Below, piece by piece: positions 1 to 64,000 of a stretch of DNA of 64,000 bases. This DNA comes from Pseudobdellovibrionaceae bacterium (GTDB lineage Bacteria > Bdellovibrionota > Bdellovibrionia > Bdellovibrionales > UBA1609), in assembly GCA_947444305.1 (NCBI GenBank), contig CANEZP010000003.1, positions 62,001 through 126,000 on the forward strand, read 5' to 3'. Below the pieces are notes generated by a model, which did no database searches, was not told the DNA's origin, and was given only the letters and a program-made list of their open reading frames with translations. Numbering within the stretch: position 1 is the stretch's first letter; each line of letters begins with the position of its first letter. Both the position numbers and the translations under genes were made by a program.

Positions 1-1041
1 ATTCGCGCGGTCGCGCAAATACCAAACGCCGGAGATCACGCGAATGTCGGCCTTGTACGCAAATTTTTGTTTCGCGACTTGTTCACTATCGGCGGATTTG
101 ACCGGGTCGACGATGAAGCGCAGATTCGCGTTGTTCATCATGCCGGTCCACCGGTCGTCGCCGTCGGCACCCATCTGAGTTTGTAAACCGCTCGGCACCG
201 GCAAAACCATCGCGTTTACACCGTGGGCCGAATCCAGCGCGTTCCCGTTCCAAGTCGCCGGCGCGTAATCCGCCCAGGGAATTCGCGTGCCGCCGCAGTT
301 TGTGCAACCGTTCGAATTATTACTTTGCAGTTTTATGGGGTTCGCCAGATTTGGTCCCGAACCGATGAAAGCCATGTTGTAATTTTGCCGGTACCGGCAG
401 GCCGAGACGTTGCCGTACATCAGACGCCGGGCCGAGCTCACCTGACTGAGATAAAGACCGGTCGCGCCCGCGAGACATAAATCCCCGTTCGAGTGCACGC
501 GTCCGAATAAACGCATCTCCGGCCCGGGATTAAAATCGGCATAAATAAGATCTATGAAGTACAGAAACTGAAACATGGAAACTTGCGCGAGCGAAACGGT
601 GGCTTCCATATTGACGACCGTTTGATCGGTGCCGGTCAGTTCGGTCTTCACCACGTAAGAAACCTTCAGCGTGGCTTGCGGCGCGATCATCCCCCGAAAG
701 GTCCCCGTCGTGATCGGGCTGGTCACGGGCACACCTTGAAAAGTAACGGTGATGTCGGTGAGCTTGTAACCCGTGCTGATGTAAGTGGGCAATTCGGTTT
801 GTAACCGTAGGGTCAGATCGTTCGCGTCAGGCGTCGTAACCTCGCTGAGGTACGTTTGCGCGATTTTATTTACGACGAGCAGGCTACCCTCGGCGACGTA
901 CTGTGTTCTCTTCTGCGCAAAAAGTCTCCCGCTCTGGCTCATGACGCTCGACATGTTCGTAAAGATTGCCGAGATCGCGAGTCCAAGCGAGGCGGTAATC
1001 AAAACGATCAACAGTAGCGCGTTGCCCGCGTTGTTCCTCAT
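1..1041 (-). CDS. PilX-like minor pilin / pilus assembly protein (3' end beyond window)
   Basis: The frame is open from an ATG at 1041 down to the window edge, so at least 347 residues are present and the C-terminus is missing. The N-terminus begins MRNNAGNALLLIVLITASLG: a short polar leader, a Gly, then a hydrophobic helix lacking the Glu at +5. This is typical of the PilX N-terminal family, which takes part in type IV pilus assembly in the inner membrane and at the pilus tip. The start overlaps the stop of the PilW-like gene by four bases (ATGA), so the genes are translationally coupled. The rest is soluble, with scattered Cys (for example NGCTNCGG around residue 264), and I recognise no further domain. 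Assignment rests on the N-terminus and the gene order PilV-PilW-PilX. Confidence 0.75.
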   Translation of the reverse strand, partial: MRNNAGNALLLIVLITASLGLAISAIFTNMSSVMSQSGRLFAQKRTQYVAEGSLLVVNKIAQTYLSEVTTPDANDLTLRLQTELPTYISTGYKLTDITVTFQGVPVTSPITTGTFRGMIAPQATLKVSYVVKTELTGTDQTVVNMEATVSLAQVSMFQFLYFIDLIYADFNPGPEMRLFGRVHSNGDLCLAGATGLYLSQVSSARRLMYGNVSACRYRQNYNMAFIGSGPNLANPIKLQSNNSNGCTNCGGTRIPWADYAPATWNGNALDSAHGVNAMVLPVPSGLQTQMGADGDDRWTGMMNNANLRFIVDPVKSADSEQVAKQKFAYKADIRVISGVWYLRDRAN

Positions 1042-2042
1042 TGGTAAGTCCTCGTGCTTCGAATAGTAAACGTTGAAACTTGATTTTCAACGAGCCACTT
1101 GCCCGGCGCGAGCAAGGGGCCGTCGAGTAAATTGCTCCCGCCTTGCGAGTTGGGTTGCCCGGACTGCTGGCCCATCGCTAACCCGAGCGCGACCATTCTT
1201 AATTGTGACCGCGAAACATTTAAAAATACTCCCGCGCCTAAACGTTCGGTCGCGGTCGTACTGTTGTAGAGGTATTCATCCAGGTGGTTTGAAGTATTTC
1301 GAACGATTCCGTCGGCCGGATCGAAATCAAAACCCAAAGCAATTTGAAAATCTAAAATCCGGTCGGCCAGCGCTGAGGTAACGCCGGAATTCATGTTGGT
1401 ACCGCCATTTTGGTAAGTGAAGCGATTGAGCTCCGAGATGGCTTTATCAAGATAAAATGTTCGAAGCTGAACGGGCACCATCAGGCCGGTGGACCAGTCG
1501 TAAGGCTCCGCCACGTTGTCGTTAAATGCGGTCGGCCCCGGCGCGAGCGTCGCCGTGCATGCATTCAGATCAACGGACGCGACGTAGCGATGCCCGATCA
1601 AATTCACTTTACTTAATATGACGTGCGAACGAAGCAGGCCCAGCGTCGCCAAACAACATGGGCCGCCGCCGGTCTCGATGGTGATCAGCCCGCCCGCTCC
1701 GACCGATCGGATACTGCACGCGGAAGTCGCCGACGTTTTCACGATGGTCAGCCGATCCGAACCCTGACACGCCGGAAAGGTTGCCCTAGCGGCGCAATTG
1801 TTTTCCGCGATGACGCCGGACCAAACCGGCAACAGTTCACCGCCCGCGCTCGGTATTTCACGGGCGAAATAATTCGTGAGTTCCATGATGTCGACGCTCA
1901 GTCGCCCACGCGCGGTGGCCTGACTTGAGTAATCGAGCTGTAGCGACGTCACGCCGACCAAAGTCATCACCACGACGGTGGAGATGGTCACCGAAATCAT
2001 CAGCTCGATCAGCGTTGCGCCTCGTGCATTCAATAAAATCAT
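1038..2042 (-). CDS. PilW-like type IV minor pilin
   Basis: A 334-residue prepilin. The class III signal is LNARG followed by ATLIELMISV: cleavage after Gly would leave a mature protein with Glu at position 5 and a hydrophobic helix to about residue 35. PilW proteins are minor pilins that prime pilus assembly at the inner membrane. The globular part (residues 40-334) has several Cys (around 84-130) that could form disulfides. It sits three bases downstream of the PilV-like gene and overlaps the PilX-like gene by ATGA. A general secretion pseudopilin (GspJ-like) is the alternative, but the size and the PilX-like neighbour favour a pilus. Confidence 0.8.
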   Translation of the reverse strand: MILLNARGATLIELMISVTISTVVVMTLVGVTSLQLDYSSQATARGRLSVDIMELTNYFAREIPSAGGELLPVWSGVIAENNCAARATFPACQGSDRLTIVKTSATSACSIRSVGAGGLITIETGGGPCCLATLGLLRSHVILSKVNLIGHRYVASVDLNACTATLAPGPTAFNDNVAEPYDWSTGLMVPVQLRTFYLDKAISELNRFTYQNGGTNMNSGVTSALADRILDFQIALGFDFDPADGIVRNTSNHLDEYLYNSTTATERLGAGVFLNVSRSQLRMVALGLAMGQQSGQPNSQGGSNLLDGPLLAPGKWLVENQVSTFTIRSTRTYQ

Positions 2043-2045
2043 AAC

Positions 2046-2750
2046 TCACCAATCCGGCGGCGGCGGTGGCGGCGGCGGAGGAGGTGGAGGTGGCGGCGGC
2101 GGCGGCGGTGGCTGCGGCGGCTGCGGGGGCGGCGGTGGTGGCGGCGGCGGCGGTGGAGGACGCGGCGGCTGCGGCGGCGGCGGTGGTGGCGGCGGCGGTG
2201 GCGGCGGCGGTGGAGGACGCGGCGGTGGCGGCGGAGGAGGAGGAGGGGGTGGCGGCGGAGGTGGGGGCGGCGGCGGCGCGCTCGGCAAACGACCCTGTCC
2301 ATCACGACCGGTGGTGACACCACCCATGCTCGGCGAAGCGCGGAAGAAAGTGTATTCGTGAACTCTCGCCTGCCCGTCCGTCATGACGGTCGCGCGCAGT
2401 TTAATTTCGGTCAGGCCGAGCATCGGTTTATCGAGCGTTACTTGCCATTCGGCGAGAATCGGTCCGTCGGTGGCGATGTTCCCGGCGTTATCGTAGCGGC
2501 GAGAATGATCACCCGGATCAAGAGAACCGTCGGTGCCGTCGGTTAACATCAAAGACTCGGTCAAGTTTTGTAGGATGAAATATTTTTTTCTAACTTGGTT
2601 TTGCGCACCGGAAAATCCGATCGTCTGCGCCGAAAAATTCATGGAGGCAGTTATGATCACCGCGCCCAATGCAATCACAACTAAAGCTTCGATGAGCCCG
2701 AAGCCCGACTGATGACTGATGATTTTGTGAGATTTAATTTTTATTCCCAT
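2046..2750 (-). CDS. PilV-like minor pilin with a ~85-residue polyproline C-terminal tail
   Basis: A 234-residue prepilin. The leader ends HQSG and the mature N-terminus reads FGLIEALVVIALG, with Glu at +5, as for type IV prepilins processed by PilD. Residues about 20-145 form a short pilin body. From about residue 148 to the C-terminal Asp-Trp the protein is almost only proline, broken by single Arg or Gln residues. Pro codons are mixed (CCG, CCC, CCA, CCT), so the tract is not a simple triplet expansion, and the frame stays open to a stop three bases before pilW. Translation of such a run would depend on EF-P. It starts four bases after the upstream membrane-protein gene ends. The function of the tail is unknown. 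Confidence 0.8.
   Translation of the reverse strand: MGIKIKSHKIISHQSGFGLIEALVVIALGAVIITASMNFSAQTIGFSGAQNQVRKKYFILQNLTESLMLTDGTDGSLDPGDHSRRYDNAGNIATDGPILAEWQVTLDKPMLGLTEIKLRATVMTDGQARVHEYTFFRASPSMGGVTTGRDGQGRLPSAPPPPPPPPPPPPPPPPPPPRPPPPPPPPPPPPPPPQPPRPPPPPPPPPPPPQPPQPPPPPPPPPPPPPPPPPPPDW
2052..2280 (-). repeat. proline-codon repeat tract
   Basis: About 230 bases made almost entirely of GGN triplets on the plus strand (CCN on the coding minus strand). It encodes the polyproline tail of the PilV-like protein. A longer unit containing GGTGGAGGACGCGGCGG occurs twice (near 2151 and 2211), showing internal duplication. Confidence 0.9.
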
Positions 2751-2754
2751 TAGG

Positions 2755-3879
2755 CTACCCGGCTATCTGGATAGGTTGACCGTTTTTAGATACCGCGGGT
2801 GCGCCCATTAAATAATTCTTCACCGTGGGATTATCCGATCTCCAGATTACGTTATCGATAAAGTAATGATGAATATTAATAAAAAGAGAAAACCCGACGA
2901 AGAATGGTGCACTGCCCATCACGCCGGCGGCGAAAATATTCGAGCGATCGAGCAGGCCCGGAATAAATTCCAGTGAGAACGCCGCCAGCACGAGCACGAA
3001 CAATCCGTAACCAAGAAAACTTCGCATCCATGTTGCGCGCGCCTCGCGGCCTTCGAATGCCGCCGCACGGTGCCCGACTTCGTTTCTTTTTAAGACCCAC
3101 ACGAAAACCAGGTATTGAAGTGAGTGAAAAAACGGAATCAGGTAATTGAAGCCGGGATGGTGCAGGGTCGGAATATACCAAAGATAAATCGCGGCAAAAG
3201 CGGCCACCGCCGGGGGTGCGGGTTGAATGCCTTGCTCTAAGTATTTACGAACATGAATCGCGACCACCGCGGTAAGCGAAAGGCCTACCAGTGCGTAATT
3301 CAAGTAGCGCGCAAAAACGGGTAGTTCCAAACTGTAATAGTGGATGCCGTAAAATTCGAAATCACGTGGTTCGATGTTCGCGTTCACCCAGGACAAAGCC
3401 CAAATGCAGAACAAATTGAAAAGCAGGATTCGCCTTTCGTTGTGCGTGTAAAAGATCTTGCGCCTAACCGACGAAACGATCACGCAACCGAAGATCTGTT
3501 TTACGTAATGCCAACCGACGAGGACGAACATCAACGAAACGAGCTGCCCCATCACGCGCACGTTTTGCGCGTAGAGCGCCGTCACGATCGCGGCGCCTAA
3601 CACCAACGGCACGATGACCGCGGCCCAGAGGTATTCTTTTTGTTGGAAAATCCGCTCGCGATAATCCCCGTACAACAGGGTGTAAGAAGATAAGAAATGC
3701 GGATTGTTGACGACGAAGCCCAAGTAGTAAGCGAGGGCTCCGACCGTGTAAACCGGCGCTGAAGCATCTACGAAGGCCCACATTGCTAGACCGACCAAAA
3801 CCGACAAGCCGCCGGTCAATAAAACTTCAGCGCTCAAATAGCCGTCGGAGTTGGGCGTCGCTTGCTGGGCTGTGTTCAT
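2755..3879 (-). CDS. Polytopic membrane protein, histidine-rich, function unknown
   Basis: A 374-residue integral membrane protein with roughly nine or ten hydrophobic segments across its length. Conserved-looking histidine motifs lie near membrane edges: WHYVKQIFG around residue 143, a HH-containing loop around 243, and NIHHYFIDNVIWR near 340. Clusters of His in polytopic proteins often bind metal or haem, but I cannot name a family. It is the first gene of the minor-pilin run, ending four bases before the PilV-like gene, so it is probably co-transcribed with it. No clear Shine-Dalgarno precedes the ATG at 3879; a TAATAC element lies about ten bases upstream. The pilus link is positional only. 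Confidence 0.7.
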   Translation of the reverse strand: MNTAQQATPNSDGYLSAEVLLTGGLSVLVGLAMWAFVDASAPVYTVGALAYYLGFVVNNPHFLSSYTLLYGDYRERIFQQKEYLWAAVIVPLVLGAAIVTALYAQNVRVMGQLVSLMFVLVGWHYVKQIFGCVIVSSVRRKIFYTHNERRILLFNLFCIWALSWVNANIEPRDFEFYGIHYYSLELPVFARYLNYALVGLSLTAVVAIHVRKYLEQGIQPAPPAVAAFAAIYLWYIPTLHHPGFNYLIPFFHSLQYLVFVWVLKRNEVGHRAAAFEGREARATWMRSFLGYGLFVLVLAAFSLEFIPGLLDRSNIFAAGVMGSAPFFVGFSLFINIHHYFIDNVIWRSDNPTVKNYLMGAPAVSKNGQPIQIAG

Positions 3880-3944
3880 AAATTAATGGTATTACAGCTT
3901 CAGCGTTTGGCAACGTCTGCCCGGCGGCTCACGCGGTGCGCGAC

Positions 3945-4493
3945 CTACTTAGGAACAAGGGGCACGAAAGTTTTTTTGTAGAGATCCCAAGAATCTTGGA
4001 TAACTTTGAAGGCCTCTTCTTGGTCAAAGAACTTTTCAACTTTAACGACCTTGTTTTCCAACCCTTTGTAGTCTTCGAAAAACCGCTGGATCTCTTTCAT
4101 CCGGTGCGGCGGCAAATCGCCTAAATTTTCGATGTGCGCGTATTCCGGATCGTCCGCATGAACGGCGATGATTTTATCATCGGCTTCGCCTTGATCCAAC
4201 ATCTTCATCACGCCGATCGGCTTCGCCCGCATGATGCAAAGCGGGACCGCACGTTCTTGGCCTAAAACCAGGATGTCGAGCGGATCGTTGTCTTCGCAAT
4301 AAGATTGGGGAATAAAACCGTAGTTCGCCGGGTATTGGACGGAACTAAACAAAATACGATCCATCTTGATCAGGCCGCTCTTTTTATCCAGTTCGTATTT
4401 CGCTTTTGAACCTTTGGGTATCTCGATCACCGCGCTTAAAATCTTCGGTGCTTCATCGCCGACGTCCACGTCGTGCCACGGATGCATAATCAC
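3945..4493 (-). CDS. ppa: Inorganic pyrophosphatase (family I)
   Basis: A 182-residue soluble family I pyrophosphatase, the usual bacterial length. It hydrolyses PPi to two phosphates with Mg2+ in the cytoplasm, pulling biosynthetic reactions forward. The family signature is visible as [10 protein letters not shown] (around residues 67-76) with the metal-binding Asp residues. The substrate-binding motif KYELDKKSG and the segment [10 protein letters not shown] are also typical. The start ATG at 4493 is preceded by AAAGGAG at good spacing. It stands alone between the pilin cluster and a divergent lipoprotein gene. Confidence 0.96.
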
Positions 4494-4616
4494 TCCTTTA
4501 AAAGTTTGGATAGCCTACACCAAAGTTTTGCTAAGCGCAGCTCCCGTACGCTCACGACCCTAAAAAGAGCGATGACTCTTCTGGTTCCGATCTGGACTTA
4601 TTCGTTAGCCTGACTC

Positions 4617-6158
4617 GTGAGAAAATGTCGCATGACCAAATTAGCCGTGCTGTTCTCATTCTTCTTCCTAATCACGTGCACTTCCGCACCTAAGCGCGCG
4701 GAACGGACGATTGCCCAAGATCTTCCGGAGAGCCGCTTTCCCTCCACGCAGAATCTTGATTGGAATCAATTTCAAGCCGTTCTGAGGGATAGATCGCCTG
4801 CCACCGTCGGCGAAACGGTCCGACTGTTGAGCACGAGTCACCCCGAATACCTCAAACTGCGCACCGCCGTTTACTTTAGCCGGTCGATTCAAGAGTCCTC
4901 GTTTGAAGAACCACGCCAGATCATCTTCGGACCCGAAGCGCGCTTTATTTTTACGTTCAACGGCGGTCCACACCGCTACGGAGGCGCCGCGATCGAGACC
5001 ATGCAATACGACCAACAGAATTCTCGTTTTTTATTTCGTGAGGTATTTTTTAAAAGTGAGGGCAACGCCACCGAGATTAACCTTGCCCCTCACGAAATAG
5101 ATTTTGAAAACGAGAAGTTCATCGTCAGCAAACCGAATCCGGCAAAGTGCATGCACTGCCACGCCAATCACCCCGACCAACCACAGGTAAAAATGGTTGT
5201 CGGGCCGGTCTGGGATAACGATTTTCATTGGCCGGGAGTTTACGGCAGCAATGATGATTTGCTTTACGGCAGCTTCGATAAGGGCAACTACCAGTTACAC
5301 GGCGCCTACGGCTACCTTGCAGATTTAAAGTATCCGCGAAGCCAAGGACGCTGGTTAGATTTACCCGAGGCCCAAACCGACGTCGAACTCAACGGCTACG
5401 TTCGCTACCTGAAAGGCGCCCCCGCTCATCCCCGCTACCGATATTTACCCCCGCAGACCATCGAAGCCGGTTTTCGAAAATATATAGCCGGGGTTCCCGC
5501 CGCCGAAATCGACGAAAGCGTCGCCATCCACGAGGAAGCAAAACGCCTCGGCACCGAAGTTAATTTTCGCCCGAATGGGCATCTTACTTTTCAACTATTA
5601 AAATTTTCCGAGAAGAATTTGATTGCGCGGATCCGAAGCGTTCCCGGCTTGATGGAACGTCTAAAGGCGAACGCGAAGATCATGAAGTTCACGCGTGAGA
5701 AATATCCTTTCCATTGGGGTACGGGACGACTCGCGTTGCTGCAAGCGTTGAAGTCAGATCTCATGGCGGAGAAACCTTCCCTCAAAGCGTCTTATAAAAA
5801 GATTTTGCTCGCCGAGCTCGATATGCAAAATGAGAAGGTAAAGCTTGATGAATCGGCTTTGGGTATAAAACTAATCGTATCGCCGTTCTGGCCGCCGTTT
5901 ATCCAAGAAGAGGACGGTCCCGAAACCGCAGCGGCGTTTCGCCGTCTGAAAGGTCGTCGGCTTACGCGCACCGAGATCATGGCACTCGATGCCGAAACCG
6001 GTCCATTGGCTGATCTCGCTTTACTCGCCGAAGAACTGAAAGCCGCGGGCATCGATCTCGTGGATTACGATATTAACTTCGATATGAACAAGCGGCGTAC
6101 GCTTTCCTTACACGGTCATGATCTCGAGGAATTATTTAAAATCCTCGATGCGCCGTAA
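4617..6158 (+). CDS. Lipoprotein with a single c-type haem motif (CMHCH)
   Basis: A 513-residue exported protein. A short charged N-terminus is followed by a hydrophobic stretch ending LITC, a non-standard lipobox, so it is probably a lipoprotein. At about residues 178-182 it has CMHCH, the CxxCH covalent haem c attachment motif, followed by a stretch with His and Trp residues. This suggests a periplasmic or outer-membrane cytochrome-like electron carrier. The rest matches no family I know. Translation may start at GTG 4617 or at ATG 4632 (MTKLAVLF); neither has a strong Shine-Dalgarno. Its last 43 bases overlap tail-to-tail with the transporter gene on the other strand. Confidence 0.75.
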   Translation: MRKCRMTKLAVLFSFFFLITCTSAPKRAERTIAQDLPESRFPSTQNLDWNQFQAVLRDRSPATVGETVRLLSTSHPEYLKLRTAVYFSRSIQESSFEEPRQIIFGPEARFIFTFNGGPHRYGGAAIETMQYDQQNSRFLFREVFFKSEGNATEINLAPHEIDFENEKFIVSKPNPAKCMHCHANHPDQPQVKMVVGPVWDNDFHWPGVYGSNDDLLYGSFDKGNYQLHGAYGYLADLKYPRSQGRWLDLPEAQTDVELNGYVRYLKGAPAHPRYRYLPPQTIEAGFRKYIAGVPAAEIDESVAIHEEAKRLGTEVNFRPNGHLTFQLLKFSEKNLIARIRSVPGLMERLKANAKIMKFTREKYPFHWGTGRLALLQALKSDLMAEKPSLKASYKKILLAELDMQNEKVKLDESALGIKLIVSPFWPPFIQEEDGPETAAAFRRLKGRRLTRTEIMALDAETGPLADLALLAEELKAAGIDLVDYDINFDMNKRRTLSLHGHDLEELFKILDAP

Positions 6159-6559
6159 ATGCCCAACAGCATACTGATTACGAAAACGAACGGCTCGGGT
6201 CGCAACGATGCCGTCGCCGTTAAGGCCGGTGCGGGGCAAAAGCCCGCCATTCCCCACCCGAGTCCGAAGAGCATCGCGCCCGCGAGCAACTTGAAATCTA
6301 TCTTTCGCCGTTCGGGGATTTGAAACTTGTCCGCCAAGAGCGGATTCGGCCGGCGAATGATCAGGCGATACAGTATCGCGTGCACGCCCAGCGCCCCGCC
6401 CATCACGAAGAGCAAAGAGGGATCCCACTCCCCAAAAATATCGAGGAAAGAAATAATTTTTTGCGGCCGGGTCATGCCCGAAAGGCCCAAGCCCAGCGCG
6501 AACAAAAAACCTACCGCTAACGCTACGAAGACGGTTTTATTTCGTCGGCCGTTTTTCAT
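6116..6559 (-). CDS. YeeE/YedE-type sulfur transporter, second half (DUF6691-like)
   Basis: A 147-residue membrane protein with four hydrophobic segments. The signature GMAGFCPAPAL (residues about 103-113) matches the second half of YeeE/YedE proteins, which import thiosulfate or related sulfur compounds using conserved Cys residues in the membrane. The ATG at 6559 overlaps the stop of the preceding gene (ATGA), so the two halves are coupled and probably form a heterodimer equivalent to one fused transporter. The 3' end overlaps the haem-motif lipoprotein gene by 43 bases in convergent orientation. Substrate specificity is inferred from the family only. Confidence 0.88.
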   Translation of the reverse strand: MKNGRRNKTVFVALAVGFLFALGLGLSGMTRPQKIISFLDIFGEWDPSLLFVMGGALGVHAILYRLIIRRPNPLLADKFQIPERRKIDFKLLAGAMLFGLGWGMAGFCPAPALTATASLRPEPFVFVISMLLGIYGASRILNNSSRS

Positions 6560-6963
6560 TTCATCACCGTGGCCGCGAGGATTCCGAACGCCATAAAGAC
6601 GATCGTCGCGATGATCGAGCGCGGCGCTAAACGGCTCATCCCGCAGATGCCGTGCCCGCTCGTACAACCGCTGCCCAGCACGGTTCCGAAACCCACGAGT
6701 AAACCGGCGATGATGATCTTCGGGTAAGTCATTTCGAGAGTGTTCGTGAGAGACTCCGGATAAATCGTACGCAACGCAAAACCACCCGCGATCAAACCCG
6801 CGATGAAAGCCAAGCGCCAGGCCCAATCCCCCGCGCGTGGCCGAAGGGCGCCGCTGACGATTCCGCTAACCCCGGCCACCCGGCCGTTAACAAAAAGTAG
6901 AATTGAGATCGCAAGACCGATGATCGCACCGCCCAGAAGCGGTACCCAGTAATTCTGCATCAT
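6556..6963 (-). CDS. YeeE/YedE-type sulfur transporter, first half
   Basis: About 135 residues starting at MMQNYW, with four hydrophobic segments. The diagnostic motif GSGCTSGHGICG followed by MSRLAPRS (residues about 94-113) is the YeeE/YedE signature; the Cys residues relay thiosulfate through the membrane in characterised YeeE. The frame continues upstream to an ATG at 7050, but that would overlap the divergent esterase start, and the hydrophobic pattern fits a start at 6963. It is followed by the second half with a four-base overlap. Members split into two genes like this are common in bacteria. Confidence 0.87.
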   Translation of the reverse strand: MMQNYWVPLLGGAIIGLAISILLFVNGRVAGVSGIVSGALRPRAGDWAWRLAFIAGLIAGGFALRTIYPESLTNTLEMTYPKIIIAGLLVGFGTVLGSGCTSGHGICGMSRLAPRSIIATIVFMAFGILAATVMK

Positions 6964-6997
6964 CTCGTTTAACACGGCCGCACCAAAAATTGGAGGG

Positions 6998-7026
6998 TTG
7001 TCAAAAATAGAGAAAAGAAATATGAA
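6998..7026 (+). promoter_or_regulatory. Candidate sigma70-type promoter giving a leaderless esterase mRNA
   Basis: TTGTCA (6998-7003), a 17-base spacer and TATGAA (7021-7026) match the -35/-10 pattern. The ATG of the esterase lies at 7033, six bases after the -10, where transcription would be expected to begin. There is no Shine-Dalgarno before this ATG. Confidence 0.55.
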
Positions 7027-7032
7027 GCCCCC

Positions 7033-7902
7033 ATGTCTAAATTTATACAAATTCTATTGTTGTTGGCCTTCGCCCAAAACGCTTTCGCCACCGAAATTTG
7101 CGGGCAAGATATCGCCGACGGATTGAAGTACCGCTGGTGCGTCGATCACAACCCTGAAAGTCCCGACGTCCTCTACATCATGCATGGTGGCGGCGGCAAC
7201 GAGCACTCGTGGCGTGAGAGCAAGTTGCACGAAGAGTTTGAACAAGCCTGGCGCGAAAAGGGTGTGGCCGCTCCTTCGATCATCACGATGTCGTTCAACG
7301 AAGGCCAGTGGTTACTCAACGATCTGGCGCCGCGGGACCAGGCTTCCGCTTCCGGAAAGGTTTCGGTACTTATCAAACCGGTGGTCGAAATCATCATGCC
7401 GGCGCTCGAAGCGAAAGTCGGCGGCGTTCGCGGCAAAAGAATGATGATGGGTTGGTCGATGGGCGGCTACAACGCGCCCGTCTTATCGCTTCGACACCCC
7501 GGCCTCTTCGACTCCGTCGCGCTGCTTTGCCCGGGATTGGGCTTGGTCGATCCGTTTTTACCACCCGACCAACTCGAGCGCGCGATCCAAGCTCTGCCCG
7601 CCGGCACGAACGCCGAAACCGTCCGTCGAGTCGCGGCATGGATCCGGCACGAGTTCGAAACGAAAGAAAACTGGGCACGGCATGAACCACTCAGCCTCGC
7701 GCGTGGCTTACAAAAGACGAAGACGAAGTATTTCCTAACTTGTACACGTGACGACGAGTACGGTTTTTTCCCCGGGGCCGAAGAGTTTACTAGAGTTATG
7801 GCCGGTAAAACTTCCGTCGAATGGCACCCGCTCGAAACCGGCGGTCACTGCGCGCAAGATCTCGCGACGACGTCCGCACTCCACAACTTCTTTTCGCGGT
7901 AA
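7033..7902 (+). CDS. Secreted esterase (alpha/beta hydrolase, esterase D-like)
   Basis: A 289-residue protein with a signal peptide ending AFA before TEIC. The core has YIMHGGGGNE (oxyanion region, about residues 48-57) and the nucleophile elbow GWSMGGY (about 138-144, Ser as nucleophile). A late GGHCAQD supplies the likely catalytic His. It belongs to the putative-esterase family that includes esterase D and feruloyl-type esterases and would act in the periplasm or outside the cell on an unknown ester. The upstream gap is only 69 bases and divergent from the YeeE pair. The next gene starts 12 bases downstream. Confidence 0.85.
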   Translation: MSKFIQILLLLAFAQNAFATEICGQDIADGLKYRWCVDHNPESPDVLYIMHGGGGNEHSWRESKLHEEFEQAWREKGVAAPSIITMSFNEGQWLLNDLAPRDQASASGKVSVLIKPVVEIIMPALEAKVGGVRGKRMMMGWSMGGYNAPVLSLRHPGLFDSVALLCPGLGLVDPFLPPDQLERAIQALPAGTNAETVRRVAAWIRHEFETKENWARHEPLSLARGLQKTKTKYFLTCTRDDEYGFFPGAEEFTRVMAGKTSVEWHPLETGGHCAQDLATTSALHNFFSR

Positions 7903-7914
7903 GCGAGTTAAACT

Positions 7915-8970
7915 TTGAAACGTTTTGCGATCACCGCCGTCGTTTACTTAGTAGCGTTCACCACGACGGCCTTCTTAGCGAATGCCTTGTTCCATAACGG
8001 TTTAGGGCGCGGCGACCTCGGGCCGCTTCTCTTTTGGAGCCTACCCGCCATCCTGCTAAGTAGCTTCATCATCGCGCTCATCGCGAAGAACCTCCCGGAT
8101 CTTTCCGAGCCCGTAAGCTTGATCGTGCGCACCTTCGTCGCGTTAGGGTGTGCCGCCATCTCGACGATCATGGTTCGTGTCCTCTTCGGAGTTTGGTTCG
8201 GCATGATGAATCTCTCGCCGATGTTGCCGAACCTCGCCGGCGCGCTCGCGGCCACGATCGTGGCGCCGGGTTTCTTGGCGAACCGCCGAACCGGATGGCG
8301 TCGTCCTTTTTTGTTTTTCGTCATGATCGTTCTAACGTGCGCCGCCGGGATTCCGGGCGCGAGTTCTTTACTAAGGAAGCAATTTTTGCGGGGCGGGCAA
8401 ATCGCGACGGCCTCCATCTTGTTAAAGGATTCGCAAGGACCGCTGAACACCGAGGAAATTATCCGAATCTACTGTCCTAATTACGTCTTTGATCAAGCCG
8501 ACTGGGATGAAGTTCAACCGCACGGTCCTTGGAAAGATTTGATCGAACTTCCTTGCATGACCCCGAGCTTGAAAATCTTGGTCGCCTTTCACCAAAGCAT
8601 CAACAAGGCGCCCGTCTCCCCGTGGCTGAGTGTTTCGCACCGGCTCGCGCACTACGAAGACGTTCATTCATCGGTCCTGTTCGCCTTTCCGCCCGAAATG
8701 CATTTACCGACCGGCGGCCTAGAATTCGATCTGCCGGAAGAAGGTTCGGTGATTTATTACTTGTCGGCCACCGGCTGGCAAAAATTCCCGAAAGACGCGA
8801 AGGTTTCAAACCGCAAAATCAAGATGACCAACGACTACCAAGAATCCGGCGAGGAAGAACTCACCCCCATCCTCTGCATCTCGGTCGAAGACATCGACGG
8901 CCAATTCGACGGCCCCGAATGCGCCAACGTGCTCCCGGATGGCGTGAGGCTCACCGTCGAAGCTCCGTAA
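7915..8970 (+). CDS. Membrane protein of unknown function
   Basis: A 351-residue protein read from a TTG at 7915 (KRFAITAVVYLV follows); no ATG is available before the first membrane helix. About four or five hydrophobic segments occupy residues 1-155, followed by a soluble domain of about 190 residues with four Cys, probably extracytoplasmic. The C-terminal half has no motif I recognise. It follows the esterase gene by 12 bases, so the two are probably one transcript. A 7-bp hairpin covers its stop codon. Confidence 0.65.
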   Translation: MKRFAITAVVYLVAFTTTAFLANALFHNGLGRGDLGPLLFWSLPAILLSSFIIALIAKNLPDLSEPVSLIVRTFVALGCAAISTIMVRVLFGVWFGMMNLSPMLPNLAGALAATIVAPGFLANRRTGWRRPFLFFVMIVLTCAAGIPGASSLLRKQFLRGGQIATASILLKDSQGPLNTEEIIRIYCPNYVFDQADWDEVQPHGPWKDLIELPCMTPSLKILVAFHQSINKAPVSPWLSVSHRLAHYEDVHSSVLFAFPPEMHLPTGGLEFDLPEEGSVIYYLSATGWQKFPKDAKVSNRKIKMTNDYQESGEEELTPILCISVEDIDGQFDGPECANVLPDGVRLTVEAP

Positions 8971-8979
8971 ACTACGGAG
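8963..8979 (+). terminator. Hairpin across the stop codon
   Basis: CTCCGTA, a three-base loop AAC, and TACGGAG form a perfect 7-bp stem that includes the TAA of the membrane-protein gene. There is no T-run after it, so it is a weak or factor-dependent terminator or an mRNA 3'-end stabiliser. Confidence 0.4.
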
Positions 8980-8994
8980 TTAGCTCATTCCGCA

Positions 8995-9024
8995 TTGGCT
9001 TCGCTGAAATTCCGCTGCTAGGCT
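8995..9024 (+). promoter_or_regulatory. Candidate promoter for a leaderless mRNA
   Basis: TTGGCT (8995-9000), an 18-base spacer and TAGGCT (9019-9024) lie just before TTGAGG and the ATG at 9031. The six-base gap between -10 and ATG is the same as at 7033. The overlapping GAGG touches the ATG and is too close to serve as a normal Shine-Dalgarno. Confidence 0.45.
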
Positions 9025-9030
9025 TTGAGG

Positions 9031-9699
9031 ATGAAACTCTTCCTTTTGTCTTTTTTCGCCGGTTTTCTAGGTCTCGCAACTTCCAACGCAAAACCGATCG
9101 ACGTGATCGACACGGCCGGGTCGGCGTGCGCCGATTACATCCGCGACACGTGGAGCATCGCGGGCGATCGACTCGTGATCGACGAGAACCGGATCTACAC
9201 CTGTACCGACGCGTGCACCGATCCGCGGCTGCGCGGGATCGACGTGACCGAAGGACTCACCGCTAAACTGAAACTTAAGAAAAATCAATTCGCGCAGAAT
9301 ATCAAAGCCAAGTGCAAAGCCGCCCCGCAATCCGGCAAGACTTGGCCCAGTCGTTGCCAAGCCAGTGATCTCGCGATTTTCAAAGTGATGATTCCGTTTA
9401 CAGGCGAGCCGGCCGGCATTTGTTTCTGCGACAACATCTCAGGCTCGCCCGAGATGGCGTTATGCCGGCAGGTGGACAATCAGTTGCGCATGGTGGCCGT
9501 ATTTGCCGACGAACCTTTGAAACGGACGTTGGATTCGGCTTGCCGGGTGACTTCGATGGAAGGCGCGGGCGTGGCGTGCACGTGCGCACAACAAAATCCC
9601 TCAAACCGCCGCGACTACGTAAGATGTTTGAGGGATAAAGCCCTCCCGCCCGACTCGCCCAAAAAATCCGACGGAGATAACGCCGCCGCCATCAGGTGA
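9031..9699 (+). CDS. Secreted cysteine-rich protein, unknown
   Basis: About 222 residues from ATG 9031 (a TTG six bases upstream is also in frame). The signal peptide MKLFLLSFFAGFLGLATSNA is followed by a mature part rich in Cys, including CTDACTD, FCFCDN-like CFCDN and ACTCAQQ segments; twelve or more Cys suggest several disulfides and export to the periplasm or outside. No family recognised. The gene stands between convergent and tandem genes for other small exported proteins. Confidence 0.7.
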   Translation: MKLFLLSFFAGFLGLATSNAKPIDVIDTAGSACADYIRDTWSIAGDRLVIDENRIYTCTDACTDPRLRGIDVTEGLTAKLKLKKNQFAQNIKAKCKAAPQSGKTWPSRCQASDLAIFKVMIPFTGEPAGICFCDNISGSPEMALCRQVDNQLRMVAVFADEPLKRTLDSACRVTSMEGAGVACTCAQQNPSNRRDYVRCLRDKALPPDSPKKSDGDNAAAIR

Positions 9700-9723
9700 T
9701 CCCGGCGGGCGACCGCAGTTTCG

Positions 9724-10101
9724 TCATAGGCACTTGAAGAAATCTTGGGTTTTATTCCGGCGACCGACGAGCTGTATATGCCCGGGCGCGACGACCTTGA
9801 ACGTTACGTGGGTTGGATCGGCCGATAAGCCGAACGAGTGCCGCTCACCAAAATCAACGACGACCATTTCGCCGGTGATTTTATCGCCGGTAAATTTATA
9901 AGCGACTTTCTTAAATACGTGCGATGAGGCATCTCCATCGGCGTCCGCAATTTTCTTCGCGGCGTTGGCCTCAAAGCTAATCGCATCGATCGAACAATTA
10001 TCTTTGGAGCCGCGACCCCACCGTCCGAGGAGAGGGTTCGTTTCGCACCAGGCGAGGCCGGGTGCAAGTATCATCACGAAAGATATAACTCGATTTTTCA
10101 T
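9724..10101 (-). CDS. Small secreted protein, unknown
   Basis: 125 residues from the ATG at 10101 (MKNRVISFVMILAPGLAWC). The signal peptide ends near AWC-ET, and the mature protein (about 105 residues) has beta-strand-like alternation and a Cys pair (near residues 35 and 124). NPLLGRWGRGSKDNC at the mature start resembles small lipocalin-like or DUF-type domains that begin with a 'GxW' strand, but I cannot assign one. It faces the Cys-rich secreted gene (24-base gap). Confidence 0.6.
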   Translation of the reverse strand: MKNRVISFVMILAPGLAWCETNPLLGRWGRGSKDNCSIDAISFEANAAKKIADADGDASSHVFKKVAYKFTGDKITGEMVVVDFGERHSFGLSADPTHVTFKVVAPGHIQLVGRRNKTQDFFKCL

Positions 10102-10197
10102 ACTCATTAGAGTCCAACACATAAAATATAATATTCAACTCTCTTTCTTCGACCGATCTTGGTTGCTCGACCGCCGAATAGGCGGGAGACTTTTTTG

Positions 10198-10770
10198 ATG
10201 AAAGACAAAACAATTTGGCTCGCGCCTTTGACCATCATCTTTTGCGCTTCCTTTAGTGCGAGCGCCAAAGGGGTGGACGTAGTTGCCGTCTCGTTGAGCT
10301 CTCCAAAGGGAACGTTAAGTGTTCCGATTACGAAAGCGTCCGGTCTGGAAGATCCGGATCAAAACATTTATTTCGATGGGGTACGCGCGTGCGCGCCCGG
10401 CAATCCTTCAGGGATGGCGGGCCTTAAGATTTCCCATATAGGAAAATGTTTATTTTTTCACACGCAGTTCGCGGCCGACCGTTGGAGCGCGGTACCGGTC
10501 GAAAGATTGTCCCTCGTCGACGCCGCGGTGATGAAGGAGGATCTAAGAAAGATCTACGAGGGCTCCAACATCGAAGTGCAACAAGACGAAACCGAAAAAT
10601 ATCCCTGGGGCTCGGTATTCAAATGGAGCACGAAAACTTCAGGCTCCGCGCACTACCTTTATATAAGTAACCCGAAGAAAAACCTTACGGTTCGCATCGG
10701 CCCGATCGCGGGCTCGGTGCTCCACAATTACCGGCTTGATTTTAAGAATACGAAATGGAAGGTCGATTAA
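10198..10770 (+). CDS. Secreted protein, unknown
   Basis: 190 residues from ATG 10198 (MKDKTIWLAPLTIIFCASF), chosen over upstream in-frame starts because GGGAGA lies at the right distance and a clean signal peptide ending SASA follows. The mature part has two Cys (around residues 66 and 82) and a mixed beta pattern. No family recognised. The next gene begins 13 bases after its stop and is probably co-transcribed. Confidence 0.6.
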   Translation: MKDKTIWLAPLTIIFCASFSASAKGVDVVAVSLSSPKGTLSVPITKASGLEDPDQNIYFDGVRACAPGNPSGMAGLKISHIGKCLFFHTQFAADRWSAVPVERLSLVDAAVMKEDLRKIYEGSNIEVQQDETEKYPWGSVFKWSTKTSGSAHYLYISNPKKNLTVRIGPIAGSVLHNYRLDFKNTKWKVD

Positions 10771-10783
10771 GTTCGGGGCTGAT

Positions 10784-11278
10784 ATGATCAAATCGTTTCT
10801 TCACGCGACTTCCATTCTTATCGGCTTCTTGATATTTGCCGTCGGGATGTTTGTTTTTTTAGCGCTGTCGCCTCTCTTCTTCTTTGCGAAGGTTACTTTC
10901 GCTATCCTTGCTTTACTCTTTCTTCTGGTCGGAATTATTTATCTCACTATTCAGTTCCGTAAATGGCGGCGTTTTTCGCAGCTGCCCTCTGAACCTGCGT
11001 TCGCGGTCTTTCAATCCGAAATCGTAGATATCGGTGAACCTCTGCAAGTGAACACCGCGTTGGTAAAGCGAACCGAGAAAGCGCTAAACGCCGAGCAGAT
11101 AAAGGCCGATTACGATTTTATTATTCACCTCGGGGTCCTGAATTTGCCCTATCGAATATTCAAGACTCCGCAAGTTACGGCCATTCGGCTTATTTGCGAA
11201 GGCGACATACCGCGGATGGTACAATTCGGACAGGATAAATTTGCGCTGATTTCCCATGTCGAGAAGCGGGTGCCGTAG
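10784..11278 (+). CDS. Small membrane protein with two N-terminal helices, unknown
   Basis: 164 residues from ATG 10784. Two strongly hydrophobic segments (about residues 8-30 and 36-58) form a hairpin, followed by KWRR and a soluble domain of about 100 residues. The positive residues after the second helix suggest that both termini face the cytoplasm. No recognised domain. The preceding secreted-protein gene ends 13 bases upstream. Confidence 0.6.
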   Translation: MIKSFLHATSILIGFLIFAVGMFVFLALSPLFFFAKVTFAILALLFLLVGIIYLTIQFRKWRRFSQLPSEPAFAVFQSEIVDIGEPLQVNTALVKRTEKALNAEQIKADYDFIIHLGVLNLPYRIFKTPQVTAIRLICEGDIPRMVQFGQDKFALISHVEKRVP

Positions 11279-11582
11279 CTTAGTTTTGGTTCTTGCTGGA
11301 GTTTCTGGCTGGACCTGCGGTCTGCGCTCGAAAATAGAAAATCGAAAATAGAGGGAATTTTGCTTTGCAAAATTCGGCGGAGAGGGTTGCGTGCTTGATA
11401 AGCCTGTGAGCGACGTCACGCTCTTGCGTGCCGCTTTTCAATAAAACGCGCCGCCGGCGCCTTTTATTGCAAAGTGAATCGCTCCCTTCGAATCTCACCC
11501 TTTTCCGCCAGCGTAGCTCAATTTTCAAAAGTATGTTTGCGCAAAACAAAGCGATCAAGGCTTTGATCGCGCAATATTAGAT
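11279..11582. other. Non-coding stretch with tRNA-Ser-like fragments
   Basis: No convincing gene. GGCGGAGAGGGT at 11376-11387 is a direct repeat of the tRNA-Ser 3' end (11584-11595), and 11487-11510 is a near-complete inverted copy of its T-arm and acceptor end (TTCGAATCTCACCC then TTTTCCGCCA). Between them is a strong hairpin at 11439-11469. These look like decayed tRNA pieces. Confidence 0.5.
11439..11469. terminator. Bidirectional terminator-like hairpin
   Basis: CAATAAAACGCGCC, loop GCC, and GGCGCCTTTTATTG form a 14-bp stem with one mismatch. A-rich on the left and T-rich on the right arm, it could end transcripts from either side, chiefly the membrane-protein gene ending at 11278. Confidence 0.5.
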
Positions 11583-11672
11583 TGGCGGAGAGGGTGAGAT
11601 TCGAACTCACGGAGGTCTTTCGACCTCGGTAGTTTTCAAGACTACTGCCTTAAACCACTCGGCCACCTCTCC
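11583..11672 (-). tRNA. tRNA-Ser (anticodon UGA)
   Basis: A 90-base tRNA on the minus strand. The acceptor stem is GGAGAGG paired with CCTCTCC, followed by discriminator G and an encoded CCA. The D-arm reads GCCGAGTGGTTTAAGGC. The anticodon loop CTTGAAA gives TGA. A long variable arm (GAGGTCGAAAGACCTC) is typical of tRNA-Ser, and the T-arm is GTGAG-TTCGAAT-CTCAC. The UGA anticodon reads UCA and other UCN codons. serS lies 1.9 kb further along on the same strand. Confidence 0.97.
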
Positions 11673-11726
11673 GCGAGATGAGTGATCTATTCTTTATAAG
11701 CGTTTTGAATCATGGCTGTCGAGCGA

Positions 11727-12581
11727 TCAATTCGACAAATTCCAGCCGTTGCCCATTCCTTCGCTTACGGCGGTGCTCTCGGCGTTTTCGGAAGTATAGC
11801 GAAGGAGAACCGTGCGCGCTTGGGGATGCAGCGACCGGGTTAAGCGTTCCGCTAAGGCCAATAGCTCGGGCATCTGGGGGAATGGCTTGGGACCGATAAA
11901 ATAGCGCAGCTTCGCGCCCAAAGTATCGATCACCGGGGCGGTCGCGGTGCCTTGAATGGAAAGTCCCATGCTGTGCGAAGCCGGTTCGCCGACGAGCCAT
12001 TGGCCCTCGGCGTAGTAAGTTTGCGTGGTCGCCACGACCAGCGTAACCCCGTCGGGCGTGACGTCAATATCGACCCGGCGTCCCGCGGTCCCGTTGGCGA
12101 TTTCCAGCTCGGGCAAACGTAAAATCGGCGAGCGGTCGGTGGGTTGCGAATTCATGTCGAGACTGAGGCGGATATTGCGTTCGCCGTTTTTGATAAAAGA
12201 GGAAATGCTGATCGCCGCGGGCATCTCGTGCGCGATATTCATGACCGCCTCGATGATTCGAGCGAGGTCCTTATTTTGTCGCAAATCCTGATCGAATTTT
12301 AAATGACGGATCACCGCCGCGGCTAACGACGGATAATTTGAACCACGGAGATTAATTAACTTCGTACCGTCGGCGGGATCGGGAATATAATTTCCAAGCG
12401 CAATGCCGTCGGTCGAATAGATCATAAGACGAGAACCTTGAGCGCGCACAAAACTCTTTAAGAAAGCTTTTGAAAGGGTCAATTCGCAAGCTTGTGCATC
12501 GATACGAATGCCGCGAGCCTGCGCCGAAGGCGCAACGGATCCCAGCACCAATAAGGCTGAAATTAAGCGTAAGAATGACAT
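11727..12581 (-). CDS. Secreted protein, unknown
   Basis: 284 residues from ATG 12581 (MSFLRLISALLVLGSVAPSAQA), with GGAGG at ideal spacing, which rules out the upstream in-frame ATG at 12605. After a cleavable signal peptide the mature part has long alternating hydrophobic strands, suggesting a periplasmic beta-rich fold. One Cys is visible near the mature N-terminus. I recognise no family. It lies alone between the tRNA-Ser gene and the protein encoded at 12686..13576. Confidence 0.65.
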   Translation of the reverse strand: MSFLRLISALLVLGSVAPSAQARGIRIDAQACELTLSKAFLKSFVRAQGSRLMIYSTDGIALGNYIPDPADGTKLINLRGSNYPSLAAAVIRHLKFDQDLRQNKDLARIIEAVMNIAHEMPAAISISSFIKNGERNIRLSLDMNSQPTDRSPILRLPELEIANGTAGRRVDIDVTPDGVTLVVATTQTYYAEGQWLVGEPASHSMGLSIQGTATAPVIDTLGAKLRYFIGPKPFPQMPELLALAERLTRSLHPQARTVLLRYTSENAESTAVSEGMGNGWNLSN

Positions 12582-12685
12582 TTTTTGTCCTCCTATCGCC
12601 GGCATATCCCGGGCTAGCGCTCTTAATTTTGATATAAAGCGTTTATACTATTATTTTGCAGAATTTGGACCAGTAAATAAAAGCG

Positions 12686-13576
12686 CTACAATGTGTCGAA
12701 GATGAGGCGCAGAAGTTGCGATGGCTGCATGGATTCGTCGGCATCCGTGATCGCGAAACAAGTCATTTCGTTCTCGGTCGATTTGTCGAGGGCGAGACCC
12801 TCAATTTTTAGTTTAGCGACGCGGCCAAGTTCGCGCGCGGAGCGCCCATCCCAAACGCCGATCACCGAACCGATGACGGCCCCGTCATCGTAGGTTGATT
12901 GAGTCGCTTCGGCCGCGGCCGAGAAGAATAGCTTTCCTTCGTGCGTGAAACCGTCGGTAAACGTAATCGGTGCGCCCGCCCACTCCCCGAGCGGGACCGG
13001 CTGCACACGAAAAGCCGAAGGCGATATCGTTCCGTCACGAAAGCCCGCGATAAAATCATTCAAATTAACGGTAACGAGCGCGTTCATGCGAGCCGCGCCG
13101 TTGCCGCGCTGAAACAGAACAAGGTTATCTTTCATCAGCGTCGCGCCTTCGATGTTCAACTCAGGAATCAGCGCGCGCAAAACTTCGTACAAGGGTGAAA
13201 AATCCCGTTCGTGCACTTGGAATTTTTCGCCGTGACGAATGATCGCGCCCTTCACGCGATTTTCTTTCGAACCGGAAGGCATCGCGAGCCATACGGCTTC
13301 GCGGCCTCTTCGCGTGATTTCGAAAAAAGCTTCGGTGTCGGGTTTTAACTTTTTGCGCTCTTTGTAGTCCACCGGCAGATCGCCGGGAAAGATCCGGTGT
13401 CCGCGCGCAACGCTTTCGCTTAAAGGTATGTGGATGAGATGGTGGAGATCGTCGCCGACGGCCCACAGTCCGTCGGCATTTTTGATAAGACCCGAACCCG
13501 CGACCAAAGCCCTCGGCTTCGCGACCGCATCCTCCATCGGTACCCAAAAGATATCGCGGAGTTTACTGACTCTCAC
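12686..13576 (-). CDS. Cytoplasmic beta-propeller-like protein, unknown
   Basis: 296 residues starting at a GTG (13576) that overlaps the serS stop as GTGA, so it is translationally coupled to serS. It has no signal peptide. Repeated segments with a hydrophobic strand ending in [19 protein letters not shown] and similar patterns suggest a beta-propeller of the kind found in DUF6929 or phytase/esterase-like proteins, but that is a pattern judgement. Its link to SerS is positional only. Confidence 0.6.
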
Positions 13577-14862
13577 TTGGCCTTAATGGTGGTCCGCCCA
13601 CCCATGTACGGAACGAGGACTTTCGGAATTTCGATAGAGCCGTCTTCTTGCTGATAATTTTCGAGAATGGAGATGAGCGTGCGGCCGATGGCGAGCCCCG
13701 ATCCGTTGAGCGTGTGCACGAATTGAGTCTTCGCCTTAGCTTCGTTGCCTTTAAAGCGGATGTTCGCGCGGCGTGCTTGAAAGTCTTCAAAGTTCGAGCA
13801 CGAGCTAATCTCGCGAAAGGCATTTTGGCCGGGCAACCACACTTCGATGTCATAGCACTTCGCCGCACCGAAACCGATGTCCCGGCTGCACAAGACCATC
13901 ACGCGATAAGGCAGCTCTAAAAGCTGGAGAACTTTTTCGGCGTGACCGGTCAGCGCATCGTGCGCTTCGTAAGATTTGTCGGGATGGCAAAACTGCACCA
14001 ACTCGACTTTATTAAATTGGTGCTGGCGGATTAAGCCGCGCGTGTCTTTGCCGTAGCTGCCGGCCTCCGAACGAAAGCACGGCGAATACGCGACGAACTT
14101 CGCGGGTAGATCGGCTTCTTTCAAGATTTCGCCGGCGTAGTAATTCGTCACGGGAACTTCGGCCGTCGGGATCAAGTGGTAGTCGGTGCCTTCGAGATGG
14201 AACACGTCTTCTTTGAATTTAGGGAACTGTCCCGTGCCGACGAAGCTTTGCGAGTTGGCGATAAACGGCGGGATCATTTCCTCGTAACCGTGCTCGCGTG
14301 AGTGCAGGTCGAGTTTGAATTGGATCAAAGCGCGCTCGAGCTGCGCGGCGCCGCCTTTGAGAAATGCGAAACGCGCACCCGCGACTTTACCGGCACGTTC
14401 GAAATCGATGATGCCGAGCTTTTCGCCGAGCTCCCAATGTTCTTTGGCTTTAAACGAAAAAGTCTTCTTCACGCCCGCGGCGCGCACGACGACATTGTCT
14501 TCGGCGCCTTCACCAAGCGGAACGCTCGGGTGTAGTCTGTTCGGCAAGCGAAGAGCCATTTCGGTTAGTTCGGTCTCGGCCTCTTTTACTTTTTGTTCGA
14601 GCTCTTTTACGCGGCCGGCGATCCCGCCCATTTCTTTGAGCAGCTCCGAAGCATCTTCCTTCGCGCGTTTTTTTTGCGCGATGACTTCTCCGACCTTATT
14701 TTGTTCACTTCGCAGAGTTTCTTGCTCGGTTAAGGTCGCGCGGCGTTTTTGATTGAGCGCGGTGAGCTTATCCACCCACGACGGGTCATCGCCACGAGCT
14801 TTGAGCGAACGGCGATAGTCTTCGGCGGCTTCCGGTTTTTCGAGGGCACGTACGTCGATCAT
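13573..14862 (-). CDS. serS: Seryl-tRNA synthetase
   Basis: A 429-residue class II aminoacyl-tRNA synthetase of normal length; it charges tRNA-Ser and tRNA-Sec with serine in the cytoplasm. Residues 1-110 form the antiparallel coiled-coil arm that binds the long variable arm of tRNA-Ser. Class II motif 2 is visible as [14 protein letters not shown] (about 263-276) and motif 3 as [16 protein letters not shown] (about 388-403). The start ATG at 14862 has a purine-rich sequence (GCGGAGAATAA) before it. A coupled gene of unknown function follows. A tRNA-Ser gene is nearby on the same strand. Confidence 0.97.
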
Positions 14863-14890
14863 TTATTCTCCGCGGGATAAACGCGGGGCT

Positions 14891-15184
14891 CTAGCCCGGC
14901 GCGATCAGAATGTACATGTATAGGAGAAGGCCGATCAAGACGCAAACCAGATTAAAGATCAGCATGTACATCCAGGTCCACGAGCGTGAAAGCTTCACGA
15001 GCGTACCCGCGGTCACGATCAACACGAGCATGAAGGAGATGTTCCCATAATCGATAATTTGATCGCATATCAACGCCAGCGTCAGTCCCAAAAACAGACC
15101 GGTCAGGACTTTGAATGTCAGGAGTGCAAAAGCATTCGATGAAGTTTTAAAGCGTTCTTGCGCGTTGCCGATCATGCTGCCCAT
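14891..15184 (-). CDS. Small three-helix membrane protein, unknown
   Basis: 97 residues with three hydrophobic helices (about 20-42, 48-64, 71-94) and no other feature. Two in-frame ATGs exist, at 15184 and 15175; AGGGGC is better placed for the second. It lies between the TPR protein and serS, 28 bases upstream of serS, and may be part of that transcript. Confidence 0.55.
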   Translation of the reverse strand: MGSMIGNAQERFKTSSNAFALLTFKVLTGLFLGLTLALICDQIIDYGNISFMLVLIVTAGTLVKLSRSWTWMYMLIFNLVCVLIGLLLYMYILIAPG

Positions 15185-15255
15185 GCCCCTAGTTTAAGGG
15201 CTTTAACCGCACTGTAAAGTGTAAATTGCGCTGGTCCTGCCCGGAACGTAAACCG

Positions 15256-18126
15256 TTACGGTCCGCCACGCTGGAGCGATGAAATCCGTTCTTCGATTTG
15301 CGGACGATCGGCGGCGTCGGGATCGAGGACGAAGTATTGGTTATACGCTTCGATCGCGTGCACCACGTCGCCCTTCATTTCGTAAACCGCGCCGTATTCT
15401 TTCCAGATATCGGCCAAACCATTTTCTTTTTTCTCGGCTACGTTGAGCATCGCCATGGCGGTATCCAGGTTACTACCTTTACGGTAGCACTGCGCCAGCT
15501 TGACGTAGATTGGCGCGTCTTGGGGGCGGAGCTTAATGGCCTTTTGGTATTCATTCGCGCACATCGTGTACTGCTGCATTAGCGAATGGGCTTCGGCGGC
15601 GAGGAGATAAGCGTCGGCAAGATTCGGATTCGCCCTTTTTTCGGCGTCGGTATAGTTAAGCGTCGTTTTTGGATCGTTCATCATCAAGGCCGTTCGCCCC
15701 AACTGGTATTGCACCAGGGGAAAGAGTTTGTTGATGGTTAAGACACGCTGGAATTGCACGGCCGCCTCTTGCGGCTTTTTGAGATCTAAATAGATATTGC
15801 CCGCCAGGAATAACGGTTCCGAATCCGCGGGATCAAGCACCGCCGCCTTAAGTAAAAGATCGAGCGCTTCGCTCATATTATTTTCGGCGCGCAGAACTTT
15901 CGCGAGCTCGACGTAGGCGTCCTTCGGCTTCTCTTCAAGTTTGATAATCTGCCGGAATATCTCTTCGGCCTGCTGGTATCGCTCGTCCAGCAAAAGCATC
16001 TTGCCCAGCGCGAGCCGGTATTCGGTGACCAACGGATAATTGTTCACCAGCTTCAGGAAATAATCGACCCCGACGTCCACGCCTTGCAGGCCGGCCAACG
16101 CCTCGGCGTATACGATTTGGGCTTTGCGGTGGTTCACGTCTAAATCAATGGCGCGCGCGGCGTAGTTATACGCCATCTTCGGATCGCGCAAGGCGAGTGA
16201 TGACTGGGCCATGATGATTTGCGTCTCGACGTCGTTTTCGTAAAGCTGGAGCGCCCGCTTACCGAAGGTGATCGCACCTTTAGGATTGTTGCGGCGGAGT
16301 TCGATCATCGCGAAGCCCCTGAACACTTCGTGCGATTTTGGATTGAGCTTACGGGCGTTCTCGAGAGTGCGGGCGGCCGCTAAGAAGTTATAACGTTGCG
16401 CTTGGTAGTCGGCGAGCGTGACGTGAGCCTCGATCAATTTACCGTCGGCTTTGATCGCACGGTTAAGCCACTCCATCGCCTCGGTCGAGAAACTCAGCTT
16501 CCATAAACATTGCGCCGCTTTGAGCGCGGCGGTGGCGTTACGCTGGTCTTCTTCAAACGCGGCCTTGTAATGTGCCTGGGCCGCGTGGCAATCCCCTTCC
16601 CGGAAAAATTGATCGCCTTCGAAGAGTAACTGCTGTCCCTTTACTTTCGTTCGCTTGAGTTTTTCTACCCCGCCGATTTGCACGATCAAATTCTTTGCCG
16701 TAGCGTTGGATGAATTTAACGAGAACGCTTTTTGCGCGTACTTCAGCGCGGCGCTCTGATCGCCCTTTTTTAAAGAGATCTCGGCCAATCCTTGAAATCC
16801 CCGCGATAGCGTCGACCGGGGCGCATCGTCGCTATCTAAAGCCTGTTTCAGCAAACGTTCCGCGGCGTCATAATGATTAAATTGTTTATATTCAAGAATG
16901 CCGAGTTCAATTCTCGCTACGGTGTGCGCGGGGTTGGCCTGAAGTACGCGCCGGTACAGATTTGCGGCGGGACTAAACTTCTCGAGCCGTGCGTGCGCTT
17001 GAGCTTCGAGCACGTAAGGCAAAATCCACTGCGGCCAAAGCTGTTGGGCAGATTGCAAATAACCAATCGCGGCCGAATGGTCGTTCGTTCCTTCGAGCAA
17101 AAAACCTTTCAAGAAATAGAACATGATGGGCGGCTGCGTTTCATTCGCGCGAGAATCTAATACCGCTTCAACGAGACTCTTCGCCTCCGGAAAACGTGAA
17201 CGTATAATCAAATCTACCGCGCGGCAGGTGGCCGCGTGGCTACCACCCGGATCCACTTGCGAAGACATTTGCACCATGTTGGCGATAACTTTGGTGTCGT
17301 TCGAATCTTGGTAGGAAAAAGGCCAGAGTTGCATATAGGTCATGCAAAGAAGCGCCATGACCTCGGCATTTTTATTATTGTGTTCAACGACGTGTACGAA
17401 AGAGTTCTGCGCGCGCGCGTACCCGTCGAACGTATCTTTTAAAAAGTCGGCAACGCCTTGGCGCGTCCGTCCTTTGAGCGATTCGGGCGCGGACTGCGGA
17501 AGATTTTTTTGCGGGGCGATCAGGTGCACACGCTCTTCGGTCGGCCCTGCCGAAAACATCACCATCATCAACACGGCGAGACCGCCGAGAATCGCGAGCA
17601 ACGGCCACTTGGCTTTTTGCAAAACCAATTTCGTCATCTGCGGGCGAACGTCGACCAACTCGATGTCTTCCGCTTCGCGGCGCCTTTTGCTTTTCTTGCG
17701 TTTCGGTTTCTCCGGATCGACGTGAACGCCGGAAGCCGTCGGTGTTTGCGTATTGTTGCCTGCGAAAGTGTCCGGGCCGGGGCGGGTTTCCTCGGCGCGT
17801 GTCTTGCGGCTCTTTGTGCCGGCGTCGGCCCGTTCGTCGTCTTCATGACGGATGTCGGTTTGATCTTGGCGCGTGAATTCAAGTACGCGTGTTTGTTCCG
17901 ACGGCATTTGATTTTCGTCGCTGGAAATGACATCCAGCAGTTTGTCGTAGAACTGCGGATCCTGGGTCATTGGGATCCACTTCCCACCCGGATAATGCGC
18001 AATGAATTCCTCGCCGGTGAATTCTCCGCGCCCAATCATGTAGAGGACTTTTTCGGTGGTGAACGGGCCATCGATGTGGCCCGACGCATCACGAATGATC
18101 CATCGTCGGTTACTTTGCTGCTCCAT
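15256..18126 (-). CDS. Membrane-anchored TPR protein with an N-terminal GYF_2-type domain
   Basis: 956 residues from ATG 18126, preceded by AAGGGG; an in-frame ATG at 18201 lacks a ribosome site. Residues about 5-60 (RRWIIRDASGHIDGPFTTEK, then W in GGKWIPM) form a GYF_2-like peptide-binding domain. A charged, basic linker ending KRKKSKRRREAED leads to one membrane helix (about 172-192). Residues about 210-950 are roughly 15-18 TPR repeats. The positive-inside rule puts the GYF_2 domain in the cytoplasm and the TPR array in the periplasm. TPR arrays build protein scaffolds; the partners are unknown. Similar GYF_2/TPR fusions occur in Bdellovibrio and myxobacteria. Confidence 0.8.
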   Translation of the reverse strand: MEQQSNRRWIIRDASGHIDGPFTTEKVLYMIGRGEFTGEEFIAHYPGGKWIPMTQDPQFYDKLLDVISSDENQMPSEQTRVLEFTRQDQTDIRHEDDERADAGTKSRKTRAEETRPGPDTFAGNNTQTPTASGVHVDPEKPKRKKSKRRREAEDIELVDVRPQMTKLVLQKAKWPLLAILGGLAVLMMVMFSAGPTEERVHLIAPQKNLPQSAPESLKGRTRQGVADFLKDTFDGYARAQNSFVHVVEHNNKNAEVMALLCMTYMQLWPFSYQDSNDTKVIANMVQMSSQVDPGGSHAATCRAVDLIIRSRFPEAKSLVEAVLDSRANETQPPIMFYFLKGFLLEGTNDHSAAIGYLQSAQQLWPQWILPYVLEAQAHARLEKFSPAANLYRRVLQANPAHTVARIELGILEYKQFNHYDAAERLLKQALDSDDAPRSTLSRGFQGLAEISLKKGDQSAALKYAQKAFSLNSSNATAKNLIVQIGGVEKLKRTKVKGQQLLFEGDQFFREGDCHAAQAHYKAAFEEDQRNATAALKAAQCLWKLSFSTEAMEWLNRAIKADGKLIEAHVTLADYQAQRYNFLAAARTLENARKLNPKSHEVFRGFAMIELRRNNPKGAITFGKRALQLYENDVETQIIMAQSSLALRDPKMAYNYAARAIDLDVNHRKAQIVYAEALAGLQGVDVGVDYFLKLVNNYPLVTEYRLALGKMLLLDERYQQAEEIFRQIIKLEEKPKDAYVELAKVLRAENNMSEALDLLLKAAVLDPADSEPLFLAGNIYLDLKKPQEAAVQFQRVLTINKLFPLVQYQLGRTALMMNDPKTTLNYTDAEKRANPNLADAYLLAAEAHSLMQQYTMCANEYQKAIKLRPQDAPIYVKLAQCYRKGSNLDTAMAMLNVAEKKENGLADIWKEYGAVYEMKGDVVHAIEAYNQYFVLDPDAADRPQIEERISSLQRGGP

Positions 18127-18354
18127 ACCCCTTAGCCCCAATTCTACAATATATGAGCCGCTTTCGCGCCTGCATATGTGGAGAGGGCCAGTTGGTTCCA
18201 AGCTGGGTTTTAAGTCTCAAACTGAGACGTAACCTTGTAAATTGTTGAAACTACACGCGGATATTAAGTCACACCCTTAGGGGTGATTCCAAGTTGGCAC
18301 CATTTTCCCTCGTGATATCCACTACTTACGCACTGGACTTGGCATTGGCCTTGC

Positions 18355-18361
18355 TATACAT
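18355..18361 (+). promoter_or_regulatory. Candidate -10 element
   Basis: TATACAT lies 33 bases before the start codon at 18394, in the 267-base gap between divergent genes. The -35 region is poor (ACTGGA at 17 bases). Confidence 0.35.
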
Positions 18362-18393
18362 ACCTGCGTAACAAAGTTTTCCCCGGGGGGATT

Positions 18394-18846
18394 ATGAAAA
18401 AGGTCGCGTTCATTCTTTACGTTGGTTGTGTGTTGGCTTTCTCGGCTTTTGCCCGCGCCGAAGTGGCGATGCCCTTCGCCAAAATGTCGAACTACCAAGC
18501 CCCCATCCAGATTCAAAGCGTTGCGCTCGATAAGACCAATCTCGAATTGCTGATCGCCGGCACTTTGCCCAATCCCTGCTACCAATCCCCGTCGGCCATG
18601 TTGGTGCATGACCTTGAGAACCCGAATGTTTTGATCCTTCGCCTTTCGTCGCCCGTCCCCACCGACGTTTGCGTATCGAAGACCGTTGATTTTAACACGG
18701 TCGTGAATTTGCCGATCTTGGCGCAAAACAGCCAGCTCACGCTCGAAGCGAACGCGGAGTACATCATCAAGGCCGACAACAATGATTTTCAATTGCTTGT
18801 TCAGGGCGCGGATTTAATGCGCGTCCCCGGCTTTATCGCTTACTAG
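18394..18846 (+). CDS. Small secreted protein, unknown
   Basis: 150 residues with a signal peptide MKKVAFILYVGCVLAFSAFA cleaved before RAEV. The mature part (about 127 residues) is beta-rich with two Cys (about residues 63 and 88) likely bridged. The ribosome site is the run GGGGGG a few bases upstream; a very similar CCCCGGGGGG leader occurs before the secreted-protein gene at 38507. No family recognised. Confidence 0.65.
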   Translation: MKKVAFILYVGCVLAFSAFARAEVAMPFAKMSNYQAPIQIQSVALDKTNLELLIAGTLPNPCYQSPSAMLVHDLENPNVLILRLSSPVPTDVCVSKTVDFNTVVNLPILAQNSQLTLEANAEYIIKADNNDFQLLVQGADLMRVPGFIAY

Positions 18847-18861
18847 TCTAAGATTTTCTTT

Positions 18862-18882
18862 GAGCGCTTCAACTGAGCGCTC
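18862..18882. terminator. Hairpin between convergent genes
   Basis: GAGCGCT, loop TCAACTG, AGCGCTC: a perfect 7-bp stem touching the murA stop codon. No T-run on either side. It probably ends or protects transcripts from both converging genes. Confidence 0.4.
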
Positions 18883-20138
18883 TATTCCTTGAGGCGCTCC
18901 ACCTGAGCGCCTAGAGCCATCAACTTTGCTTCCATGTTTTCGTAGCCGCGATCGAGATGATAGATCCGGCTGACTACGGTCTCACCGCTCGCAACCAACC
19001 CCGCTAAAACTAAACATGCACTCGCGCGCAAGTCGGTGGCCATGACCGGCGCGCCTTGAAGTTTACCGGGAGCGCCGCGAATGACCGCGACCCGGGTCTT
19101 CGGCGTGATGTCGGCATTCAAGCGAACGAGCTCTTGCACGTGCATGAAACGGTTTTCGAAAACGGTTTCGGTAATCACGCTCGTGCCGTCACTCTGGGTC
19201 ATCAACGCCATAAACTGCGCTTGTAGATCGGTCGGGAACGCGGGATGAGGTGCGGTCGTCACGTCGACGCCGTGCCATCCTTTGCAGCGATGAACGGTAA
19301 CGGAATCACCGCTCGTCGAAATCTTAAAACCGCTCTCGCGCATTTTGTTGATCAAAGATTCAAGATCCGCCGGCGCGCACTTCGTAACGGTAACTTCACC
19401 GCCGGTGATCGCACCCGCGATGAGCAAGGTCCCGGCTTCGATACGATCCGGGATGACGGTGTGCTCGGTCGCTTTCAATTTCTCGACGCCGCGGATACGG
19501 ATGATGCTCGTGCCCGCACCCTCAACCTTCGCGCCCATCTTGTTTAGGTAGTTCGCTAGATCGACGATCTCGGGTTCTTTCGCCGCGTTTTCGATCAGCG
19601 TCTCGCCTTCCGCGAGGGTGGCGGCCATCATTACGTTTTCGGTTCCGCCGACGGTCGGTGATTCAAAAAGAATTTTTGCGCCCTGCAAACGTTTGGTGTT
19701 CGCGAGCACGTAGCCTGAGTCGACGTTGATCTCGGCACCCATCGCTTTCATGCCTTCAAGGTGCAGATCAATCGGCCGCGTACCGATCGCGCAGCCACCG
19801 GGCAAACTGACTTTGGCTTCTTTGAAGCGCGAGAGCAAAGGGCCGAGAATCAAAATCGAAGCGCGCATTTTTCTAACGATGTCGTAAGACGCTTCAACCG
19901 TCTTAACGCCTTTCACCGTGACGCGCATGGTGTGATCTTTGTACGAGGTTTCACAGCCTAAGCTTTCGAGTAATGAAGCCGCGAAACGCACATCGACGAG
20001 ATCGGGAACGTTATGAAAAACATGTTCGCCGTCGGCCAAGATGGTTGAAAATAATAACGGTAGGACTGAGTTCTTCGCCCCGCTCGCCGCGGTGACACCG
20101 TTGAGTTGATGACCGCCCCTGACTACCATTTTATCCAT
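18882..20138 (-). CDS. murA: UDP-N-acetylglucosamine 1-carboxyvinyltransferase
   Basis: 418 residues, the usual length. MurA transfers enolpyruvate from PEP to UDP-GlcNAc, the first committed step of murein synthesis in the cytoplasm. The active-site Lys22 (ASGAKNS) and the PEP-reactive Cys116 in GGCAIGTRPIDLHLEG are both present, so the enzyme should be sensitive to fosfomycin. Two inverse alpha/beta repeats are evident. It begins two bases after prmC ends and is the last gene of the rho-prfA-prmC-murA run. Confidence 0.97.
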   Translation of the reverse strand: MDKMVVRGGHQLNGVTAASGAKNSVLPLLFSTILADGEHVFHNVPDLVDVRFAASLLESLGCETSYKDHTMRVTVKGVKTVEASYDIVRKMRASILILGPLLSRFKEAKVSLPGGCAIGTRPIDLHLEGMKAMGAEINVDSGYVLANTKRLQGAKILFESPTVGGTENVMMAATLAEGETLIENAAKEPEIVDLANYLNKMGAKVEGAGTSIIRIRGVEKLKATEHTVIPDRIEAGTLLIAGAITGGEVTVTKCAPADLESLINKMRESGFKISTSGDSVTVHRCKGWHGVDVTTAPHPAFPTDLQAQFMALMTQSDGTSVITETVFENRFMHVQELVRLNADITPKTRVAVIRGAPGKLQGAPVMATDLRASACLVLAGLVASGETVVSRIYHLDRGYENMEAKLMALGAQVERLKE

Positions 20139-20140
20139 AT

Positions 20141-21025
20141 TTACCCCGGCTTCATCGCGGATATTACGCGTTCGATGTTGTTGAGATCACGGCTGACTTG
20201 GATGTCTTGAAACCCTGCTTCGCGGATTATCTCTTGGACCGCCGCGCTTTGGCCAGCGCCGATTTCGGTAACGAAAACTCCACGGGGTTTCAAAACCTTC
20301 ATCGCCACGCCGGTCCATGATCGCAGCGCGGCCAGACCTTCGTCGGCGGCGTAGAGGGCCGCGTGCGGTTCGTAATCGTGCACGGATTTTTGTACGTTCG
20401 TATCTCCGGGCGCAATGTAAGGCGGGTTCGCCACGACGAGATGAAAACCTTCGTCTACCCGCGATTGGTCCCCGGCGAATTCTTCAACGCTCGCGTTCAT
20501 CACTTCGGTGCGCGCGGCTAAATCCATGTTTCGTGCATTCGCGAGAGTGACCTCGCAGGCCACCGCCGATAAGTCGACGCTTACTAATTTTGCGGCCGGC
20601 AATTCTTGAAGCAAAGACAAACCGATGCAGCCGGAGCCGCAGCCGAAATCGGCGACGCTCTTGGCTTCATTCATCCGCGCGAGCGCCATCTCGACAACCA
20701 ACTCGGTCTCGGGCCGGGGAACGAGCACGCCGGGGCGGACGATAAATTCTGTTTTATAAAATCCTTTTTTGCCCGAGATGTAAGCGAGTGGAATGCCTTT
20801 GAGTCTTTCGGCCTTCCAGCGTTGAACGCGCGCAAAATCTTCCGGCGGGACTTGATCGTCACCGCGCAGAAGCAGCTCACTTAGATCCATATCCATGGCA
20901 TCGAAGAGCAAGTGTCTTGCTTCAGATTTTGGGTCTTCGAAAATTTTAAAATCAAGCGCGAGCGTGACGAGGAGCTGCCGCAGCGTCATAGGACCGGTCA
21001 TCGGACCCGTCGCCGTGTCGCTCAC
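20141..21025 (-). CDS. prmC: Peptide chain release factor N5-glutamine methyltransferase
   Basis: 294 residues. PrmC (HemK family) methylates the Gln of the GGQ motif in RF1/RF2, raising peptide release efficiency. The N-terminal helical domain (about 10-90) is followed by the SAM-binding motif [12 protein letters not shown] (about 131-142) and the catalytic NPPY motif in [12 protein letters not shown] (about 200-211). The start overlaps the prfA stop by ATGA, so the modifying enzyme is coupled to its substrate RF1, a widely conserved arrangement. Confidence 0.96.
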
Positions 21026-22095
21026 TGCGCAGTTTGCCGCTTCAACGCTTCGGCCTGGTGATAGGTGACCAAAGGTTCGATCAACGGATCAAGTTCGCCG
21101 TTCATGACGTTGTTGAGTGAGTGAATCGTTAAACCGATGCGGTGATCGGTCACGCGCGTTTGCGGGAAATTGTACGTGCGGATGCGTTCGGAGCGGTCAC
21201 CCGTTCCGATTTGCGCGAGCCGGGCGTCCGAAGCTTCTTTTTGAACTTTGTCTTCTTCTTGCTGTTTAAGCCGGGCGTACAGAACCTTCATGGCTTGATC
21301 TTTGTTCGAGTGCTGTGACTTTCCGTCTTGGCAAACGACCACGAGCCCCGATGGTAAGTGCGTAATACGAACGGCAGATTCGGTTTTGTTAACCGACTGC
21401 CCGCCCGCGCCGCCCGAGCGCATGACGTCGATGCGCAAATCGTTGGCGTTGATTTTAACTTCATTTTCTTCGGCTTCGGGGATGATCGCGACCGAAATCG
21501 TCGAGGTATGGATCCGCCCTTGCGCTTCGGTTTTTGGCACGCGCTGCACGCGGTGAACGCCGGCTTCGAACTTCAACATCGAATAGACTTTGTCACCGGT
21601 CACCATGGCGATGACTTCCTTGTATCCGCCGACGTTGCCTTCGGAGATCGACATCACCTCGACGCGCCAATTGTGCTGGGTCGCGAAGTGCTGGTAGGCG
21701 CGGAACAGTTCGTAGCAAAACAACGAAGCTTCGTCGCCGCCGGCGCCCGCGCGGATCTCCATGATGATATTTTTGTCGTCGTTGGGATCTTTCGGCAGGA
21801 GCAAAATCTTTAGGTCATCTTCAAGTTTGGTTTGCGCTTGTTCGAGGCCGCCGATTTCCTCTTTGGCCATCGCGCGCATCTCTTCGTCGTTCTCGGTCTC
21901 GAGGATTTGCTTATTGCCCTCGAGATCGGCGCGAACTTTCTTGTACTCACGGTAGACCGAGACGACCTTTTCGAGGTCGCTCATCTCTTTCATCATTTCG
22001 CGGTAACGCTTTTGATTGTCGGCAACCCCAGGTTCCATCAACTGGTTCTGGATTTGCTCAAACCGCTTTTCAACTTCCTGCAACTTACCAAACAT
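21022..22095 (-). CDS. prfA: Peptide chain release factor 1
   Basis: 357 residues, normal for RF1. RF1 recognises UAA and UAG on the ribosome and triggers peptide release. The catalytic GGQ loop is in [17 protein letters not shown] (about 226-242); the N-terminal helical region (1-100) and the codon-recognition domain precede it. In RF1 the recognition motif is P-x-T type; a segment [18 protein letters not shown] lies in the right area. It starts 28 bases after rho and overlaps prmC. Confidence 0.96.
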
Positions 22096-22123
22096 GAATT
22101 ATACCTGATTGTTTTGCAGGAGT

Positions 22124-24034
22124 TTAGCTACCCATCGATCCGAGGAAGTCCGTGTTCGATTTCGTCGACTGAAGCTTATCGATCAAGAACTCCATGCTAT
22201 CGACGACGTTCATCGGCGCGAGCACTTTGCGCAAGATCCACATGCGGTTCAAATCACCTTTGTCGATCAGCAAATCTTCCTTACGGGTTCCCGACTTGTT
22301 GATGTCCATGCAAGGGAAGATCCGTTTTTCCATCAGCTTGCGATCCAAATGGATTTCGGAGTTACCCGTTCCTTTGAACTCTTCGAAGATGACTTCATCC
22401 ATGCGTGAACCGGTATCGATCAGCGCGGTGGCGATGATCGTGAGGCTTCCGCCTTCCTCGATGTTCCGGGCCGCGCCGAAGAAACGTTTCGGTTTGTGAA
22501 GCGCGTTCGAATCCACACCACCGGACAAGATCTTACCCGAGGGCGGTACGACCGTGTTGTAGGCGCGGGCCAAGCGAGTGATGGAATCGAGCAAGATCAC
22601 GACGTCGTGTTTGTGTTCGACCAAACGTTTTGCTTTCTCGATGACCATCTCGGCAACCTGTACGTGACGAGTGGGCGGTTCATCGAAGGTCGATGAAATG
22701 ACTTCGCCCTTCACGGTGCGCATCATATCCGTGACTTCCTCGGGCCGCTCGTCGATCAGAAGAACGATCAAGAAGACTTCGGGATGGTTCGCCGCGATCG
22801 CGTTGGCGATGTTTTGCATCAACACGGTTTTACCCGTACGGGGCGGCGCCACGATCAAACCGCGCTGCCCTTTACCGAGCGGCGACATCAAATCAACAAC
22901 GCGCGTGGTGAATTCTTTCGGGTTGTACTCGAGCTTCAAACGCTCGTCGGGGTAAAGCGGCGTTAAGTTATCGAATAAGATCTTGTCGCGCGCTTTTTCG
23001 AGCGGCTCGTGATTGAGCGTATCGACTTTCAATAACGCAAAATAACGCTCGCCGTCTTTGGGCGGGCGAACCGTACCGCTAACCGTATCTCCGGTACGTA
23101 GACCGAAGCGGCGAATTTGGCTGGGTGAAACGTAAATATCATCCGGGCCCGGTAGGTAATTGTAATCGGGCGAACGCAAGAAACCGTAACCGTCGGGCAA
23201 GATTTCGAGAACGCCGTTGCCGTAAATATCACCCAACTGCGCGGCACGTTTTAGAATTTCGAAAACCATATCCTGACGGCGAAGACCGGCGGCGTTTTCA
23301 ATTTTCAATTTGAGTGCGAGTTGCGTGAGTTCGCGGATGTCTTTGGACTTTAGATTTTTGGAGTTGAGCTCTTTACGCTCTTCCTCGGTCAGATTGATTT
23401 CGGAAAGATCGACCGGGGCCGCGTTTTCGTCGTGAGCGTCATCGTGATGAATGGGTGGGCGGTAATCGTCTTGGCCGCCGTTGTTATTTTGGTAACCACC
23501 GCCGCCTCCCCCGCCGCCACCGCCGCCGTTGCCGCGTTCGTGACGTTCACCGCGATCGCGATGTTTGTAGCTTTGGAAGTTCTTTTTGCCGCCGCCGCCG
23601 CCACCACCACCGTGCCGGTCTTGATTACGGTCGCGACCTCCGCCGCCGCCTCCACCGCCGCCGCCGTTATTACGGGGTCGGAAATTTCTGCGGCCTTGGT
23701 TATTGTCTTCCCGTTCACTTCTTTCGGATTCGAGTCTCGGAGTTTCACTTTGACCCGCGTTCGGAGCCGCCGAACCAGAAGCGGAAGCTGAACCTGACGG
23801 CGCATTCGCCGCGGGAGCCGGAGCTTGGCTCGGAGCTGCCGGAGTCGGAGCTTGGGCCGGAGCTGAATTTTGGACCTGCGGCGAACTTTGGGCGGGCGCT
23901 GAACTTTTCGCGGGTGCGGTGTCTTGCGCCGGGGCCGATTCTTTCGCCGAAGCTTTGGCAGCGGCAGATTTTTCGGATTTGGCAGATTTTTTGTCGCTAG
24001 TATCAGTGGCTTTGGGTGTTTTCGGGTTATCCAA
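22124..24034 (-). CDS. rho: Transcription termination factor Rho with a long disordered N-terminal extension
   Basis: 636 residues against about 420 for E. coli Rho. The conserved part starts near residue 215: the Rho N-domain, the RNA-binding cold-shock-like fold with [15 protein letters not shown], and the ATPase with Walker A APPRTGKT (about 390). The first 110 residues are Ala/Pro/Ser/Lys-rich, and about 115-190 is a Gly/Arg/Asn-rich tract with glycine runs (GGGGGGGG, GGNGGGGGGGGGG). Extensions of this kind exist in Rho of actinobacteria and Bacteroides, where they add RNA binding or condensate formation; whether this one does so is inference. It heads the rho-prfA-prmC-murA operon and has its own promoter and a roughly 90-base leader. 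Confidence 0.97.
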
Positions 24035-24347
24035 GGAAGCTCTTTTGAAAGGGTTGGTTGAGTGGATGATTAATTAGATAAGATGGATTTTATCTGGATG
24101 GGGCATCGTTCTATTTGATGAACTTTCTCTATTTACGAAGGAATCCTCTAATTTGTCAACGAGGCCACAGAGGCGATACTCTTTTCGGCACCATTATGCA
24201 CCGCATTAATACGCTGTCTCAGGCTGATCCAAAATGTTTCGAAAAACGTCCAGGCCTTTGACAGCCTCCGCGGTAAATTGCCTGAACCCCTCAACTTTTC
24301 CGCAAACAAGCCGAACTATTCTACAGGTTATTGCCGGAGGAATTATC
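24035..24347. other. Divergent intergenic region rho / PilZ gene
   Basis: 313 bases with no gene. It holds the rho promoter (24130-24159, minus), a leader of about 90 bases before rho, and the upstream region of the PilZ gene, in which TTGACA occurs near 24260 without a well-spaced -10. CCGGAGGAAT before 24348 is the PilZ ribosome site. Confidence 0.6.
24130..24159 (-). promoter_or_regulatory. Promoter of rho
   Basis: On the minus strand, TTGACA (24159-24154), an 18-base spacer and TAAATA (24135-24130) form a near-consensus sigma70-type promoter pointing at rho. The predicted mRNA leader is about 90 bases. Confidence 0.65.
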
Positions 24348-24719
24348 ATGGACACAAAACAAGACAAAGTGCCTGCCCCGCGCCTTCCACTCGCGATGTC
24401 GATCGAATACCGGAAGAGCTATGGGCGCCAGAATACCAAAGGTACCCTAAAGAACATTTCGTTGAGCGGAGCATTCCTTGAAACGGAAACTCTCGAACTC
24501 GCGACCAACGATAAAGTCGTTATCGAATTTATCGTTAGCGATCGCCGCCGTAAAATGGCGTGCACCATCGTCTGGAAAAACCAAAAAGGCTGCGGCGTTC
24601 AGTTCCAGCCTTTTAACAAACGCGACACCCAAATCGTCGACGACCTTATGTACTTCGTTCAGAACAACCGCGAATTCCGTAAGAACTTGCTCGAAGATAT
24701 CTTCAAACAAGCCGCCTGA
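24348..24719 (+). CDS. PilZ-domain protein
   Basis: 123 residues from ATG 24348, preceded by GGAGGAAT; longer upstream reading is not supported. The domain shows RLPLAMSIEYRKS near the N-terminus (an R-rich start, but the classical RxxxR is not clearly kept), then NISLSGAFLET, matching the (D/N)xSxxG motif of PilZ domains, and GVQF at the end. PilZ proteins bind cyclic-di-GMP and control motility, pili or transcription. With the first motif weak, c-di-GMP binding is uncertain. A strong terminator follows the gene. Confidence 0.85.
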   Translation: MDTKQDKVPAPRLPLAMSIEYRKSYGRQNTKGTLKNISLSGAFLETETLELATNDKVVIEFIVSDRRRKMACTIVWKNQKGCGVQFQPFNKRDTQIVDDLMYFVQNNREFRKNLLEDIFKQAA

Positions 24720-24742
24720 TAAAACATCGCCCCCCCAAAACG

Positions 24743-24776
24743 AAAAAATCCCGGGTCAAAGCCCGGGATTTTTTTT
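24743..24776. terminator. Bidirectional intrinsic terminator
   Basis: AAAAAATCCCGGG, loop TCAAAG, CCCGGGATTTTTTTT: a GC-rich stem with an A-run on the left and a T-run on the right. It terminates the PilZ gene (plus) and the LysM lipoprotein gene (minus). Confidence 0.9.
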
Positions 24777-24827
24777 GGCGCTCCGTACCCCGTAGGGTGC
24801 GGAGCGCCTCGTAGGGTACGGAGCGCC
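24777..24827. repeat. 14-bp unit in one inverted and two direct copies
   Basis: GGCGCTCCGTACCC (24777-24790) pairs with GGGTGCGGAGCGCC (24795-24808) around loop CGTA. A second right arm, GGGTACGGAGCGCC, lies at 24814-24827. It sits just beside the bidirectional terminator. Confidence 0.7.
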
Positions 24828-24832
24828 TAATC

Positions 24833-26224
24833 TTACTCGATTTGCGTTTGGGTCGAGGTGTTGAAGTCGATCTGGCGGCGTGCGCGCTTTTTGCGGATCG
24901 AGATAAACAACGCGGCGGCGGCTAACAAGAGGACCGCACCGACACCTAACATGAAATTCTGTTGGTTCGGATCGTCGGCGGCGGCCATGTCGCTTCCGGC
25001 CTGTTGCGCGCTGTCGTTCGACGGCGGCGGGGGCGGAGGAGGCGGCGGTTCAACCGAACCCATCGCGTTCGCGTCCGGAGCCGGCGGAAGTTGCTCTTGG
25101 CCCGCTTGCGGATCTTGCGGGGGCGGAGGATTGTTCATCGCTAAATCTTCCGCGGGCGGAGCTGCGGCTTGATCCATCGGCTGACCGGCATCGGGAGGCG
25201 TTGCCGCCGCCATATCTTGCGGGGGCATGTCGCCGGCCGGCGGTGCGCCTGCATCGGCGGGAGCGGCGTCGGTCGCGGCAAGTGCCGGGGCCGCGATTTC
25301 AGACGACGGCCAGTACTTTAACTGCGTGCCTTCGTCCAAATCACCTTTGGATTCAACTTCGTTCGTTGCCCAGAGTTCCATCCAGCTGCGATCTTCGCCG
25401 AGCAAATCCTTACCGACCTTACGAATGTTGTCGCCTTGCTTGGCCGAGTACATTTGCGGCTGAACGCCGGCATCTTCGTAGAAAGTCTTTACGACGGTGT
25501 CGTCGTTCGGGCGTTGCGGTGAATTGTAATACATTTTGTCGCCCGTCTTGAGACCGCGCTGACAATTATATGCATTCACTTTACACAATTCTTTCGCGTG
25601 ATCTTTCGAAGCGAAAACTTTTTGCGAAATGCTCTCGGGAGTATCGCCGGCGCGCACTAAATAAACCGCGTTGACTAAGATCTTGCCTTGTTTGTAAGGC
25701 TGCGACGCGATTTTCTTCAACGACATAACGGGCTTAGGTGCATCGTCGCCGGTAATGCCGCTTGGCTCGGGCGTGGGTGCTACTTCGGGAGCCGGGGGCT
25801 CGGAAGCCGCCATGTCCGCGGGCGGAGCGTCGCCGCCCATGTCGGCCGCGGGCGCATCGCTACCCATATCCGGGGGAGGCGCATCGTTCGCCGCCAAATC
25901 TGCGGGCGGAGTTTCGGCAAGATCACCGGGCGCGAGATCTTCAGTGTTCTCCGCAACCAAGTCGCCGCCACCGGCACTATCGTCGGGCAATTGTTCGTCG
26001 GCCGCGAGTTCGTCACCGCCACCGCCACCCGCATCCGCGATCGCTTCTCCGTCACCGGAATCTAGATCTTCGTTATTTTCCGTCGCCTCTGCAGACTCTA
26101 AACTTTCGTCGTCGGCACTAGCTTCCACATCGGCGCCATCGTCTGAAGCCTTCTTCGAAGTACAGCTCGTACTTCCAACGAAGAACACAGTGGCGAGGGT
26201 GATGATCACATACTTCCTGAACAT
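24833..26224 (-). CDS. LysM-type lipoprotein with acidic linker and C-terminal membrane helix
   Basis: 463 residues from ATG 26224 (MFRKYVIITLATVFFVGSTSC, lipobox STSC). Residues about 25-175 are Asp/Glu/Ala/Pro/Gly-rich and probably disordered. Two LysM-like segments follow: LVRAGDTPESISQKVFAS (about 188-230) and YSAKQGDNIRKVGKDLLG (about 258-290), each of the form seen in murein-binding LysM. A second Ala/Pro-rich linker ends in one membrane helix (about 421-443) and the basic tail RKKRARRQ. Two membrane attachments around a wall-binding module suggest an envelope tether; FimV has a comparable LysM-plus-helix layout. It follows the DUF192 gene by about 130 bases. Confidence 0.75.
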   Translation of the reverse strand: MFRKYVIITLATVFFVGSTSCTSKKASDDGADVEASADDESLESAEATENNEDLDSGDGEAIADAGGGGGDELAADEQLPDDSAGGGDLVAENTEDLAPGDLAETPPADLAANDAPPPDMGSDAPAADMGGDAPPADMAASEPPAPEVAPTPEPSGITGDDAPKPVMSLKKIASQPYKQGKILVNAVYLVRAGDTPESISQKVFASKDHAKELCKVNAYNCQRGLKTGDKMYYNSPQRPNDDTVVKTFYEDAGVQPQMYSAKQGDNIRKVGKDLLGEDRSWMELWATNEVESKGDLDEGTQLKYWPSSEIAAPALAATDAAPADAGAPPAGDMPPQDMAAATPPDAGQPMDQAAAPPAEDLAMNNPPPPQDPQAGQEQLPPAPDANAMGSVEPPPPPPPPPSNDSAQQAGSDMAAADDPNQQNFMLGVGAVLLLAAAALFISIRKKRARRQIDFNTSTQTQIE

Positions 26225-26353
26225 GACGTATACCTCGGTTGTTTCCATTTGAACCTAGCTTCAATTGAAGCACGACGGGCAAAACTTCGAAAAGACATAA
26301 TTGGTCGGGCAGGACGTAGGGTGGTAAACGAATCTGCTGGACTATTGTCCCGT

Positions 26354-26869
26354 TCAACGTGTCGGTGGAAGTTTTTCGCGTAAGAGTTTCGACTTCACTT
26401 GAGAGGGAGAGACGAGTTCTAAGCGCGTACCCGTATTAATTTTATGTTTCTCAAACCATTGCGAATTCATCTCGAGTGCAAACAAAGCTGGACCACTACT
26501 TTGGTAACTCGGGACCTCTTTCGCGACTAAAGACTCCGCGACTTTCATCTCTTGTTTGTCCACGAGCAAGCCTTTTGAATCGAAAAACCCGATGTTTAAC
26601 GGAATTAATGTGTTTTTCATCCAGAAGCCTTGGGGCCGCTCGACTTCAAAAATAAAAAGCATGCCGGTGTCCGCGGCCAATTTGTCTTTCGTGATGAACA
26701 TCAGACCTTGGCTGCGTTTTTGATTGTCGTCGGCAATGTACGCGGTGAACTCTTTTTTGCCTAAACGAAATTTTGCCTTCTCATATATTTTGTCGAGATC
26801 ACGTGCGTGCGCGCACCGCAAAGAAAGCACCGATAGAATAAAAATAAGCACTATTTGAAATCTTGCCAT
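26354..26869 (-). CDS. DUF192 family exported protein
   Basis: 171 residues with an N-terminal hydrophobic signal (MARFQIVLIFILSVLSLRCA, possibly a lipobox-like SLRC). The DUF192 core is clear: FTAYIADDNQKRSQGLMF, then MLFIFEVERPQGFWMKNTLI, then LNIGFFDSKG. The fold is a small beta barrel of unknown function. It overlaps the 3' end of ppx by 19 bases, so the two are translated together. Confidence 0.88.
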   Translation of the reverse strand: MARFQIVLIFILSVLSLRCAHARDLDKIYEKAKFRLGKKEFTAYIADDNQKRSQGLMFITKDKLAADTGMLFIFEVERPQGFWMKNTLIPLNIGFFDSKGLLVDKQEMKVAESLVAKEVPSYQSSGPALFALEMNSQWFEKHKINTGTRLELVSPSQVKSKLLREKLPPTR

Positions 26870-27756
26870 GCGAGAGCCACTCCGTAACGCACACCCCGGG
26901 TTGAGACCGTAGCTTTGGTTTGACCGAGCGCGCGCATGGCCTCGGCCAGAATGATCGATCCCGTAACGATCACATCGGCCCGTTTCGGTTGCATACCGGG
27001 AAGTTGTTCCCGCGCTTCAACCGTCATTGTTTTCATTTTTGAGATCCACGATTCGATTACGAAAAGCTCTAATTTATAACCGTGAACGGACTCTTCCGAA
27101 AAGTCCTGTTCTTGTTCGACCGCGGCCAAAGTCGTTGGCGTACCCGCGACGGCAACGACTTCCGTAAATTTCTCGTCAGGTAGGGAGGCTTTGCCGAACG
27201 CCGAGCGCGCGTAGTCCAGCACTTTCGCGAGCTCATCTTCCGGAACGGGATGCCGGCTTACGAAGAGCTCGGTCAAACGGACGCTGCCGACGTCAACGCT
27301 GACGCCGCTGGGCTTGCCGCCAAAATCGCTGATGACCTCGGTCGAGCCGCCGCCGACGTCGATGACCGCGATGCCCGCCGTCGACTCGCGGTCGCAGAGC
27401 GCCCCGCGAAAAGTTAAACGCGCTTCCTGGTCGCCCGAAATGATGTGAATGGGAATGCCGTACTTTTGGCCGAGCCGGAGAAGTTCCTCGCCGTTTTTTA
27501 CGTCGCGCGCGGCGCTCGTGGCCACGGCGACGATCTTTTCGCAGCCGAATTTTTTAATCGTCTTTGCGTAGTCGGCAAAACATGCGTCGAGGCGCGCCAG
27601 CGCATCCGGGTGCAGAGTGCGATTGGCGTGTACTCCCTGGCCCATCTTCGTGATACGCGTCTCATCGTGCAAAACTTTTTTGAGCACGCCGCCTTCCACC
27701 TCGGCAATCAACAACAATGAGGTGTTCGAACCAAGATCAAGAGCGGCGACCTTCAC
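26851..27756 (-). CDS. ppx: Exopolyphosphatase / pppGpp phosphohydrolase family protein
   Basis: 301 residues, matching the short two-domain Ppx/GppA form without the C-terminal helical domains. These enzymes remove terminal phosphate from polyphosphate or convert pppGpp to ppGpp. The ASKHA phosphate loops are visible: AALDLGSNTSLLLI at the N-terminus, ATSAARD (about 82-88), and AVIDVGGGSTEVI (about 135-147) with the catalytic Glu region before it. It starts one base after gatB ends and overlaps the DUF192 gene. Polyphosphate versus pppGpp preference cannot be told from sequence. Confidence 0.9.
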   Translation of the reverse strand: MKVAALDLGSNTSLLLIAEVEGGVLKKVLHDETRITKMGQGVHANRTLHPDALARLDACFADYAKTIKKFGCEKIVAVATSAARDVKNGEELLRLGQKYGIPIHIISGDQEARLTFRGALCDRESTAGIAVIDVGGGSTEVISDFGGKPSGVSVDVGSVRLTELFVSRHPVPEDELAKVLDYARSAFGKASLPDEKFTEVVAVAGTPTTLAAVEQEQDFSEESVHGYKLELFVIESWISKMKTMTVEAREQLPGMQPKRADVIVTGSIILAEAMRALGQTKATVSTRGVRYGVALAWQDFK

Positions 27757-27757
27757 G

Positions 27758-29191
27758 TTAACCCTTCAGCTTCGTGGTGAGCAGTTGATTCACGAGCTCG
27801 GGGTTCGCTTGGCCCTTCGAATGCTTCATGACCGCACCGACGAAGAATCCGAACAGCTTCACCTTACCGCCGCGGTAATCGGTCACCGCTTGCGCGTTGG
27901 CCGCGAAAACTTCGTCGATCAATTTCTCGATCGCCGCGGGATCGGTAATCTGGCTCATGCCTTTTGATTTCACGATCTCTTTGGGGCCCTTCGACGACTT
28001 AAACATTTCGCCGAAAACGTCCTTCGCCATTTTGCCGGAAATTTCTTTGCTGTCGATCATGGTAATCATCTCGGCTAAGTTTGCCGACGATACCGGTGAT
28101 TTTTCGATGTCGACTTTGGCTTCGTTCAATTCTCGGAGCAGTTCACCCATGACCCAGTTGCTCGCCGCCTTCGGATTTTTCGAAGCTTTAGCGGTGGCTT
28201 CGAAGTAATCGGCCATCGCTTTCTCGGTCGTGAGGACGAACGAATCGTAAGCGGGAATTTGGTATTCGCTCTGGAAACGTTGCGCGCGCACGATGGGAAG
28301 CTCGGGCAATTGGGCCCGCAGCTTTTCCAGGTAGGCTTCGTCAATTTCAACCGGCAACAAATCGGGGTCGGGGAAATAACGGTAATCGTGCGCCTCTTCT
28401 TTTGCGCGCATCGAGAACGTACGGTTTTTAGTGGGATCGTAAAGCCGCGTCTCTTGGATGATCTCTTCGCCGGTTTCTTTGCAGTCGATCTGGCGCTGAA
28501 TTTCGTACTCGATCGCTTTTTCAACGAACCGGAATGAATTGATATTTTTAAGCTCAACCTTCGTGCCGAACTTGGTCGTCCCTTTTTTGCGAACGCTGAC
28601 GTTACAATCGCAGCGCATGGAACCTTCTTCTAAATTCCCGTCGCATACGTTGAGGTAGCGCAAGATCGTACGGACCGTGCGCGCGTACTCGGCGGCCTCG
28701 GCCGGTGATTTGATATCGGGTTCGGAAACGATTTCGAGCAAAGGCACGCCCGCACGGTTGAGATTGATCAGGGTGAAGTCGCCCGAGTGCTGCGACTTAC
28801 CCGCGTCTTCTTCCATATGGGCGCGGGTGATGCCGACGCGCTTCATCTCACCGTCGAGCAAGTAGTCAACGTGACCGTGCTCGCAAATCGGTTCGTCATA
28901 CTGTGAGATTTGGTAGCCTTTCGGCAAATCCGGATAAAAATAATTTTTACGCGCAAACACCGACTTGCGGCGGATTGTGCAGTTCAAAGCCAAACCGGTC
29001 TTCACCGAGTATTCGACCGCGCGCATGTTCAACACGGGCAGCGCGCCCGGCATGCCGAGCGAGATCGGATCGGTGTGTTCGTTGTCGCCGCCACCGAAAT
29101 GAGCCGAGTCGGGCGAAAAAACTTTGCTGTCGGTCAATAACTGCGCGTGAATCTCGAGACCGATGACGGGTTCCCAATCACTGTAGGCCAT
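27758..29191 (-). CDS. gatB: Asp/Glu-tRNA amidotransferase subunit B
   Basis: 477 residues, normal length. GatB binds the misacylated tRNA and with GatA and GatC converts Glu-tRNA(Gln) and Asp-tRNA(Asn) to Gln-tRNA and Asn-tRNA. Visible motifs are the N-terminal WEPVIGLEIHAQLLT, the kinase-like region FYPDLPKGYQISQYDEP and MRCDCNVSVR, and the C-terminal YqeY-like tail. It overlaps gatA by 14 bases, and ppx follows after one base. Confidence 0.97.
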   Translation of the reverse strand: MAYSDWEPVIGLEIHAQLLTDSKVFSPDSAHFGGGDNEHTDPISLGMPGALPVLNMRAVEYSVKTGLALNCTIRRKSVFARKNYFYPDLPKGYQISQYDEPICEHGHVDYLLDGEMKRVGITRAHMEEDAGKSQHSGDFTLINLNRAGVPLLEIVSEPDIKSPAEAAEYARTVRTILRYLNVCDGNLEEGSMRCDCNVSVRKKGTTKFGTKVELKNINSFRFVEKAIEYEIQRQIDCKETGEEIIQETRLYDPTKNRTFSMRAKEEAHDYRYFPDPDLLPVEIDEAYLEKLRAQLPELPIVRAQRFQSEYQIPAYDSFVLTTEKAMADYFEATAKASKNPKAASNWVMGELLRELNEAKVDIEKSPVSSANLAEMITMIDSKEISGKMAKDVFGEMFKSSKGPKEIVKSKGMSQITDPAAIEKLIDEVFAANAQAVTDYRGGKVKLFGFFVGAVMKHSKGQANPELVNQLLTTKLKG

Positions 29192-30647
29192 GCGGAAGCT
29201 CCTTAATTGCTAAACCTTCTTCGATCACCGAACCGACGTTGAACAAAGCTTGCTCGTTGAAATGCGAGGCGAGGATCTGAACGCCGATCGGCAATTTATT
29301 ACCCGAGAAACCGGCCGGGACGCTGATTCCCGGAATACCGACGAGATTGGCCGAGGTCGTATAAATATCGTTTAAATACATTTCGAGTGGATCTGATATG
29401 CGCTCGAACAACTTGAACGCGGGCGAAGTCGTCACGGGACTCATCATCACGTCGCATTGTTTGAACGCATCTAAAAACTGCTGGCGCAACAAGCGGCGGA
29501 CCTGACAAGCCTTCTTGTAATAGGCGTCGTAGTAACCGGAAGACAAGGCGTACGTGCCGAGGATAATCCGGCGTTTAACTTCGCCGCCGAAACCTTCGCC
29601 GCGCGTGCGGCAGTAGAATTCGGCCAAGTCTTCGGCGGGCTTCTTCGAGAAATCGGCCCGGAAGCCGAAGCGCACACCGTCGTACCGCGCTAAATTGGAC
29701 GAAGCCTCGGAAGTACAAACGAGGTAATAAATCGGGACGGCCATCTCGGTTAGCGGTAGGGAAACTTCGACCGTTTCAGCGCCCGCCTTTTTTACCACTT
29801 CAATCGCGCGGTCTACGGCGGCGCGTGTTTCAGGTTGCAAGCGGTCCGAGAAATATTCCTTCGGCAAGCCAACCTTTAAACCTTTTAAGTTTTTAGAAAT
29901 TTTTTGTTCCCACTGCGGAACCGGCTGTGCCGAAGTCGTTGAATCGCGCGGATCGCGGCCCGACATCGCTTCGAGCACGAGGGCCGCGTCGGCCACGGTT
30001 TTGGTCATGGGCCCGGCTTGATCTAAACTCGAAGCAAAAGCCACGATGCCGTAACGGCTGACGCGACCGTAAGTCGGCTTGATCCCGACGATGCCGCAAA
30101 AACTTGCCGGCTGGCGAATTGAACCGCCGGTGTCGGTACCGAGCGAGGCCGGTGCCATGCCCGCCGCAACCGCCGCGGCCGAACCGCCGGAAGATCCACC
30201 GGGAACGTAATCTAAATTCCAAGGATTGCGGCCGACGCCGAACGCGGAAGTCTCGGAGCTGGAACCCATCGCAAATTCATCTTGATTCGTTTTACCGAGC
30301 GAAACCATACCGGCTTTCTCTAGTCGTTCGACGACCGTCGCCGAATAGGGCGGCACAAAATTTTCTAAGATTTTTGAACCCGCGGTGGTGCGCATGCCCT
30401 TCGTGCAAAACATGTCTTTGATCGCGATGGGTACGCCGGCAAGTGCGCCGCCCTCGCCCTTGGCGATAAGCTCGTCGGCTTTTGCCGCCGCGGCCACCGC
30501 TTGGTCGTTGACCGTGATGTAGGCGTTCAGTTTGCCGTTCCATTTTTCGATCTGATTTAAATAGGCTTTGGTCACTTCCGCGCTGGAAAACTTTTTGCCG
30601 CGGATGCCGTCACGAATCTCTTTTAGGGAAGTTTTTAAGACATCCAT
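29178..30647 (-). CDS. gatA: Asp/Glu-tRNA amidotransferase subunit A
   Basis: 489 residues from ATG 30647, three bases after the gatC stop. An upstream in-frame start would lie inside gatC and is rejected. GatA is the glutaminase/amidase that supplies ammonia to GatB. The amidase-signature catalytic triad is present: Lys in [14 protein letters not shown] (about 78), cis-Ser and nucleophile Ser in [15 protein letters not shown] and [14 protein letters not shown] (about 150-180). The order gatC-gatA-gatB is the standard operon. Confidence 0.97.
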
Positions 30648-30649
30648 GA

Positions 30650-30934
30650 TTAACCCACGACCGGCGGAACTTTGAATAGATTGCCCGTGGCTTCGGGAGC
30701 GTTGGCCATGGCGGCTTCGGCCGACTTCCAGCCTTCGACTTTGTCTTCGCGCCAAAATCCTTCGATGTCGGTGGGCGTAACCATCGGCTCAACGCCTTCG
30801 GTGTTCACCTTCGACACGTGCTCGAAGTGACCGAGGACCGACGACAATTGCGTGGCCAGCCGCTTTGTTTCCTCATTGGTGATCGAAAGCCTCGCCAGCA
30901 GCGCGACCCGGGCTACATCTTCTTCAGAAATCAT
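30650..30934 (-). CDS. gatC: Asp/Glu-tRNA amidotransferase subunit C
   Basis: 94 residues, the usual size. GatC is a short helical chaperone-like subunit that wraps around GatA and GatB. The N-terminus ISEEDVARVALLARLSIT and the C-terminal LREDKVE-like FWREDKVEGW match the family. First gene of gatCAB-ppx-DUF192; the ligA gene diverges upstream with a 121-base gap that should hold both promoters. Confidence 0.95.
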   Translation of the reverse strand: MISEEDVARVALLARLSITNEETKRLATQLSSVLGHFEHVSKVNTEGVEPMVTPTDIEGFWREDKVEGWKSAEAAMANAPEATGNLFKVPPVVG

Positions 30935-31028
30935 GGGACATTCCTAACGTTTTTTGGAACTTGAACGCCTAAGATGTAATCAAAAGATGCGGCGCAATCA
31001 AGCTGGAGTTCGGGTTGGAGGCCTCTGA

Positions 31029-33131
<2,103 letters not shown>

Positions 33132-34604
33132 TTAGCGCGAAGTTTTGCGCACCAGCCAGCCGGGCTGGCGCTTCAACGCGGTCGGTATGTAATAGCCGAT
33201 CGAAATACCCGCGAAGCCCGAATTGACCGAGCCGATATTTTCACCCGAGCCGCTCGCTTCGCTCATGGCTTCTTTCCATACGCGATTGTCCTCGCCCGTG
33301 CGGCGGTAAAAAATCCTGCCGATCAAATGGTTCGTAAAAAAGTAGGAATAGCCCGCCTCGATCATCGTTTGGATCGAAACGTTTGAAACACGCCCTTCCA
33401 CGAGCGGCGTCGAGTACTTCACGCGCGACCACGTCACCATCGGAATAAGATCGGCGTAAACTAAACCGAAGCGGCCCATGTAACCGCCTTCGATGCCGTA
33501 CCCTCCGCTGACGTACCAGCGTTGAAATTCGGCGTCATTGAAGGGGACATACTTCGGAAAAACGATTCGTTTGGTCGATATGATCGCGGTCGGAACGAAA
33601 TTGAAAGTAAAATGGCCGAGCGTATTGAATCGATCGCGCTCGAGGCCCGCTAAACTCAGTGAGGAAAGATACTTCGCTAACTCTTCACCCTCGCCGTGCG
33701 CGGGTGCCTCTTTACCTTTGCTTTCTTGATTATTAATCTCAACCGTCGGCGTGTAATTCGCGAAGTTCAGAAAAACCGTGTTGGGTAAAAGATGAAAATA
33801 TTCGTTGAAGAAGGTCTTCGCGGTGAAGCGTTCGCGCAGCGACTGATTACCCGGCGTAATTTCCCAAGTGTAAGACGCTTTCACTTTGGTCGTGATGACG
33901 TCTTTCATCACGCCCTTCACGACGAAGGTGTCACCGCGCTTTTCCGCGGTCGAAACGAGAACGTGATCGACCTTCAAGTGCGACAATAGGCGATAGCGGT
34001 TTTCCCGGTCACGCGCGAGGCCCGAGTAAGAGCGATAGAACTGAAAACTCGGCGCCGTTTCTTCGTAATCCATGACGTTGAACTTTTCGGTCGCGCGTAG
34101 CTTCTCGTCGATGGCTAAACCAAGGGCATCGGCGGTGTCGACATCTACGCCCTGCGGGGGCGCGACCGCCACCTTCGACGGTTTGTGCACGATCGGCCAA
34201 ACGCCGCCCTTGCCAAAAACCTGCAAAGGCGGATCATCGGCGTCCCAAGCGGTGCCGGTCAGAATATCTACCGCCCATCCGAGCGGCGCGAAGGCTAAGA
34301 ACAAGCCGTTCATGCCGAAGCTATCGCCCCAACGATAATTTCGTTTTAACGAGACGTCCCGCCGTTCACCGTCGGGCATGACCATCTTTAATGAAGGCGC
34401 CGATGAGCGCCGAAGCCGCATGTAGTTAGGCGTGATCCCGATGAAGCGTTCGCAGTCGTAAACTTCCGCGCCCGGTGGATCGGAGAGAACCATGATCGTC
34501 TGCCGGTAATCGGCGTAATCGATCGAGGCGCAACCCGTCGCGAAATATGCGCCCAAAAATAAAAAAAGGAAGCCGCGGAAACGGCTTCCTTTTCGAAATT
34601 CCAT
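33132..34604 (-). CDS. PEGA-domain lipoprotein, unknown role
   Basis: 490 residues from ATG 34604 (MEFRKGSRFRGFLFLFLGAY, lipobox ATGC, Cys25). Residues about 35-65, SDPPGAEVYDCERFIGITP, match the PEGA domain often found on exported proteins. The middle resembles an exported signal or transport component, and the last 150 residues have alternating strands with aromatic belts (YMGRFGLVYADLIPM, IGYYIPTALK), compatible with an outer-membrane association. The start lies 16 bases after the histone gene stop, and codons 4-15 coincide with the stem of an intrinsic terminator. The stop abuts that of ligA. Confidence 0.75.
   Translation of the reverse strand: MEFRKGSRFRGFLFLFLGAYFATGCASIDYADYRQTIMVLSDPPGAEVYDCERFIGITPNYMRLRRSSAPSLKMVMPDGERRDVSLKRNYRWGDSFGMNGLFLAFAPLGWAVDILTGTAWDADDPPLQVFGKGGVWPIVHKPSKVAVAPPQGVDVDTADALGLAIDEKLRATEKFNVMDYEETAPSFQFYRSYSGLARDRENRYRLLSHLKVDHVLVSTAEKRGDTFVVKGVMKDVITTKVKASYTWEITPGNQSLRERFTAKTFFNEYFHLLPNTVFLNFANYTPTVEINNQESKGKEAPAHGEGEELAKYLSSLSLAGLERDRFNTLGHFTFNFVPTAIISTKRIVFPKYVPFNDAEFQRWYVSGGYGIEGGYMGRFGLVYADLIPMVTWSRVKYSTPLVEGRVSNVSIQTMIEAGYSYFFTNHLIGRIFYRRTGEDNRVWKEAMSEASGSGENIGSVNSGFAGISIGYYIPTALKRQPGWLVRKTSR
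34555..34593 (-). terminator. Intrinsic terminator of the histone gene, inside the next gene's start
   Basis: Minus strand: AAAAGGAAGCCG, loop TTTCCG, CGGCTTCCTTTT, then TTTATTTTT: a perfect 12-bp stem with a U-tract. It lies 27 bases after the histone stop and within codons 4-18 of the downstream lipoprotein gene. Confidence 0.9.
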
Positions 34605-34620
34605 ATTCAAACGCAATATT

Positions 34621-34818
34621 TTAGAGATGATCGATGACGATATCACGTGCCATAACGGTCTTGCGGCCGTCGGCTTTTGCGCTGTCGACGCCTTTTTGGC
34701 AAAGACGCTCAACGGCTTTGCTCAATACGTCGATAGTTTCCGCGGACGTGTTGCATCCCGCTTTTTCTTTAATGAACTTCTTAACTTTGCTGGTAACGAC
34801 CAGAACGTCTGCCATCAT
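34621..34818 (-). CDS. Bacterial histone-fold protein (HBb-like)
   Basis: 65 residues from ATG 34818 (or 64 from the adjacent ATG), with GGAGG five bases before. It is a single histone fold: helix 1 (about 8-19, SKVKKFIKEKAG), loop 1 (NTSAE), the long helix 2 (about 27-49, TIDVLSKAVERLCQKGVDSA), loop 2 with ADGRKTV, and helix 3 (MARDIVIDHL). GRKTV-x-x-x-D is the loop-2 DNA-contact motif of archaeal histones. Bdellovibrio bacteriovorus Bd0055 (HBb) is a known abundant chromatin protein of this type, a homodimer that binds DNA. It is alone on its transcript apart from the lipoprotein gene beyond the terminator. Confidence 0.92.
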   Translation of the reverse strand: MMADVLVVTSKVKKFIKEKAGCNTSAETIDVLSKAVERLCQKGVDSAKADGRKTVMARDIVIDHL

Positions 34819-35050
34819 TAGTTCCTCCACTCAATTCCATCCATTCAGTTCAATTCAGTTCGATTCGGCCTAAGAAGATTAAACCCATCTCAAATTAAAA
34901 GGGAAGCCATTTGAAGGTGGGGACGAGGCGACATGAGCGCCCCTTTCGGGCTAACGGTGACGTTTATTGTCGGGGAGAACTCCGTAAGCTACTGAATTGA
35001 CTATAGAAACGATCAGGATTCGTGGTCCTCATATTGCTCAGTGTCATAGC

Positions 35051-36442
35051 ATGGGCATGGGACACGCAAAGAACACAGTCATTACTCTAGTTTTATTGGC
35101 TTCGGCGTCCGCTTACGCGGCGATGATGAGCCCCGACGGTGAGTCTTATATTCCGCTCGTCCACGACGTGCAGAATGAAGATACCCCGCGTGAAACCTTC
35201 CCGCTTATGGAAGTGCCGCCGGATGCTCCGCCACCCCCGCGGAGCGAGGCTCAAGATTTTAAAACCGACCATGATTGGCGTGAACTTCGCGCGAAGATCT
35301 TGCGTGATTTCACCAATCGCATGAGCGCCGATTTCAAAATTGACGACGGTCTCCAGCAACGCACGGAATTCTGGTTTGATATCTACGCACGTTACGGTGA
35401 AGCGCACCACATCGTGCACCACGTTCGCTACCCCTGGATCGTTTATAAAATCGTCGACACGACGGACATGATTCAAAACGGAAAAGGCCCGCTGTGGCTG
35501 CGTCGTGATCGCGGCAACAAACTGGCGATCAAGACCGCCGCCGACGTTCGGAACGCTTTACGTAAGCTGGCTCACCGCAAGGATTACTCGAACCTGCCGG
35601 CCCTTGAAAAAGAACTCTACGATAAATTGTTGCCGCTCAAAGGTTCGCGCAAAAGCGTTTTCCGTTTGGCGAGCGAGAGCGTGCGCTCGCAACTTGGACA
35701 AAAAGATTTTTTCAAGCGCGGTCTGATCAACTCGTCCCGCTACTTGCCGTACATGGAGCTTGAGTTTAAAAAGCTCGGGTTGCCGACCGAATTGACCCGC
35801 ATGCCGTTTGTCGAATCGTCTTTCAACGAAGAAGCTTACTCAAAAGTCGGCGCATCGGGCATTTGGCAAATCATGCCGATGACCGGCAAGGCCTACATGA
35901 TGGTTAACCCCCAGATCGACGAGCGCAATTCGCCCCTTAAGGCCACGGTTGCGGCGGGGCGTTTGTTGCGTTCGTACAACCGCGCGATGGGTTCTTGGCC
36001 GTTAACGATCACTTCTTATAATCACGGCATCGGAAACATCCAAACCGCGATCAAGCGCGCTAAGTCGAAAGACTTAGCCGAGATCATCGCGCGTTACCAC
36101 AGCGGGGCCTTCCGGTTCGCTTCCTCGAATTTCTACACCTGCTTCCTCGCGGCGCTTTACGCCGAGAAGTACCACGATCTGATCTTTAAAGACGTCACTC
36201 GTGAACCGCTGCAAGAGCGGGAAGTTATCCGCCTGGCCGGCCGTACGAACGCACGGTTCCTGACGAAGATCACCGGCTTATCAAAGGCTGAGTTGCTTAA
36301 GTACAATTTAGATCTGACCGCGGCTTTCAAAGTAAACGCCAGCGTCCCGCGCGGCTTCAGCCTGCATCTTCCGCCTACGGCCGCCGGCCGTATGAACCGT
36401 CAAGCCGGCGCCGGCGAAAAGATCCGCAAACCCAAAGGTTAA
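35051..36442 (+). CDS. MltD-like lytic transglycosylase
   Basis: About 463 residues from ATG 35051 (second ATG 35057). A signal peptide ends ASAYA before AMMSPD. After a Pro-rich linker and a helical region, the SLT domain appears at about 250-390: LPYMELEFKKLGLPTEL, with the catalytic Glu in MPFVESSFNEEA, then SKVGASGIWQIMPMTG and SYNHG, the goose-lysozyme-like motifs. The enzyme cleaves the MurNAc-GlcNAc bond of murein to anhydro ends in the periplasm. A short C-terminal LysM-like tail (about 415-450) is degenerate. The in-frame TTG at 34997 is less likely. No Shine-Dalgarno is obvious. Confidence 0.9.
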   Translation: MGMGHAKNTVITLVLLASASAYAAMMSPDGESYIPLVHDVQNEDTPRETFPLMEVPPDAPPPPRSEAQDFKTDHDWRELRAKILRDFTNRMSADFKIDDGLQQRTEFWFDIYARYGEAHHIVHHVRYPWIVYKIVDTTDMIQNGKGPLWLRRDRGNKLAIKTAADVRNALRKLAHRKDYSNLPALEKELYDKLLPLKGSRKSVFRLASESVRSQLGQKDFFKRGLINSSRYLPYMELEFKKLGLPTELTRMPFVESSFNEEAYSKVGASGIWQIMPMTGKAYMMVNPQIDERNSPLKATVAAGRLLRSYNRAMGSWPLTITSYNHGIGNIQTAIKRAKSKDLAEIIARYHSGAFRFASSNFYTCFLAALYAEKYHDLIFKDVTREPLQEREVIRLAGRTNARFLTKITGLSKAELLKYNLDLTAAFKVNASVPRGFSLHLPPTAAGRMNRQAGAGEKIRKPKG

Positions 36443-36454
36443 TCCATCGCAACC

Positions 36455-36474
36455 GGCCCTGATCCAGGGCCTTT
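36455..36474 (+). terminator. Terminator-like hairpin after the transglycosylase gene
   Basis: GGCCCTG, loop ATC, CAGGGCC, followed by TTTAAA: a 7-bp perfect stem with a short T-run. Confidence 0.5.
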
Positions 36475-36500
36475 AAACCAAGCCAAATTTTTTTTGCTCC

Positions 36501-36535
36501 GGTACCTTGTGTTGCACAGTACTAGGTGTTACAGC
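36501..36535 (+). promoter_or_regulatory. Promoter/operator-like region of the padR operon
   Basis: GGTACC (36501) and AGTACT (36519) flank TGTGTTGCACA, itself a near-palindrome. TTGTGT (36507-36512) with a 17-base spacer to TACAGC (36530-36535) is a possible promoter, overlapped by the dyad. GTAC-type dyads are usual operators of PadR regulators, so self-repression is likely. Start codon 36543 is 7 bases after the -10. Confidence 0.4.
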
Positions 36536-36542
36536 TTAGTGT

Positions 36543-36857
36543 ATGAATTCGCAGTTTAAAAAAGGTATTATGGAATTGTGTGTGCTCTCGCTGGTACGAA
36601 GCCGGGACTATTACGGCTACGAGCTAGTTGAAGAAATCTCTAAAAAAGTCGACATCGCCGAAGGTACGGTTTACCCCATCCTCCGCCGGCTCACCCAAGA
36701 AGGTTATTTCGAAACCTACCTCGAAGAATCCTCGAGCGGGCCGCCCCGCAAGTACTACCGTATCTCTAAGCTCGGAAAAACGATACAGGCCGAGCAGCTC
36801 GGCGAGTGGAAGGAATTTAACAAAAACATCAATTCATTACTGAAAGCAGGGGACTGA
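36543..36857 (+). CDS. PadR-family transcriptional regulator
   Basis: 104 residues, all of one winged-helix domain. The family pattern is clear: FKKGIMELCVLSLV, then YYGYELVEEISKK, then GTVYPILRRLTQEGYFETY and PRKYYRISKLGK. PadR proteins are dimeric repressors whose ligand or signal releases them from the operator. It is first of a three-gene unit with DUF1700 and DUF4097 proteins, an arrangement known from many bacteria and connected with envelope-stress or antibiotic responses. The DUF1700 start (GTG) lies one base after its stop. Confidence 0.93.
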   Translation: MNSQFKKGIMELCVLSLVRSRDYYGYELVEEISKKVDIAEGTVYPILRRLTQEGYFETYLEESSSGPPRKYYRISKLGKTIQAEQLGEWKEFNKNINSLLKAGD

Positions 36858-36858
36858 C

Positions 36859-37473
36859 GTGAAAACTAAAAAAGATTATATGCGGGAACTTGAGCGGCGT
36901 ATTCGCACGCTCCCCGCCGAAGACGCTCGCGAATTACTCGCCGATTACGAAGCCCACTTCACGGCGGGCCTCGAAGCCGGGAAAAGTGAGGAAGAAATCT
37001 GCCGCTCACTCGGCTCCGTACGTTCGGTCGCGCAAGAGATTTTAACCACCACCTGGGTTCGCCATCTCGATACCGCTCCTAAAAAGCTGCGCTCACCGGG
37101 CGCGATCCTCCAGATGCTCGTAATGATTTTGATTTTAGCGCCGTTTAACTTTTTCATGCTGATCTGCCCGTTTCTGATTTTATTCGTGTTGGTTTTCGCC
37201 GGTTGGACCATTCCGTTTGCGATCGGGGCAGTGGCCTTCGCCGGCATCGCGTTCTTTTGGCAGACGGCGGGTGATCCGATCGGTTTGCTCAACGGCGCTT
37301 CGCTCGTGTTTATTTTCCTAGGTACCGTCGGTCTCGCGTGTCTGAGCGGCCTCTTTATGTACGTGTGCACGAAGACGGCGTTTAAACTTCTGCTTTCGTT
37401 TTTCAAGTGGAACCTTGATTTAATTAATGCCCGCCGTCCTACCTCACCTCTTCTCGAAGGGAGAAACGCATGA
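36859..37473 (+). CDS. DUF1700 (HAAS domain) membrane protein
   Basis: 204 residues from GTG 36859. The N-terminal HAAS domain (LERRIRTLPAEDARELLADY, then HF, and EEEICRSLGSVRSVAQEI) is followed by four hydrophobic helices. DUF1700 proteins couple to PadR-controlled DUF4097 proteins; a sensory or modulating role in the cytoplasmic membrane is assumed. The stop overlaps the DUF4097 start by four bases. Confidence 0.88.
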   Translation: MKTKKDYMRELERRIRTLPAEDARELLADYEAHFTAGLEAGKSEEEICRSLGSVRSVAQEILTTTWVRHLDTAPKKLRSPGAILQMLVMILILAPFNFFMLICPFLILFVLVFAGWTIPFAIGAVAFAGIAFFWQTAGDPIGLLNGASLVFIFLGTVGLACLSGLFMYVCTKTAFKLLLSFFKWNLDLINARRPTSPLLEGRNA

Positions 37474-38372
37474 GCTTGTTTAAAAAGATTTTCTTGGGAA
37501 CTCTTATCTTCACGATGGCGTGCTTCACCATTGCTTGGGCCTTGCTCGCCGCCGGCGGCGGATCGACGGCGAGCACCTTCACGAAATTCCAATCACGACT
37601 GAATCAAGGACGGTGGATCGACGAACGCGAATCGGTTGATTTAAACGGAGTCGATACAATTACTGTTAATGCGGCTTCGGCCGATATTTTTATCGACAAA
37701 GAAGGTCACGCAAGTCCAGAAAACGAAGCGTTGATCGCTTACTCCGGGCTTTCCCAGCCGGGTGGCAAAACGCTCTCGGTTCAACGTGAAGGCAGTGAAC
37801 TCAAAGTGTCGGTAAACACGGGTAATACGACTGCGGTCAGTTTTAATTTCGACGATGGCCATGATGACGACGATGATGATGATGATGACGACGAGGACGC
37901 GGTGCAAGAGCCGACCTCGCGCAAAGGCTTAAAAATAATCGTACCGCCGAAGTTCTCCGGTAAAGTATTGCGGATCGAGGCGACGTCGGGCGACGTCACG
38001 TTAAAAAATATGAACGTTGCCGATCTTAATATTGAAAACGTATCCGGAGAAATACGCTTGATCGATAGCGGCACGCGCGACGCGGCAACGCTCATCACCA
38101 AGAGTGGCGACATCGAGGCCCAGCGTTTCAACGGAAAACTCCGAGCCACATCTACGTCCGGCGACGTCGAGATCAAAGAACCGGCGAACGGTGATCTCCT
38201 TGCCGAATCCACTTCCGGGGATATTTCGGTCACCATGCCCACGGCGATGGGGTGGAAGTTCTCATTGAGTTCGGTCAGTGGTGATCTAAAAAATGAATTT
38301 AGTGATGATGTGAAAGCAAACAAAAAGATGCAGTTGAATTCCACATCCGGCGATATTCGCGTGCATAGGTGA
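37470..38372 (+). CDS. DUF4097 family beta-helix-like protein with an acidic Asp run
   Basis: 300 residues. A single N-terminal membrane helix or signal anchor (about 5-30) precedes an exported domain made of short repeated strands with the recurrent motif TSGD (ATSGDVTL, TKSGDIEA, STSGDVEI, STSGDISV, STSGDIRV), the hallmark of DUF4097 proteins, likely a right-handed beta-helix. At about 127-146 there is an Asp-rich insert (ten Asp in a row in HDDDDDDDDDDEDA). It is the effector of the PadR/DUF1700 unit. Confidence 0.88.
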   Translation: MSLFKKIFLGTLIFTMACFTIAWALLAAGGGSTASTFTKFQSRLNQGRWIDERESVDLNGVDTITVNAASADIFIDKEGHASPENEALIAYSGLSQPGGKTLSVQREGSELKVSVNTGNTTAVSFNFDDGHDDDDDDDDDDEDAVQEPTSRKGLKIIVPPKFSGKVLRIEATSGDVTLKNMNVADLNIENVSGEIRLIDSGTRDAATLITKSGDIEAQRFNGKLRATSTSGDVEIKEPANGDLLAESTSGDISVTMPTAMGWKFSLSSVSGDLKNEFSDDVKANKKMQLNSTSGDIRVHR

Positions 38373-38506
38373 TCTCCGGCCATCACGCTAAACAAGAACA
38401 AATGATCTCTTAAAATACGCGCCGTTGCGTAAGCGATACTTTGCTTTTGTGGCCCCCCATTTGCTTCTGATCGTCATGAACAAATAGCTACCCCGGGGGG
38501 TTTTTA

Positions 38507-38902
38507 ATGAAAGCAGTCGTTTTTTTCGCTGGTCTCTTGCTGTGCGCACCCGTTTCGTTCGCACAAAATATTCCGACGGCAAATGTCGATACCGATGAAT
38601 ACGAACTTGAAGTCGGCGCCATGCCGTACGAAGAGACCGAAGAGTTAAACGAACAAATGGAACTGCAGCGCAACGGCGCCGAAGATGTCATCGGTGGAAT
38701 CATCGGTTCCATCTTTCGTCCTGGACGCGGTGGTGGCGGCGGCGGCGGTGGATACCGCGATGTCGTTTGCTACGCGCGCGATCGTCGCGGCAACACCTAC
38801 CGTGCCGCCGGCCCGAATCCCCGCCGCGTTCAACAGCGCGCGATGGATAAATGCCAACGCAACGCCCGTTTCTGCCGCCCGCTCGGCTGCCAAGCTCTTT
38901 AA
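38507..38902 (+). CDS. Small secreted glycine-tract protein, unknown
   Basis: 131 residues with signal peptide MKAVVFFAGLLLCAPVSFA. The mature part has an acidic segment (about 25-55), a run of eight Gly preceded by RPGR (about 72-82), and a C-terminal Cys-rich segment (VVCYARDRRGNTYRA, DKCQRNARFCRPLGC). Four Cys suggest two disulfides. The ribosome site is GGGGGG in a leader resembling that of the gene at 18394. No family recognised; the C-terminus has a DUF4189-like feel but that is weak. Confidence 0.65.
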   Translation: MKAVVFFAGLLLCAPVSFAQNIPTANVDTDEYELEVGAMPYEETEELNEQMELQRNGAEDVIGGIIGSIFRPGRGGGGGGGGYRDVVCYARDRRGNTYRAAGPNPRRVQQRAMDKCQRNARFCRPLGCQAL

Positions 38903-38953
38903 TTGAGCGGCGCCTTAACGGTGCCGCCGGCTTGTGCAATTCGACCGAGTCAG

Positions 38954-38991
38954 TTAAGTTCCTCACGAATTCAAACCCGTGAGGAACTTAA
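38954..38991 (+). promoter_or_regulatory. 14-bp perfect hairpin hiding a ribosome binding site
   Basis: TTAAGTTCCTCACG (38954-38967) and CGTGAGGAACTTAA (38978-38991) are exact inverse complements separated by ten bases. The right arm carries GAGGAA, the only Shine-Dalgarno for the ATG at 38994, which lies two bases after the stem. Confidence 0.7.
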
Positions 38992-38993
38992 AC

Positions 38994-39290
38994 ATGAAAT
39001 CAATCCTACTCATCGCCCTGTTTATTCCGACCGCACAAAGTTTTGCGCTTAGCTCGCAAGCCTTCACCGGAATTTGGAATTGCGCCGTTCAGGCCGACAT
39101 CATCGGAAAAACCGAAAAATTTGAATGCTTCTCCTTCGATGAGGACGGAGAAATGATCGCACTGCGCGAGGTTCACGGCGGCAAGTGCAAAGGTGACCCG
39201 GCAACCGCGCCGACACGCGCTTACTTCAGCTATAAAAAGAATGTTTTAGGCTACGAATATTACGGCCAAGACTGGCAACCGTGCCGCTGA
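38994..39290 (+). CDS. Small secreted protein, unknown
   Basis: 98 residues from ATG 38994 (a GTG at 38979 is in frame but inside the hairpin). Signal peptide MKSILLIALFIPTAQSFA, then a mature domain of about 80 residues with four Cys (IWNCAVQ, FECFSF, GKCKGD, WQPCR), likely two disulfides, and an alternating beta pattern starting with GxW. Its leader can fold into a 14-bp hairpin that buries the ribosome site, so translation may be conditional. No family recognised. Confidence 0.6.
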   Translation: MKSILLIALFIPTAQSFALSSQAFTGIWNCAVQADIIGKTEKFECFSFDEDGEMIALREVHGGKCKGDPATAPTRAYFSYKKNVLGYEYYGQDWQPCR

Positions 39291-39295
39291 ACCCA

Positions 39296-39334
39296 TAACG
39301 CACGATTTCCTTTCCAGACAGGAAAAGGCGCGTT
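39296..39334 (+). terminator. Hairpin downstream of the small secreted gene
   Basis: TAACGC ... CCTTTCC, loop AGACA, GGAAAAGG ... GCGTTA: nested complementary arms with internal mismatches. Similar arms (TTCCAGAAAAGAAAAGG ... GCGTTAA) recur just after and again near 55377-55416. Confidence 0.4.
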
Positions 39335-39393
39335 AATAAAATCAGTTTACGTCGCGCTGTTTAAATTCCAGAAAAGAAAAGGTGCGTTAAAGG

Positions 39394-39465
39394 TCACGGC
39401 TTCGCCGGATATCACTGCTTCGCTGGATGTTACTGCTTCGCTGGATGTTACTGCTTCGCAGAGGC
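39394..39465 (-). repeat. Four tandem 18-bp units at a gene 3' end
   Basis: Plus-strand units start at 39394, 39412, 39430 and 39448 (TTACTGCTTCGCTGGATG type). The unit at 39448 contains the stop codon and last codons of the minus-strand gene; the other three lie downstream, with growing divergence. Confidence 0.8.
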
Positions 39466-41616
39466 CGCCCACGCGACCACGTGAACGTATTGCGGTTCGG
39501 CGACGACGACCTGGCTGTAGGTCTCGCGGGATTGGGTCGGGTGAATGTACAAGGTTTGTAAGCCTAACGGTGCGTTGAAGATGATGAAGCCACCGCCCGC
39601 AACGCCGGTTTTTTTGGATTCAAGCGGTTTGCCCTCGGCATCGAAGTACAAGATTTGAACTTGTTCGCCACGCGCGTAGCCGGTGAGCTCAACCTCGAAA
39701 TCTTGATCATCGATGAAGCCGACGATTGAACCGTGCCCCGGCGCCAATCCTGTGTTCTGATGTTTGTATAACGAATAGATCCAGTCGCGCTTTAACAACG
39801 GCACGTTCACCAAGCCCGGCGAACCGGTTAGGGTCATGCGGCTGACTTCAAATTCGGCACCCGCTTCGGCTTCAACCATGAAGTGATCCGACGCTACGGA
39901 GTAAGCTACGAATTGATTTTTATTTAGAGCCAGTTCGTTATCGGTACCGACTAAACGGATGCGGGCCGAAACGGGCCGGTTCATGTCGAGCACATCAAAA
40001 ATTTTAAATTGCGAAACGATCTTTTCGCGCACTTCGAGTTCGACGTAAGAAACGTGTTTGCCTTCGGTGGGAAAGATCTGCGCGGGGTATAACCGTCCAT
40101 TGGCCTTTACCCGCAAAGCTTGCACGCCCGGCTTCACCCGAATAAACGCGAAAAGTCCGTTCGCCGAAGTGCGCTTAAGAGTTTTGTCGGGCAGGAACAT
40201 ATTGTTGAAATATATGGGACGGTAATCCCCGGCCATCTCGACCGAGCCACCCTGAACGGGCAGCCCGTTGCGCGTGAGCTGACCCCAAACCACCGAAGAA
40301 GCCAGCGCTTCTTTGCGGTCCGATACATGACTGAGTTCAAGGTCGATCAAGGCTTCCACCAAAGAATTCGAAAACAGGCGAACGTCTTGCGGATGATCCG
40401 CCTGACCGACCACGAGCGAAGACCAATGTTTCTTCGCCGAGGCGCGCGCTACGAAACTCGACGTGCGATTCAAAGAGGGCTCAACGACTAAACCTTCCTC
40501 ATTGACGCCTTGGCCTTGGGTATAGGCTTGGATTTCAACTCGGGCGTCGGCCACGGGCATGTGTTGTTGGCCATACGAATATCCCGAAATCGGCCGGAAG
40601 GCGGCGCCCATCGTCGTGGGTCTTAAGGCCAACCGGATATCGTTGACACGATTCTCTTTGCGGGGAATTTCCGTCAGGTGTACCAAATTCATCTCACCGC
40701 GGCCGAGGACCCGGCCATCCCGAGTTTGCAACTCGGCGACGAGGTAACCCGATGCCTTCTTGACGTGAATTTCAAACTTACCTTCGGTGATCCAGATGCG
40801 ACCACGTTCTAAAGTCTCGCCGTTCAAGGTGCGCTTCACTTCGATGTGCGTATCGGGTCCGGTAAAAGCGAGGCCGCCGGTCATTTCAATTTGCCCGTTC
40901 AACCACAACGGACGGTTGCCCTCGGGATTCGGCGTGAAACTCGCGAGACTCGCGACGGCTTCTTTTTTACTTTGTTCTTTCTCGTCGTTTTCTTTCTCGA
41001 GTTCTCGCTGCCGGGCTTTATATTGAGCGACCAATAACGGGCTGTTCGAAGCCTGGGCCGCCTGCAACTCTTGCTCAACAAGTTCGCGTGCGCGCTGAGC
41101 GGGCGTCACGGCCGCGAAATCTTCTTCGGTCATCTTCGGGGCGGGAGTGAATGCGCGCGGTTTTGAATCGAGCAGCGAATCAGGATCAAAATTAATATTC
41201 ACGGGCCCGAGCTCAGAAATCGCAATCGTCTTCGGCGTTTTAACCGCGCTGCCCGCGAGGTAAACAACCGCCGGGGATACCGGCGTGTTGCGAGCCGGTG
41301 CACGAACGGTCATCCCGCGCATGGCGAGTACGCGCTGGCGTGGGACTTGTTGAATCAACTTCATGTCTGCGGGTTGGCCCGCGCTCAGCCGAATACCGTT
41401 GTCGGGAATTTCAAAATCATTCGACTCAAAATTTTCGCGCACGTCTTCGAACGCGGCGTAAGCGGGCGACGCTTTGTTAAGTGAAACGGAAAGCCCGCTC
41501 TTAACGATCGTGCGAAAATCGACGTTTGAAATTGAAAGCGGAAAGAGCACAACGGCGACCGCCGTTACGCGTGACCAAAACAATTTTGGTTTTCTTATCC
41601 TGAGCGGTGTGAGCAT
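39448..41616 (-). CDS. Large exported/anchored multi-domain protein, unknown
   Basis: 722 residues from ATG 41616, which lies 16 bases after the upstream lipoprotein stop; earlier in-frame starts overlap that gene. One N-terminal hydrophobic segment (about 14-32, signal peptide or anchor). Residues about 165-225 are charged and coiled-coil-like (ARELVEQELQAAQA, RQRELEKENDEKEQSKK). From about 230 on, several beta-sandwich-type segments follow, including ones like carboxypeptidase-regulatory folds (GQLTRNGLPVQGGSVEM). Many strands end in YxG-type turns. It is likely cell-surface or periplasmic. No catalytic motif seen. Confidence 0.65.
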   Translation of the reverse strand: MLTPLRIRKPKLFWSRVTAVAVVLFPLSISNVDFRTIVKSGLSVSLNKASPAYAAFEDVRENFESNDFEIPDNGIRLSAGQPADMKLIQQVPRQRVLAMRGMTVRAPARNTPVSPAVVYLAGSAVKTPKTIAISELGPVNINFDPDSLLDSKPRAFTPAPKMTEEDFAAVTPAQRARELVEQELQAAQASNSPLLVAQYKARQRELEKENDEKEQSKKEAVASLASFTPNPEGNRPLWLNGQIEMTGGLAFTGPDTHIEVKRTLNGETLERGRIWITEGKFEIHVKKASGYLVAELQTRDGRVLGRGEMNLVHLTEIPRKENRVNDIRLALRPTTMGAAFRPISGYSYGQQHMPVADARVEIQAYTQGQGVNEEGLVVEPSLNRTSSFVARASAKKHWSSLVVGQADHPQDVRLFSNSLVEALIDLELSHVSDRKEALASSVVWGQLTRNGLPVQGGSVEMAGDYRPIYFNNMFLPDKTLKRTSANGLFAFIRVKPGVQALRVKANGRLYPAQIFPTEGKHVSYVELEVREKIVSQFKIFDVLDMNRPVSARIRLVGTDNELALNKNQFVAYSVASDHFMVEAEAGAEFEVSRMTLTGSPGLVNVPLLKRDWIYSLYKHQNTGLAPGHGSIVGFIDDQDFEVELTGYARGEQVQILYFDAEGKPLESKKTGVAGGGFIIFNAPLGLQTLYIHPTQSRETYSQVVVAEPQYVHVVAWAASAKQ

Positions 41617-41632
41617 CCATGAATAGTCTAGC

Positions 41633-42100
41633 TTAGAACACCCGGAAATCGTCAATAATGTTCAGATCTTCGCGACGTTTGGTGAGTTCAATGCGTAGTT
41701 TTTTCTCAAGCTCTTTGGCTAGTCGCGTGTCGTAACCTTCGACGATGTAGGTGAATTGATTACCGCGCAGAACACGGCGCTCAAGCGTGACGGAAATTTC
41801 AATATCGTAAGGACGGCGGTCTCCCAAGACTAAGATCGATGCGAAGTACCGCTCGGTCGCATCGCCGGCGGGTTTATAACCCTTCGCACCTTCTAGGATG
41901 AAATGGCGCGAGAGCAATTCACGGCCGTTGGGACTGATCGCCCGCTGACCCGTCGGCAAGACGGACGAAGCCACGGCGCGGAGCTCATGCAGAGGCAAGT
42001 CTAGGCTCTCAATGCGCGAAGACCGGCGATTACCGATCGTCGTGGTACAACCCACAACAACCATCACGAAGAAATTAAAAAAAAGGAGACACTTACGCAT
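41633..42100 (-). CDS. Lipoprotein, unknown
   Basis: 155 residues. Signal MRKCLLFFNFFVMVVVGC, lipobox VVGC (Cys18). The mature domain (about 137 residues) has one compact alternating alpha/beta pattern and no Cys. It probably is co-transcribed with the large exported-protein gene that begins 16 bases after it ends, so the pair may form an outer-membrane complex. No family recognised. Confidence 0.65.
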   Translation of the reverse strand: MRKCLLFFNFFVMVVVGCTTTIGNRRSSRIESLDLPLHELRAVASSVLPTGQRAISPNGRELLSRHFILEGAKGYKPAGDATERYFASILVLGDRRPYDIEISVTLERRVLRGNQFTYIVEGYDTRLAKELEKKLRIELTKRREDLNIIDDFRVF

Positions 42101-42135
42101 CTCCTAATTCTATGTAGTCATTTTAATGAAGTACA

Positions 42136-42159
42136 GAAGATCGCAAGCCTGCGATCTTC
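42136..42159 (-). terminator. Perfect 10-bp hairpin after the transaldolase gene
   Basis: GAAGATCGCA, loop AGCC, TGCGATCTTC. It lies 11 bases after the transaldolase stop on the minus strand, without a clear U-run. Confidence 0.5.
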
Positions 42160-42169
42160 CGACATCCGG

Positions 42170-42814
42170 TCACTTAGGCATCGCGGCGGCGTCTTTGAGG
42201 AACTGCGCAATACCTTTGTCGGTCAGCGGGTGATTTACGAGTTGCGCGAACACTTTGTACGGGCAAGTGACGATGTCGGCTTTCATCAAGGCCGATTGCA
42301 AAACGTGGATGGGATGGCGAATACTCGCCACTAAAACTTGAGTATCCATCTCGTAGTTTTCGTAGATTTGAGTAATCTGACTAATCAATTCCATACCGTC
42401 GTAGGCAATGTCGTCGAGACGACCGACGAACGGCGAGACCAACGTCGCTCCGGCTTTTGCGACGAGCAACGCTTGCAACGGCGAAAAGATCAGCGTGACG
42501 TTTGTCTTGATGCCATCAGACGCAAGGCGGCGGACAGCGACGAGACCTTCTTCACACATCGGAATTTTTACGACGACGTTGTCGGCAATTTTCGCGAGCT
42601 CGAGGCCTTCGCGGACCATTTCGTCGGCTTGAAGTGAGATGACTTCGGCCGAGACGAGACCTTTGACTTCCTTACAGATGTCTTTGATGACGTCGGCATT
42701 TTTACGGCCCGTCTTCGCGACGAGCGTGGGATTGGTGGTAACGCCATCGACCCATCCGCGTTTGTTGGCCTGACGGATTTCTTCAATGTCCGCGGAATCG
42801 ATATAGAACTGCAT
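42170..42814 (-). CDS. Transaldolase (small TalC/FSA-type)
   Basis: 214 residues, the size of the small transaldolase/fructose-6-phosphate aldolase subfamily. These enzymes transfer dihydroxyacetone or cleave fructose 6-phosphate. Motifs: [20 protein letters not shown], and the Schiff-base Lys83 in [12 protein letters not shown]. Transaldolase versus aldolase activity cannot be separated by eye. The upstream dapB gene ends 33 bases before its start. Confidence 0.93.
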
Positions 42815-42847
42815 TACGAGAGCTCCTTGAGATGTGCCTGGATCGGG

Positions 42848-43543
42848 CTATTTATGACTGTAGAGGTCGGATAAGTCATAAAGTCCGGCCTGTTTTTTGT
42901 CAAACAGCCAGAGCGCCGCTTTCAGAGCACCGCGCGCAAAAACGGTGCGGTTGAAAGCGGTATGGGTGATGGTCAACGTCTCTTCCGGACCCATGGCCCA
43001 TAACGTGTGGATGCCCGGCACTCCGCCGCCGCGCAAACTCGAAGGCTCGGGCACCGATTTGCTCACCGCTTGAACAAGTTTTTCCTGAAGAAGGAGTCCG
43101 GTGCCGCTAGGCTTGTCCTTTTTTTGGTTGTGATGAACCTCTTCAATTTGAAAATCCCAATCTTTGATCGCACCGAGCGATTCCATCATCGAGGTGAACA
43201 CGGCAATGCCCAAGCTCATGTTGCCCGAGTAGAGAACCGGAATCTTCTTGGCCGCGTCTTTAAGTTCTTTTCGCTGTTTATTTGTTAGACCCGTTGAGCC
43301 GGAAACGAGGGGCTTCTTGTTCGCAAGGCACCACTTCAGCGCGTCACTTAAGCCCTCGGGTGACGAGAAATCGACGACGACGTCGATTATTTTGGCGTCG
43401 GCTTTTTTCCAGTCTTTACCCGAATCTATTTTCGCCACGACAACGCAAGCGGAGTCGGCCGAAATTTTCTCTATTTCGTTACCCATCCGGCCCGCGGCCC
43501 CGGCGAGCGCAATATTTAAAGAAGCCCGAGATTTTCTAGACAC
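42848..43543 (-). CDS. dapB: 4-hydroxy-tetrahydrodipicolinate reductase
   Basis: 231 residues, shorter than the E. coli enzyme (273). DapB reduces the DapA product with NAD(P)H in diaminopimelate/lysine synthesis. The nucleotide motif ALAGAAGRMGNEI (about 12-24) and the signature EEVHHNQKKDKPSGTGL (about 134-150, catalytic His and Lys) are present. It starts 28 bases inside the end of dapA, so the two are coupled. Confidence 0.95.
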   Translation of the reverse strand: MSRKSRASLNIALAGAAGRMGNEIEKISADSACVVVAKIDSGKDWKKADAKIIDVVVDFSSPEGLSDALKWCLANKKPLVSGSTGLTNKQRKELKDAAKKIPVLYSGNMSLGIAVFTSMMESLGAIKDWDFQIEEVHHNQKKDKPSGTGLLLQEKLVQAVSKSVPEPSSLRGGGVPGIHTLWAMGPEETLTITHTAFNRTVFARGALKAALWLFDKKQAGLYDLSDLYSHK

Positions 43544-44400
43544 GCTTTGAAATCCTTGTGAAATTTTTCGTCGAGGTAAGTGAGCGGCAATCGCAGATCA
43601 GGAGTCGCGAGAATTCCCATCCAATGCAGAGCCATCTTCACCGGGATCGGATTCGCCTCGATGTAGAGGTACTTCATCAGCTCGGCGTACTTCGCTTTGT
43701 ATTCGGTCGCGGCGTCGGCGTCGCCGGCACGTTGAAGAAAGTCCTTCATATCTTTGCCGATGAGGTGAGAGCTAACGGAGATCACCCCGTGCCCGCCTTT
43801 CGCGCAAAAATCTACGTAAGTCCCGTCATCACCCGAAAGTAGAACAAAGGACGGAGCCGAAACGTCTTTCACCCTGCGTAAGACGTCCATGTTGCCGGAG
43901 GCTTCTTTAATGCCGGCGATATTCTCAACCCGGCTGAGGAAGCCGATCGTCTCGGGCTCGAGCGTGGCCACCGTTCGTGAGGGAACGTTATACGTAATGA
44001 CCGGGACGCGTGAAATTTTCGCGACTTCTTTGAAGTGGGTTAGGAGACCGCGTTGCGGAGGCTTATTGTAATAAGGCACGACGACCAACACGGCGTCAGC
44101 GCCCCACTTGCCGACTTCAAGCGTGAACTCGACCGTTTGCGCGGTGGAATTAAAACCGGTGCCCACGATGATCGGAACTTGGCCGCCGACCTCCGCTTTA
44201 ACGAAATCAAAAATTTCCCAAACTTCACGGCGTGAAAGCGTCGGGCTTTCGCCGGTCGTACCGTTCACGACGAAGCCGCCGATACCTTGATCGAGCTGGA
44301 ACGTTAAAAGTTTTTTGAGCGAGTCGTAATCAACTTCGCCGTCTTGGAACGGCGTTACCAGCGCGGTGATTACGCCGCCGAATTTATTTCCGGGCGTCAT
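43516..44400 (-). CDS. dapA: 4-hydroxy-tetrahydrodipicolinate synthase
   Basis: 294 residues from ATG 44400, chosen because GAGGA lies seven bases upstream; the in-frame ATG at 44412 is an alternative. DapA condenses pyruvate with aspartate semialdehyde. The TIM barrel shows GTTGESPTLSRRE, the Tyr in TYNVPSRT, and the Schiff-base Lys in AGIKEASGNM (about 163). It overlaps the lipoprotein gene upstream by 17 bases and dapB downstream by 28. The product feeds murein and lysine. Confidence 0.96.
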   Translation of the reverse strand: MTPGNKFGGVITALVTPFQDGEVDYDSLKKLLTFQLDQGIGGFVVNGTTGESPTLSRREVWEIFDFVKAEVGGQVPIIVGTGFNSTAQTVEFTLEVGKWGADAVLVVVPYYNKPPQRGLLTHFKEVAKISRVPVITYNVPSRTVATLEPETIGFLSRVENIAGIKEASGNMDVLRRVKDVSAPSFVLLSGDDGTYVDFCAKGGHGVISVSSHLIGKDMKDFLQRAGDADAATEYKAKYAELMKYLYIEANPIPVKMALHWMGILATPDLRLPLTYLDEKFHKDFKACLENLGLL

Positions 44401-44629
44401 CTTCATCCTCATCTTCGCCGTCGGTTTTATCTACCGGCTTTGCCGGCACGGTTCTGTTCTTTTCTATTTTAAGATCCTCCGTCGCTCGCTTGTACGTCGG
44501 ACGGCCGCGGCCAAGCTCAACCGGTTTCTCGGGCGGCAAGGGATCACCTTTTACACCGCACGCGCCGATGACAAGGAGCCCGGCGGCGACGAGAGTTGCG
44601 CTACAAACTTTTCTTTTTGACCAATTCAT
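44384..44629 (-). CDS. LptM-like small lipoprotein
   Basis: 81 residues. A signal peptide ends with GAC (lipobox IGAC) and the mature start is CGVKGDPLPPEKP, the pattern of LptM/YifL lipoproteins, which help the LptD assembly of the LPS translocon. The C-terminal 40 residues are acidic and disordered (EDEDEDDARK). It overlaps the TPR gene by 29 bases and dapA by 17, a tight chain TPR-lptM-dapA-dapB. Confidence 0.75.
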   Translation of the reverse strand: MNWSKRKVCSATLVAAGLLVIGACGVKGDPLPPEKPVELGRGRPTYKRATEDLKIEKNRTVPAKPVDKTDGEDEDEDDARK

Positions 44630-45443
44630 CCTCGGCCTCCTTCAAAGCGGCGCAAAGACGCGGCTCGAACGCATATTTTTTCTTTTCGCGAACGGTTGTG
44701 GCTTTGCACAACGAAACGTATTTCTGCAAAAACGGTTCGGAATCTTTATTCATCTCGGTCGCCGCTTTGGCGAGCAGTAAATAACTCTCCGGAAACTGCG
44801 AGTTCTCTTCGGTGAGCTTGAAAAGTGCGTCGAAGGCCCGTTTGTAGGATTTCTGTTGAATGGCTTCGCCCGCGTTCAGGTACTGAACAAAAGATTCTTC
44901 CCACTTATCGAGGGCGGGCAATGACTTCGCTTTTTCTCGAAAAGCTTCGAGGTTTGGCTTGCAGCTCAGCGCACGCAATTCTAGGACCGCGCTTTCGCCG
45001 TCGGTTGGATTCATCTTTCGTGCGTCGCTAAGAGTTTGCACGGCCCCTTCGCAATCCAACTTGATCATCTGGATGCGCGCAATGTTGTTAAGAACCTGGA
45101 GATTGTGATCTTCAAGATTGAGCGCGTCCTTGAATTGGGCGAGCGCCATATCGGGGGTGTCCCACATGGAACTTTGACCCGCTTCAAAAATTTTTTGGCC
45201 TTTGTCGGTAAAGAACATTCTCGAAATTTGTTTAAGCGCTTCGGCCAGCTTAAGACGCCCCTTGCCGCCGGCCGGTTGGTCCTGCCAGGCACGGTTGAGC
45301 ACGGAACAGGCATCGACGCGATTTTTCTTTAGCGCAAGAGCCTGCGCTTGTTCGACGGCGCTGCTCACCGCATCGATCGCCGGTGCGGCAAAAGCAAAAA
45401 ACAAATTGAAGCTAAGAATGAGGATAAATAGTAACCGGCGCAT
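44601..45443 (-). CDS. Secreted TPR protein
   Basis: 280 residues. Signal MRRLLFILILSFNLFFAFA, then several degenerate TPR units (ALAQFKDALNLEDHNLQVLN around 106-125, ALFKLTEENSQFPESYLLLA near 212-231). It would be periplasmic. It heads the run toward LptM-like lipoprotein, dapA and dapB. Role unknown. Confidence 0.7.
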   Translation of the reverse strand: MRRLLFILILSFNLFFAFAAPAIDAVSSAVEQAQALALKKNRVDACSVLNRAWQDQPAGGKGRLKLAEALKQISRMFFTDKGQKIFEAGQSSMWDTPDMALAQFKDALNLEDHNLQVLNNIARIQMIKLDCEGAVQTLSDARKMNPTDGESAVLELRALSCKPNLEAFREKAKSLPALDKWEESFVQYLNAGEAIQQKSYKRAFDALFKLTEENSQFPESYLLLAKAATEMNKDSEPFLQKYVSLCKATTVREKKKYAFEPRLCAALKEAEDELVKKKSL

Positions 45444-45512
45444 CGGGCTCGAACATAGCAGCCGGGCCGTGAAAAAGTCTATTCACTTGGTGGAATTTGC
45501 GGACGCTGTTTT

Positions 45513-45535
45513 GAGCGGCGGGGAAACCGCCGCTC
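45513..45535 (-). terminator. 9-bp hairpin after ftsK
   Basis: GAGCGGCGG, loop GGAAA, CCGCCGCTC, only four bases after the ftsK stop on the minus strand; no U-run. Confidence 0.4.
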
Positions 45536-45538
45536 CGA

Positions 45539-48016
45539 TCATCGTTTTTCGGCAGGGAATTCGCGCACCAAAACTTGGCGTGGCTTTGAACCGTTCGAGG
45601 GTCCGACGACCCCTTCCTGCTCAAAAATCTCGATCATCCGCGCCGCGCGCGGGTAGCCTAAGCGAAATTTGCGTTGCAAGAGAGAAGCGCTGACTTCTTT
45701 TTGCGACGCGACCCACGCGATCACTTCGTCGTAACGGTCATCTTTGATTTCGTCGCCGAATTCATCGACGTCTCCACCGCCGGCCTCGGCGCCCGTCGTG
45801 CCGTCCATATCGAATCCGCCGCCGGAACCTTCGATCGCTTTAAGCGCGATCGCGTCGTACTCAGGTTCGCCTTGATCGCGCCAAGTTTGCACGACCGCCG
45901 CGATTTCCGGTTCCGAAAGATAAGGGCCGTGGTGACGCTCGGGTTTCGAAACGCCCGGCGCCAGGAACAGCATGTCTCCGCGCGCGAGCAGACGTTCGGC
46001 GCCGCCTTCATCCAAGATAATCCGTGAATCCATTTTACTCTGAACTTTGAAACTGATGCGGCCGGGAATGTTCGTCTTGATCAACCCGGTAACGACATCT
46101 TTACGCGGGGACTGCATCGCGAGCACCAAGTGAATCCCGCACGCGCGCGCCATCTGCGCGAGCCTTACGACCGCTTGCTCGACGTTGATTTTGTCGACGG
46201 CCATTAAGTCCCCGAACTCTTCCACTACGATAACGATATAAGGAAGCGGCGCGAAGTAATACGAGTTCGGGTGAAAAGCGCCTTCGAGCGCTTCGATAAC
46301 CTGAGTGTGCTCGGCGGTTTTTTCGGTCGTCATTTTTTCGACGATTTCGTTGAATGCTTCGAGACCGCGCGCGCCGAACTTAGACATGGAACGGTAGCGT
46401 TTTTCCATCTCGCGAATTGCCCAGCGCAGAGCGCCCACGGCTTTTTTGGCTTCGCGGATCGGCGGCATCACCAAATGCGGAATCTCCGCGAAGGCGGCAA
46501 GATCCACCTGTTTCGGATCGACCAATATTAGCTTAAGCGTTTTCGGCGAGTGGCGGAATAAGAGCCCGGTAATCATCGCGACGACGAAGACCGATTTACC
46601 CGAGCCGGTGGATCCCGCGACGAGTAAGTGCGGCATCTTTCTTAAATCGACGATTTTAGGTTCGCCGTCGGCTTTTCGCCCTAGAGCGACGGGTAACTTC
46701 ATTTCCTCGTTCCAGAATTGCTCTTGCGAAATAATGTCTTTCGCAAAAACGGATTCGCGCGAAGAGTTCGAGGTTTCGATCCCCACCACGTCACGGCCCG
46801 GGATCGGCGCAACGATACGAACCGACTCACTAGACAACGCGAGCGAAAGATCGTCCGCCAATTCGGTGATCTTCGAAATTTTTACGTCGGGCGCGGGTTT
46901 AAATTCGAACATCGTCACGGCGGGGCCGGGCTTGATGCCCACCACTTCGCCGCGCACCGAAAACTGGGCCAGCTTCTCAACCAGCAAGCGGGCTTTTCCT
47001 TTAATCTCGCGCTCGTCTAGGCGAGTGCGCGAACTGGGCGGATCCTCAAGCAACGAGAGCTTCGGCAAATCCCAATTCGCCACGCGGCGCTCGATCCGCA
47101 CGGGGATCGATTTTTTAGGCTTAGAAATACTGAACTGTTCTTTCAAAAAACCCGTGATCGGCGCGGCGAGACTTGGCCCGTCATCTTCTTCGGTCTCTTC
47201 GGGTTCATTGAGGTTGCCGATGAGCTGTTCGGTACTCGAAGCGGCGCGGGCTTGTTTCGGCGATTCGATCTCCGCCTCATCATCCTCAATCTCATCGTCG
47301 TCATCTTGTTGAACGCGCTTACCGGAAACTTCCGGCGAGATCTTAAAAAATTTCTGGGTACCGGAAGCATTTGAAATCGTTGCCGCCCGAACCGAGACGG
47401 GTCGCAAGGCGGGCGCACGCATCAGGTAAGTGAATCCCGCTTTGCTCGCGTTCCACCAAATGGCGAACGCATCGCTGATTTGTTCACGCGGGCGCTGCAC
47501 AATTTCGGACCAAGTGCGATCGGTGTAAAACACGAGAAGGGCGGCGAGCGACGTCCATAGGAAAATGGCGAGCCCAACCTGATTCACGGCGGTAATCATC
47601 GCGCGCGTTAGGGCGTAACCGATCCAACCGCCAACGCGGATTTGACCCGAATAAAAGCGCACATCGCCTAAGTGCAAACTCAATAGGGCGGTGACGTTGA
47701 TCAGTAAAAACAGATCCATCCACCAGTGCGTTTGCTCAGCCTTCTTAGGCAATTTGCCGCGAAAATGAAAAAATGACCGGCGCGTGCAACCTAAGATCAG
47801 CACCCACGCGGGCAATCCGAAACCTTGGTACAAGATGTCCGAAAGGAAGGAACCCAAATAACCGCACAGGTTCCGCGGACTCGCCTTCGCCACGAGCGAA
47901 TTGAGAGATGGATCGTGCGGAGAATAGCTCGCCAGGCTTGCTGCAAGGAACACGGCGAGGCCCAACCAGAACAAACCGCTGAGGTCCCCGCGGTACTTTT
48001 CAAATAAACGTTTCAT
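45539..48016 (-). CDS. ftsK: DNA translocase FtsK/SpoIIIE
   Basis: 825 residues. Four N-terminal membrane helices (about 15-35, 60-75, 95-120, 140-175) anchor it at the septum; the acidic linker (DDDDEIEDDEAEIESPK) is followed by the alpha/beta motor with Walker A AGSTGSGKSVF (about 472), DPKQVDLAAF, and MARACGIHLVLAMQSPRKDV, and a C-terminal gamma winged-helix domain (ASLLQRKFRLGYPRAARMI) that reads KOPS-type sequences. It pumps chromosome DNA and loads dimer resolution at division. The linker is short, giving a compact FtsK. Confidence 0.97.
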   Translation of the reverse strand: MKRLFEKYRGDLSGLFWLGLAVFLAASLASYSPHDPSLNSLVAKASPRNLCGYLGSFLSDILYQGFGLPAWVLILGCTRRSFFHFRGKLPKKAEQTHWWMDLFLLINVTALLSLHLGDVRFYSGQIRVGGWIGYALTRAMITAVNQVGLAIFLWTSLAALLVFYTDRTWSEIVQRPREQISDAFAIWWNASKAGFTYLMRAPALRPVSVRAATISNASGTQKFFKISPEVSGKRVQQDDDDEIEDDEAEIESPKQARAASSTEQLIGNLNEPEETEEDDGPSLAAPITGFLKEQFSISKPKKSIPVRIERRVANWDLPKLSLLEDPPSSRTRLDEREIKGKARLLVEKLAQFSVRGEVVGIKPGPAVTMFEFKPAPDVKISKITELADDLSLALSSESVRIVAPIPGRDVVGIETSNSSRESVFAKDIISQEQFWNEEMKLPVALGRKADGEPKIVDLRKMPHLLVAGSTGSGKSVFVVAMITGLLFRHSPKTLKLILVDPKQVDLAAFAEIPHLVMPPIREAKKAVGALRWAIREMEKRYRSMSKFGARGLEAFNEIVEKMTTEKTAEHTQVIEALEGAFHPNSYYFAPLPYIVIVVEEFGDLMAVDKINVEQAVVRLAQMARACGIHLVLAMQSPRKDVVTGLIKTNIPGRISFKVQSKMDSRIILDEGGAERLLARGDMLFLAPGVSKPERHHGPYLSEPEIAAVVQTWRDQGEPEYDAIALKAIEGSGGGFDMDGTTGAEAGGGDVDEFGDEIKDDRYDEVIAWVASQKEVSASLLQRKFRLGYPRAARMIEIFEQEGVVGPSNGSKPRQVLVREFPAEKR

Positions 48017-48095
48017 TACGGTAGTTTATGGGAGGGGATTTGGGATTGAAAGTCTGGATTTAGATCTGACGGTGTAGTAGGACTTTAGCCCTTAT

Positions 48096-48761
48096 ATGAC
48101 AACCGACCCGGCCCTCTCCAAAACCATTAAGATCAACGAGATCTTCTTCAGCATTCAAGGTGAATCCTCGTACGCAGGATTCCCGACGGTTTTCGTGCGA
48201 ACCAGCGGTTGTCACCTGCGCTGCACGTACTGCGACACGACCTACGCGTATCACCAAGGTGACGCTATGAGCGTCGAACAAATCTTGGCGCAAATCGCGA
48301 AGCATCCCGCGAAATATGTTTGCGTTACCGGCGGCGAACCTTTGCTCCAGTCCGCAACACTAGACCTTATGACGTTGCTCTGCGACCGCGGATATAAAGT
48401 ATCTTTAGAAACCAGCGGCGATAAAGACTGCGCAAAGGTCGACGCGCGCGTTAAAAAAATCATCGACGTAAAAACCCCCGATAGCGGTGAGGCCCAAGCC
48501 TTTTGCCCAGACAATTTAAAATTCGCCGATGCGGACACCGAATTTAAATTCGTGATCTGTTCCGAAAAGGATTTTACCTGGGCCGAAGAGTTCTCGATGC
48601 GCAAACGACTTTTCGAAAAATCAAACGTTTTATACAGCCCATCATTTAAAACGGTGAACGAAAGATGGCTGGCGGAGAGAATACTCAGTGCCCAGTCGCA
48701 GGCGCGGCTGCAATTGCAGATGCACAAATATATTTGGCCGCACACCACTCGCGGAGTTTGA
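48096..48761 (+). CDS. queE: 7-carboxy-7-deazaguanine synthase
   Basis: 221 residues of a radical SAM enzyme. QueE converts 6-carboxytetrahydropterin to CDG for queuosine biosynthesis. The cluster motif is CHLRCTYC (Cys39, 43, 46), preceded by FFSIQGESSYAGFPTVFVR, the typical QueE start, and followed by VCVTGGEPLLQ. No other queuosine gene is visible in the window. It diverges from ftsK with a short gap. Confidence 0.93.
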   Translation: MTTDPALSKTIKINEIFFSIQGESSYAGFPTVFVRTSGCHLRCTYCDTTYAYHQGDAMSVEQILAQIAKHPAKYVCVTGGEPLLQSATLDLMTLLCDRGYKVSLETSGDKDCAKVDARVKKIIDVKTPDSGEAQAFCPDNLKFADADTEFKFVICSEKDFTWAEEFSMRKRLFEKSNVLYSPSFKTVNERWLAERILSAQSQARLQLQMHKYIWPHTTRGV

Positions 48762-48830
48762 CCGCCCTTCCGTTTTCACATACAAACTCCTCTCTTGATC
48801 TGTCTATTGCCTGTGGGGGATTCGGTTCAA

Positions 48831-49139
48831 ATGACTCCGACTGTGAACAGCTCTGATAATCTTCTCGTCGCAAATCTTCAAACGGTCAGCCTCGAGAAAC
48901 TTGTACGTTCAAAATTAGAAGTTCTTTTCCAGCAACAGCACGAAGCTCAGGTTGAGCTCGATGGCTTGCACAAGATCGTCCTCGAACAAGTTGAAAAGCC
49001 TTTGATCGAACTCGCGCTGCGCGTTTACAACGGTAACCAGGTCAAGACCGCGAAAATGCTCGGCATCAATCGCAATACCCTCAAGAAAAAAATCGACAGC
49101 TATAAAATCCGCGTCAGAAATAAAACTGCCCCCATCTAA
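48831..49139 (+). CDS. Fis-type helix-turn-helix protein
   Basis: 102 residues from ATG 48831. The C-terminal 45 residues (IELALRVYNGNQVKTAKMLG then INRNTLKKKIDSYKI) are a Fis/NtrC-type DNA-binding domain. The N-terminus (about 20-60) is a helical dimerisation segment like that of Fis. With no receiver or AAA domain it is a stand-alone nucleoid- or promoter-binding protein. It lies between queE and dnaB. The GGGGGATT before the start is only a poor ribosome site. Confidence 0.85.
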   Translation: MTPTVNSSDNLLVANLQTVSLEKLVRSKLEVLFQQQHEAQVELDGLHKIVLEQVEKPLIELALRVYNGNQVKTAKMLGINRNTLKKKIDSYKIRVRNKTAPI

Positions 49140-49291
49140 AATAACCATTTTGCAATAACGCGCAAATGGCCTGTTGACGTACCTCTTAGGTTCTAGAGAT
49201 CATCGATTTTCACCATGATTTTGCATCAGCGAGCCAACATGTTTTGCACCTTGAATTAGGCTCGCACATTCGTTCTCCATTCCGTTTGATA

Positions 49292-49350
49292 TTGCGGATG
49301 CTTGGTTAAGCATCCTGGAAATTGCGGAGGCTTAGTTAGGCCTCACTTAT
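49292..49350 (+). repeat. Two tandem ~30-bp hairpin units before dnaB
   Basis: Unit 1 contains GGATGCTT-ggtt-AAGCATCC (49297-49316). Unit 2 contains GAGGC-ttagttag-GCCTC (49328-49345). Both share the frame ATTGCGGA-GCTT-GTTA-GC-TC. The changes between them keep base pairing, so the hairpin structure rather than the sequence is preserved. Confidence 0.65.
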
Positions 49351-49365
49351 GGATCTGAAGGGATT

Positions 49366-50781
49366 ATGGAAAATAGACTACCTCCGCAAAACGTTGATGC
49401 GGAGAAATCGATTTTGGGTGGACTGATGCTCGAGCAAGAAGCTTGGGATGAAGTTTCCGAAATTTTGATCGAAGAAGATTTCTACAAGCCCGCGCACCGC
49501 AAGATTTTTGCCGGTATTCGCGAGCTACACCGCCGTGAGATGCCGTCGGATCTAGTCACCGTCTCCAACTTACTTATGGAGAAAGGTGAGCTTGAGAGCC
49601 TCGGTGGGGCCGCCTACCTGGCCGAGATGATCGATCAGACTCCGAGCACCGCGAATATTTCGACCTACGCTAAAATCGTTCAAGAAAAATCATTGCTCCG
49701 AAAAGTGATCACCGCGAGCGGGGAATTCGTCGATCAAGCCTACAGCCAAGAATTTGAAAACATGGCCGCGTTCCTGGATTCGATGGAAGCACGCGTGTTC
49801 CAGTTGGCCGAAGGCAAAAACACTTCCGGTCTGATCGACGCCAGCGAGTTGGTCAAACTCAGCCTCGAGAAAATCGAAAGCCTGTATGCCAACCAAATGT
49901 TGGTCACCGGGGTGCCCAGCGGTTTCAACGATCTCGACGAACTCACCGCGGGCTTTCATCCCGGTGAATTAACGATTATCGCCGCACGTCCTTCCATGGG
50001 TAAGACCGCTTTCTCGTTGAACATAGCTATTCACGCCGCCCTTCGCGAAAAAAAGAAAGTCGCTTACTTCTCGGTCGAGATGGGTAAAGAGCAGGTTATG
50101 GTGCGATGCCTGGCCTCGGCCGCGCGTATACGCCTCGGTGATCTACGTATCGGTAAGATCGACGACCAAGCATGGCCACGGTTAATCAACACGGCCGCAT
50201 CCATTTCCGAGACCGGAATCTTTATCGACGACACCTCGGGCGTTTCGCCTTTCGATATCCGCGCCAAATGCCGGCGAATGAAAGCCAAGCACGGGCTCGA
50301 CATGATCATGATCGATTATTTGCAGCTCATGTCGATGAAGCAAAAGTTCGATTCTCGCGAACGAGAGGTTTCCGAAATTTCTAAATTGCTCAAATCCATC
50401 GCGAAGGAATTGCAAGTTCCCGTCATCGCACTCGCGCAGCTTAACCGCGGCGTCGAAGGCCGTGCCGACCGTCGCCCGATGTTGTCTGACTTGCGCGAAT
50501 CAGGATCGATCGAGCAAGATGCTGATGTCATCATGATGATCTACCGCGAAGATTACTACGATCGCGATAACCCCGAGATCAAAGGCGTCGCCGAAATCAT
50601 CATCGGTAAGCAACGTAACGGTCCGACCGATACGGTAAAGCTGCGCTGGATGCCGGATTACGGTATTTTCGATAACCTCGTGCGCGGGCCCGAAGCCCCG
50701 ATGCCCGACAAACCCCCCACGCCGATCCGCCGTGGCGGCAAGCCGCAAAACTTCGCGCCGGGCGCGAGCGGCAACGCTTAA
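49366..50781 (+). CDS. dnaB: Replicative DNA helicase
   Basis: 471 residues, standard for DnaB. The hexameric helicase unwinds DNA at the replication fork. The N-terminal domain starts LPPQNVDAEKSILGGLMLE; the RecA-like motor has Walker A ARPSMGKTAFSLNIA (about 208), the Walker B region MIMIDYLQLM (about 308-317), and the arginine-finger area DLRESGSIEQDADV. A C-terminal Pro-rich tail follows. Ribosome site GAAGGG lies upstream of ATG 49366. Its stop abuts that of mepA. Confidence 0.97.
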   Translation: MENRLPPQNVDAEKSILGGLMLEQEAWDEVSEILIEEDFYKPAHRKIFAGIRELHRREMPSDLVTVSNLLMEKGELESLGGAAYLAEMIDQTPSTANISTYAKIVQEKSLLRKVITASGEFVDQAYSQEFENMAAFLDSMEARVFQLAEGKNTSGLIDASELVKLSLEKIESLYANQMLVTGVPSGFNDLDELTAGFHPGELTIIAARPSMGKTAFSLNIAIHAALREKKKVAYFSVEMGKEQVMVRCLASAARIRLGDLRIGKIDDQAWPRLINTAASISETGIFIDDTSGVSPFDIRAKCRRMKAKHGLDMIMIDYLQLMSMKQKFDSREREVSEISKLLKSIAKELQVPVIALAQLNRGVEGRADRRPMLSDLRESGSIEQDADVIMMIYREDYYDRDNPEIKGVAEIIIGKQRNGPTDTVKLRWMPDYGIFDNLVRGPEAPMPDKPPTPIRRGGKPQNFAPGASGNA

Positions 50782-51714
50782 TTATTCGATGCGTGCGCCG
50801 GCAACGGCGCCGACTAAATCGGCGCACTCGCCCGGTAGCTCGGCTTCGATCGGCACCGCCGGGGAAGGCGTCGTGAATTTCGCGATAATTTCTTTCGAAA
50901 ACCAACCGGCTAAATCTTTTTCTTCACACTCGATGCCGGCCGCAGGTTCCTGCGCAAAACATCCCGCTTCACTCAATGGGCATTTCAGACGCAAATGAAA
51001 ATGATCGTCGTGAAAAAACCAAGGCCGCAAACGCGCCAGGCGCGGGTCGTTCGGATATTGCGCGCACAATCTGCGCTTGACCGCGGCGTTCACGAAAATG
51101 CGCTCCGTCTCCGGCTGTCCCGCAAACCACATCAGCTGAGTCGCAAAAATGTCGTTCCACTTGCGCGGATCGAGATCTAAATAATCTTTGCGCAGCATAC
51201 TTTGTCCGTACAAATGTTCTCGCTCACGGTTCGTCATTTTTTTACGCGGCGGATATTTGTGAAACCAAACATCGGCGTCGAGTCCGCTCTGGTGCGAGGC
51301 GTGCCCGCCCGGCATCGGCCCGCCACGCGGTTGCGAAAGATCGCCGTAGAGCAACTTGGACTGCGCGCCTAGGGCCTCACCGCCACGTTTAAGAACCGCG
51401 GCTAGATTTGGGTGCGCGTAGTATCGGTTGCGGCTCAGGCGCACCATCTCGTAACCGGGTCCGCTTCTTGGCATCGGTATACCGCCGGCCAAGCAGCCTG
51501 CCGAGTAGGCGCCGAGCGCACGGGCTTCTCCCTTCGTCGGCGCCGAAACTTTAGCGAACGGATTGAGCCCTTTGGCGTTCGATACCTTATATTTAACCGG
51601 TAAGTCGGTCGGCACGACCTCGCCCGCGGGTCTTCGCGAACCGGTCGCGGGGCCGCGGATTTCTGAACCCGTCGTGCAGGCCGTTAGCAATAGCAAAAGG
51701 GCGAATCGCTTCAT
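50782..51714 (-). CDS. mepA: Penicillin-insensitive murein endopeptidase MepA-like lipoprotein
   Basis: 310 residues from ATG 51714 (MKRFALLLLLTACTTGSEI; lipobox LTAC). The LAS metallopeptidase ligands are visible: GGHASHQSGLDADVW (about 145-159, zinc His and Asp) and FFHDDHFHLRL (about 238-248). MepA cleaves D-Ala-meso-DAP cross-links in murein. Four extra Cys occur near the C-terminus. In E. coli MepA is periplasmic, not a lipoprotein, so the lipid anchor is a difference. Convergent with dnaB, adjacent stops. Confidence 0.93.
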   Translation of the reverse strand: MKRFALLLLLTACTTGSEIRGPATGSRRPAGEVVPTDLPVKYKVSNAKGLNPFAKVSAPTKGEARALGAYSAGCLAGGIPMPRSGPGYEMVRLSRNRYYAHPNLAAVLKRGGEALGAQSKLLYGDLSQPRGGPMPGGHASHQSGLDADVWFHKYPPRKKMTNREREHLYGQSMLRKDYLDLDPRKWNDIFATQLMWFAGQPETERIFVNAAVKRRLCAQYPNDPRLARLRPWFFHDDHFHLRLKCPLSEAGCFAQEPAAGIECEEKDLAGWFSKEIIAKFTTPSPAVPIEAELPGECADLVGAVAGARIE

Positions 51715-51846
51715 CGCCCAAGTGTAATACGACTTCACCCACGCTGCCTATCCGGACCTAAGACTAATCATTTCGACGGGGCTTTCCTTCGCTTAACCGA
51801 TTTGGTGGAATGATTTTGTCTTAGTAGAGACCCACGGAGGGGTTTG

Positions 51847-52056
51847 ATGGAAGGTTTAGCACTTTTAAAATTTTTGATTGAGTCCACCGGTCTACCCACC
51901 GAATCGGTCGAGCGTGAAATCAACGGCTTGGTCGCGAAGCACGGCTTAACGAACACCGAAGTCACTTTGGAAGACGTCCGCAATATCCTAACGAGCTATT
52001 TACAAGACACCTTAGTCGAAGCAAAGACCGCGCAAAACTCAGAAGCCGCGGGTTAG
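51847..52056 (+). CDS. Small acidic protein, unknown
   Basis: 69 residues from ATG 51847, with GGAGGGG well placed. It is probably helical (MEGLALLKFLIESTGLPTES, then LEDVRNILTSYLQDTL). No signal peptide or Cys. A helical pattern and short length suggest an adaptor or regulatory protein. No family recognised. Confidence 0.6.
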   Translation: MEGLALLKFLIESTGLPTESVEREINGLVAKHGLTNTEVTLEDVRNILTSYLQDTLVEAKTAQNSEAAG

Positions 52057-52103
52057 ATTCTAGACATCACTAAATAATTCGCGGCACGGCAATTGCTGAA
52101 GTG

Positions 52104-52129
52104 AGGCACACTCTTTAATTAAGGTGCCT
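52104..52129 (+). promoter_or_regulatory. Hairpin directly before a secreted-protein start
   Basis: AGGCAC (52104-52109) and GTGCCT (52124-52129) pair around a 14-base loop. The ATG follows at 52131, and the ribosome site AAGG (52121-52124) lies at the base of the loop. Confidence 0.35.
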
Positions 52130-52130
52130 G

Positions 52131-53720
52131 ATGCCTGGCTTGAATAAATTCTTCACGACCGTATCCATAATTGATCCCAAAGCCTTGGTTGCCAAATTTG
52201 CTTTCCCGTTTGTAATGGGCGGCTTAGCGCTATCCGCAAATATCGCCTCCGCGACTTGCTTGCAGGATTTAAGCAAAGCCTTGCCGTTCACGTTGCCGAA
52301 AGAGCTGAAGCTTAAACCAAACACCTTCAACTACATGCTTGAGAATCCTGATGATCGCGCGCTTTTAGAATCACTTAACCGCATTTTTGCTTTTTCAACC
52401 GACGATAATCTAGAAATGATTTCGAGCTGGCTAAGGGATACTCCCGAGGTGGGCACATCTCTGGCTTCCAAAGCTTCCGCTTATTTAGACGGTGCCAGCG
52501 GTGAAGTGTTACTGAACTACTTTTTGCTGAAGCAGAATATTAGTTCTGTTGAATCGGAACTCACCGACGACGACCTTTCATTGCTGGCTATTTTTTTAGA
52601 GCGGGCCTCTTTTAAGCCGAGGGTCACGCTTGAGACCGTGAATGATTACGAACCCATCATGAAGCGCATGGCTATTTCCTTCGATCAACCCAAGTATAGA
52701 ACCGCGCTATCGGTGATGATGAAATCCCCTAAATCCAAAAACCTTTTTCATAAAGATTGGGAGCGTCGAAAAGCAAAGTATTCATTGCCTGATTTTCAAT
52801 CCACGTGGAATTCGGCCATGCTGCAACTGCCGACGGGGAAATTAGATTTTGAGGCGAAGCGTATGCTGAAAGTCTATTCCATTATCTTCTTTAGCCAGCA
52901 TCACCATGAGCTTACCGCGCCGTTAGATGATGAATCGGGATTTTCATTCGGCCAATACGCCGACGCTATGGAAAAATTCTTAGCGATTAATTTGCAGGTG
53001 CCGTCGCACATCTCCGATATAACATCATTGATGCTTTACGCTTTTTACGATGTCCCGCTGCCTTCATCGGCCAACGAACTTCGGCAGATGCTCATTGATG
53101 GCGCCGGCCGGATCTTGCTTCCGGCCAAGGGTCGTTTTGCGAAACACGCGACTCATTTAAATAAGAATACGCTCGCGACAAAGACAATCGTACCGATTGA
53201 ACTCAAGCTCGTTGATTTCTTTTTGCCATCCAACGAACCTCAGCTAAGACGTCGGGAAAACAAACCGGCTCAACCCGCGGGTGATACGGCCCCGGGCTTA
53301 AAGATTTCACCTGAATTATCGCTTAATTCTTTTAGCCGGTCGGTCGATGCACCGCGACCGCTAGCGGCTTTACGGGCGGGAACCGTCTACCAAATTCTTC
53401 ACTTGCGCGATAGCCAGCAGGTTATCGAAGACGTTGTATTCTCTCCCGAGGCGGTTATTTGGTTGCAAGAAAACGAGCTCATGGCTCGCCAAATGATGGA
53501 TGCATTGAATATGGGAAAAGCGCGATTTAGAAGGCAGAACGGCATCAAGCGCTTAGTAAAGCGCTCGCCCTTCATAAAAGGATCAATTTCCGAAATCAAA
53601 AATCCAAGTAGCTATCGCCCTTTAATGGCTCGGATAAACAACCAGTGGCAGGTGATTACTATCGTTGAACACGATGCGGTTGATCTGGCGATTGAAAGTT
53701 TGAAGCCGTTCGAGCTCTAG
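52131..53720 (+). CDS. Secreted protein, first of two tandem paralogues
   Basis: 529 residues. A hydrophobic segment around 22-40 ending ASATC acts as a signal peptide. The body has helical repeats (ALLESLNRIFAFSTDDNLEM, DDDLSLLAIFLERASFKPR) and the C-terminal 130 residues contain a beta-rich module: YQILHLRDSQQVIEDVVFSP, KARFRRQNGIKRLVKRSPF, SYRPLMARINNQWQVITIVE. This last module, with a 'KRL...YRPLMAR' order, vaguely recalls RelE/HigB-type folds but that is speculative. It is about half identical with the gene 68 bases downstream. No known family. Lower GC than its neighbours. Confidence 0.7.
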   Translation: MPGLNKFFTTVSIIDPKALVAKFAFPFVMGGLALSANIASATCLQDLSKALPFTLPKELKLKPNTFNYMLENPDDRALLESLNRIFAFSTDDNLEMISSWLRDTPEVGTSLASKASAYLDGASGEVLLNYFLLKQNISSVESELTDDDLSLLAIFLERASFKPRVTLETVNDYEPIMKRMAISFDQPKYRTALSVMMKSPKSKNLFHKDWERRKAKYSLPDFQSTWNSAMLQLPTGKLDFEAKRMLKVYSIIFFSQHHHELTAPLDDESGFSFGQYADAMEKFLAINLQVPSHISDITSLMLYAFYDVPLPSSANELRQMLIDGAGRILLPAKGRFAKHATHLNKNTLATKTIVPIELKLVDFFLPSNEPQLRRRENKPAQPAGDTAPGLKISPELSLNSFSRSVDAPRPLAALRAGTVYQILHLRDSQQVIEDVVFSPEAVIWLQENELMARQMMDALNMGKARFRRQNGIKRLVKRSPFIKGSISEIKNPSSYRPLMARINNQWQVITIVEHDAVDLAIESLKPFEL

Positions 53721-53756
53721 TTCACCGTGCCGGCTAAGCGGCACAGTATTTGCCAG

Positions 53757-53779
53757 TGTAGGAATCTGTGTTCCTACTA
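53757..53779 (+). promoter_or_regulatory. Hairpin before the second paralogue
   Basis: GTAGGAA, loop TCTGTG, TTCCTAC, a perfect 7-bp stem, lies ten bases before the ATG at 53789, with AGGGTG as the ribosome site after the stem. Another hairpin (GTGCCG-gctaag-CGGCAC) precedes it. Confidence 0.4.
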
Positions 53780-53788
53780 GGGTGACCG

Positions 53789-55369
53789 ATGCCTCTATTC
53801 ATTAAAATGTTTATCCGTGTACGCAATACGAAACTCGTGGCGTTGGTAACGTTCATTGGAATTCTAGCGACGATCGCAAAGCCGGCGCTCGCCTCAAACG
53901 AATGTATCGGTGACCTTACCTTATCGGTTTCTTTAGCCCTTCCCAAGGAACTAAGCCTAAAGGCGAACGCTCTTCATGCCATGTTTGAATATCCTGAGGA
54001 TCGCGCTTTATTAGAGTCGCTGCACCGGATATTCGCGTTCTCGACGAACGAGAATCTAGAGTTAATCTCGGATTGGCTGCGGGATAATCCCGACCTCGAG
54101 TTAACCTATCCTGAACCGACTTCCGTTTACTTTAAGAACGCCAGCGCCGCGGCCGTGCGGAATTTTCATCTATTGAAACAGAATATCGATGCCTTCGAAA
54201 CCAATCTCAGCGACGACGACCTCGTTTTGATCGCGGTCTTTTTAGAAAAAGCATCCTTTCAACCCAGGATAAAGCAAGGGTCGGTCAGTGACGCCGGGTC
54301 GTTGTATCATCGTCTCGCCATCGCCCTTACGCAGAGACGTTATAACGATGCGCTGGCGGTTATGATGACTTCACAACGATCGAAGACTTTATTTAAACAA
54401 GATTGGAACAAAAGAGAAATTTCGCAATCCCTTGATTTCGATACGACCTGGAATCGCGCGCTCGCGCAATTGCCGACCGGCAAGCTGGATGCTGAAGCAA
54501 AAAGATTACTGCGAATCTATTCGCTGATCTTTTATCGACAACATCACGACGAGATCACGGCTGATTTCGAAGGAACCCAAGATTACACGACCGACCGTTA
54601 CGCGGAGGCTATCGAAAACTTTTTAGCTATTGATTTGAAAATTCCCTCAAATATTTCCGAGATTACCGCACTCATCCTTTATTGTTTTTACGATGTTCCG
54701 CTGCCGTCGGCTCCGAACGAAATAAAACAAATGCTGCTCGACGGAGCCGGCCGTATTTTGCTTCCCGCTAAGGCGCGGTTCTCGCGGATCGCCGCAGAGG
54801 CTGACCGGAAACAGAAGAGAGAGCGATCAAAATCCATAGCGTCGCTCGACCTTAAAATTATCGATTTCTTCCCGCCGCCGCAGGTGGCGGCAGCTAAACA
54901 GCGTGGTGGGAAAGTTGCCGTTTCCGCAACCGCGCAAAATTTTGGTCTAAACATTCCATACGATATATCCTTGAAGCATTTTAGCCGGGCCGTCGAAGCG
55001 CCGCGGCCGTTGGCCGAATTGGAATCGCATAAAACCTATCAAGTCGTTCATTTGCGCGAGAGTCGTCAGGTTATTGAGAGTATTGTCTTTTCACCGGAAG
55101 CTTTGGCGTGGCTACGGCGGAACGAGCTTATCTCGCGGCAAATTCTTGACGCGTTTACGATGGGCCGAGCCCGCGCTAGAAAGCAGAATGGAATCAAACG
55201 GCTGGTGAAGCGTTCGCCATTTATAAAGGGCGCGGTCTTTGAAATTAAAAACCCGAGTGGATATCGTCCGCTCATGGCGAGGGTGAATGGCCAATGGCAG
55301 GTCATTACGATCGTGGAACATGGGTCCGTCAATCTCGCCGTGGAAAGTCTCAAGCCTTTCCGGCCCTAA
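53789..55369 (+). CDS. Secreted protein, second of two tandem paralogues
   Basis: 526 residues, collinear with the preceding gene from end to end. Matching landmarks are EDRALLESLHRIFAFSTNEN, LLKQNIDAFETNLSDDDL, QLPTGKLDAEAKRLLRIYS, YDVPLPSAPNEIKQMLLDGA, GRILLPAKARF, FSRAVEAPRPLAEL and IKRLVKRSPFIKGAVFEIK. The hydrophobic signal segment is LVALVTFIGILATIAKPALA. The most constant parts are the C-terminal module and the central PTGKLD region, so these are the likely functional sites. Unknown function; the duplication suggests dosage or divergence of target. Confidence 0.7.
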   Translation: MPLFIKMFIRVRNTKLVALVTFIGILATIAKPALASNECIGDLTLSVSLALPKELSLKANALHAMFEYPEDRALLESLHRIFAFSTNENLELISDWLRDNPDLELTYPEPTSVYFKNASAAAVRNFHLLKQNIDAFETNLSDDDLVLIAVFLEKASFQPRIKQGSVSDAGSLYHRLAIALTQRRYNDALAVMMTSQRSKTLFKQDWNKREISQSLDFDTTWNRALAQLPTGKLDAEAKRLLRIYSLIFYRQHHDEITADFEGTQDYTTDRYAEAIENFLAIDLKIPSNISEITALILYCFYDVPLPSAPNEIKQMLLDGAGRILLPAKARFSRIAAEADRKQKRERSKSIASLDLKIIDFFPPPQVAAAKQRGGKVAVSATAQNFGLNIPYDISLKHFSRAVEAPRPLAELESHKTYQVVHLRESRQVIESIVFSPEALAWLRRNELISRQILDAFTMGRARARKQNGIKRLVKRSPFIKGAVFEIKNPSGYRPLMARVNGQWQVITIVEHGSVNLAVESLKPFRP

Positions 55370-55414
55370 CGCTGCTCAACGCGACGTCTCTTTTCCGGGA
55401 AAGAAAAGAAACGT

Positions 55415-55420
55415 TAAGAT
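55415..55420 (+). promoter_or_regulatory. Candidate -10 element six bases before a start codon
   Basis: TAAGAT at 55415-55420, then CTACGG and ATG at 55427. No good -35 is seen, and no Shine-Dalgarno. Same -10-to-ATG geometry as at 7033 and 9031. Confidence 0.35.
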
Positions 55421-55426
55421 CTACGG

Positions 55427-56068
55427 ATGAAATTACTCGCTTTAGCAGGCCTCACACTTGTTTCACAAATTGCGTTCGCACAGATTTACCTCGTGCGCGA
55501 TGGTGTGATTTACAAAACAGCTTTGGAGTCAAATTGGGCGCCCGGTTTCGAACCGGCAACTGAGTTGGCGCGGCAACCTTTCATCGTCCTCGATAAGGCC
55601 GGCGAAACGTTTTCTTTTTCTTCGGATGGCCCGAATGTCCTGCCGGACTTTAATCTCAACAAATCGATGAACAGCCCTAAGGTTCCGAAACTCGAAGGCT
55701 GTGGCCGGCATCCCTTGGAGTGGCTTCCAAAGTCGAAGATCGTGGGGAGTCTAAAAAACAAATCGTTGAAGACGAAAATTTTTATCCAGGCTCCGACCGG
55801 TGCGAAACCGGTAAAGACAATCCCTTCGGAATTACCGGATGCTTTGGCGAAGATTCTCGCTAAGCGCTGGCCGCGAGATCCGGCCTACACTCCGGCCGAC
55901 ATTTCTAAGCTGCTCGAAGCAAGTCTGGTGTTCAAGATCACCGGCATGGACTTGGTCTATACTTTTTTTGAAGATGATCTCAATCAATCATTCTTCATCC
56001 TCGAGAAACCCGCAGGGAGCCAATGGCAACTCAAGCACGTCCTAACCTTAACGGACGACTGTCCCTGA
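55427..56068 (+). CDS. Secreted protein, unknown
   Basis: 213 residues with signal MKLLALAGLTLVSQIAFA. The mature part begins QIYLVRDGVIYKT; it has two Cys (about 92 and 212) and a helix-rich second half. The gene after it begins 14 bases downstream. No family recognised. Confidence 0.65.
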   Translation: MKLLALAGLTLVSQIAFAQIYLVRDGVIYKTALESNWAPGFEPATELARQPFIVLDKAGETFSFSSDGPNVLPDFNLNKSMNSPKVPKLEGCGRHPLEWLPKSKIVGSLKNKSLKTKIFIQAPTGAKPVKTIPSELPDALAKILAKRWPRDPAYTPADISKLLEASLVFKITGMDLVYTFFEDDLNQSFFILEKPAGSQWQLKHVLTLTDDCP

Positions 56069-56081
56069 AGCGCACGTACAA

Positions 56082-56492
56082 ATGAATGAAGATTTAGTGC
56101 AGGCCGCGATCTCTTTTGTGCAACAACGATTTCCCGTCGGGGATTGGGTAGGTGCGGCCGCATTGCGCACCGAGGATGGGCAGATTCTCGTTTCAACCGC
56201 GCCGGATTTTCCGAACGCGAGCGTTGAGGTCTGTCACGAGACCGGAGCCATTTGCGAAGCTTTTAAATTAGGAAAAAAAGTAGTCGCTACGGTCTGCGTC
56301 TCGCGCGATGAGCGAGGAAAGTTTCGTATCTTAAGTCCCTGCGGAGTTTGTCAGGAGCGCTTATTCAAGTGGGGAGAGAACGTTCAGGCGGCGGTCCCGC
56401 TCGATTCTGATTCAACCCAATGGCAAATCAAAACGCTCAAAGACCTACAGCCTTACTATTGGAAAAAAGCAATCTCCACCCCCGGCGCATAG
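56082..56492 (+). CDS. Cytidine-deaminase-fold protein
   Basis: 136 residues, the size of a homotetrameric cytidine deaminase. The zinc-and-catalysis motif is VEVCHETGAICEA (about 47-59; family consensus C-A-E, here C-H-E) and SPCGVCQERL (about 87-96; PCxxC). The residue before the catalytic Glu is His instead of Ala, as in some deaminases of the blasticidin/other-base type, so the substrate may not be cytidine. It follows the secreted-protein gene by 14 bases. Confidence 0.85.
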   Translation: MNEDLVQAAISFVQQRFPVGDWVGAAALRTEDGQILVSTAPDFPNASVEVCHETGAICEAFKLGKKVVATVCVSRDERGKFRILSPCGVCQERLFKWGENVQAAVPLDSDSTQWQIKTLKDLQPYYWKKAISTPGA

Positions 56493-56566
56493 CCTTGAGC
56501 CTGGGAGTGGGGGGGGAACAGGCGGCCCCCAGGAGAGGGGGAGCGCCTTCGGCGGAACGCGGGCCT

Positions 56567-57013
56567 CTAGAGTTTTTCGACGACGACGGTGATTTCGGCT
56601 TCTAAGCCTTCGCCCATGCGGACGTGAGCTTTGTGCTGGCCTAACAACTTGATGGGCTCTTCCAAGTGGATGTCGCGACGGTCGATTTCGTAACCGGCGG
56701 CCGACAATTGTTTGGAGATGTCCATCGTGGTGACCGAACCGAAAAGCTTTTCGGATTCGCCCGCGGCTTCGAGTTTGAAGTTCAAGGTCACGCCTTGCAT
56801 CTTCTTGATGATCTCTTGGCGGCCGGCCAATGCTTTTTTCTTTTTCACGTCGGACATCTTTTTCAGATGGGTCCACTCGTTCACGCTTTTTTCGTCGGCG
56901 GCTTGGGCCAACTGACGCGGGAACAAGAAGTTGCGTGCGTAACCGTTAGTTACGTTGACGAGATCGCCGACTTTGCCGAGATCTTTCACGTCTTTTTGTA
57001 AAATGACTTTCAT
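56567..57013 (-). CDS. rplI: 50S ribosomal protein L9
   Basis: 148 residues, as usual for L9. The N-terminal [20 protein letters not shown] then [11 protein letters not shown] is the L9 signature; the long helix and C-terminal rRNA-binding domain ([18 protein letters not shown]) follow. L9 spans from the L1 stalk base and helps translation fidelity. The DUF2232 gene is 34 bases upstream; rpsF precedes it. Confidence 0.97.
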
Positions 57014-57047
57014 AATATCCTCTTTCGTAAGGTCAAAAATTTTTAAA

Positions 57048-57959
57048 TTACGTTTCTCTTTTTACGTTTACTTCCGGGCCCTTCGCCAATCGAGCGCGAA
57101 TGTCGAACCAATAATCGACCAAGCCCAGAGCACTGACGAATAAAAATAAGTAAACGACGATCATCACCATGAACAACGTTTGCCAGATCAAGCCCAACCG
57201 CACTTTTTCGAAGGTACGCGCCACGACGGCGATCCCTTGGAAGAAGAACAGCGTAAAACAAACGTTCAAGGCATTGGCCGAGATCGCTTCAAAAGTCTGG
57301 TTGGAGAATCCGCCGAACTTTCCGAGCAGCGCGAGGATGAATATCCAAACGGCGGCGTCGGGTACGCGGAACTCTTTCAATTGTTCGCGCATCGGCAGAT
57401 CCTGCATGACTGAAGGATCAGTCTGCGGATCACGCGATGTAAGCAAACGGCTTTCAAGCAATACGGCCAAGTAGATCGAAGCCATCCACATCATAATGAT
57501 GACGGATGGAAGCTGAAGCATGAGATCAAAATACTTTACTTGCAGACCGGGATTATAAACTTCAAGGGGCTTAAGCAAATTTTCGACAGCGGCCAAAACC
57601 GTTGCCGACCATTTCGGACCCGTAATGGACATCCAAAATAAGAAAGTGCCCGTCCAGATCAAAGCGTTGATCACCAAGGTGAAGAACGCCGACACGCTGA
57701 GGTTTAATCCTAAATCTTCAAGCTCGCTGAAGACGCCCGTCAGCAGAACTAAGCTGAAGAACGCGACCGAGAGCATTTTGAAATCGAGCGCGAACAATCC
57801 AGCGCTCAAGGCGACGTTCAAGCCCCAATAAATTAAGCGACCGGATTTCTGGCGCAAAACTTTGAGGGAGGCCGCTCCTAAAATATAGGTTAGGGCCGTC
57901 ATCAAGACCGCCCAGACACCATAAAATAAAAAGCGAACGCCACTTTGAAGTTGGATCAT
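57048..57959 (-). CDS. DUF2232 family membrane protein
   Basis: 303 residues with about eight membrane helices. The position between rpsF and rplI is typical for DUF2232/YybS-like proteins in many delta-lineage bacteria and Firmicutes. No enzymatic motif is visible. It starts nine bases after rpsF ends and ends 34 bases before rplI. Confidence 0.8.
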
Positions 57960-57968
57960 AAACGCAGC

Positions 57969-58565
57969 TTAGCGGGGACCCCGGTCGCCCGCGCCCGCGC
58001 CTGCACCAGCACCGGCTGCGCCGGCACCACCACGATCGCCTCGGTCGCCACGGTCAAAACCGCCGCCGCCGCCACGATCACCGCGGTCGCCTCTGTCACC
58101 ACGGTCGCCGCGATCTCCACGATCACCGCCGCCGAAGCCGCCGCCCATGCGCATCGCTTTGCGCTGTTGGTTTTTGATTTCGCGTTCGCGTTCGCGATTC
58201 GCGGTCTCAACCAAAGCTTCTTTGAATTTTTCTACGATTTTGGTCAGCGAAACGCGATCATCAAGGCGCGTGTGCTGGAAGCGCAAAACTTTATCGTTGA
58301 TGCGCATGGTGCGCTCAAGTTCTGCAATCGCTTCGCCTTCGGCTTCGAAGGTTGAATGGAAGTAGTTTCCACGGGTGATTTTATCCATGGGGTTACCGAG
58401 CTTGCGCTTGCCCCAAGTGTCCAAGTGATTTACTTCACCTTTGAACGATTTGATGATGTCCAGGTTGCGTTTGAACAAGGCCTTTTGGTCTTCTTCGGAA
58501 GCATCCGGGTGCATGATAATGACAACTTCATATTTGCGACGTGCTTTAGTGCTGGCTTCAGCCAT
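57969..58565 (-). CDS. rpsF: 30S ribosomal protein S6 with a Gly-Asp-Arg-repeat tail
   Basis: 198 residues; the S6 fold (YEVVIIMHPDASEEDQKAL, then NHLDTWGKRKLGNPMDK, GNYFHSTFEAEG and VLRFQHTRLD) ends near residue 105 and a basic helix follows to about 140. Residues about 141-198 are a low-complexity tail, with GDRGDRGDRGDRGDRGDRG and a second Gly/Ala/Asp-rich stretch. S6 binds 16S rRNA with S18, and its natural E. coli tail is a short poly-Glu. The GDR tail may bind RNA or other ribosome factors. The usual partner gene rpsR is not in this cluster. Confidence 0.95.
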   Translation of the reverse strand: MAEASTKARRKYEVVIIMHPDASEEDQKALFKRNLDIIKSFKGEVNHLDTWGKRKLGNPMDKITRGNYFHSTFEAEGEAIAELERTMRINDKVLRFQHTRLDDRVSLTKIVEKFKEALVETANREREREIKNQQRKAMRMGGGFGGGDRGDRGDRGDRGDRGDRGGGGGFDRGDRGDRGGAGAAGAGAGAGAGDRGPR

Positions 58566-58672
58566 CTAAGACATCCTTTCGGGTTAAGCCCCTAACCCGT
58601 AGGCGGAGCAAGGATTAATGGAAAAAAGTAGGGTTAGCATGGCTCAGGGCCCCCTTCAAGCGAAAGCCGGAC

Positions 58673-58701
58673 TTATCTTCATCCCCGGTCGGTAGTAGGA
58701 T
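58673..58701 (+). promoter_or_regulatory. Candidate promoter of the FHA gene
   Basis: TTATCT (58673-58678), 17-base spacer, TAGGAT (58696-58701), seven bases before ATG 58709. The -10 is convincing, the -35 weak. Confidence 0.35.
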
Positions 58702-58708
58702 GGGTTCA

Positions 58709-59401
58709 ATGACGTTGGCGCTCAAGGCCCTTTCGGGACCCCAAAAAGACAATACCTTTCCCTTGGTTAACGGCCTAACGATCGGCCGTCAGGGTGCCGG
58801 AATCGGTTTAGAGGACCAAAAAATCTCGTCTCTCCACGCGCGGGTCGTGCAAACCGGCGAGGATTGGACGATCGAGGACAATAACTCAAAGAATGGTATC
58901 CGGATAAAGGGCGAAAAGGTGGCCACCGTTAGCCTCGTCCCCGGCGCGAAATTCTACCTTGGCGACAGTGAATTTGAAGTTATCGCGATTAAACCCAAAG
59001 AGAAGCCGAAGCCGGCCAAGCAGCAACGCTATTGGCACGAAGTGCTTTCCGATTTCGTTAAGAATAATTCGCCCGCGTTTAGCGATCGCCCACGGCCGGT
59101 GTCGCCGCTCGAGCCCGCGCTGGTCCTTGAATTTGTACGGGGCACCCAAGTGAATTCGAAGTGGGTGCTCGGTTTCGGTCCGCGTAAGATCGGGGCGGCG
59201 TCTTTAGACTTACCGATCTGGGAACCAGGCGCGCCGGCGACGTGCTTTGAAATCGTGCCGACGGCCGACGGACTCGTCTTCAAAACGGCGCGACCCGACA
59301 TCGTCTTGCTCAACGGCGAAGGCATAGACAGCCGGGTGCTCCGCATGGGAGATACAATTCGTATCCTCGACACCTTGATTGAAGTAGATTTTTCCGAATG
59401 A
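58709..59401 (+). CDS. FHA-domain protein (two FHA-like folds)
   Basis: About 230 residues from ATG 58709; an ATG at 58700 is three codons earlier. The first FHA domain (about 5-95) is clear: LTIGRQGAGI, KISSLHARVV and NNSKNGIRIKGEKV contain the phosphothreonine-binding GR, S-x-x-H and N-G residues. The second half (about 135-230, with VLGFGPRKIGAASLD and DTIRILDTLIEVDF) is FHA-shaped but lacks the conserved S-x-x-H, so it is probably degenerate. FHA proteins bind phosphothreonine peptides. The hydrolase gene begins two bases after its stop. Confidence 0.88.
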   Translation: MTLALKALSGPQKDNTFPLVNGLTIGRQGAGIGLEDQKISSLHARVVQTGEDWTIEDNNSKNGIRIKGEKVATVSLVPGAKFYLGDSEFEVIAIKPKEKPKPAKQQRYWHEVLSDFVKNNSPAFSDRPRPVSPLEPALVLEFVRGTQVNSKWVLGFGPRKIGAASLDLPIWEPGAPATCFEIVPTADGLVFKTARPDIVLLNGEGIDSRVLRMGDTIRILDTLIEVDFSE

Positions 59402-59402
59402 A

Positions 59403-60305
59403 TTGGATTCCGATGTGAAATTGATCCCCAAATCGACCGGCACGTTCAAAAGTTTCGACGGCACCCGCATTTACTACGAAGTTCGCGGCGAAGGCACCCC
59501 GATCGTCCTCAACTACGGGATCGGTTGCCTGATCAATCACTGGCGCCCGCAGATCAAACACTTCGGCCAAAATTATAAAGTTATCACTTACGACTACCGC
59601 GCCCATCACCGCTCAGAGATCCCCGAGAACCATGAACATCTCACGATCGATGCGCTCGCGCAGGATCTTAAAGGTTTATTGGATCACTTGGAAATTCACG
59701 ACGCTAGTCTTTGGGGGCACAGCTTCGGTGCGCAAATGCTGGTGCGGTTTTACGATCTCTTTCCCGAATTGACGAACAGTTTGGTTTTCGTAAACGGTTT
59801 CGTACAGAATCCGTTAGCCGGAATGTTCGGCAGCGACATGACCGAGTCGGCATTTCGTTTACTTAAAGGTGCATACAAAACTCTACCCGAAACGATTTCG
59901 TTTCTCTGGAAGTTCGGAATCAATAATCCTTTGGCAATCCAGCTTAGTGCCTTGGCGGGTGGCTTCAACCTTAAGCTGACGTCACTAAAAGATGTCGAGA
60001 TCTACGCCCGTGGAATCGCCTCGATGGATCTTAACGCCTTCATCACGCTTTTCGAGTCGATGTTGAAGTACGACGGCAAGCCTATCTTAGAACGCATCGA
60101 AGTTCCGACCCTGATCATCGGCGGTAAGCAAGATTCGGTGACCCCGCAGGAACATCAGGAAGCTATGCACCGCCTGATTAAAGGGAGTGAGTTCTGCATG
60201 GTTCCGTACGGATCGCACTGTACCCAGCTCGACATGCCCGAGCTTGTAAATTTGAAAATCGAACGATTCTTACGCAGTCTAGGTGACAAGTTACGGCCCA
60301 CGTAG
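59403..60305 (+). CDS. Alpha/beta hydrolase
   Basis: 300 residues read from TTG 59403 (GTG at 59415 is an alternative). No signal peptide. The fold shows GTRIYYEVRGEGTPIVLNYG, the nucleophile elbow LWGHSFGAQM (about 100-109), Asp in GGKQDSVTP (about 237-245) and His in YGSHCTQLD (about 263-271). Substrate unknown: epoxide hydrolase, haloalkane dehalogenase and esterases share this layout. Co-transcribed with the FHA gene. Confidence 0.88.
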   Translation: MDSDVKLIPKSTGTFKSFDGTRIYYEVRGEGTPIVLNYGIGCLINHWRPQIKHFGQNYKVITYDYRAHHRSEIPENHEHLTIDALAQDLKGLLDHLEIHDASLWGHSFGAQMLVRFYDLFPELTNSLVFVNGFVQNPLAGMFGSDMTESAFRLLKGAYKTLPETISFLWKFGINNPLAIQLSALAGGFNLKLTSLKDVEIYARGIASMDLNAFITLFESMLKYDGKPILERIEVPTLIIGGKQDSVTPQEHQEAMHRLIKGSEFCMVPYGSHCTQLDMPELVNLKIERFLRSLGDKLRPT

Positions 60306-60362
60306 GCATAAGCTACATTATAAGCCCGATAAACCGGCCAGAGATTTGCTCTTAAAGGCATT

Positions 60363-60977
60363 ATGCGTATTTTAATGTTCTTAGCCCTATTAAGCTGTCC
60401 CCCGGCATTCGCCATTGAACAAGTCTTCGTCGCAAGCCACGCGATGAAAATCGAACGGACTCGCTCCGCGACTATGTATCATCTTGAGGCATACGACCGT
60501 GAAGGCTACAAACGCCTGAGCGTGGACAAACAAGTCCATTTTGATTACAACGGTAATCCTCCCCGAACTTATTATTCATTCGGCATCAAAGAAACGATGA
60601 CCGAATCTTGGCGTTTTCAAGAAGTGTCCGAGAAAGATTATAAACTTATCATCAGTCACGTGATGACTACGCCCAATCCCTCAATCTTGCGCCGGTTTAT
60701 CAAAGGCTGCGTGGCGGTGGTCGACATTTCAACGTCTAAACTTTACGGCGGCTCGGTCAACAACTGCGTACCGCCGGTTGTGCCCGCTCCCGAAATCGCG
60801 CCCGTCGCCCCGGAAAAACAAAACCCCGCTCCGCCCGAAGTTGGTCAGAGCGAGGTCGTGGCCGAAGGTACTTCGCGTGAACCCCGCGAAGAACGTGCCC
60901 GCGAACCCCGCATGCGCGATGATCGCAGGTACGAGAATCCTGGTTTCCAAGATCTCGTATCACCCACGACTTACTAA
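60363..60977 (+). CDS. Secreted protein with Pro/Arg-rich tail, unknown
   Basis: 204 residues, signal MRILMFLALLSCPPAFA cleaved before IEQV. The mature domain (about 18-138) is beta-rich with two Cys; from about 140 a Pro-rich linker (VVPAPEIAPVAPEK) and an Arg-rich stretch (EPREERAREPRMRDDRRY) follow. The ribosome site AAAGG is good. The protease gene lies convergent 12 bases downstream. No family recognised. Confidence 0.65.
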   Translation: MRILMFLALLSCPPAFAIEQVFVASHAMKIERTRSATMYHLEAYDREGYKRLSVDKQVHFDYNGNPPRTYYSFGIKETMTESWRFQEVSEKDYKLIISHVMTTPNPSILRRFIKGCVAVVDISTSKLYGGSVNNCVPPVVPAPEIAPVAPEKQNPAPPEVGQSEVVAEGTSREPREERAREPRMRDDRRYENPGFQDLVSPTTY

Positions 60978-60989
60978 TAGTGAGAAGTC

Positions 60990-62651
60990 TTATTGAAATG
61001 CGACTCCGCTAAGATCAAATCCATATGAATTGACCGTGTCGTCCGAAGAGAACGACATGGTCAGAGTGTTGCCCTCGACGACGGGCCCGTAAGTTTCTCC
61101 GAGTTTGCCGCTCATCGTTCCGACAACAACCCCGGCTGCATTCTTAAAGGTTACCTTGTCGTAGCCTGCTTCCGTCTCAAACTTTGAAAAGTAAACCGCG
61201 ATCTTTGAAGCTCCGGGTATCGTGATCGTCCAATCCTGTTTAGTGTTTTGCACGTAAGGATGAACGGTCGAAATGCTCTCGCTATTTTTTTGCCAATAGT
61301 ACGGGTCATCGGGATCTTGGCTGGCCGTGGTATTCGTGAGCGCGTAGTAAGCGTTTACCATCCCGCTAGAAACTCGGCCGCGCGTGCCCGCGAGGGGTCG
61401 TGCCGACGCAAGTAAGCGGTTCTTGATCGTAGCGTATGATTGCGTTTGATCTTGCGAAAGCAGAAGGGCCGCGACGCCGGCGACGTGCGGGCAAGCCATC
61501 GAAGTTCCCGACCAGCTTTCGAGTCCGCGCATCGTGTAGCTTGTTACGTTCACGCCGGGTGCCGCGAGGTGCACCGAATTCTTACCGATATTTGAAAAGT
61601 CGGCGATGGCGCCGGTAGGATCAAGTGCGGCAACCGAGATGATGTTGTCGACGGGATAGCTCGCGGGATATTCAGGCGAAGCATCGTTGTCATTTCCGCT
61701 GTTGCCCGCGGCCGCCAGAAATAAAATGCCGGCATCTTTTGCGCGAACGATAGAATCCATAAGCGCTTGGCTGAAACCGCCGCCGCCCCATGAATTGTTC
61801 ATTAGATTGGCCTTCATCATGACCGCGTAATCGATCGACTTGATCGCATCGGCGAGTGAACCACCGCCGTCGTCACCTAAAAATCGAATGGGAAGTATGG
61901 TGACGTTCCAAGCGACGCCGACGATTCCGTTGCCGTCACTGATCGCGCCGATCGTTCCGCTAACGTGCGTACCGTGTCCGAAGACGTCCATCGGATCGCC
62001 GTCTTTACCGCTGAAATCGCAACCGTGAATATCGTCCACGCAGCCGTTGTTGTCGTCATCGACGTTGGGCAATCCGTTTAATTCAGTTTGGTTCGTGAAG
62101 ATGTTCGGCAGCAGTTCAGGATTCTGCCAGTTTACGCCGGTGTCGATGACCGCGACGACAACATCGCGCGATCCGGTCTCGAGCATCCATGCCTGTCGTG
62201 CGTTGATGTCCACGCCGGTTTTACCGGTGAATGTGCCGCCGTCCCCGCTGACCTGCTGACCGGAGTTGACCAAGCCCCACAAACTCGAGAGACCGGGATC
62301 GATTGGTAAATCCGGTGAAGCACCGCTCGCCCGGTAGATAAAGTTCGGCTCGGCATACTCCACCATCGGATTGTTCGAAAGACTTGCGAGGACGGAAGAC
62401 TTGAGTTCAATGACCGGCCGTTGCACCAAGATCACGCCGCCCTTTGCCGAAACGACCTCTTTGACCTTCGCCTTCAGCGAAGTCGAAAGGGAAACTAAAC
62501 CCGTACTCAGGACCACCGAATTGTTTTTTAATTTAACGATGTATTCACCCGGCACGGCCGGAAAATCTTTGGCCTGCGCGAGACCGCTAAAAAACAGAGT
62601 GAGGCCAACGGCCATCGCCGCTACCGCTCCAAAGAGTCGTCCTTGAATCAT
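60990..62651 (-). CDS. Secreted subtilisin-like serine protease
   Basis: 553 residues. Signal peptide (1-27, ends AQA), inhibitor I9-type prodomain (about 30-107, with GEYIVKLKNNSVVLS), and a S8 catalytic domain with Asp170 (VVAVIDTGVNW), His226 (FGHGTHVSGT) and Ser384 (GTSMACPHVAG), plus AAAGNSGNDND as the oxyanion region. The last 110 residues form an extra beta domain (YPV-type CUB-like, WTITIPGASKIAVYFSKFET). As an extracellular protease it could act in prey degradation; that is inference. GGGGG before ATG 62651 is the ribosome site, and a GGCTC/GAGCC hairpin precedes it. Confidence 0.94.
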   Translation of the reverse strand: MIQGRLFGAVAAMAVGLTLFFSGLAQAKDFPAVPGEYIVKLKNNSVVLSTGLVSLSTSLKAKVKEVVSAKGGVILVQRPVIELKSSVLASLSNNPMVEYAEPNFIYRASGASPDLPIDPGLSSLWGLVNSGQQVSGDGGTFTGKTGVDINARQAWMLETGSRDVVVAVIDTGVNWQNPELLPNIFTNQTELNGLPNVDDDNNGCVDDIHGCDFSGKDGDPMDVFGHGTHVSGTIGAISDGNGIVGVAWNVTILPIRFLGDDGGGSLADAIKSIDYAVMMKANLMNNSWGGGGFSQALMDSIVRAKDAGILFLAAAGNSGNDNDASPEYPASYPVDNIISVAALDPTGAIADFSNIGKNSVHLAAPGVNVTSYTMRGLESWSGTSMACPHVAGVAALLLSQDQTQSYATIKNRLLASARPLAGTRGRVSSGMVNAYYALTNTTASQDPDDPYYWQKNSESISTVHPYVQNTKQDWTITIPGASKIAVYFSKFETEAGYDKVTFKNAAGVVVGTMSGKLGETYGPVVEGNTLTMSFSSDDTVNSYGFDLSGVAFQ

Positions 62652-62822
62652 GGTTTCCCCCGGCTCGTCACTGAGCCAATGATTTGAATTTTTTTGGAGT
62701 CATCCGCTCTTCAATCCATGAAGTACGCTTCGCCGAATCCTTCGGCTCCGAACAGGCTCGCTCGGGCTAAAGCCCGCCAGTTCCAAAATGGTACCAAGTT
62801 GCACGTGTGAGTCCACGACTAT
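62652..62822. other. Upstream region of the protease gene
   Basis: Non-coding. It contains CGGGCT-aa-AGCCCG and other short dyads (CTTCGCCGAATCCTTCGG) around 62720-62790, on the 5' side of the protease. No clear promoter. Confidence 0.4.
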
Positions 62823-63125
62823 CTATTTATTGCCGGCTTTCAGGACATGCGGATCGAAGGCAAGTTGCGCGGCTTGTTCAGTAGGAGAAGCGGGGCTCTT
62901 TTTTAGTTCTGAAAATAGATCCAAATTCTGGACGTTTGGCGGAGTCGCGGCTCGAACCAAGTGCTTAAAAAATGCCCGTTGGGTATGGACCGAGGATTCT
63001 TTTTTGAAGCCTAAATCGGCCAACAGATTTCCCATTTTCTTCACAGAAACTCCTACTAATAAGGTCTTGTCGGCGCATTTTGACGACCGATTGAACCGTA
63101 TTTGGTGGAAAGCGGAAGAAGGCAT
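62823..63125 (-). CDS. Possible small protein, unknown
   Basis: A 100-residue frame from ATG 63125 (an extension to ATG 63185 exists). Residues about 25-60 read KTLLVGVSVKKMGNLLADLG and look coding, with FKKESSVHTQRAFFKHLVRA following. No Shine-Dalgarno, signal or known domain. It could equally be a chance open frame in a 765-base gap between protease and sdhB. Confidence 0.35.
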   Translation of the reverse strand: MPSSAFHQIRFNRSSKCADKTLLVGVSVKKMGNLLADLGFKKESSVHTQRAFFKHLVRAATPPNVQNLDLFSELKKSPASPTEQAAQLAFDPHVLKAGNK

Positions 63126-63416
63126 GGCGATCTGTAGCTTGGGCAACACAGCGAATACGTGAAGTTTTGGGAAATTCTGCCCCAAATTCAGGACAAACGT
63201 CTAGTAACACAGCGTGTTTAGGGGCTGCGCTGTGGATAACTCTGTGGGTTTATGTTCATAAGTCGCTATGGGTGCCTCAGCCAAAGGTCTAGAACACTAG
63301 CGGTAGGGGTCCTGTTGGATTTTTGAGCAAGGGGGCAGATTGCCAAATTCGCGTTGTCGCCGATTTTTGCTGGACGACAGATTCTGACGAACCCGCCCCC
63401 AGCTCATTTCACCGGC
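63126..63416. other. Intergenic region upstream of the small frame, downstream of sdhB
   Basis: No gene seen. TGTGGATAA at 63231-63239 is an exact DnaA-box consensus (TTATCCACA on the minus strand), with no second box nearby. Confidence 0.4.
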
Positions 63417-64000
63417 TTACTTTTTCTTCAGCGAAGCGAACATAAATTCGCGGTTCATACGCGCGATATTTTCTAAGCTGATTTCGACGGGGCACGAAGC
63501 GGAACACGCGCCCGTGTTGGTGCAAGCGCCGAAACCTTCGGCATCCATTTGCGCGACCATGCCTAAAGCTCGTTCGCTTCGTTCGGCTTCACCTTGGGGC
63601 AACAGCGCCAAGTGCGAAATCTTTGCCGAGACGAACAAAGCCGCCGAAGCATTTTTGCAGGCCGCAACGCAAGCGCCGCAACCGATGCAAGTTGCGGAAG
63701 CAAACGCAAGATCGGCCTTTTTCTTGGGCACCGGAATATTGTTCGCGTCTTGGGCCGAACCCGTGTTCGCCGAAATATAGCCGCCGGCCTTTTGGATGCG
63801 GTCGAAGGCCGAACGATCGGTCACGAGATCTTTCAGGATCGGGAAGGATTTGGCGCGGAACGGTTCAATCGTGATGGATTCGCCGTCTTTAAACCGGCGC
63901 ATGTGCAACTGGCAGGTCGTCGTCGCCCGGTCGGGACCGTGAGGGTTACCGTTAATGACCATCGCGCACGAACCACAAATACCTTCACGGCAATCGTGAT
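63417..64000 (-). CDS. sdhB: Succinate dehydrogenase / fumarate reductase iron-sulfur subunit (5' end beyond window)
   Basis: At least 194 C-terminal residues; the reading frame continues past 64000. All three cluster motifs are seen: the end of the [2Fe-2S] motif [13 protein letters not shown], then [4Fe-4S] [13 protein letters not shown] and [3Fe-4S] [15 protein letters not shown]. SdhB carries electrons from the flavoprotein to quinone in complex II. Spacing and the Asn in the last motif fit the type with a five-helix or two-subunit membrane anchor. The partner genes are outside the window. Confidence 0.96.

Follow-up and report, generated by a model that had tools for sequence, protein, structure and literature searches.

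Does the short open reading frame at 34621–34818 encode a bacterial histone and, if so, which kind of histone is it and what do its two cysteines do? The frame lies in the window, the stretch of 64,000 nucleotides that was analyzed. The first-pass annotation had its coordinates exactly right but gave no strand; the gene is on the minus strand, and the plus-strand reading of 34621–34818 yields an unrelated peptide. The frame runs from an ATG at 34818 to a stop codon at 34621–34623, and its product is MMADVLVVTSKVKKFIKEKAGCNTSAETIDVLSKAVERLCQKGVDSAKADGRKTVMARDIVIDHL. A second in-frame ATG lies at 34815. Since relatives begin at this second Met (MAD/MAE...), it is probably the true start, which would give a product of 64 amino acids. 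Residue numbering here follows HBb, with M1 as the second Met. A 69-residue frame from a GTG at 34830 was discarded because its start overlaps the ribosome-binding site. The gene and its flanking signals are as follows.

34621–34818, minus strand: gene for a bacterial histone of the HBb/Bd0055 type, 65 codons when counted from the first ATG
34824–34828, minus strand: Shine-Dalgarno GGAGG, seen in the sequence directly upstream of the ATGATG start
34563–34594, minus strand: intrinsic terminator of the histone gene, with a 14-bp stem and a T-rich tail

The GGAGG lies 5 bases 5′ of the first ATG, and a site of this type also precedes most orthologues. Hairpin-plus-T terminators likewise stand after most of them; in the window, the fold of the terminator region (34545–34625) has a z score of −4.2. 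A promoter scan for the histone gene returned nothing beyond a chance-level match.

The product matches the Pfam family CBFD_NFYB_HMF (PF00808) at 21.9 bits, just over the cut-off of 21.4. Its score of 24 bits against the NCBIfam archaeal-histone model (cut-off 50) is as expected of a divergent bacterial histone. When solved structures were searched with phmmer, the top two matches were deposited forms of Bdellovibrio bacteriovorus HBb/Bd0055 (E = 6e-30 and 9e-30); counted from the phmmer alignment, 55 of 64 residues are identical to HBb (PDB 8CMP, 8FVX), or ∼86%. The next match was the archaeal face-to-face (FtF) histone HTkC (9F2C; E = 2e-6). AlphaFold2, run on the monomer with 23 sequences, gave a mean pLDDT of 86.5, with helices at residues 2–20 and 26–49 and a three-residue turn at 57–59. 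Foldseek found five PDB matches below an E value of 1e-3, all of them HBb (6e-7 to 3e-6), and a second structural comparison gave a Z score of 8.3 to 8FVX. The single-histone-fold protein proposed by the first-pass annotation is thus borne out by the PF00808 and HBb matches and by the predicted structure; neither outcome that it had named as refuting, a profile search with no histone hit or a predicted structure lacking the fold, was seen. The GRKTV...D motif that it placed in loop 2 is present as GRKTVMARD. Its description of a "full" helix-loop-helix-loop-helix fold is right as to the fold and overstates the third helix, which is only about one turn long. This one-turn α3 and a shortened α2 (AlphaFold2, Foldseek), together with high sequence similarity to HBb, place the protein among the bacterial dimer histones, a category that is defined by sequence clustering. 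The RKTxxxD loop-2 motif and the R51/D58 clamp are present, and R51, K52 and T53 occur in all 98 distinct HBb-like orthologues.

Within the phylum, 333 of 369 genomes hold a match to the window histone at E ≤ 1e-3, a set that goes beyond HBb orthologues and whose more distant members include longer ZZ-type frames. Eighty related loci were found in named genomes, nearly all of them labeled Bdellovibrionales, Bdellovibrionaceae or similar. An orthologue in a related genome is 98% identical, with a dN/dS of ∼0.012. Comparison of the window gene with one relative (L003) gives 16 synonymous and 2 other changes (dN/dS ∼0.012), comparison with a locus of the same genus (L005) gives a dN/dS of 0.033, and across pairs with a computable dS the ratio is about 0.012–0.037. 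The histone gene is under strong purifying selection. Because of the Pfam match, the HBb match and the 98% identical orthologue with its low dN/dS, 34621–34818 is a real gene and not a chance open reading frame.

The position of the gene was compared through its neighbors.

33132–34604, minus strand: lipoprotein-like gene (MEFRKGSRFRGFLFLFLGAYFATGC...), downstream of the histone gene, between it and ligA
31056–33131, plus strand: ligA (NAD-dependent DNA ligase by homology), convergent neighbor and synteny marker
34997–36442, plus strand: SLT lytic transglycosylase gene, divergent, a neighbor kept in 21 of 80 loci

Of the 80 loci, 75 have ligA downstream of the histone in convergent orientation; in 55 the two are no more than 300 bp apart, and in 61 gatC lies on the far side of ligA. 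The same convergent ligA stands beside the histone in B. bacteriovorus strain kdesi (L042). Gene position, in addition to sequence, therefore supports orthology with HBb. The histone-ligA-gatCAB neighborhood (31056–34818 in the window) is widespread in Bdellovibrionales, and ligA is usually the immediate convergent neighbor of the histone; some lineages have 0.4–3.3 kb between the two. What fills this interval differs: L003 carries, on the opposite strand, a gene resembling a transporter, and L005 a lipoprotein gene, a homologue of the lipoprotein-like gene at the same place as in the window. The window copy of that gene had no Pfam match and probably plays no part in the histone's function. 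The histone terminator sits within its first codons, which encode the signal peptide (34563–34604, minus strand). The same overlap is seen in L005, where the lipoprotein ATG is at 4214, the hairpin runs from about 4218 and the T-rich tail of the terminator encodes hydrophobic signal-peptide residues. This overlap could keep read-through transcription of the lipoprotein gene low. Elsewhere in the window (36543–38372), a PadR regulator, a HAAS-domain protein and a DUF4097 "toastrack" protein are encoded in tandem, likely as a co-regulated membrane-associated cassette.

The residues of HBb that make the main DNA contacts are N22, R57, S9, T53, T8, S24, K10, K12, K52 and K16, of which N22 has the most contacts in simulations; D49, R51 and D58 form its clamp (Hu et al., PMC11317129). 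The window histone has all ten contact residues as well as the R51/D58 clamp with D49; among them are the α1 TSK motif and DNA-contacting lysines (T8, S9, K10, K12 and K16), which are conserved. Contact and clamp residues are nearly invariant across the 98 distinct orthologues. This analysis establishes the protein's identity and fold, its contact residues, the synteny of its locus and the purifying selection on its gene.

HBb ranks 12th in abundance among 2,125 proteins, is enriched in the nucleoid and is probably important for growth (Hocher et al., PMC10627809). It is a dimer in solution, bends DNA and binds it non-specifically, and attempts to delete its gene failed (Hu et al., PMC11317129). 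The geometry of binding is disputed, with straight, sheathed DNA in one crystal (PMC10627809) and bending in solution (PMC11317129). From this published work, HBb is abundant, nucleoid-associated, DNA-bending and probably essential. By analogy with HBb, the window histone would share dimerization, bending, abundance and essentiality. We are almost certain that it is an HBb orthologue, an α3-truncated "bacterial dimer" that likely dimerizes and bends or compacts DNA alongside HU/IHF, and whose cysteines are not a redox switch. Most likely it would form a head-to-tail homodimer through helix 2. The dimer would bind DNA without sequence specificity, contacting phosphates through the start of helix 1 (T8, S9, K10, K12, K16) and the paired loops L1 and L2 (N22, S24, K52, T53, R57). 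It would act as an abundant nucleoid protein that bends and compacts the chromosome alongside HU/IHF, and Cys21 and Cys39 most likely sit at hydrophobic positions.

The cysteines were the basis of a different proposal. The first-pass annotation had suggested redox-dependent behavior if the two, Cys21 in loop 1 and Cys39 in helix 2, are kept in relatives. Cys39 is present in 95 of the 98 orthologues (otherwise Leu in two and Ile in one), position 21 holds Cys in 54 of them, with 38 Met, three Phe, two Tyr and one Leu in the others, and both cysteines are present in 53, frequencies that are somewhat inflated because the search patterns for the first 80 loci included both cysteines (to lessen this bias, a further 40, more distant, were retrieved by position). 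HBb also has Cys39, and the ZZ paralogue described below has a Cys at the corresponding position. Retention thus fails for Cys21. An HBb orthologue with redox-dependent DNA binding or oligomerization, through an intermolecular disulfide or through oxidation of Cys21, gains some appeal from these frequencies and from the place of Cys21 directly before N22, the top DNA-contact residue of HBb. We nevertheless regard it as very unlikely: position 21 is Met in B. bacteriovorus HBb and Met, Phe, Tyr or Leu in 44 of the 98, and Cys39 gives way to Leu or Ile where it varies. The hydrophobic substitutes at both positions therefore favor packing over a conserved redox function and leave the suggestion unsupported. 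Judging from the crossing of helix 2 near residue 35, Cys39–Cys39′ and Cys21–Cys39 would be too distant from each other within one dimer to form a disulfide. The text of Hu et al. (PMC11317129) makes no mention of cysteine, disulfide, redox or DTT, Hocher et al. (PMC10627809) name cysteine only as a mass-spectrometry modification, and a literature search on cysteines in HBb found no paper. It is likewise very unlikely that, with a lineage-dependent residue (mainly Cys or Met) beside the main DNA-contacting Asn, Cys lineages could differ from B. bacteriovorus in their response to oxidation, with Cys39 in a separate role. Across the loci (L003–L111), the Cys (TGC/TGT) and Met (ATG) codons at position 21 differ at all three bases, and the Phe and Tyr codons are possible intermediates. 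The residue counts, with Cys39 near-invariant and position 21 Cys or Met, show which HBb cysteine variants merit making.

That the protein is instead an FtF tetrameric histone that wraps DNA, like HTkC or HLp, is extremely improbable: both belong to the same α3-truncated family and rank next after HBb in the structural comparison, but the sequence is far nearer to HBb (6e-30 versus 2e-6 for 9F2C), and bacterial dimers are told from FtF histones by lost interface residues (Schwab et al., PMC11390915), the helix-2-end Arg of 9F2C being Ser in the window protein, as in HBb.

The HBb orthologue is not the only histone of its genome (4.17 Mb, 29 contigs). A second histone of 175 amino acids is encoded on contig 10 (L002:1483–2010). 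Its N terminus carries C12, C15, C28, C33, C47, H51 and H57 in a Cys4/C2H2-like arrangement and its histone fold is C-terminal, which matches the description of ZZ histones (PMC11390915). Each of the genus's four genomes carries this paralogue, the copies in the other three being 67% identical. The genome also holds three HU/IHF-family genes; the histones here therefore supplement HU/IHF, as has been published for B. bacteriovorus (PMC10627809), and the contrast with HU/IHF drawn by the first-pass annotation is misleading. Two ferritin/Dps-family matches were found. One of them (G000:C5:158207–158626) has one in-frame TAA inside the matched stretch, which could mean either a broken gene or a match that overruns the end of a gene.

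The window protein is an ordinary HBb orthologue of its lineage, a local copy of an already crystallized and studied bacterial histone, and the picture published in 2023–2025 is unchanged. It is a further clear example of the HBb family, from an uncultured Bdellovibrionales genus related to the predator Bdellovibrio, in which the gene, neighbors and DNA-binding surface of HBb are conserved. HBb (PDB 8CMP, 8FVX, 8FW7, 9EZZ, 9F0E) has the same length, fold, ten DNA-contact residues and RD clamp with D49, and both proteins have Cys39 and A48 where archaeal histones have His. They differ at nine of 64 positions (window to HBb: D3E, F14L, A19G, G20Q, C21M, V35I, R37Q, Q40L, D44E). The convergent ligA is common to the window locus and the HBb locus of a B. 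bacteriovorus genome; unlike the HBb locus, the window has a lipoprotein-like gene between histone and ligA. ZZ histones (Bd3044 type; PMC11390915) have a histone-fold domain of the same α3 class, to which the window histone is 41% identical in the paralogue from its own genome; the window protein (64/65 amino acids) consists of the histone fold only, without the N-terminal Cys4/C2H2 zinc-finger domain. The FtF histones HTkC (9F2C) and HLp of Leptospira perolatii (9QT0) share the truncated helix 3, the RKT loop 2 and the RD clamp, but they form tetramers and match the window protein much more weakly than HBb does. At the end of helix 2, the Arg of HTkC (IKRAQAEGRK) aligns with Ser in the window protein (VDSAKADGRK), as in HBb, in the phmmer alignment. 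The archaeal nucleosomal histones HMfA and HMfB share the histone fold and the GRKT...D motif; compared with them, the window histone has shorter helices 2 and 3 and lacks the tetramer His. It also lacks the sprocket Arg of loop 1, a loss already described for bacterial histones (PMC10627809), and has Asn22 in its place, as do all 98 HBb-like orthologues.
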